From the IMG/VR virus record IMGVR_UViG_3300046665_000262, positions 1-21,980 of that record: a DNA stretch of 21,980 bases; one strand, given 5' to 3'. The DNA comes from a virus. The notes below the pieces were generated by a model. The model saw only the letters and a program-made list of their open reading frames with translations. It had not been told where the DNA came from and made no database searches. Shown here in pieces: positions 1-21,980 of the stretch (position 1 is its first letter; every line of letters begins with the position of its first letter). Made by a program: the position numbers and the translations under genes.

Positions 1-1
1 C

Positions 2-409
2 TTCCGGTTCGAGCCCTCCGGGTTCGTCCAGGAGCACGACCGCATCCGGCAGGTGACGTCGATCATCGACTTCGTCTTCCGGGACATCGCGATCAGCTAT
101 CTCGATCGCGAAGACCTGGCCCACGTCTCCCCCGAGGAGAGCAATCACACGGCGATGGGGTCAGGCGTGGTGGAGAAGCCGACGACAGTGATCAACAACG
201 TTGTGATCACCAGCGGCGGAGTCGGTACCGAGACCAAGGTCGAAGTGCAGACGAAGGAAATCGCGGACGCAGCCCCCGACAAGCGGGCTGTCGCCAAGAT
301 GTCCGGCTTCACCGGGGACGAGTGCGGCAACTGCCACAGCTTCACGATGGTGCGAAACGGCACCTGCCTGAAGTGCGAGACCTGCGGCGAGACCACAGGC
401 TGCAGCTAA
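2..409 (+). CDS. nrdJ: Vitamin B12-dependent (class II) ribonucleotide reductase, C-terminal fragment
   Basis: This is the last 135 residues of a gene that begins before the window; the frame is open from base 2. Class II reductase converts ribonucleotides to deoxyribonucleotides with adenosylcobalamin, in the cytoplasm and without oxygen. Two features identify it: a segment with the YLDREDLAHV motif near the end of the barrel domain, and a C-terminal zinc-ribbon tail in which CGNC and, after VRNGTCLKC, CETCG are followed by the terminal TTGCS, typical of NrdJ. The GTG at 53 is in frame but internal. It ends just before a UUCG hairpin. Placement next to other nucleotide genes fits phage dNTP supply. 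Identification is firm; size and completeness of the missing part are unknown. Confidence 0.9.
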   Translation, partial: FRFEPSGFVQEHDRIRQVTSIIDFVFRDIAISYLDREDLAHVSPEESNHTAMGSGVVEKPTTVINNVVITSGGVGTETKVEVQTKEIADAAPDKRAVAKMSGFTGDECGNCHSFTMVRNGTCLKCETCGETTGCS

Positions 410-421
410 CGAGATCACGGG

Positions 422-437
422 CGGGGCTTCGGCCCCG
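422..437 (+). terminator. UUCG-capped hairpin after nrdJ
   Basis: CGGGGC, loop TTCG, GCCCCG: a perfect 6-bp GC stem starting 13 bases after the nrdJ stop codon. No T-run follows, so it may be a weak or factor-assisted terminator or an RNA 3'-end stabiliser. The same GGGGC-TTCG-GCCCC core recurs at 1774-1787. Confidence 0.5.
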
Positions 438-461
438 TCCAACGAACCTTCATGCGTGACC

Positions 462-479
462 ATGCGCATGAATGCAAAC
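462..479 (+). promoter_or_regulatory. Dispersed repeat copy 1 (degenerate)
   Basis: ATGCGC-ATGAAT-GCAAAC. The right half-site and core match the RTTTGC-TTGAAT-GCAAAY family; the left half-site is poor. It lies 38 bases before the TerB-like start. A CATGCG direct repeat (451-456, 461-466) and its inverse CGCATG (465-470) overlap it. Confidence 0.4.
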
Positions 480-517
480 CGCGCTGGCCGGCAGCCAGCA
501 CAAAGGAGAGAACTGAA

Positions 518-955
518 ATGAGCTTCTTCAAGAAATTCCTCGACACCGCCAACAAGACCATCTCGTCCTACACCGGGGACAAGGCGTTCCTGGCTGGCGT
601 TGCGGCGGCGGCTGCCAACGTGACCGCGGCTGACGGCTCGATCGACGACAGCGAGATCGATGCTGCCATCTCCGGCATGCAGGCCAACCCGCTCGTCGGC
701 GCGTCCTACAACGCCTCCCAGATCGAGGAAGCACTCACCTCGGCGCTGACCCGCGCCAAGAGCCGCGCCGGCCGCCTGGAGAACAAGCGCGCCATCGAGG
801 CACTGATGGCCCGCGACATCTCCGTCCGCCAGGACATCTTCATGATCGCTGCTGACGTGGCCGACCAGGGCGGCATCGGCGATCAGGAGCGCGTCGTCCT
901 CGCCGAGATCGGCAAGCTGCTCAACGTCGACGACAACAAGCTGCTCGCGGCCTGA
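518..955 (+). CDS. TerB-like (tellurite resistance/stress) protein
   Basis: A 145-residue soluble, mostly helical protein. The ATG at 518 is chosen because AAAGGAGAG lies just upstream; a GTG/ATG further up (452) has no such site. TerB-family features are an acidic TAADGSIDDSEID-type motif (about residues 36-48), resembling the metal-binding loop of TerB, and a second similar turn (ADQGGIGDQE, about 115-124). TerB proteins are cytosolic metal-binding proteins that work with the membrane protein TerC in stress responses and are often linked to nucleotide signalling and phage defence. Here it lies 58 bases before a TerC-family gene, which supports a functional pair. The exact role in a phage is not known. 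Confidence 0.8.
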   Translation: MSFFKKFLDTANKTISSYTGDKAFLAGVAAAAANVTAADGSIDDSEIDAAISGMQANPLVGASYNASQIEEALTSALTRAKSRAGRLENKRAIEALMARDISVRQDIFMIAADVADQGGIGDQERVVLAEIGKLLNVDDNKLLAA

Positions 956-967
956 GCCCGACAACAC

Positions 968-987
968 GGGCGGTCTTCGGGCCGCCC
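968..987 (+). terminator. Hairpin between terB-like and terC-like genes
   Basis: GGGCGG (968-973) pairs with CCGCCC (982-987) around an 8-base loop containing TTCG. No clear T-tract follows, so it may attenuate rather than stop transcription into the TerC gene. Confidence 0.45.
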
Positions 988-1013
988 GCCCCTTTCCCAT
1001 TTCGGAGTTTTCA

Positions 1014-1679
1014 ATGGACAGCCTCTTCTGGGCCGCTCTGCTCGGCATCGTGTGGATCGACCTTCTCCTCTCCGGCGACAACGCAGTCGTCATCGCCCTC
1101 GTCAGCCGGCAGCTGCCGGAAAACCAGCAGAAGTGGGGCATCATCGGCGGCACTGCTGCTGCGATCGGCCTGCGCGTTGTCATGTCGTTCTTCGCCGCCT
1201 TCCTCCTGGGCGTGCCCGCGCTGAGCATCATCGGCGGACTCTTCCTGCTCTGGGTCGCAGCCAAGCTGCTCATGGGCGAGGACGACGAAGCCGGCCCGGC
1301 CAAGAAGGTCATCAGCCTGGGTGCTGCGATCTGGACCATCGCCGTCGCAGACGCGAGCATGAGCCTCGACAACGTCATGGCCATCGCTGCGCTCTCGCAC
1401 GGTTCGACCATGCTGATGGCTCTCGGCGTGCTCCTGTCGATCCCGCTCGTGATCGCCGGCAGCGCAATCATCTCGGCCGTGATCGGTCGCTTCCCGATCC
1501 TCACCTGGGCCGGCGCGGCTCTGCTGGGCTGGGTTGCTGGCGGCATCATCGCTGCTGATCCCTGGGCTCAACCGCATATGGGCCACTACTCGACGTCGTT
1601 CGCCGGCCTGGTGCTGGTGCTGTTCGTCGGAGTGTTCGTGCGCTGGAAGCGGGCTGTGGTCGCAGATGCGGCTGCCTGA
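1014..1679 (+). CDS. TerC/YjbE family integral membrane protein
   Basis: A 221-residue polytopic membrane protein with about seven hydrophobic helices. The YjbE-type TerC signature is clear: LLLSGDNAVVIAL in the first helix (about residues 17-29), with Asp and Asn expected in the metal path, and DASMSLDNVMAIAA in the middle (about 115-128). Members of this family export manganese or support metallation of secreted proteins; others form TerB-TerC complexes in tellurite/stress systems. The start at 1014 has CGGAG upstream. It follows the TerB-like gene and overlaps a 32-residue membrane peptide. TerB plus TerC in a phage is uncommon and may act in membrane-linked stress control or exclusion of other phages; that is inference. 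Confidence 0.85.
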   Translation: MDSLFWAALLGIVWIDLLLSGDNAVVIALVSRQLPENQQKWGIIGGTAAAIGLRVVMSFFAAFLLGVPALSIIGGLFLLWVAAKLLMGEDDEAGPAKKVISLGAAIWTIAVADASMSLDNVMAIAALSHGSTMLMALGVLLSIPLVIAGSAIISAVIGRFPILTWAGAALLGWVAGGIIAADPWAQPHMGHYSTSFAGLVLVLFVGVFVRWKRAVVADAAA

Positions 1680-1764
1680 CGCATTCGACCTGAAGCTCGG
1701 CGCTGTCGCTGCGGTGTGGATCATCTGCGCCTACGGCATCGCCCGCTGCATCGCCGGGCACTGA
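1666..1764 (+). CDS. Small single-helix membrane protein overlapping terC
   Basis: A 32-residue reading frame whose ATG lies inside the last codons of the TerC gene (14-base overlap), suggesting translational coupling. It has a short charged N-terminus and one hydrophobic helix (about residues 11-28, containing AVAAVWIICAYGIA) with two Cys. There is no strong ribosome-binding site of its own. It is too short for homology; it could be an accessory subunit of the TerC protein. Support is the overlap, the membrane helix and the hairpin that follows its stop. Confidence 0.5.
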   Translation: MRLPDAFDLKLGAVAAVWIICAYGIARCIAGH

Positions 1765-1773
1765 ACCAAGGCT

Positions 1774-1787
1774 GGGGCTTCGGCCCC
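1774..1787 (+). terminator. UUCG-capped hairpin ending the ter unit
   Basis: GGGGC-TTCG-GCCCC, flanked by partly complementary GGCT and GGCC. It sits 10 bases after the small membrane gene and 35 before the RNA ligase start, and has the same core as the hairpin after nrdJ. Confidence 0.5.
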
Positions 1788-1821
1788 GGCCACCTTCCCC
1801 GAAATCACTGGAGACCTACGC

Positions 1822-3063
1822 ATGATCGACGGCGAAAGAAAACTCGCGACCATCAGACGGATCGCTGACATCAACCCTATCCCCGGCGCCGACGCCATCA
1901 TCCGCCTGACGGTGGACGGCTGGGAGCTGGTGTCCGCCAAGGACAACGGCTTCGCGATCGGTGACCTGATCGTTTACTTGGAGATCGACTCGTTCCTGCC
2001 CGTCATCCCGGCGTTCGAGTTCCTGCGTTCTCGCTGCTACAAGTCGACCGCCCACCTGGGCGAAGGCTTCCGCCTGAAGACCATCAAGCTGCGCGGCCAG
2101 ATCTCGCAGGGTCTGGCGATGCCACTGTCGGCGCTGTTCCTGACAGACCCGGATACGGGTGTCATGACCGGCTTCAACAACGGCGAGATGCATATCATCA
2201 AGCCGGAAGAAGGCTTCGACGTCACCGAGATCCTCGGCGTCAAGAAGTGGGAATCCGCTCCCGAGCGCGAGGGCAACAGCTTCGGCCCGACCAAGGCTCG
2301 CGGTTCCTTCCCCTCGTTCCTGCGCAAGACCGACCAGGATCGCATCCAGAACTGCTTCGGCAAGATCAAGACCTGGGCGACCGTGTCGATCCAGAACGAA
2401 ATCCTGGAGCTGCCGGAAGACGCGGCGATCCCGGATGGCGTCTACAAGATGGCCGATGGCCGCTACGTCCGGAAGACGGTCGTGGCGCTGAACGACAACG
2501 AGATGCTGGAGCGCGGCCAGTTCGAGGCCACGCTGAAGCTCGATGGCTCGTCGATGACCATCTACAACTACGATGGCCAGTACGGCGTCTGCTCGCGCAA
2601 CCTCGAACTGAAGCGTGATCCCGAGAACACGTTCTGGAAGACCGCGATCAACACCCGCATCCTGCCGGCGCTGGTCCATGGTGGCTACAACGTCGCTGTC
2701 CAGGGCGAGCTGATGGGGCCGAACATCCAGGGCAACCGCGAGAACCTGGCCGTCCACACGTTCTTCATCTTCGACGTGTTCGACATCGATCGCCAGGCCT
2801 ACATGGCTCCGGCCGATCGACTCGAGTTTCTGGTGAAGCTCGCCAACGACGGCCTGATCGACCTGGAGCACTTCAACCGGGTGCCGAACCTGGGCGTCGT
2901 GTCGCTCTCGGACTATCCGACCGTGAAGGACTTCCTCGCGGCGGCGAACCGTCCGTCGATCTCGCACAAGGTCGCTGAAGGCGTCGTCTACAAGTCGATG
3001 ATCGAAGGCGGCCCGACGTTCAAGGCGATCAACGACAACTACCTGCTGGCCGAAGCGGGCTGA
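1822..3063 (+). CDS. RNA ligase, DraRnl/Rnl5-like, with N-terminal OB-like domain
   Basis: A 413-residue ATP-dependent polynucleotide ligase. Nucleotidyltransferase motifs appear in order: motif I KLDGSS (Lys239 is the expected adenylated lysine), SRN at 258-260, motif III GELMG at 295-299, IIIa FFIFDVF at 314-320, motif IV EGVVYK at 386-391 and motif V FKAIN at 400-404. The first about 100 residues resemble the OB-type N-terminal module of the Deinococcus DRB0094 (Rnl5) family, whose ligases seal nicks with a 3'-OH RNA end. The start has GGAG upstream. No polynucleotide kinase is seen nearby, unlike T4-type tRNA repair, so its substrate may already carry 3'-OH and 5'-phosphate ends. The stop overlaps the next ATG (TGATG). 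Confidence 0.88.
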   Translation: MIDGERKLATIRRIADINPIPGADAIIRLTVDGWELVSAKDNGFAIGDLIVYLEIDSFLPVIPAFEFLRSRCYKSTAHLGEGFRLKTIKLRGQISQGLAMPLSALFLTDPDTGVMTGFNNGEMHIIKPEEGFDVTEILGVKKWESAPEREGNSFGPTKARGSFPSFLRKTDQDRIQNCFGKIKTWATVSIQNEILELPEDAAIPDGVYKMADGRYVRKTVVALNDNEMLERGQFEATLKLDGSSMTIYNYDGQYGVCSRNLELKRDPENTFWKTAINTRILPALVHGGYNVAVQGELMGPNIQGNRENLAVHTFFIFDVFDIDRQAYMAPADRLEFLVKLANDGLIDLEHFNRVPNLGVVSLSDYPTVKDFLAAANRPSISHKVAEGVVYKSMIEGGPTFKAINDNYLLAEAG

Positions 3064-3356
3064 TGTTCGCAGCGGTCAAGAGGAATAAGCGCCTCTGGAT
3101 CATCGACAAGGCAACGGATCAGGCGGTCTACACGCCGCCTGACTTCGTCCAGGTCCCGTCGAGAGTCGCGATGCACAATCTGGCGTTCGATCTCAACCGG
3201 CTCGGTCGCCGCGACATCAACCGGATAGCTGCATTCGAATGGGAGTTCAGCAAGCGCAATGTTCACCGAACTCGAAATTGTGGAGCGGTGCCTGTCACTT
3301 CTCTCGAAGCCCGGAAGGTGGACCCAGAAGACGTGCGCACGGGATGGGCTTGGTAA
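3063..3356 (+). CDS. Hypothetical protein, 97 residues
   Basis: No family recognised. It starts at the TGATG overlap with the RNA ligase stop, so it is probably translationally coupled. The protein is basic and contains several aromatic residues (RLWIIDK near residue 10, FEWEF near 60). Its last third (from 3259) is read in another frame by the next gene, an overlap of 98 bases. Either both frames are used or a frameshift has extended this one; the downstream frame looks more protein-like in the shared part. Confidence 0.5.
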   Translation: MFAAVKRNKRLWIIDKATDQAVYTPPDFVQVPSRVAMHNLAFDLNRLGRRDINRIAAFEWEFSKRNVHRTRNCGAVPVTSLEARKVDPEDVRTGWAW

Positions 3357-3588
3357 GCCTTGCCCCGTGTTCAGCGAGGAGGCGCGCTCCTTCGACATCG
3401 AGGGAGCCATCCGCCGAGCCGCTGGCAAGGAAGATCGAGGCGCGTACGCGCGCTTCGTCAAGCTGATCAAGAGTCAGCTCGCCAAGCATCCGTTCGACTG
3501 GAACGACGTGTCGGGTCGCAACCAGCGAGATGTCGTCCGGATGTTCCAAGACCTCGCCGACGAACTACGATTCAAGGAGCAGACGTGA
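3259..3588 (+). CDS. DUF6197-like small phage protein
   Basis: A 109-residue soluble protein. The first half resembles the DUF6197 pattern seen in phages and actinobacteria: a helical start, then W-x-Q-x-x-x-A-R-D-x-x-G-x-P and a segment leading to a Ser-Phe-x-x-x-GAI motif (about residues 21-50). Function is unknown for the family. The ATG at 3259 has only a distant GGGAG upstream. It overlaps the preceding gene by 98 bases, and its stop overlaps the GTG start of the MazG-like gene, suggesting coupled translation. Family assignment is tentative. Confidence 0.6.
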   Translation: MFTELEIVERCLSLLSKPGRWTQKTCARDGLGKPCPVFSEEARSFDIEGAIRRAAGKEDRGAYARFVKLIKSQLAKHPFDWNDVSGRNQRDVVRMFQDLADELRFKEQT

Positions 3589-3968
3589 GCATCGTGAACA
3601 CCAATATCGACACGAAGGCGCCGATCAGAGCGGAAGAGCTGATCCGTGGCTTCGATCTGTACCAGGAGCAGTCCATCAAGACGATCGCCTATGGCGACGA
3701 CATGAAGCTCTGGTACCCCGCGCTGGGCCTCGGCGAGGCCGGCGAAGTCCAGAACAAGGTCAAGAAGATTTTCCGCGACGACGGCGGCGTGCTGTCCGAG
3801 AAGCGCCGCACCGACATCGTCAAGGAGATGGGCGGGAACCTGTGGTACCTCGCTGCGCTCGCCCACGGCATGGGCATGAGCCTGGGGGAAATCGCCCTCG
3901 CCAACATCCAGGAGCTGCGTGGCCGCGTCGATCGCGGAACCCTGCAAGGAGATGGCGACAATCGTTGA
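3585..3968 (+). CDS. MazG-like nucleotide pyrophosphohydrolase family protein
   Basis: A 127-residue all-alpha NTP pyrophosphohydrolase-like protein starting at GTG (3585), with AAGGAG five bases upstream and a GTGA overlap with the previous gene. MazG features are GLGEAGEVQNKVKK (residues 48-61, Glu51 and Glu54) and a second helix EMGGNLWYLAALA (81-93). In most relatives the second helix reads E-L-G-D, where Asp binds Mg2+; here that position is Gly84. It may be a degenerate or differently liganded enzyme. Such phage proteins cleave non-canonical dNTPs or lower alarmone levels. Context: the nucleotide metabolism genes of the same phage. Confidence 0.75.
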   Translation: MSIVNTNIDTKAPIRAEELIRGFDLYQEQSIKTIAYGDDMKLWYPALGLGEAGEVQNKVKKIFRDDGGVLSEKRRTDIVKEMGGNLWYLAALAHGMGMSLGEIALANIQELRGRVDRGTLQGDGDNR

Positions 3969-3986
3969 GTTTCCTCTTGACGACTC

Positions 3987-4004
3987 GTTCGCTTGAATGC
4001 AAAT
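3987..4004 (+). promoter_or_regulatory. Dispersed repeat copy 2
   Basis: GTTCGC-TTGAAT-GCAAAT, an imperfect inverted repeat with the core in gene orientation, 26 bases before the TTG start at 4031. TTGACG at 3977-3982 could be a -35 element, but no good -10 follows. Confidence 0.6.
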
Positions 4005-4030
4005 AGACAATGCAAACAGGAGCTACTGAA

Positions 4031-4420
4031 TTGGACGCTATCGCAGCAGAACGTGCCGCGCTCGACTTCATCACGAAGGAGCTGGTGCGACAGAACGAAA
4101 TGTGGGGCCCGGCCAACGAGCGCGTGGACATCTCGAACGGCGAGCTGTTCGAGGCCGGCGTCGGCCAACTCGATGCAGTGTTCGATCGCCGCAACGGTGA
4201 CGAGACTGCCTTCGACGAACCGCCGCAGATCTATCCCGAGAACTGGAGCGGCTTCCGCAGCTACGGCGGAGACTTCGCCAACATCGGAGTCGGCGTCACC
4301 TTCCTCGTCCAGGAGATGAAGAGACTGGCGATGAAGGGAGAAGACCTCACCCGACTGAGCCGCACCGCTGCTCAGCCGTACAACCCGGAGACGGGCCTGC
4401 CCAACACGGTGTCCGCATGA
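4031..4420 (+). CDS. Hypothetical phage protein
   Basis: A 129-residue acidic soluble protein with no recognised family. The TTG at 4031 is preferred because AGGAG lies eight bases upstream; an in-frame ATG at 4010 would lack a ribosome-binding site and sit only five bases after the repeat element. Visible features are a helical start with FITKELVRQNEMWGPAN, a Tyr/Trp-rich middle (YPENWSGFRSYGGDF) and a short helix with VQEMKRLA. Its stop overlaps the start of a small membrane protein (ATGA). It is the first gene after a dispersed repeat, so it may begin a new regulated unit. Confidence 0.7.
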   Translation: MDAIAAERAALDFITKELVRQNEMWGPANERVDISNGELFEAGVGQLDAVFDRRNGDETAFDEPPQIYPENWSGFRSYGGDFANIGVGVTFLVQEMKRLAMKGEDLTRLSRTAAQPYNPETGLPNTVSA

Positions 4421-4536
4421 TCGGCATCTTCCTACTGAACCACGTCCTCGACGCGCTCGGCCTCTGGTACGCCCTGTCCGTCTGCTGGAAGCTCGCGAAG
4501 TTCAAGAAGTACGGGTTCTTCCGCGCTTTTTGGTGA
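4417..4536 (+). CDS. Small single-helix membrane protein, 39 residues
   Basis: The ATG overlaps the stop of the preceding gene (ATGA). One hydrophobic helix spans about residues 2-24 (IGIFLLNHVL to LSVCW), followed by a positively charged tail (KLAKFKKYG) and an aromatic end (FFRAFW), consistent with a cytoplasmic basic side. No function can be assigned. The stop codon lies six bases before the next dispersed repeat. Confidence 0.55.
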   Translation: MIGIFLLNHVLDALGLWYALSVCWKLAKFKKYGFFRAFW

Positions 4537-4542
4537 CCTGCC

Positions 4543-4560
4543 GTTTGTTCAAAAGCAAAC
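4543..4560 (+). promoter_or_regulatory. Dispersed repeat copy 3
   Basis: GTTTGT-TCAAAA-GCAAAC: good half-sites, with a core that fits the TTGAAT consensus poorly on either strand. It stands 52 bases before the TAXI-type gene. Confidence 0.55.
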
Positions 4561-4577
4561 GTTTCGATTTTGGAGGC

Positions 4578-4596
4578 GGGCCCCGTGGTGGGGCTC
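4578..4596 (+). promoter_or_regulatory. Leader hairpin before the TAXI-type gene
   Basis: GGGCCCC (4578-4584) pairs with GGGGCTC (4590-4596, one G-U) around the loop GTGGT. It ends just upstream of the AAAGGAGA ribosome-binding site (4600-4607) and could affect leader stability or translation. Confidence 0.4.
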
Positions 4597-4612
4597 GCAA
4601 AAGGAGAACTGC

Positions 4613-5494
4613 ATGAAGAAGCTGTTTTTGTTGATCGCCGCAGCGACCCTCGGTCTCTCGGCTGCCTCCTCGGCGCAGGCCGCCGAGAAGTTCCGTCTCT
4701 GCACCGGCAACGCCAAGCTGAACTACTTTGCCGCTGGCCAGCACCTGAAGCGCCACGCCGGCAACGTCGATGTCGTCGAGACCAAGGGCTCGCTGGACAA
4801 TCTCGACAAGGTCACGGCCGGTGAGTGCGACGGCGCGTTCGTCCAGAACGATGCCCTGCTCGTCTACGCTCAGCGCAACGCGAAGGCCATCTCCGCCCTG
4901 CAGCGTGCGGGCGTGCTCTACCAGGAGCAGGCCAACTTGCTCTGCAACCGCAAGGCCTACACGTCGTCCCGCATGGTCGACCTGAATGCCAACTTCACGG
5001 TTGCGATCGGCCCCGAAGGCTCCGGCGCCAACACCACCTGGGCCGCCTTCGTTGCCGCCGACAAGGCTCGCTACGGCAAAGTCCGCACGTCCGACCTGAC
5101 CGGCACCCTCGCGCTCAGCGCCGTCAACGACGGTTCGGAAGTGCAGTGCGCCTTGATCATCACCGCGCTCAACGCCTCGATGCTCAAGAACGAAGCTCCG
5201 AAGTATGCGAGCGGCCTGGTGCTGGTCGAGACCGACGACCGCGACATGACGAAGAACGCCAAGGATACCCGCGGCAACCCGGTCTACACCTACGGTGAGA
5301 TCCCGTCCGGCACCTACAAGGGCATCCAGCCCTCCGGCATGTTCGGTTCGAAGTCGGTAGCCACCATCCAGGTCGATGCCGTGTTCGTCGCCAACCGTGA
5401 CTGGGTCGCCGCTCACACCAGCGACTTCGAGAAGATCGTCGACGGCTTCGCCAACGCCAAGCCCGACATCGAGAAGCTGGTCCAGCCGAAGTAA
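4613..5494 (+). CDS. Exported TAXI-type (TRAP) solute-binding protein
   Basis: A 293-residue protein with a clear signal peptide: MKKLF, a hydrophobic stretch, and a likely cut after AQA at residue 23. The mature part resembles periplasmic binding proteins of the TAXI family of TRAP transporters: an early LCTGNAKLNYF strand-loop, an IGPEGSGANTTW loop (about residues 125-136) typical of ligand-binding segments, and a C-terminal DFEKIVDGF helix. No TRAP membrane subunits are near, so it cannot form a complete transporter on its own. It may bind a solute for a host carrier, coat or bind an envelope target, or have been repurposed as a moron. AAAGGAGA supports the start. Family assignment is moderate; role in a phage is unknown. 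Confidence 0.65.
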   Translation: MKKLFLLIAAATLGLSAASSAQAAEKFRLCTGNAKLNYFAAGQHLKRHAGNVDVVETKGSLDNLDKVTAGECDGAFVQNDALLVYAQRNAKAISALQRAGVLYQEQANLLCNRKAYTSSRMVDLNANFTVAIGPEGSGANTTWAAFVAADKARYGKVRTSDLTGTLALSAVNDGSEVQCALIITALNASMLKNEAPKYASGLVLVETDDRDMTKNAKDTRGNPVYTYGEIPSGTYKGIQPSGMFGSKSVATIQVDAVFVANRDWVAAHTSDFEKIVDGFANAKPDIEKLVQPK

Positions 5495-5502
5495 CGGACC
5501 AG

Positions 5503-5535
5503 GACGCGCCCCGGACATCACCTCTGGGGCGCGTC
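5503..5535 (+). terminator. Strong GC hairpin after the TAXI-type gene
   Basis: GACGCGCCCC (5503-5512) pairs perfectly with GGGGCGCGTC (5526-5535), a 10-bp stem with a 13-base loop starting eight bases after the stop codon. There is no T-tract. It likely acts as a terminator or 3' stabiliser. Confidence 0.6.
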
Positions 5536-5545
5536 ACCGCCGCAC

Positions 5546-5986
5546 ATGACCCAGCATATCGATGTCACGCGGCTCGTGAAGTTCATGATGATGACCACGT
5601 CATCGAACGACAACGAAGCCTTGATCGCGATGCGCAAGGCCAACGCGGTGCTCGGGGAAGCGAAGAAGAATTGGCAGGACATCCTGCTCACGCCGTTCGC
5701 GAGAAGACCTGACCCACCGCCACGACCTGAACCGCAGCCGCAGCAAGAACCGCGTCGGAAGCCTGACCCGAAGCCGGCATCCGATCCGAAGACCGACCTA
5801 ATCAACGCGATGTTCGAGACCCTGCTGAAGGAAGTCTCTCCCGAGAGCAATTTCCGAAGCTTTGTCCTGAGCGTCCACGTCCAGTGGCTCAAACGCAACC
5901 GTCTCACCGACAAGCAGTACCGAGCCATCCGCAAAGCGTACCTCAACTACAAGCCCGAGGCCGAGAACGAAGATGACCGAAGCTGA
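5546..5986 (+). CDS. Hypothetical protein with Pro-rich linker
   Basis: A 146-residue protein in three parts: an N-terminal helical module (about residues 18-47) with SSNDNEALIAMRKANAVL followed by WQDIL, a pattern seen in alphaproteobacterial phage proteins; a Pro/Arg/Gln-rich linker (about 52-80); and a C-terminal helical module with LTDKQYRAIRKAYLNY (about 118-133). It looks like two short interaction domains joined by a flexible linker. The start has no strong ribosome-binding site. The stop overlaps the next small gene by 14 bases. No function is assigned. Confidence 0.65.
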   Translation: MTQHIDVTRLVKFMMMTTSSNDNEALIAMRKANAVLGEAKKNWQDILLTPFARRPDPPPRPEPQPQQEPRRKPDPKPASDPKTDLINAMFETLLKEVSPESNFRSFVLSVHVQWLKRNRLTDKQYRAIRKAYLNYKPEAENEDDRS

Positions 5987-6134
5987 AGAGAAGAGATTGA
6001 ACGACCGCATCAAGGAGCTGCTGGAGCACAACAACACGCAGCTGATGGAGAACCGTGCTCAGCGGGCGATCATCAAGACCCAGAAGATCCAGATCATGTG
6101 GCTGCTGAGCCAAATCCCGGGAGTCCAGCCGTGA
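5973..6134 (+). CDS. Small coiled-coil protein, 53 residues
   Basis: The ATG lies within the end of the preceding gene. The protein is almost entirely charged helix (TEAEEKRLNDRIKELLEHN, then QRAIIKTQKIQIMWLL), likely coiled coil, and ends with a short Pro-containing tail. Its stop overlaps the next GTG start (GTGA). No known family. Confidence 0.55.
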   Translation: MTEAEEKRLNDRIKELLEHNNTQLMENRAQRAIIKTQKIQIMWLLSQIPGVQP

Positions 6135-6298
6135 GGTACATCGTTTTCGGACTCTTCATGGGCACCGCCCTGGGGCTGGCCATCGCCGCGGTCGCGGTCG
6201 GCAACAGACAGGACACCTGCCAGGCCCGCCTCACCTCTGCTCACGTTTCGGTCTGCCTCGATGGCAAGGCCGACAAGGTCAAGGATTTGTTTCGATGA
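6131..6298 (+). CDS. Small membrane-anchored protein, 55 residues
   Basis: Starts at GTG in a GTGA overlap, with GGGAG upstream. One N-terminal helix (about residues 2-24, YIVFGLFMGTALGLAIAAVAV) is followed by a polar tail with two Cys (DTC and VCLD) that would lie in the periplasm if anchored N-in. Its stop overlaps the start of another small membrane protein. No family recognised. Confidence 0.55.
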   Translation: MRYIVFGLFMGTALGLAIAAVAVGNRQDTCQARLTSAHVSVCLDGKADKVKDLFR

Positions 6299-6432
6299 AG
6301 ACTGTGTTGATCGTTGTGTGCGGCCTGCTGGTCGGCACCGCCATCGCCGGGGCGATCACCGGCAAGCAGCTGTCGCTCTCGACGTCGTTCTCGTTCTGCC
6401 TGCACGCCGACAAGGAGTGCCATAATGACTGA
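6295..6432 (+). CDS. Small membrane-anchored or secreted protein, 45 residues
   Basis: The ATG overlaps the previous stop (ATGA). It begins MKTVLIVVCGLLVGTAIAGA, a hydrophobic helix or signal sequence, then a short polar tail with Cys near the end. It overlaps the next gene by eight bases. With the preceding gene it forms a pair of tiny envelope proteins of unknown role; nothing marks them as holin or spanin. Confidence 0.5.
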   Translation: MKTVLIVVCGLLVGTAIAGAITGKQLSLSTSFSFCLHADKECHND

Positions 6433-6670
6433 GGCGGCGCTCAGCACGACGGAGATCAAGTTCCTCCCACCGGAGGAAGTCGGCGAGGAGCTGTCGGGCT
6501 GGTGGATCCTCCAGCTGGAGCCGGAAGGTTGCTGGGACGCCATCGGCCCCTACGACAGCAAGGAAGAAGCGCAGCGTCTCGCCGATCCGAAGCCTGAGCC
6601 CTGCCCGCAAGCGCGTCACGGCGACTGGTGCGTTTGGCCACGATGCGACTGCTCCAAGGAAGTCCAATGA
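6425..6670 (+). CDS. Hypothetical acidic protein, 81 residues
   Basis: The start at 6425 is supported by AAGGAG six bases upstream. The protein has a predicted beta-type segment ([28 protein letters not shown], about residues 24-51), like small phage proteins that carry a W-x-x-x-GPY-x-S-x-E-E-A pattern, followed by a Cys/Trp-rich end ([11 protein letters not shown]). Its stop overlaps the thyA start (ATGA), so it is probably coupled with thymidylate synthase. No function known. Confidence 0.65.
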
Positions 6671-7506
6671 ATCAGTACCAACTTTTGCTAGGGAAGATCC
6701 TCACTGAGGGCGTGCGCAAAGGCGACCGCACCGGCACGGGCACGCTCTCGATCTTCGGTCACCAGATGCGCTTCGATCTGAGCGAGGGCTTCCCCATGCT
6801 CACGACCAAGCGCCTGCCGTTCAGGGCCATCGCCGTCGAGCTGCTCTGGTTCCTGCGCGGCGACACCAACATCAGGTTCCTGCACGACCACGGCGTGACC
6901 ATCTGGGACGAGTGGGCGGATGCCAACGGTGATCTCGGCCCAGTCTACGGCGAACAATGGCGGTCATGGCCGGCATACGACCGAGCACCAGACCATATGC
7001 AGGATGCCTGCTACGTCACCTACACCGGACGCAGCATCGACCAGATCGCCAACGTCGTCGACCAGATCAAGCGCAATCCCAACTCGCGCCGCCTGATGGT
7101 CACCGCCTGGAACCCTGCTGAAGTAGACCAGATGGCGCTGCCGCCGTGCCACTGCCTCTTCCAGTTCTATGTCGCGAACGGCAAGCTGTCGTGCCAGCTC
7201 TACCAGCGCTCGGCCGATGTCTTCCTGGGTGTGCCGTTCAACATCGCATCGTACGCTCTGCTCACACACATGGTGGCTCACGTCACCGGACTCGAGGTTG
7301 GCGACTTCGTGCATTCGTTCGGCGACACGCACCTCTACCTGAACCATCTGGATCAGGCGCGGCTGCAGCTGACACGAGAGCCGAGGCCATTGCCGGCCAT
7401 CCTGCTCAATGACCGGGTGACCGACATCTTCAAGTTCACCTACGGCGACATCCAGCTCCACGGGTACGATCCGCACCCCTCGATCAAGGCGGAGGTCTCC
7501 GTATGA
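6667..7506 (+). CDS. thyA: Thymidylate synthase
   Basis: A 279-residue ThyA that methylates dUMP to dTMP with methylenetetrahydrofolate. Conserved elements are RTGTGT (Arg21, phosphate binding), the W80DEWAD segment, PPCHC with catalytic Cys161, [20 protein letters not shown] (180-198) and [12 protein letters not shown] (216-227). Asn192 in GVPFNIASY, the residue that selects dUMP, is retained; dCMP hydroxymethylases carry Asp there, so this looks like a true dTMP synthase. It is slightly longer than E. coli ThyA (264) owing to an insert around residues 101-124. It overlaps both neighbours by four bases. Together with dCMP deaminase and dNMP kinase it supplies dTTP. Confidence 0.95.
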
Positions 7507-7823
7507 CGCGGGTGGCGCAGTCCTACTATTCGACAGCGGTCCAGCACAGGGAAGTGCCGGGCTGCTACCTCGGGTCCTTCGCCATCCCGGGTGAGCCTGC
7601 CATGTGGGTCACCGACACGGACGGCAAGCCCAAGATCTTCAGGGAGGCCGTCGAGGCGGAGGTCGCCGGCTTCCGCGTGATGATGACCAAGTTGAACCGT
7701 GCGCGCTCGATCCAGAGCTTCGAGATGAAGGGTTACAAGCGGAAGGGCGGCATCAAGGTGTTCCGGTCTGCGGATAAGCCGGAGCAACACACAGTGGAGT
7801 CCGTATTCGGGAGCAAGAAATGA
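7503..7823 (+). CDS. Hypothetical protein, 106 residues
   Basis: Overlaps the thyA stop (ATGA) and is probably translated with it. A mixed alpha/beta soluble protein: an N-terminal strand-rich half with [22 protein letters not shown], then a helical segment ([21 protein letters not shown]) and a basic tail. No family recognised. The stop overlaps the next start. Confidence 0.65.
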
Positions 7824-8062
7824 GCAAGCCGTGGTCACCCCGTCCTGAGGATATCGTCATGCCGGAGACGCCGGAGGAATGGCACAACGTCACCACGATG
7901 GGCGACGACTGGGAAGTCGAGATGAACATCTACGGTGACTCCGACCGCCGCGGCACCTGGCGCCATCGGCCCGTCAGCTTCAACGGTCGCCACACCGAAT
8001 GGGTTGTCGGGCGCCCGCCGACCGGCTTCTATGCGAAGCCCGAGGACGAGGGCAATGCCTGA
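7820..8062 (+). CDS. Hypothetical protein, 80 residues
   Basis: A short Trp-rich acidic protein (MPETPEEWHN near residue 14; GDDWEVEMNIYGD near 28; WRHRPVSFNGRHTEWVVGRPP near 47). Probably one small beta-rich domain. It overlaps the previous stop and the start of the excisionase-like gene. Function unknown. Confidence 0.6.
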   Translation: MSKPWSPRPEDIVMPETPEEWHNVTTMGDDWEVEMNIYGDSDRRGTWRHRPVSFNGRHTEWVVGRPPTGFYAKPEDEGNA

Positions 8063-8372
8063 GCACGCGAACGACAACAAGAAGCTTGGCGAGATCTATA
8101 CCTTTGACGAGGTCTGCGCCAAGCTGAGGATCAGCAGACAGTCGCTCACTGACCTGATCGCCGGAACCAACTTCTACAGCAAGAAGGGCCGCGTCTACCG
8201 TTTCTCCGACGCGGACCTGATGGCAATTTGGGAATCCATGAGATGCGCCTCTACCTCTATCAACGAACCCCGGGCTCGAACTTCTACCTCCGCGGCACGG
8301 ACGCCGAAGGTGGCAAGGTCTTCGAGTCAACTAAAACTACTGACCGGAAAACCGCGGAAGCGAAGCGCATAA
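8055..8372 (+). CDS. Excisionase-like helix-turn-helix protein
   Basis: A 105-residue protein. Residues about 15-65 form a MerR/Xis-type winged helix: TFDEVCAKLRISRQSLTDLI, then YSKKGRVYRFSDADLMAIWESM. It should bind DNA and control integration direction, and possibly int expression. A Ser/Thr/Ala-rich linker and a basic tail (LKLLTGKPRKRSA) follow. The tail is read across the first 130 bases of int in another frame. Similar tails occur in my recollection of rhizobial relatives, so the overlap may be real rather than a frameshift. Start chosen at the ATG overlapping the preceding gene. Confidence 0.75.
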   Translation: MPEHANDNKKLGEIYTFDEVCAKLRISRQSLTDLIAGTNFYSKKGRVYRFSDADLMAIWESMRCASTSINEPRARTSTSAARTPKVARSSSQLKLLTGKPRKRSA

Positions 8373-9400
8373 AACGAGAGGCCGAGCTGCTGCAGGAGGT
8401 CGTCCACGGCAAGAAGTCCGTGGTGACCTTCGACGAGGCGGTCGTGTCCTACGTCAAGGCAGGTGGAGACACCCGCTTCCTTGGCAAGTTCGACGAGGAG
8501 ACCGGCATTACCACCGGCCTGACTGGCAAGTTCATGGGCGTGAAGCTGCGCACCATTACCCAGTCCAGGCTCGACGAGGTGGCGGCCGAGCTGCTCCCCA
8601 ACGTCGCCCCCGATACCCGCAACCGGCAGGTCTACACCCCGTTCGTGGCCGTCTGGAACCACGCTGTCGGCAACGACTGGGCTGAGTTTCGGAAGTGGAA
8701 GCGCCCGAAGAAGCCGAAGGGCACCCGGACGTTCGAGGTCAGGAAGCGGCGGATCGGCAGCTTCCCCACGACCTACGATCGGGCCTGCACCTTCGTGACC
8801 GCCATGTCGCCGGCCAACGCCATCGTCATGACCATCCTGTTCTACTCCGGCATGCGGCCGATCGAGCTGTTCCTGATGGACCGCGAGCAGGTCAACGTGG
8901 CGAACCGGTGGATCACCCTGCCCTCGACCAAGACGGGCGAGCCCCGGGGCGTCCCGCTGCACGAGTTCCTGGTCCCCCTGATGAAGGGCCTGCTCAGGCG
9001 GAAGGACGGCACCAGGCTGGTCAGGACGTGGGAGGGGGAGCCCTGGACGGTCGTGGAGGGCAATGGCGGCCAGATGAAGAAGGGCATCAAGAACGCCCGC
9101 AGCCGCACAGGCATCCTCGACATCTCGCCCTACACGGCACGCCATACGGTCTCGACCCAGCTCGTGGTCAACGGGGTCCACGAATACATCAAGGACCAGA
9201 TCCTGGGCCACGTCGTCGACGACATGAGCCACAAGTACACGGAGGTCCCGCGGGATGCCCTGATCAAGGCGATCAACACCCTGCCGACCCTCAAAGCCTG
9301 GGCGGATATGCCCTGGATGACGGAGCCCCTTCGCCATGAGTCGGATCGGCTGAAGCCGCTGACGAAGGAGAGGAAGGCGAAAATGGTCAAATTGGCCTGA
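8243..9400 (+). CDS. int: Tyrosine-family site-specific integrase
   Basis: A 385-residue recombinase: arm-binding N-terminus (1-60), core-binding SAM-like domain (about 62-155), catalytic domain (about 175-350). Expected catalytic residues are Arg205 in YSGMRPIE, Lys230 in STKTGEPRG, Arg300 in PYTARHT, His323 in LGH and Tyr332 in KYTEVP. At the usual His of the HxxR box this protein has Tyr297. The ATG at 8243 is chosen over a TTG at 8228. It overlaps the excisionase-like gene and is followed immediately by attP. It is predicted to insert the phage into the 3' end of host tRNA-Val(CAC). Confidence 0.92.
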   Translation: MRLYLYQRTPGSNFYLRGTDAEGGKVFESTKTTDRKTAEAKRIKREAELLQEVVHGKKSVVTFDEAVVSYVKAGGDTRFLGKFDEETGITTGLTGKFMGVKLRTITQSRLDEVAAELLPNVAPDTRNRQVYTPFVAVWNHAVGNDWAEFRKWKRPKKPKGTRTFEVRKRRIGSFPTTYDRACTFVTAMSPANAIVMTILFYSGMRPIELFLMDREQVNVANRWITLPSTKTGEPRGVPLHEFLVPLMKGLLRRKDGTRLVRTWEGEPWTVVEGNGGQMKKGIKNARSRTGILDISPYTARHTVSTQLVVNGVHEYIKDQILGHVVDDMSHKYTEVPRDALIKAINTLPTLKAWADMPWMTEPLRHESDRLKPLTKERKAKMVKLA

Positions 9401-9408
9401 AAAGTGAG

Positions 9409-9427
9409 GTGTGCAAAATGTGTGCAG
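9409..9427 (+). repeat. Putative integrase arm-type sites (left, two copies)
   Basis: GTGTGCAA at 9409-9416 and GTGTGCAG at 9420-9427, spaced by 11 bp (one helical turn). They match three copies on the other side of the attP core (9629-9657), as expected for arm-binding sites. Confidence 0.65.
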
Positions 9428-9486
9428 TTATGACGAGAAGATGCGGAGACCTCTTATTTCATAGGGCCAAATGAGTTGGACCCGTG

Positions 9487-9533
9487 CCTTCACACGGGAG
9501 AGGTCCAAGGTTCGATCCCTTGTGCGCCCACCA
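9487..9533 (+). other. attP core: 3' end of tRNA-Val(CAC)
   Basis: From 9489 the sequence folds as the last 45 bases of a tRNA: anticodon loop TTCACAC (anticodon CAC at 9491-9493), 3' anticodon strand GGGAG (9496-9500), variable loop AGGTC, T-arm CAAGG/TTCGATC/CCTTG (9506-9522), acceptor TGCGCCC (9523-9529), discriminator A, and CCA at 9531-9533. The 5' half is missing, since 9484-9488 (GTGCC) cannot pair with GGGAG (CTCCC expected). This is the usual phage-borne tRNA segment that restores the host gene after integration. It also lies within inverted repeats CCCGTG/CACGGG (9481-9498) and TTGGACC/GGTCCAA (9476-9508), plausible core-type sites. Confidence 0.8.
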
Positions 9534-9571
9534 TTCTAACCCCTTGAAATAACAAACGGATTTGGAAATCT

Positions 9572-9585
9572 CGTGGTATACCACG
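9572..9585. promoter_or_regulatory. Perfect 14-bp palindrome between attP core and right arm sites
   Basis: CGTGGTATACCACG is fully self-complementary. Its place between core and right arm sites suggests binding by a dimeric regulator, excisionase or host bending factor, or control of the 9694 gene. Confidence 0.5.
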
Positions 9586-9628
9586 GGGGTCCGAATGCCG
9601 TCCTATACCAAGCACAGAACGTGAACCG

Positions 9629-9657
9629 ATGTGCAAAAGTGTGCAATTGGTGTGCAA
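9629..9657 (+). repeat. Putative integrase arm-type sites (right, three copies)
   Basis: ATGTGCAA (9629-9636), GTGTGCAA (9639-9646) and GTGTGCAA (9650-9657), spaced by 10 and 11 bp so that all face the same side of the helix. Same orientation and sequence as the left pair. Confidence 0.65.
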
Positions 9658-9693
9658 TCTGTTCTCCCCCTGTTCACTCTGAGGACGTCAACC

Positions 9694-9960
9694 ATGATGA
9701 AAGTCAGCCGTTTTCTTATACCCGTCGTAGTAGCTCTTGCCCCTGCCATCGCCTTTGCCGAGAGCCCGTATCCGACCCCGACAAAGGACGGCCGGGAGCG
9801 GCTCCAGCGTCAGGGCTCCTGCCCCTCGGGCTACGTCGGCCTGGGTAGCAAGTGCGAGGCGCTCCACCACGACACGCCGCGCGCCTACCCGAAGATCAAG
9901 GGCGCTCCCTGTCCGTCCGGCACGTTCGCCAGCGGCGACTACTGCAAGGCGTTCCGCTGA
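9694..9960 (+). CDS. Small secreted Cys-containing protein with CPSG repeats
   Basis: An 88-residue protein. The ATG at 9694 (or the adjacent one at 9697) is chosen because GAGGA lies eight bases upstream. A signal peptide is obvious: MMKVSRFLIPVVVALAPAIAFA, then ESPYP. The mature part carries two copies of a CPSG-x(6-8)-C unit: CPSGYVGLGSKC and CPSGTFASGDYC. These likely form disulfide-bonded loops in the periplasm. Similar tiny secreted proteins occur in alphaproteobacterial phages without known function. It is the first gene after attP; after integration it would lie near one prophage end and could be a lysogenic conversion gene. Confidence 0.7.
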   Translation: MMKVSRFLIPVVVALAPAIAFAESPYPTPTKDGRERLQRQGSCPSGYVGLGSKCEALHHDTPRAYPKIKGAPCPSGTFASGDYCKAFR

Positions 9961-10181
9961 TGGCCAGGAAGATGAAGCCCGTCAGCCGGCGCGGTAACGC
10001 CGACCTGCACGCCGCAGTCGCCCGCCTCACGGAGCGCGCCTGGGCCAACACCGTGGCCGACTGGAAGGAGCTGGAGGCAGCTGTAACGCAACTCGGCGCC
10101 GCCGCTCCGAAGGCAGCCAAGGACGCCGTCGCGAGCTGGAAGCGCTCGATGCGGATGATGCCAAACCCCTTCGGGGCATGA
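9960..10181 (+). CDS. Hypothetical basic helical protein, 73 residues
   Basis: Starts in a TGATG overlap with the secreted protein. Basic N-terminus (ARKMKPVSRRG), then a long helix (LHAAVARLTERAWANTVADWKELEAAVTQL) and a second one. No family recognised. A CCCC-TTC-GGGG hairpin overlaps its last codons (10166-10176) and may end the unit. Confidence 0.55.
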   Translation: MARKMKPVSRRGNADLHAAVARLTERAWANTVADWKELEAAVTQLGAAAPKAAKDAVASWKRSMRMMPNPFGA

Positions 10182-10260
10182 TGGGGAAGCGTTGGGGGCA
10201 GTCAGTGCGTGGACTGCCCTCGACGGAAATCTACACGATGATGCGTTGAAGGAGACCGAG

Positions 10261-10647
10261 ATGAGCGAGACGCTGGACCTGTTCGCCGACCTGGCGCCGG
10301 CCGTGAAGGCAGACCCCAAGCTGGACCTGTGGGCGCGGCAGGCGGTCGTCGCCTCCCTGCTCTACTATCGCCACGATCAGTCCTTCATGTCGGACCACGA
10401 GTTCGACGCCATGTGCGTCCGGATCGCCGACGCCTGGGACCACCTCTCCCCCGTCCGGAAGTTCATGCTGGGCTCCGCTGGCGAGATCAGATCGAGCGGA
10501 TTCGGCGTGAAGGTCACCGTGGCCGCCGAGAACGCGGCCTACAGCTGGATGAACAGCAAGCGCGTGTCTCCGAGCGTCGTCGGCCGCATCAACAACTGGA
10601 CATTCGACGAGAGGCATTGCCTCCACTGGGCAGGAGTCAGCTCATGA
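10261..10647 (+). CDS. Hypothetical protein with NAD-ligase Ia-like motif
   Basis: A 128-residue soluble protein; the start is fixed by GAAGGAGA upstream. The segment LLYYRHDQSFMSDHEFDAM (about residues 33-51) resembles the Tyr-Tyr-x-x-D-x-P-x-x-S-D-x-E-Y-D motif of the N-terminal Ia domain of NAD+-dependent DNA ligases, which binds the nicotinamide part of NAD+. No adenylation domain follows, so it cannot be a ligase. The similarity could reflect NAD binding or chance. Its stop overlaps the next ATG. Confidence 0.6.
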   Translation: MSETLDLFADLAPAVKADPKLDLWARQAVVASLLYYRHDQSFMSDHEFDAMCVRIADAWDHLSPVRKFMLGSAGEIRSSGFGVKVTVAAENAAYSWMNSKRVSPSVVGRINNWTFDERHCLHWAGVSS

Positions 10648-11069
10648 CGAAACTACAAGCACCTTGCAACACTCAGGACCAGAAGCAGGTCGAGGCCTAC
10701 TACCGGAACGTCAAGCCAGGCGACATCGCGGTGATCCGGGACACGCGAGGGCATTTTCTGCATTACCAGGTCGACACGGTCACCGACACCAATCCGAAGA
10801 TCGGGAGGATCTACCTTCAGCAGGGTGATCCGTGGGGCGGCCGGGCCTGGTATCCCAAAAGTGGGAAACCTTCTCGGGCATCAAATGGTCAAGCCCAGCT
10901 CGTTGTGCCGACCGACGAGGTGCTGGCGTGGATCAAGGCGTACGAAGGAAAACTTCCAGCCTCAACGTCTGACGTTGACGTGGACACGACCCCGCCTGGT
11001 CAGCGCGGGGAAGGCTATCAGCGACGCCAGAGTGTGCTCGACATCATGATGGGGGTGAGGAGGAAATGA
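10644..11069 (+). CDS. Hypothetical protein, 141 residues
   Basis: The start overlaps the previous stop, with AGGAG upstream. The N-terminal half is strand-rich and SH3-like in pattern (VKPGDIAVIRD, HYQVDTVTDTNPKIGRIYL, about residues 19-53), followed by a GDPWGGRAWYPKSGK segment. The C-terminal about 45 residues are disordered and Thr/Asp/Pro-rich before a basic end. No known family. The stop overlaps the DUF6884-like start. Confidence 0.6.
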   Translation: MTKLQAPCNTQDQKQVEAYYRNVKPGDIAVIRDTRGHFLHYQVDTVTDTNPKIGRIYLQQGDPWGGRAWYPKSGKPSRASNGQAQLVVPTDEVLAWIKAYEGKLPASTSDVDVDTTPPGQRGEGYQRRQSVLDIMMGVRRK

Positions 11070-11485
11070 GGGTCGCGTTCGTATCCTGCGTGAAGACCAA
11101 GTCGACGACCGCCGAGCTGGCAGAGCACCTCTACATCTCTCCCTGGTTCCAGAAGGCGCGGGAGTGGGCCCGACGCAACTCGGAGCGCTGGTTCATCCTC
11201 TCGGCGGAACACGGCCTGCTCTCGCCGAGCACCTTGGTCGAGCCCTACGAGACGACGCTCAACCGGATGGGGATCAAGGACCGCAGGCGGTGGGCGTCGC
11301 GAGTCGAAGGACAGATCGACGAGCTGGGCCTCCGCGGCGACCGCGCGTTCGTGTTGGCTGGCGAGAGATACCGCGAGTTCCTCTTGACGCAACTGCACTC
11401 TCGATTTGAAAACGTCAAAGTCCCCATGCAGGGACTCCAGATGGGCGAACAGCTCAGCTGGATGAAGAATGAGCTTGGAGCTTAA
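11066..11485 (+). CDS. DUF6884-like protein
   Basis: A 139-residue alpha/beta protein: an opening strand RVAFVSCVKTK, then AEHLYISPWFQKAREWA and the diagnostic RWFILSAEHGLLSP (about residues 41-54) followed by VEPYETTLNRM. This pattern is that of DUF6884, found in phages and mobile elements. Some relatives are listed as queuine/7-deazaguanine transferase-like proteins, but that link is from memory and not shown here; no preQ0 synthesis gene is in the window. The His in SAEHG and the Cys in SCVKTK are candidate functional residues. It overlaps both neighbours' reading frames or lies within a few bases of them. Confidence 0.65.
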   Translation: MRVAFVSCVKTKSTTAELAEHLYISPWFQKAREWARRNSERWFILSAEHGLLSPSTLVEPYETTLNRMGIKDRRRWASRVEGQIDELGLRGDRAFVLAGERYREFLLTQLHSRFENVKVPMQGLQMGEQLSWMKNELGA

Positions 11486-11487
11486 CG

Positions 11488-11784
11488 ATGAAGAAACTGC
11501 TGCTGATCGCCCTTGCCCTTGGGATCACCCAAGCCGAGGCGGCGCCCGACTACACCTACATGTGCAAGGACAAGGGCCGCAAGCTGCCTGTGACGATCGA
11601 CGAGACGAAGAACACACTGACCTGGAAGGGTGTCACCTACAGCATCAAGGTGCGGGAGGACTGCGGCCGGTACGGCTGGCACGCCGAGAAGGACGGCGTC
11701 GGGTTCGACTTCTGCACCGCCACGCAGGGCGCCGCCGACTTCGAGCTGAACGGAGTCAATTACTACTGCGACATGAAGCGCTGA
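11488..11784 (+). CDS. Small secreted Cys-rich protein
   Basis: A 98-residue protein with a signal peptide (MKKLLLIALALGITQAEAA, likely cut after residue 18 or 19). The mature domain has four Cys (in YMCKD, REDCGRYG, FDFCTA and YYCDMK), probably two disulfides, and is strand-rich. GGAG upstream supports the start. It is exported but lacks enzyme motifs. Together with the 9694 protein it is a second secreted orphan in this cluster, both plausible envelope-acting moron products. Confidence 0.65.
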   Translation: MKKLLLIALALGITQAEAAPDYTYMCKDKGRKLPVTIDETKNTLTWKGVTYSIKVREDCGRYGWHAEKDGVGFDFCTATQGAADFELNGVNYYCDMKR

Positions 11785-11788
11785 CCGG

Positions 11789-12445
11789 ATGCCTGCACCT
11801 AGAGTCTACAACATCCACCACAAGGACGCGCCCCGTGGGAACATCTACATCGGGCGCGGTTCCTATTGCGGCAACCCGTTCGTCATCGGAGAAGACGGCG
11901 ACCGGGACCACGTCTGCAATCGATTCGAATGCGAGGTGCTGCCGACGCTGGACGTGTCGGGCTACGCCGGCAAGGATCTGACCTGCTACTGTGCTCCGCA
12001 CCGCTGCCACGGCGACTCGATCCTGCTGAAGGCGAACTTCCGGGTGCTCGTGTTCGGCGGCCGGGACTATGCCAACAGAACCGCTCTGTATCGCGCTCTC
12101 GACGCCGTCCATGCGCGCAGGAAGATCACCTGCATCGTTGAGGGGGAAGCGTCGGGAGCCGACAGGCTGGGCCGGCAATGGGCTGAGGATAGGAATGTCG
12201 AGGTCGACCCATACCCCGCCGACTGGGACAACATCGATCAGCCTGGAGCGGTCGTCAGGAAGAACAAGCGCGGCAAGCTCTACGATGCGCTCGCCGGCCA
12301 TGTTCGCAATGAGCAGATGCTGCGGGAGGGGCGCCCGCAGTTCGCTATCGGATGTACAGGAGGAACAGGCACGGCAGACATGGCCAAGCGATGCCTGGCC
12401 TACGGGATCATTCCAGCCACCGTCGAAAGCGCACTTCTTCCTTGA
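11789..12445 (+). CDS. DUF4326-SLOG (DUF2493/YspA-like) fusion protein
   Basis: A 218-residue two-domain protein. Residues 17-80 match DUF4326: IYIGRG-x-x-x-GNPF (20-31) and CYCAPHRCHGD (66-76), a Cys/His cluster. Residues 84-215 match the YspA/DUF2493 branch of the SLOG Rossmann superfamily: RVLVFGGRDY (85-94), VEGEASGADRLGRQWA (117-132), YPADW (142-146) and GGTGTADM (191-198). SLOG domains are thought to bind nucleotide-derived ligands and are common in defence and signalling systems; DUF4326 function is unknown. The fusion suggests that both halves act on the same nucleotide-type ligand. Its 3' end overlaps the oppositely oriented gene by 38 bases. Confidence 0.8.
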   Translation: MPAPRVYNIHHKDAPRGNIYIGRGSYCGNPFVIGEDGDRDHVCNRFECEVLPTLDVSGYAGKDLTCYCAPHRCHGDSILLKANFRVLVFGGRDYANRTALYRALDAVHARRKITCIVEGEASGADRLGRQWAEDRNVEVDPYPADWDNIDQPGAVVRKNKRGKLYDALAGHVRNEQMLREGRPQFAIGCTGGTGTADMAKRCLAYGIIPATVESALLP

Positions 12446-13004
12446 CCAGCTGAGGGATGATCACGGCTACGCCGAAGTCGATGACTCCATTCCAAAGCTC
12501 GCTGATGGTCGGCCAGGAGAAATGGAACAATGGCTCGACGGCGAAGAAGTTGGTGATGATGGTGGCGATGCCCGCGGCGATCAGCGCATAGTTCCGGCCG
12601 AATGCAAGGGCGACAGCGCAGACCCCGAGAGTCATGATGACGTCGATCCGCGCATCGACCCTAAGAAAGTCCATCGCGAAGGCGATGGGTGCGGAGATGC
12701 CGAGAGCCGCACAGCCGAACAGCCAGTACGGAATTTTCCACTCGTTGGCAGGAGGATCAGTTTCCGATGCAACGGCTTCCGGGCCACCTGATGCGTCGAG
12801 ACTAACCTCATCCAGGTCGATCGCGCTGCTGCCCGAGAACCAGGCTGGTGAGCCACCTCGGTCGAGGCAGTCCCACATCTGATCAATGCCTGTGGTCAGG
12901 CGTGAGTAGCTGCGGGAGATCAGCAGGCTCTCGTCATCCTCGGACTGGCCGACGAACGTGTCGTTCAGTTTGGAGACCTCGTAGTTCCGATAGATGGTTG
13001 TCAT
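12408..13004 (-). CDS. Paralog-domain protein fused to KdpD/DUF4118-like membrane helices
   Basis: A 198-residue protein starting at ATG 13004 (GAGG six bases upstream) rather than GTG 13016. Residues 4-70 form a soluble domain clearly related to the product of the gene upstream: YRNYEVS, an SEDDES segment, TGIDQMWDCLDRG and PAWF...IDLDEV align with it. A linker (71-88) leads to about four membrane helices (91-187), including AFGRNYALIAAGIATIITNFF, which resembles the DUF4118 membrane sensor region of KdpD kinases. No kinase follows. It is in a leftward two-gene unit inside rightward DNA, so perhaps a lysogen-expressed membrane exclusion or sensing module. Function is unknown. Confidence 0.7.
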   Translation of the reverse strand: MTTIYRNYEVSKLNDTFVGQSEDDESLLISRSYSRLTTGIDQMWDCLDRGGSPAWFSGSSAIDLDEVSLDASGGPEAVASETDPPANEWKIPYWLFGCAALGISAPIAFAMDFLRVDARIDVIMTLGVCAVALAFGRNYALIAAGIATIITNFFAVEPLFHFSWPTISELWNGVIDFGVAVIIPQLVKEEVRFRRWLE

Positions 13005-13012
13005 GGCACACC

Positions 13013-13312
13013 TCACGCGGCGGCCTGGATCGGCGCGAAGACGGGCGCGATCGGGAGAGAGCTGACGGCTTGGTCGACGACAAGCATGTCAGTGCTGGCG
13101 ACATCGATGTCGATGATCTCGTCGGGAAGCGAGAGCCAGGCGGGCATTGAGATCTTACCTTCGAGGGCGTTCCAGAGTGTGTCGATCGCCCTGGTCACGC
13201 GGAGCATGTTCTTGGATCTGAGCTGGAAGGATTCCCCATCGGCGGAGACGGCAGTGAAGGCGCTCCCGTCGTGGCTAACGACGTATGAGCGGTAGTCGAA
13301 GGACGCTTTCAT
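13013..13312 (-). CDS. Soluble paralog of the neighbouring membrane protein's N-terminal domain
   Basis: A 99-residue protein; its stop is eight bases before the start of the downstream gene, so they form an operon. Residues about 6-75 align with the N-terminus of that protein: YRSYVVS, SADGESF, RVTRAIDTLWNALEG, MPAWLSLPDEIIDIDV. It ends in a hydrophobic Pro/Ala-rich tail and has no membrane helix. The family is not one I recognise. Repeated use of the domain, once alone and once tethered, suggests hetero-oligomers. Confidence 0.7.
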   Translation of the reverse strand: MKASFDYRSYVVSHDGSAFTAVSADGESFQLRSKNMLRVTRAIDTLWNALEGKISMPAWLSLPDEIIDIDVASTDMLVVDQAVSSLPIAPVFAPIQAAA

Positions 13313-13373
13313 TTTCTAATTTCTCATTGCGGCCTTACCGCAGGCCGTTCCCATAGCCAGAACTGCTAATGCC

Positions 13374-13393
13374 ATTTGCATCACAATGCAAGC
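13374..13393 (-). promoter_or_regulatory. Dispersed repeat variant with 8-bp centre
   Basis: Read leftward: GCTTGC-ATTGTGAT-GCAAAT. Same half-sites as the family but with an 8-bp rather than 6-bp centre. It lies 61 bases before the leftward gene start at 13312. Confidence 0.4.
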
Positions 13394-13532
13394 GAGTGAA
13401 GCCTCCGCAGAACTACGGTGGCGCCATTAACTCAGGAGGAACTTTTGCCCGGTTTTTCCCGAGTTTCCCGTTAATTCCTGAAGATCTGTTCATTTCGCAG
13501 AAACCATACCGACCCCCTAGACATCACGTTGG

Positions 13533-13550
13533 ATTTGCCTTAATGCAAAT
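13533..13550 (+). promoter_or_regulatory. Dispersed repeat copy 4
   Basis: ATTTGC-CTTAAT-GCAAAT: perfect half-site symmetry, 22 bases before the ATG at 13573, with another GCAAAT at 13557-13562. Confidence 0.6.
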
Positions 13551-13572
13551 CTGGAAAGCAAATGGAGTGTCG

Positions 13573-14196
13573 ATGTCAGCCGGTTCCAAATCGCAGGTTC
13601 TGCCAGTATTTCCCGGTGTTCTTGCCCGCCTGGCTGCCCTCGGATTGGTCAGAGCCGCTGACATATTGTTAACCCGAGTTGCAAACTCCGGTGTAGCTAC
13701 CTGGATGAAGCAGCGCACCGAGGAGCTGGAACCCGCGGACCTCCGGCAGGCGCGCTGGGACCGCTACTTCCTCAACGTCGCGCAGGCCGTCTCGGCCGCC
13801 TCGAAAGACCCGAGCACCAAGGTCGGCGCCGTCATCGTGCGCCCGGACATGACCATGGCGTCCTTCGGCTACAACGGCTTTCCCCGCGGCATAGCTGACA
13901 CGGACGAGCGGCTGAACAACCGCGAGGTCAAGTACGACCTGGTCGTTCATGGCGAGATCAACGCCATCCTGACCGCCCGCGAGCCGCTGCACGGCTACAC
14001 GCTCTACACTTGGCCTTTCATCACCTGCAAGCGCTGCTCTCTCCATGTCATCCAGGCTGGGATCAAGCGCGTCGTCGCCCCGGAGCTGCCAGACCATCTG
14101 AAGGAGCGCTGGGCCGCCTCGGTGCGGGACGCTGGGCAGCTCTACGACGAGGCCGGCGTTGACTGGGCTCTGATCAGCACCGCGGAGGGGCAATGA
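13573..14196 (+). CDS. dCMP deaminase family protein
   Basis: A 207-residue zinc cytidine/deoxycytidylate deaminase. The family core starts near residue 61 (RWDRYFLNVAQAVSAASKDPSTKVGAVI). Zinc and catalytic residues are His126-Gly-Glu128 (HGEINAI) and Cys152-x-x-Cys155 (TCKRC). It converts dCMP to dUMP, feeding ThyA. The ATG at 13573 has GGAG five bases upstream, but gives a 45-residue N-terminal extension, partly hydrophobic, that is unusual for the family; an in-frame ATG at 13705 would give the normal length but lacks a ribosome-binding site. An inverted repeat GAGTT-GCA-AACTC lies between them (13676-13688). The enzyme call is firm, the start is not. Confidence 0.85.
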   Translation: MSAGSKSQVLPVFPGVLARLAALGLVRAADILLTRVANSGVATWMKQRTEELEPADLRQARWDRYFLNVAQAVSAASKDPSTKVGAVIVRPDMTMASFGYNGFPRGIADTDERLNNREVKYDLVVHGEINAILTAREPLHGYTLYTWPFITCKRCSLHVIQAGIKRVVAPELPDHLKERWAASVRDAGQLYDEAGVDWALISTAEGQ

Positions 14197-14477
14197 AACT
14201 CGGCGACTGGCCGCTGCCATACGTCCGCGTGCAGTGCTCGAAGTGTGATCGTGAGGGCCGCCTCAGCAAGGAGGGCCTGATCGAGCGCTTCGGGCCCGAC
14301 CGCGAGATGTTCGTGGTCCGGGAGAAGCTGACGCAGCCCTCCTGCAAGCGTCCGGACAAGAAGCAGCCGTGCCAGTCCACTCTGCCAGACGGCGTGCTGG
14401 TTCAGGCGATCCTCGCGAAGACGGACGACGAGGTCATCGACAAGCGCCTGCTCGACGAGGCGAAGAAATGGCGCTGA
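14193..14477 (+). CDS. Zinc-finger-like hypothetical protein, 94 residues
   Basis: Starts in an ATGA overlap with the deaminase. The N-terminal region carries CSKC (residues 15-18), and two more Cys at about 51 and 60 (PSCKRP, QPCQS) could complete a four-Cys zinc site. Between them is GRLSKEGLIERFGPD. A similar arrangement occurs in small alphaproteobacterial proteins of unknown function. It overlaps the next gene by 10 bases. Confidence 0.65.
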   Translation: MKLGDWPLPYVRVQCSKCDREGRLSKEGLIERFGPDREMFVVREKLTQPSCKRPDKKQPCQSTLPDGVLVQAILAKTDDEVIDKRLLDEAKKWR

Positions 14478-14677
14478 CGCCCATCTTCATATCCCCGTCG
14501 CTCTACGACGAAGCCGAAAGGCAGGGCATCGACATGGCCTGCTTCGAGAAGACCGAGCCGATCCCCATCCACCCCGGAGAATATCGCTTTGAAGATCAAC
14601 GCACACGTACTGGAAGCCAGCGACAGGGGCGACAAACTCGCAGTCACCGCTCAGGGCAAGGCGCGCGGCGCCGCTGA
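14468..14677 (+). CDS. Hypothetical protein, 69 residues
   Basis: The ATG lies inside the end of the preceding gene. The first about 45 residues look protein-like (LTPIFISPSLYDEAERQGIDMACFEK). The last 30 are basic and low in hydrophobics (Arg/Gln/Ser-rich) and are read out of frame by the following TTG-started gene, overlap 89 bases. Either the tail is a byproduct of that overlap or the two were once one gene. No function assigned. Confidence 0.45.
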   Translation: MALTPIFISPSLYDEAERQGIDMACFEKTEPIPIHPGEYRFEDQRTRTGSQRQGRQTRSHRSGQGARRR

Positions 14678-14783
14678 GTGGCAGCCGTTCATGAGCATCC
14701 TCGTCAATGTGCCGATGACAGATCGGAACAAGCGAGCGTTCTACGTCGGCCGCGAGATCGAGATCGAAGTGAGGCCGTGCTGA
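14589..14783 (+). CDS. Hypothetical protein, 64 residues, TTG start
   Basis: TTG at 14589 follows CGGAGAA with eight-base spacing. The protein is compact and strand-rich (KINAHVLEASDRGDKLAVTAQGK, then FMSILVNVPMTDRNKRAFYVGREIEIEV), like a small beta-barrel. No ATG start fits. It overlaps the previous gene by 89 bases, and its stop shares a base with the next ATG. Function unknown. Confidence 0.6.
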   Translation: MKINAHVLEASDRGDKLAVTAQGKARGAAEWQPFMSILVNVPMTDRNKRAFYVGREIEIEVRPC

Positions 14784-14992
14784 TGTTCCCGTCCGACAAG
14801 AACCTGAAGGCAAAGCAGGAGCGCCCGATCGAGCCGTGGCGCGACCGCGAGAACTACAAGACCGGCAAGCTCACGAGTTGCCTCCAGTGCAAGGCGTCCT
14901 GCCGCAAAACCCACTGGGGCGCGTGGTGCTACGACTGCAACGTCGCCCGCATCGATCGGATCAACAAGACCTTCGCCGACCTGGTGAAGTAA
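14783..14992 (+). CDS. Zinc-ribbon hypothetical protein, 69 residues
   Basis: Starts at TGATG. Basic N-terminus, then SCLQCKASCRKTHWGAWCYDC (about residues 33-53), a two-knuckle CxxC...CxxC zinc ribbon with an extra Cys, and a helical end (ARIDRINKTFADL). Probably a nucleic-acid or protein-binding module; no named family recognised. It ends a cluster before a dispersed repeat. Confidence 0.65.
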   Translation: MFPSDKNLKAKQERPIEPWRDRENYKTGKLTSCLQCKASCRKTHWGAWCYDCNVARIDRINKTFADLVK

Positions 14993-15027
14993 CCCCATCA
15001 GCATCGACGGGATACGTGTGTCCTGTC

Positions 15028-15045
15028 GTTTGCTTGAATGCAAAT
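15028..15045 (+). promoter_or_regulatory. Dispersed repeat copy 5 (consensus)
   Basis: GTTTGC-TTGAAT-GCAAAT, the best rightward copy, ending eight bases before the methyltransferase ATG and starting 35 after the previous stop codon. Confidence 0.65.
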
Positions 15046-15053
15046 GTGAGCAG

Positions 15054-15644
15054 ATGAACGATAACTTCGCACTCCATCCCTTGAAGCGCAGACACTACGG
15101 CCTCGCCAAGATCGATCCGCCGTGGGCGTTCAAGACCTACTCGGCCAAGGGCAAAGGCAAGTCCGCCGAGCAGCACTACGACACGATGACTCTCGACGAC
15201 ATCTTCAAGATGCCGATCGAGGAGCTGGCGCATCGCGACGGCATGTGGGTTTGGCTCTACGCCACCGCGCCGATGTACGACCAGGCTCGCGCCTGCTTCG
15301 ACAGATGGAACGTCAAGTACGTAACCCAGGGCGTCTGGGTGAAGATGACCAAGGACGGCGAGAAGCCGACCTTCGGCACCGGCTACGCGCTGCGCAACTG
15401 CCATGAGCCATTCCTGATCGGGAAGGTCGGCAAGCCGAAGATCCACGCCCGCAACATCCGCTCCGCAATCCTTTCCCCGCGCCGCGAGCACTCGCGCAAG
15501 CCCGACGAGGGCTACGTCGAGGCCGAGAAGATGGCCGGCCCGTATCCGATGGCCGACATCTTCAGCCGCGAGCAGCGTCCCGGCTGGGACTCCTGGGGCA
15601 ACGAAACCTCGAAGTTCAACCCCCAGCAGGAGATCGCAGCATGA
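15054..15644 (+). CDS. MT-A70 family adenine-N6 methyltransferase
   Basis: A 196-residue AdoMet-dependent methyltransferase. It has the catalytic DPPW tetrad (residues 21-24) after a short strand (YGLAKI), then HYDTMTLDDI (about 41-50), GMWVWLYATAPM (about 63-74) as a strand-turn, and FGTGYALRNCHEPFLIG (about 107-123). It should methylate adenine in phage DNA (or RNA), often as protection from restriction or to mimic host methylation. The ATG at 15054 is preferred; an upstream TTG-type start would read through the repeat element. No matching endonuclease is adjacent. The stop overlaps the next ATG. Confidence 0.9.
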   Translation: MNDNFALHPLKRRHYGLAKIDPPWAFKTYSAKGKGKSAEQHYDTMTLDDIFKMPIEELAHRDGMWVWLYATAPMYDQARACFDRWNVKYVTQGVWVKMTKDGEKPTFGTGYALRNCHEPFLIGKVGKPKIHARNIRSAILSPRREHSRKPDEGYVEAEKMAGPYPMADIFSREQRPGWDSWGNETSKFNPQQEIAA

Positions 15645-15934
15645 CCCAGAACATCACCGCAAAGATCACGAACATCAGCGTCGTTCGCGCCGGCCCGATC
15701 GGCTTCGCAGCCACGAAGATCGAGCGCGAGGGCCAGAAGTCCGAACTCAAATTCAGAATGGTCTTCGGGGGCACCGTCCTCGCAGACATGGGTGAAGAGG
15801 CAGCGCGCTTCTTCATCTCCCGGGTGCAGGAGGCATTCGCCATCGAGAACGATGACGAGTGGACCCGCGCACCCACCTACGCCGCGGTCGAAGCCGACCG
15901 TCAACGGATCGCCGCACGCAACGCCGCGGTCTGA
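15641..15934 (+). CDS. Hypothetical protein, 97 residues
   Basis: ATGA overlap with the methyltransferase. An N-terminal strand-rich half (ITNISVVRAGPIGFAATKI, then LKFRMVFGGTVLADM) is followed by a helix (EEAARFFISRVQEAFA) and a disordered Ala/Arg tail. Typical size of small early phage proteins. No family recognised; co-translation with MT-A70 hints at a partner role. Confidence 0.6.
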   Translation: MTQNITAKITNISVVRAGPIGFAATKIEREGQKSELKFRMVFGGTVLADMGEEAARFFISRVQEAFAIENDDEWTRAPTYAAVEADRQRIAARNAAV

Positions 15935-15962
15935 CCTACACCCTCAAACGGAGCTACCAAAA

Positions 15963-16487
15963 ATGAGAACCCTGAGCACGGCGCTCGTCGGCGCCGCGAT
16001 CATCGCTTTGTCTTTTTCGGCTGCTGAAGCACGTCCAAGGCATCACCATCATCATCACCACGCTCGCGTGGCCAAGATCAACGTCACCGCTCCCCAGGAG
16101 CAGTCGTTCTTCGGCGGCTTCCAGAGCAGCTTCCAGAGCGGCGTCAGCGCAGGCGTCGGCGTGGTCGATCGCGCTCGCTCGTTCATCGGCGAGTCCGCCC
16201 GTGAGGTTGGCGTTCGCAGCACCCTGTGGTGCTCGGCATTCCTCCGGAAGGTCACCGGAGCGCAGGACGTCGATGACCGCGCTCTCTCCTGGGAGAACCA
16301 TCGCCGCATCGCTCCGCAGGTCGGCGCCGTCGTGACCATGGGCCGCCGCGGTGGCGGACACGTCGGAGTCGTCTCCGGCTTCACGGCGAAGGGCGATCCC
16401 ATCGTCATCAGCGGCAACCACGGCAACCGTGTGCGCGAGGCGGTCTATTCCCGCAGCCGCATCCGCGCCTGGGTCTCCCCGACCTGA
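15963..16487 (+). CDS. Exported CHAP/NlpC-like peptidoglycan hydrolase with His run
   Basis: A 174-residue protein. Signal peptide of about 23 residues (ALVGAAIIALSFSAAEA), then a seven-His run (27-33), a Gly/Ser/Phe linker, and a catalytic domain (about 82-172) like the TIGR02594 group: LWCSAF with nucleophile Cys90, GGHVGVV with His133, and ISGNHGN (150-155) as the third site. Such enzymes cut cell-wall peptides. Export by Sec would avoid needing a holin for release. It lies among small metabolic genes, not with a lysis cassette, so it could be a secreted endolysin or a wall-modifying enzyme. The His run may bind metal. Confidence 0.75.
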   Translation: MRTLSTALVGAAIIALSFSAAEARPRHHHHHHHARVAKINVTAPQEQSFFGGFQSSFQSGVSAGVGVVDRARSFIGESAREVGVRSTLWCSAFLRKVTGAQDVDDRALSWENHRRIAPQVGAVVTMGRRGGGHVGVVSGFTAKGDPIVISGNHGNRVREAVYSRSRIRAWVSPT

Positions 16488-16497
16488 GGAGCCCGCA

Positions 16498-17013
16498 GTG
16501 CTGAAGTTCACGACCGAGATGCTTCGGAACGGACTCCTTCGCAGGCACAAACCTGGCGCCGTCGCGCGCCAGGAACTGCGCATCGGGTGCGGGTACGCGG
16601 GCGGTGCAGACCGCTCGATCGACCTGTGGGTCATCGAAGCCGCAGCCACCAAGGGCTGCCCTGCCACGAGCTACGAGATCAAGGTCTCGCGAGCTGACTT
16701 CCAGAAGGACATGAAGCAGCCGCTCAAGCAGCGCGGCGCGCGACTGTTCTCGGACCAGTTCTACTTCGTCACGCCCCCGGGGCTGCTGCGGCCGGAAGAG
16801 ATCCCGGACTGGGCAGGCCTGCTGGAGCCACACGGAGCGAACAATTGGGAGCGCTGGCCCACCTGGCGCGAGGTCGTGCCGGCGCCGATCCGCTCCAAGG
16901 ACGCACCGAGCTGGCCGCTGATCGTCAGCATGCTCCGCTACGAGGCGATCATCGTCCCGGAGTTCGAGCAGCCAGGAGCCGTCAACAAAGTCACTATCGA
17001 GGAGGGAGTCTGA
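16498..17013 (+). CDS. PD-(D/E)XK-type, MmcB-like protein
   Basis: A 171-residue protein from GTG at 16498, with GAGGAG upstream. It resembles MmcB-family DNA repair proteins: Asp42 in RSIDLWVIE, then YEIK (Glu60, Lys62) followed by SRADFQKDMKQP and a strand FYFVTP, the layout of a PD-(D/E)XK nuclease core. The second half (RPEEIPDWAGLLE and after) extends the family. MmcB acts in SOS-type repair in alphaproteobacteria; a phage version could process phage or host DNA. It overlaps the next start (TGATG). Confidence 0.7.
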   Translation: MLKFTTEMLRNGLLRRHKPGAVARQELRIGCGYAGGADRSIDLWVIEAAATKGCPATSYEIKVSRADFQKDMKQPLKQRGARLFSDQFYFVTPPGLLRPEEIPDWAGLLEPHGANNWERWPTWREVVPAPIRSKDAPSWPLIVSMLRYEAIIVPEFEQPGAVNKVTIEEGV

Positions 17014-17390
17014 TGCCGATCACGAGACAGAAGTGGATCACCCGTGAAGATCTGAAGGCTAACCCGAACAGGTTCTACGTCTTCGGGGACAACGTCGAAC
17101 GCCGCGGCTACGGCGGCCAGGCAGCGCAGATGCGCGGTGAGCCCAACGCGATCGGCGTCGCCACCAAATGGATGCCCAGCATGGCTACTGGCGCATTCTT
17201 CGACGACAGCATCGAATGCCAGGTGATCGTCATGCGCGACCTCAACGAGATCCAGAAGGTGCTCGACGAGGGCCAGGTGGTCGTTGTGCCCACGGACGGC
17301 ATCGGCACCGGGCTCTCCCGGCTGCACGCCACAGCGCCGAAGCTCAATGCCTTCATCAAGAAGTGGTTCGCCGACCGAGAGGGGCAGTGA
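17013..17390 (+). CDS. DUF7831-like protein
   Basis: A 125-residue alpha/beta protein preceded by GGAGGGAG. The diagnostic stretch is RFYVFGDNVERRGYGG (about residues 17-32) followed by QAAQMRGEPNAIGVATKW (33-50), and later VVVVPTDGIGTGLSRL (about 87-102). The Gly-rich loops look like nucleotide- or ADP-ribose-binding loops; the family is called DUF7831 and looks macro-domain-like to me, though this is not established. It shares its stop with the next ATG. With DUF4326-SLOG it makes two candidate nucleotide-ligand proteins in this phage. Confidence 0.7.
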   Translation: MPITRQKWITREDLKANPNRFYVFGDNVERRGYGGQAAQMRGEPNAIGVATKWMPSMATGAFFDDSIECQVIVMRDLNEIQKVLDEGQVVVVPTDGIGTGLSRLHATAPKLNAFIKKWFADREGQ

Positions 17391-17632
17391 TGGGGCCAGA
17401 GCAACAGCGCCTGATGGATCGCCTCTTCAACGATCCGACTCGGAAGCTTCGCAACTTCAAGATCACCCCGGGGGACGGGACCTTCACGAAGGAGGAGCTG
17501 TGCGCCGAGATCAACAAGGCGATGGACGAGGTCGCGCGCCGCCGCGCTGCCGGAGACAAGGGCGATGGCCCGGTGCGAACGAAGAAGGCTCCCGTCGACG
17601 TGCGGGAGCTGGTCAAGAACCTGGAGGATTGA
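17390..17632 (+). CDS. Hypothetical protein, 80 residues
   Basis: Starts at TGATG. Acidic/basic mixed and largely helical: QQRLMDRLFNDP, FTKEELCAEINKAMDEVARRRA, VDVRELVKNLED. No family recognised. The next gene starts directly after its stop. Confidence 0.55.
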   Translation: MGPEQQRLMDRLFNDPTRKLRNFKITPGDGTFTKEELCAEINKAMDEVARRRAAGDKGDGPVRTKKAPVDVRELVKNLED

Positions 17633-17821
17633 ATGCCATTCCGCCCGCGCCCTGTTCCCACTGCCGAGCAGCTCGACCGCATCGAGCGGTGCGACATGTA
17701 CCGCGCGGGCGGCGACGTGATCTGCAAGCACTGCGGCAAGCTCTACTACGACCACCCCTATTTCGCCGAGCCATACGAGTGGCTGACCGTCGTCTGCAAC
17801 GGCGACATCGTTAAACTGTGA
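17633..17821 (+). CDS. Small zinc-knuckle protein, 62 residues
   Basis: One CKHC knuckle (residues 31-34) followed by GKLYYDHPYF, plus Cys20 and Cys55 that could complete a zinc site. This C-x-x-C-G-x-x-Y-x-D-H pattern is common in small phage and alphaproteobacterial proteins of unknown role. It begins immediately after the previous stop. Confidence 0.6.
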   Translation: MPFRPRPVPTAEQLDRIERCDMYRAGGDVICKHCGKLYYDHPYFAEPYEWLTVVCNGDIVKL

Positions 17822-17826
17822 GACCC

Positions 17827-18132
17827 ATGAGCAACGAACACAGAAAGACCTTCTACGGCTATCCCCTCTGCGACGTGATCAAGATCCTGCAGATGCAGGG
17901 CTACAGCGTCACCCGCGATGCCAAACCACAGATGAACGTCTACGAGGTCAGCCACCATGGCAGCTTCTTGGGTGGGACATCGATCGTCGTCGCTGAGAAC
18001 GAGGAGCGCGCCCTCGCGCTGACCAAGTTCAAGATGGTCGAGCAGCAGCTGCCCGCTACCGACATCCGCCTGATCCGCGACTTCCCGCTCGACAAGGCAG
18101 AGTGCCACGTCATCGACAACGGAGACTATTGA
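17827..18132 (+). CDS. Hypothetical protein, 101 residues
   Basis: The ATG at 17827 has GTGAG five bases upstream; an in-frame GTG at 17818 is possible. Strand-rich: YGYPLCDVIKILQMQGYSVTRD, YEVSHHGSFLGGTSIVVAENEERAL, then a C-terminal IRLIRDFPLDKAECHVID. Probably one alpha/beta domain. The stop overlaps the next ATG. No known family. Confidence 0.6.
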   Translation: MSNEHRKTFYGYPLCDVIKILQMQGYSVTRDAKPQMNVYEVSHHGSFLGGTSIVVAENEERALALTKFKMVEQQLPATDIRLIRDFPLDKAECHVIDNGDY

Positions 18133-18404
18133 TGCCGAGACACTGGGCGAGCTGGTGGAGCGGGAACTACGAGGACGAGGGCTGCACGAAGCCGCCGTTC
18201 AAATTCTGGACGAGCGGGCAGCGCTGCCGGGACGACGTGGACGGCGAGGAGAACGATCGAACCGACCTGTCGCTCTGCGCCGTGATCGATGCCGAGAGCG
18301 AGGATGCTGTCACCGCGGTCATCGCCAAGCACTATCCGGATGCCGAGATGCGGTTCGTCGACGTCAAGGGGGATGACTTCCAGCCTGGGAGCCGCTTCCC
18401 ATGA
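18132..18404 (+). CDS. Hypothetical protein, 90 residues
   Basis: Starts at TGATG. The N-terminus is Trp-rich (PRHWASWWSGNYED, FKFWTSGQRC), followed by LSLCAVIDAESEDAVTAVIAKHYP (about residues 44-67), a helix-strand unit seen in small phage proteins, and an acidic end. It overlaps the next gene by four bases. Function unknown. Confidence 0.6.
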   Translation: MPRHWASWWSGNYEDEGCTKPPFKFWTSGQRCRDDVDGEENDRTDLSLCAVIDAESEDAVTAVIAKHYPDAEMRFVDVKGDDFQPGSRFP

Positions 18405-18589
18405 CGACGCCGACAGACGATGCTCTGCTCGGGCGCGCGGTGCGGAACGCCCGCGACACGCAAGTCCGCAAGGGCGTGAAGCATCCCAGGTGGGTGGCGG
18501 TTATGTGCGCCTTCTGCCTGGGGTCGACCATGGCGAAAGAGCTGGTCCAGCGTTACGGAATGGACCCGGACGAACTGGTTGCGCGCTGA
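18401..18589 (+). CDS. Hypothetical protein, 62 residues
   Basis: ATGA overlap with the previous gene. Basic N-terminal half (RAVRNARDTQVRKGVKHPRW), a short hydrophobic stretch with two Cys (VMCAFCLG) and a helix (KELVQRYGMDPDEL). It reads like a tiny DNA-associated protein, but nothing confirms that. Confidence 0.55.
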   Translation: MTTPTDDALLGRAVRNARDTQVRKGVKHPRWVAVMCAFCLGSTMAKELVQRYGMDPDELVAR

Positions 18590-18708
18590 ACGCACTAGGA
18601 CTTCAGCGTGATCGGCATGACCAAACGGTGGGGGGTCAGGTCCAAATACCCCTTGCCGGCTCCGTCAAAGGGTGTATGTCCAGCGCCCCGTCAACCGGAG
18701 ATTCCCCA
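18590..18708. other. Intergenic leader, 119 bases
   Basis: Contains GGGGT (18632-18636) pairing with ACCCC (18648-18652), and an alternative stem between ATACCC (18647-18652) and GGGTGTAT (18670-18677). The two stems share bases and exclude each other, so a switch-like leader is possible but weakly supported. GGAG at 18697-18700 serves the next gene. Confidence 0.3.
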
Positions 18709-18972
18709 ATGCCAGACGTTGCCACGATCCGTTCCTTCCTCGAAGAGCCCGCCCCGCTGGAGACCATCATGGCGTCCAACCGCCTTAACCGTTCTCCCCT
18801 GCACTCCCTCGACACACTGATCACCGACCGCTTCGGTGTGCTGTCTCACGGGATGCGCCGCCTGTTCGGCAAGGTGGTGCGCGAGGTCGTTGAGGCTCAC
18901 GGTGGCCGCCACGACCGGACAGGCGTCCGCGCGGTCAAGCCTCAGGTCACCGCTCCGTCTGCATATGTCTGA
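18709..18972 (+). CDS. Hypothetical helical protein, 87 residues
   Basis: The ATG has GGAG eight bases upstream. Helical pattern throughout: VATIRSFLEEP, LHSLDTLITDRFGVL, GMRRLFGKVVREVVEAHGG. A basic C-terminal tail ends before overlapping the next start. A longer in-frame open frame exists upstream but covers other genes and the leader. No family recognised. Confidence 0.6.
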   Translation: MPDVATIRSFLEEPAPLETIMASNRLNRSPLHSLDTLITDRFGVLSHGMRRLFGKVVREVVEAHGGRHDRTGVRAVKPQVTAPSAYV

Positions 18973-19177
18973 TCGGGATAGGATCGAAGCTGAGATCCTT
19001 GAGATCGAGGCGCTGCTCGCGGACGACCAACTATCGGACGAAGACCGGGCAGCGCTTCACGGCGCCCAGCAGGCACTCAGGAATGTCCTTGATCCGGACA
19101 CATGGCATCCAGCCTCACAGACGTTCTATCGCACCGATGCCCGTCCGGCTGAGGCTGCGAGCAAACGTCAGCATTAG
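18965..19177 (+). CDS. Hypothetical coiled-coil protein, 70 residues
   Basis: The ATG overlaps the last codons of the preceding gene. Acidic coiled coil: RDRIEAEILEIEALLADDQLSDEDRAALHGAQQALRNVL, with a short polar tail. Last rightward gene before the non-coding gap. Confidence 0.6.
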   Translation: MSDRDRIEAEILEIEALLADDQLSDEDRAALHGAQQALRNVLDPDTWHPASQTFYRTDARPAEAASKRQH

Positions 19178-19321
19178 CCACCAGTTATCCCCGCAAAGTT
19201 TTTCACGATTCGTGGACTGTCCACAGGCCAAGCGCCTGAAGAAACTACCCGAAACCAAGAAATTGGGGAGTTATGAACAGGTCACGCGCCACCTTGCGCG
19301 ACCCTGCCGAACAACATACGA

Positions 19322-19358
19322 GCGATAGACAACGCTTTTGCCGAGCGTTGCCTATCGC
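19322..19358. terminator. Strong hairpin between convergent transcription units
   Basis: GCGATAG-A-CAACGC (19322-19335) pairs with GCGTTG-C-CTATCGC (19345-19358), a 13-bp stem with one A/C mismatch and loop TTTTGCCGA. Position between rightward and leftward genes suits a bidirectional terminator, though no long T-tract follows on either strand. Confidence 0.6.
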
Positions 19359-19437
19359 CTGGTGGTGAGTCTTATGACTCTCCTCCGCAACGTTGAGGGT
19401 TCTCACCCATCTCCAGGCACCCTGTCAATCCTGCGCG

Positions 19438-19566
19438 ATGTCGTCTCGCGCCACGATGGAGCTTGCCTTGAAGACCCTTCTGAAAGCCCGCCGCTTCGTT
19501 TCCCGCAACTGGAAGTTCTTGGTTCAGGTGAGCATCAACATCCTTACGATCATCATGCACAGATGA
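19438..19566 (+). CDS. Possible small basic membrane peptide (weak)
   Basis: A 42-residue frame: basic amphipathic start (LALKTLLKARRFVSRNWKF) and a hydrophobic end (LVQVSINILTIIMHR). The pattern resembles small membrane-acting peptides. No ribosome-binding site is seen for 19438 or for the internal ATG at 19456, so this is a low-confidence call. It ends five bases before the leftward gene ends. Confidence 0.25.
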   Translation: MSSRATMELALKTLLKARRFVSRNWKFLVQVSINILTIIMHR

Positions 19567-19570
19567 TCGT

Positions 19571-19957
19571 CTAACTTTCGTCTAGCAGCTGCTTCAGGAT
19601 CGCTGCGGCCTCACGGCGCTTGGCTGCGTACTTCAAGGTGTGAGACCTGAAGATCGTCCACGACTCGTCGGCGTCTTTACCCTGGTGGATCATGGTGTCC
19701 ATGTCCACGAGTGCCGCCTGAAGCTCCAGCAGCAACCCCTTCCTGTCCAGCTTCTCCTTCACGGGAGCTGGTACCTCGTCAGGCATCGCGTAGGCGCAGT
19801 CGGCGCAGATGATCGCCCGCTTGGCGCCGATGAAGCTGGAATCCTCCAGCTCCCGGCACAGCTGGCCGACGCAGCGGCCATGGATGTACTCGCCTGGAGC
19901 CCACCCATAGCGCTGCGGCCGGTCGTCATGCTTCCAACGGAGCCCGAGCCCAGCCAT
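19571..19957 (-). CDS. Hypothetical Cys-rich protein, 128 residues
   Basis: The ATG at 19957 shares a base with the stop of the dNMP kinase gene (TAATG), so they are coupled. The N-terminal half has a probable zinc site: GRCVGQLC (about residues 27-34) and ICADC (about 50-54), around a strand FIGAKRA. The C-terminal half is helical (VKEKLDRKGLLLELQAALVDMD, KYAAKRREAAAILKQLL). No named family. The zinc-site plus helix layout suits a small binding protein. Confidence 0.65.
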   Translation of the reverse strand: MAGLGLRWKHDDRPQRYGWAPGEYIHGRCVGQLCRELEDSSFIGAKRAIICADCAYAMPDEVPAPVKEKLDRKGLLLELQAALVDMDTMIHQGKDADESWTIFRSHTLKYAAKRREAAAILKQLLDES

Positions 19958-20637
19958 TAGCGGCTGAACCCGGTGGCGAGCGCGAGACCCGTAGCTGCGA
20001 TGACCGCCTTCTTCGAGTTGGCGAAGCTCGTCTTTTGCACCCGGCTGAAATGCTCCGCCATGGCCTTGTCCAGATCGGCGTACAACGTCTGAACATCCGC
20101 ATCGTTGTGGATGATGAAATCCGGCTTGATCAGGTCGATGCGCTCGCTGGGATGCACGCCCCACATGATGCCGAACTTGTCGTACAGGAACTCGCCCAGC
20201 TTATGCTTGAACTTCGCCGGCCGCGTGCCAGGGCGCTTGATCATGATGACCACGCCGCCCAGACCTCGGATAGCAGCCGCCTCGTTCGGGAAGCGCACGG
20301 AGTCGTTCATCACGCTCTCGCCATCAGCCACGCCGGCAGCCCATGTATTGGACCACAGATCCTGGCTGATCAGCTCACGCCCCCACTCCGTGCCGATCGT
20401 GATCTGCGCGTAGCGCGAGGTGACGCCGAGGCACGGGATGACCTGTTCCTTCTTGGACCCCTCCAGATACTCGGTGATCTCGTCAGACTTCATGCCGTTC
20501 GCCTGGAGCAGCACGGCGAGCATGGCCCGCAGCGGCTCGGCGATGTGCTTGCGGCGGATGCCGTACTTCTTCTCCAGGTACAGAGCCGCCGTGGTCTTGC
20601 CCGACTGCGCGAAGCCTGAGAGTCCTACTACCGTCAT
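19957..20637 (-). CDS. Deoxynucleoside monophosphate kinase
   Basis: A 226-residue P-loop kinase like phage dNMP kinases. Walker A GFAQSGKT (residues 8-15) follows the first strand; KHIAEPLRAMLA, ITIGTEWGRELI and NDSVRFPNEAAAI (about 110-122) match the family's substrate and lid segments. It phosphorylates dNMPs to dNDPs, taking the products of ThyA and dCMP deaminase onwards. The ATG at 20637 has GAGGAG upstream and a repeat copy 16 bases before the start. The final about 20 residues (KKAVIAATGLALATG) are weakly hydrophobic, an unusual tail for this enzyme. Confidence 0.85.
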   Translation of the reverse strand: MTVVGLSGFAQSGKTTAALYLEKKYGIRRKHIAEPLRAMLAVLLQANGMKSDEITEYLEGSKKEQVIPCLGVTSRYAQITIGTEWGRELISQDLWSNTWAAGVADGESVMNDSVRFPNEAAAIRGLGGVVIMIKRPGTRPAKFKHKLGEFLYDKFGIMWGVHPSERIDLIKPDFIIHNDADVQTLYADLDKAMAEHFSRVQKTSFANSKKAVIAATGLALATGFSR

Positions 20638-20653
20638 TTGTCTTCTTCTCCTC

Positions 20654-20671
20654 GTTTCAATTCAAGCAAAT
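20654..20671 (-). promoter_or_regulatory. Dispersed repeat copy 6 (leftward)
   Basis: Read leftward: ATTTGC-TTGAAT-TGAAAC. Core exact, right half-site degenerate. It touches the stop codon of the upstream gene and lies 16 bases before the dNMP kinase start. Confidence 0.55.
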
Positions 20672-21138
20672 CAGCAGGCAAGCAGCTGCCGAGTGACGTC
20701 GCAGGCGTCCCACAGCGTGGTGACGCGGAAGCCGATGCAGTGGTTGAGCATCGCGTGCTCGTGCGGATTGCCTTCCGGCTCCATCGCGACGACGACCGGG
20801 TTGCCTGCGTCCTCGGCCCAGCCGATCTCCAGGACGGTGCCGATCGAGACGGTCGTGGCACCAAGGAAGTTCACGAGCAGGACGCTGCAGCGCTTGGCGT
20901 CCCACTTGTCGCGGATCGTCAGACCTTTCGGCATGGACATCGGCGACTCGAGACGCGCGGTCTCGTGCGCGGCGTTCGTGAACTTGCCAACGCGACGCAG
21001 ATGCTCCTGGTACCGGAGCGGGTTGAGCGTCTTGATCCCGTGCGGGCTCAGCAGGTTGTCGGCGCGCACCCTCCAGTCGGTGGCGCCGTCGTAGTCGAGC
21101 CCGGAGATCGGGCCTCCCAAGTAGACCAGTGGCTTCAT
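20671..21138 (-). CDS. Nucleoside 2-deoxyribosyltransferase-like protein
   Basis: A 155-residue Rossmann-like protein. YLGGPISGL (residues 6-14) and NPLR (39-42) open the fold; VLLVNFLGATTVSIGTVLEIGWA (86-108) matches the family's substrate loop, with Glu104 the expected nucleophile. The family moves deoxyribose between bases, or hydrolyses nucleotides. In a phage it could salvage deoxyribonucleosides or remove unwanted nucleotides; some members of this fold act in nucleotide-based immunity or modified-base pathways. ATG at 21138 is chosen for GGAGA immediately upstream; an ATG at 21156 lies within the repeat. Trp/Asp-rich segment WRVRADN (22-28) is present. Confidence 0.8.
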   Translation of the reverse strand: MKPLVYLGGPISGLDYDGATDWRVRADNLLSPHGIKTLNPLRYQEHLRRVGKFTNAAHETARLESPMSMPKGLTIRDKWDAKRCSVLLVNFLGATTVSIGTVLEIGWAEDAGNPVVVAMEPEGNPHEHAMLNHCIGFRVTTLWDACDVTRQLLAC

Positions 21139-21148
21139 GCATTTCTCC

Positions 21149-21166
21149 TTTTGCATTCAAGCAAAC
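21149..21166 (-). promoter_or_regulatory. Dispersed repeat copy 7 (leftward, near consensus)
   Basis: Read leftward: GTTTGC-TTGAAT-GCAAAA, flowing directly into the GGAGA ribosome-binding site, 10 bases before the ATG and only two bases after the upstream stop codon. Confidence 0.65.
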
Positions 21167-21168
21167 GA

Positions 21169-21980
21169 TCAGGCAGCGAGAGACGGCGCCGGCACGCGCA
21201 CGACGCGCCTTCCCGGCCGCCACTTGCCCTTCTGCAGGGTCAGCAGCGAACGCTTGCCGTCCGGATACTGGATGATCACGGTGACCGCCCAACCCGACAG
21301 GCCCTTGTTGTAGCCGTGGCGCAGGTTGATGACGCCGGCCACATACACGCCCTCCATGATCTCGGGGCTGTGCTTGTCGCCGATCGACATCTTGCGCCCT
21401 GCCCGCGCGAAGCCTGCCACCGTTCCCTTGGCGCCGTTCGCGCCGCGGAAGCCGTGGTTGCCGACCTCGATGCCGTCGATCAGGTGGCTGTAGCCGTCAT
21501 GGCACCAGACCACCCGCTCCCCTAGCTGCGGATATTTCAGGCGGATGGCGTGCTCCAGCATCGAGAAGCGCGGCACCGGCCGGTCGTTGTCGATGGCGAT
21601 CGAACGCCGCTCGACATAGTCCAGATAGGCGTCTTCGAGCTGCATGCCGAAGCGGACGTTCTTGCCGTCGTTCCGGTAGCGCCCCTCGCGAGCGTACTTC
21701 TCCAGAGCGATGTCGTGGTTGCCCTCGGCGACGATGAAGGTCCGGCCGTCGACCGTGGCTGTACCCGCCAACGGATTGCCCGACATGACGGCGGTCAGCA
21801 GGAACTGACCGCACTGCTCGACTTCCTCCTCCACGCTGTCGCGGCCTCGGATGGCCATCTCGTAGCTGTAGGCGTTGTCGTGGACGTGGTGGTGGTTGCG
21901 CGCCTCGTTGTCGAAGATGTCGTGACCAATCAGGTTCTCGGGATTGAGAACGTCGATCATGCTGTTCTGCAGCTGGGCCC
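21169..21980 (-). CDS. Metallophosphoesterase, phage T5 A1-like (C-terminal part)
   Basis: The leftward frame is open to the window edge (AQLQNS precedes the Met at 21960), so the start probably lies outside. 263 residues follow that Met. Metallophosphoesterase motifs seen are GHD (residues 12-14), AEGNHD (78-83), WCHDG (152-156) with HGFRGANG, and a C-terminal GDKHSPEI followed by GVYVAGV and GYNKGLSGW. The HSP-x-I...GYN-x-G-x-S-x-W block is typical of phage proteins related to T5 A1, which is needed for host DNA breakdown and second-step transfer in T5. Metal-binding DxH, usually near the N-terminus, is not in view. Whether it acts on host DNA here is inference. Confidence 0.75.
   Translation of the reverse strand, partial: AQLQNSMIDVLNPENLIGHDIFDNEARNHHHVHDNAYSYEMAIRGRDSVEEEVEQCGQFLLTAVMSGNPLAGTATVDGRTFIVAEGNHDIALEKYAREGRYRNDGKNVRFGMQLEDAYLDYVERRSIAIDNDRPVPRFSMLEHAIRLKYPQLGERVVWCHDGYSHLIDGIEVGNHGFRGANGAKGTVAGFARAGRKMSIGDKHSPEIMEGVYVAGVINLRHGYNKGLSGWAVTVIIQYPDGKRSLLTLQKGKWRPGRRVVRVPAPSLAA

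Follow-up and report, generated by a model that had tools for sequence, protein, structure and literature searches.

A predicted core operon of Bradyrhizobium phages related to BDU-MI-1 pairs a small soluble protein with a paralogue carrying a KdpD-type membrane region

In a 21,980-bp virus record, the whole of which we analysed and refer to as the window, two adjacent genes on the minus strand encode a soluble protein, A, and a membrane protein, B, that have an N-terminal domain in common. Judged from sequence comparison, the two proteins represent a new family, arranged in a new way around a membrane domain that is already known, and their genes make up a core syntenic operon of the ~120 kb Bradyrhizobium phages related to BDU-MI-1, a temperate lineage. 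We tentatively propose that the two proteins assemble together in a Rex-like module of a soluble and a 4-pass protein at the inner membrane, in which A would be the short-lived controller and which would affect infection; this reading is closely rivalled by a role as a regulatory sensor and by one early in the lytic cycle.

Genes A and B and the domain they share

Both ORFs lie where the preliminary description had placed a leftward pair, at 12408-13312. Gene A (13013..13312, minus strand) encodes a soluble protein of 99 aa, homologous to B, with a beta-beta-beta-alpha domain and a disordered tail. Gene B (12408..13004, minus strand) encodes a protein of 198 aa composed of an N-terminal domain as in A, a linker and a four-helix membrane region; its length is counted from the conserved MTTIYRNY start, and the 202-aa version from the GTG start given in the ORF list is not conserved. 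The A stop codon and the B start are separated by 8 nt in the window, by 8-10 nt in most loci, and in one locus (L014) the genes overlap by 4 nt, as is usual where translation is coupled. Both neighbours are transcribed in the opposite direction, as had been described: a SLOG/DUF4326 gene (11789-12445, plus strand) is convergent with B, the two 3' ends overlapping by ~38 bp, and a dCMP deaminase gene (13705-14196, plus strand) is divergent from A across a 392-bp gap. The GC content of the pair is ordinary, and the pair sits near one end of prophage records, with the integrase ~3 kb away in the window and ~1 kb away in BDU-MI-1. Adjoining the integrase at window positions 9490-9657 is a spurious ORF (peptide GAQGIEPWTSPV) that could be the trace of a tRNA 3' end serving as attachment site; no complete tRNA was detected with ARAGORN.

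The ~65-residue N-terminal domain is common to A and B at a level far above chance. Aligned by Smith-Waterman, the two proteins scored 98, and 20,000 shuffles gave a mean of 24.4, a standard deviation of 4.3 and a maximum of 57; phmmer scored the pair at 5e-11. The proposed common ancestry of the two proteins is thereby upheld, and the motifs quoted for the domain (YRxYxVS, ID-x-x-W, PAW and ID-x-D) were all found in the pair. By sequence alignment and AF2, the domain spans residues 7-76 of A (13085..13294, minus strand) and residues 5-70 of B (12795..12992, minus strand). AF2 predicted the same fold for it in both proteins. The model of A had a mean pLDDT of 75, with about 83-91 over residues 1-70 and <50 for residues 77-99, and showed a beta-beta-beta-alpha unit at residues 4-50 (pLDDT about 85-90) that is followed by a short second segment and, from residue 77 on, by a disordered tail.

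Profile and structure searches agree with the earlier suggestion that the domain may be new: no library names it, and it had no confident match in Pfam, PHROGs, NCBIfam, PADLOC or the PDB. A itself matched no Pfam family at E 10 or better, neither A nor B matched PADLOC, and the PHROGs matches of A (E 0.012 or worse, different from member to member) were judged to be at chance level. Foldseek against the PDB returned nothing significant for A (best E 1.2) or for B (best E 1.9). The top VIA match, MmoD (Z 5.0, with the rest below 3.7), was taken as a common small arrangement, and the VIA matches to AP2-like, integrase arm-binding and HicB-type folds were weak (Z 2.9, 2.6 and 2.4). The best BFVD matches (E 0.02) were ~50-residue phage proteins alike in shape, which are uncharacterised and so give A no function. 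Neither an HTH nor another DNA-binding family was found in the shared domain with Pfam or PHROGs. The domain is acidic in every member, with a net charge of -2 to -8, which speaks against a plain DNA-binding role.

A ends in Ala-Ala-Ala (13016..13024, minus strand), a possible degron. The terminus [AV][AV]A was present in 12/12 A proteins and 0/13 B proteins, and the 20 residues before it vary among the A proteins; as a background, 3 of 151 BDU-MI-1 ORFs end in this way, one of them with A's own tail. Since the 12 A proteins are related, their termini do not amount to 12 independent events. In Caulobacter, also an alphaproteobacterium, the C-terminal di-alanine of CdnL is a ClpXP degron (PMC11034885). 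From this precedent and the conserved terminus, we reasonably infer that the A tail resembles a ClpXP degron and that A is short-lived.

Residues 94-189 of B (12438..12725, minus strand) matched the KdpD-type membrane domain DUF4118 (Pfam PF13493, E 4.4e-12) with 46.2 bits against a gathering score of 28.4, covering positions 1-96 of the 107 in the profile. DUF4118 was matched by 12/12 B homologues, and a profile of the B proteins matched 2KSF, a structure of the KdpD membrane domain (E 7e-6). AF2 predicted helices at residues 93-114, 119-135, 137-155 and 167-197 with modest confidence (mean pLDDT 69); confidence was low in the linker, where most members have a conserved SETDPP motif. No kinase domain was found with Pfam in B or its homologues, B ends shortly after helix 4, and the KdpD equivalog scored 17 bits on B against a cut-off of 1123. 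By these profile matches, B is a member of DUF4118 that lacks a kinase, in keeping with the original picture of one soluble protein and one with DUF4118-like helices.

Distribution and conservation of the pair

Relatives of A and B were found solely in contigs resembling Bradyrhizobium phage BDU-MI-1 (KY940711), a 121-kb phage with tail-sheath genes. The gene order in BDU-MI-1 is integrase, SLOG gene, B, A and dCMP deaminase, and the tblastn identity to this phage is 31% for B and 39% for A. Both genes are omitted from the annotation of KY940711, which leaves a gap at 40979-42364 between the SLOG gene and the deaminase; the pair lies at about 40.9-42.0 kb. Beyond this lineage, pattern scans of 84,980 species genomes gave no relatives of A or B, and B was not found in plasmids. 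BDU-MI-1 was the sole match among 50,697 phage records, and a last scan with a wider B alignment added no further relatives.

All 16 records that were searched whole carry the domain, 15 with both genes and one cut inside A by the contig end. Because these records had been recovered through A or B, reverse tests were made with terminase and deaminase queries. The terminase query yielded an additional record of 127.6 kb, G028, with both genes present. The deaminase query yielded L049, in which the order is kept and B stands as a single membrane gene without A (1199-1879, minus strand); a different ORF, recombinase-like with an HTH, takes A's place (2125-3039, plus strand). The same query yielded G017, in which no copy was found, but this record stops 281 bp upstream of the deaminase, beside the expected start of the pair. 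Gene A is conserved in 18 records, the neighbour genes are unchanged across related phage records, and the pair is present in every related phage record except the divergent L049 and one cut record. As a separate observation, ~10 kb is repeated at both ends of the G028 contig, pointing to an entire genome, circular or tandem, of about 117 kb.

Ka/Ks values of 0.12-0.37 for A and 0.06-0.30 for B indicate that both are real genes under purifying selection. In a tree of the shared domain, A and B fall mostly apart, and the B sequences of BDU-MI-1 and G028 group weakly with A. Presence in all 16 records and G028, constant place, low Ka/Ks and ordinary GC argue that the pair is core and not accessory, and the earlier label of a typical moron is not supported.

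The control region and a phage-wide motif

The 392 bp separating A from the deaminase hold several strongly conserved elements, which bears out the description of the pair as a transcription unit apart from its surroundings, with a regulatory region of its own. Upstream of A is a promoter/operator-like element, CTTGCAT-N4-ATGCAAA-N3-CATTAGCA (13364..13392, minus strand), with one strong copy in the window. Written as the composite CTTGCRT-N4-ATGCAAA-N3-CGTTAGCA, it had its sole strong match there, was again the sole one in BDU-MI-1, and occurred once per genome in the other large genomes checked, with two copies in G028, whose ends repeat. The dyad part, TTGCRTNNNNMTGCAAA, was found upstream of A in 9/11 loci and not once in shuffles, and a TTAGC/ATAGC box lies at about -60 upstream of A in 11/11 loci. 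A tentative reading of the composite element is that a -35/-10 pair encloses an operator.

The dyad TTTGCCTTAATGCAAA (given in the deaminase sense; 13534..13549, no strand assigned), a variant of a phage-wide motif, lies closer to the deaminase and occurs exactly once upstream of A in 11/11 loci, against a shuffled mean of 0; the pattern TTTGCATTANNGCAAA occurs once upstream of A in 11/11 loci, at -225 to -243, and not in shuffles. Between this dyad and the promoter-like element lies a further dyad, TGAA-N6-TTCA (13479..13492, no strand assigned), in 5/11 loci against a shuffled mean of 0.1. Two other candidates were set aside: a CCGTA dyad matched 4 loci and no more, and a small GC hairpin in the A leader (13331..13346, minus strand), present in every member folded, was mostly no stronger than in shuffles (z +0.2 to -2.8) and too weak to claim.

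Half-sites of the pair's promoter region led to an oriented 16-bp motif, YTTGCNYGAATGCAAA. BDU-MI-1 has 34 sites at <=2 mismatches, where three control patterns gave 0, 1 and 0; in this genome, which is 87% coding, 34/34 sites are intergenic, mostly 0-60 nt before a start codon on the same strand. The window has sites at 15029-15044, 21150-21165, 3988-4003, 20655-20670 and 463-478. The motif is present in phages of the group and absent from unrelated contigs that bear a deaminase. BDU-MI-1 also encodes a CI-like HTH protein (15009-15698, minus strand), ~25 kb from the pair and conserved in seven large relatives (L095-L101); about 170-215 nt upstream of this gene, at almost constant positions, are two degenerate copies of the motif. 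The stoperators of mycobacteriophage L5 are repressor sites that are numerous and oriented and lie in promoters and in short gaps between genes (PMC9283540). By analogy, the YTTGCNYGAATGCAAA sites look like the operator/stoperator system of a CI-like repressor, and the pair's promoter region carries related dyads.

This arrangement bears on two roles once open to the pair. Since the phage has a CI-like gene that is itself preceded by the motif, A is unlikely to be the regulator that binds the phage-wide motif. Immunity by repression, one of the functions suggested earlier, is unlikely because the CI-like repressor is encoded about 25 kb away, and the immunity repressor is probably this other gene rather than A or B.

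Possible roles and comparison with known systems

In the tentative mechanism that we favour, the KdpD-type four-helix region of B, without a kinase, would anchor the small domain to the inner membrane on its cytoplasmic side. A, as a free copy of that domain, would bind the copy in B; a ClpXP-type C-terminal tail would keep A short-lived, and A would thereby set the state of B. The output would most likely be Rex-like: in the course of infection the permeability or potential of the membrane would change, which would hold back a competing phage or set the timing of the phage's own cycle. Superinfection exclusion by the pair, as first suggested, is a possible outcome of this mechanism. Several points count against it, among them the lack of a RexA-like match and of repressor linkage described below: A cannot be strictly required, since L049 keeps B alone; exclusion genes usually vary from one related phage to another, and this pair does not; and the operator-like dyads may silence the pair in a lysogen.

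The same evidence can be arranged differently. We think it rather less probable that the pair is a sensor-regulator, in which the DUF4118 helices would sense the membrane, K+ or turgor and B would hold A, or A's partner, until freed A alters phage expression or the choice between lysis and lysogeny. DUF4118 is the membrane part of KdpD, homotypic domains favour capture and release, the A tail suggests a regulated, short-lived protein, the single-copy promoter-like element is tightly conserved and the integrase is close by in both the window and BDU-MI-1; this reading is nevertheless at odds with an acidic domain that has neither an HTH nor a DNA-binding family match, and DUF4118 alone as a sensor is unsupported. 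The dyads that overlie the putative promoter look like the operators presumed for the CI-like protein, with similar half-sites upstream of the CI-like gene, and the pair could equally be shut off in a lysogen. Following induction or infection, it would then act on a host membrane process such as ion balance, secretion, division or host defence, and conservation in all members would suit such an early lytic takeover. We rank this still lower: the pair lies on the strand opposite to the surrounding DNA-metabolism genes, and the dyads have a spacing of 8 against 6 in the phage-wide motif, so that one common regulator need not bind both.

Least probable, and improbable in itself, is a lysogen-expressed moron or simple exclusion of superinfecting phages through B alone, A being a by-product of the duplication. 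L049 does retain B alone, four-helix membrane proteins are common among exclusion factors, and the position near a prophage end would fit, but purifying selection acts on A, every other member has it, and the pair is core with ordinary GC. Hardly more probable is a new kind of two-protein phage membrane switch, in which the KdpD-type region would present the small domain, its unstable soluble twin would serve as antagonist or trigger, and membrane state and proteolysis would together set the infection decision. If true, this would be a minimal example of the membrane region of a sensor kinase turned into a stand-alone switch.

To return to the Rex-like reading, the comparison with known systems begins with KdpD, whose four-helix membrane region is homologous to that of B, as the DUF4118 and 2KSF matches indicate; B differs in lacking the KdpD N-terminal domain and the kinase, and in having an unrelated small domain in front. 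Prophage pairs of a soluble and a 4-pass membrane protein are known exclusion systems: lambda RexAB, Sbash gp30/31, CarolAnn gp44/43, Butters gp30/31 and P. putida RexAB (PMC7542560, PMC12894663). A and B are like them in that two genes of a prophage together encode a soluble and a 4-pass (or membrane) protein, with the helices here predicted, but A, at 99 aa, is paralogous to the N-terminal domain of B, and the pair is core in its lineage rather than variable. Compared by family match, A resembles no RexA-like family, having no Pfam match of any kind and none in PADLOC. The lambda rex genes adjoin the immunity repressor, a linkage that A and B, distant from the CI-like gene, do not have. As a side observation, KY940711 has a gene annotated as an rIIA lysis inhibitor at 4228-6339; the rII functions of T4 counter Rex exclusion. 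By the features tested, A and B are thus not members of the Rex group, and with neither a RexA-like match nor repressor linkage we suggest a possible likeness to Rex in mode of action, and no more than that. Together, these comparisons name an unannotated core operon in phages of Bradyrhizobium, a root-nodule bacterium and agriculturally important symbiont, and, if the proposed module is true, its paralogous soluble and membrane copies would be a new layout among phage membrane modules such as RexAB.
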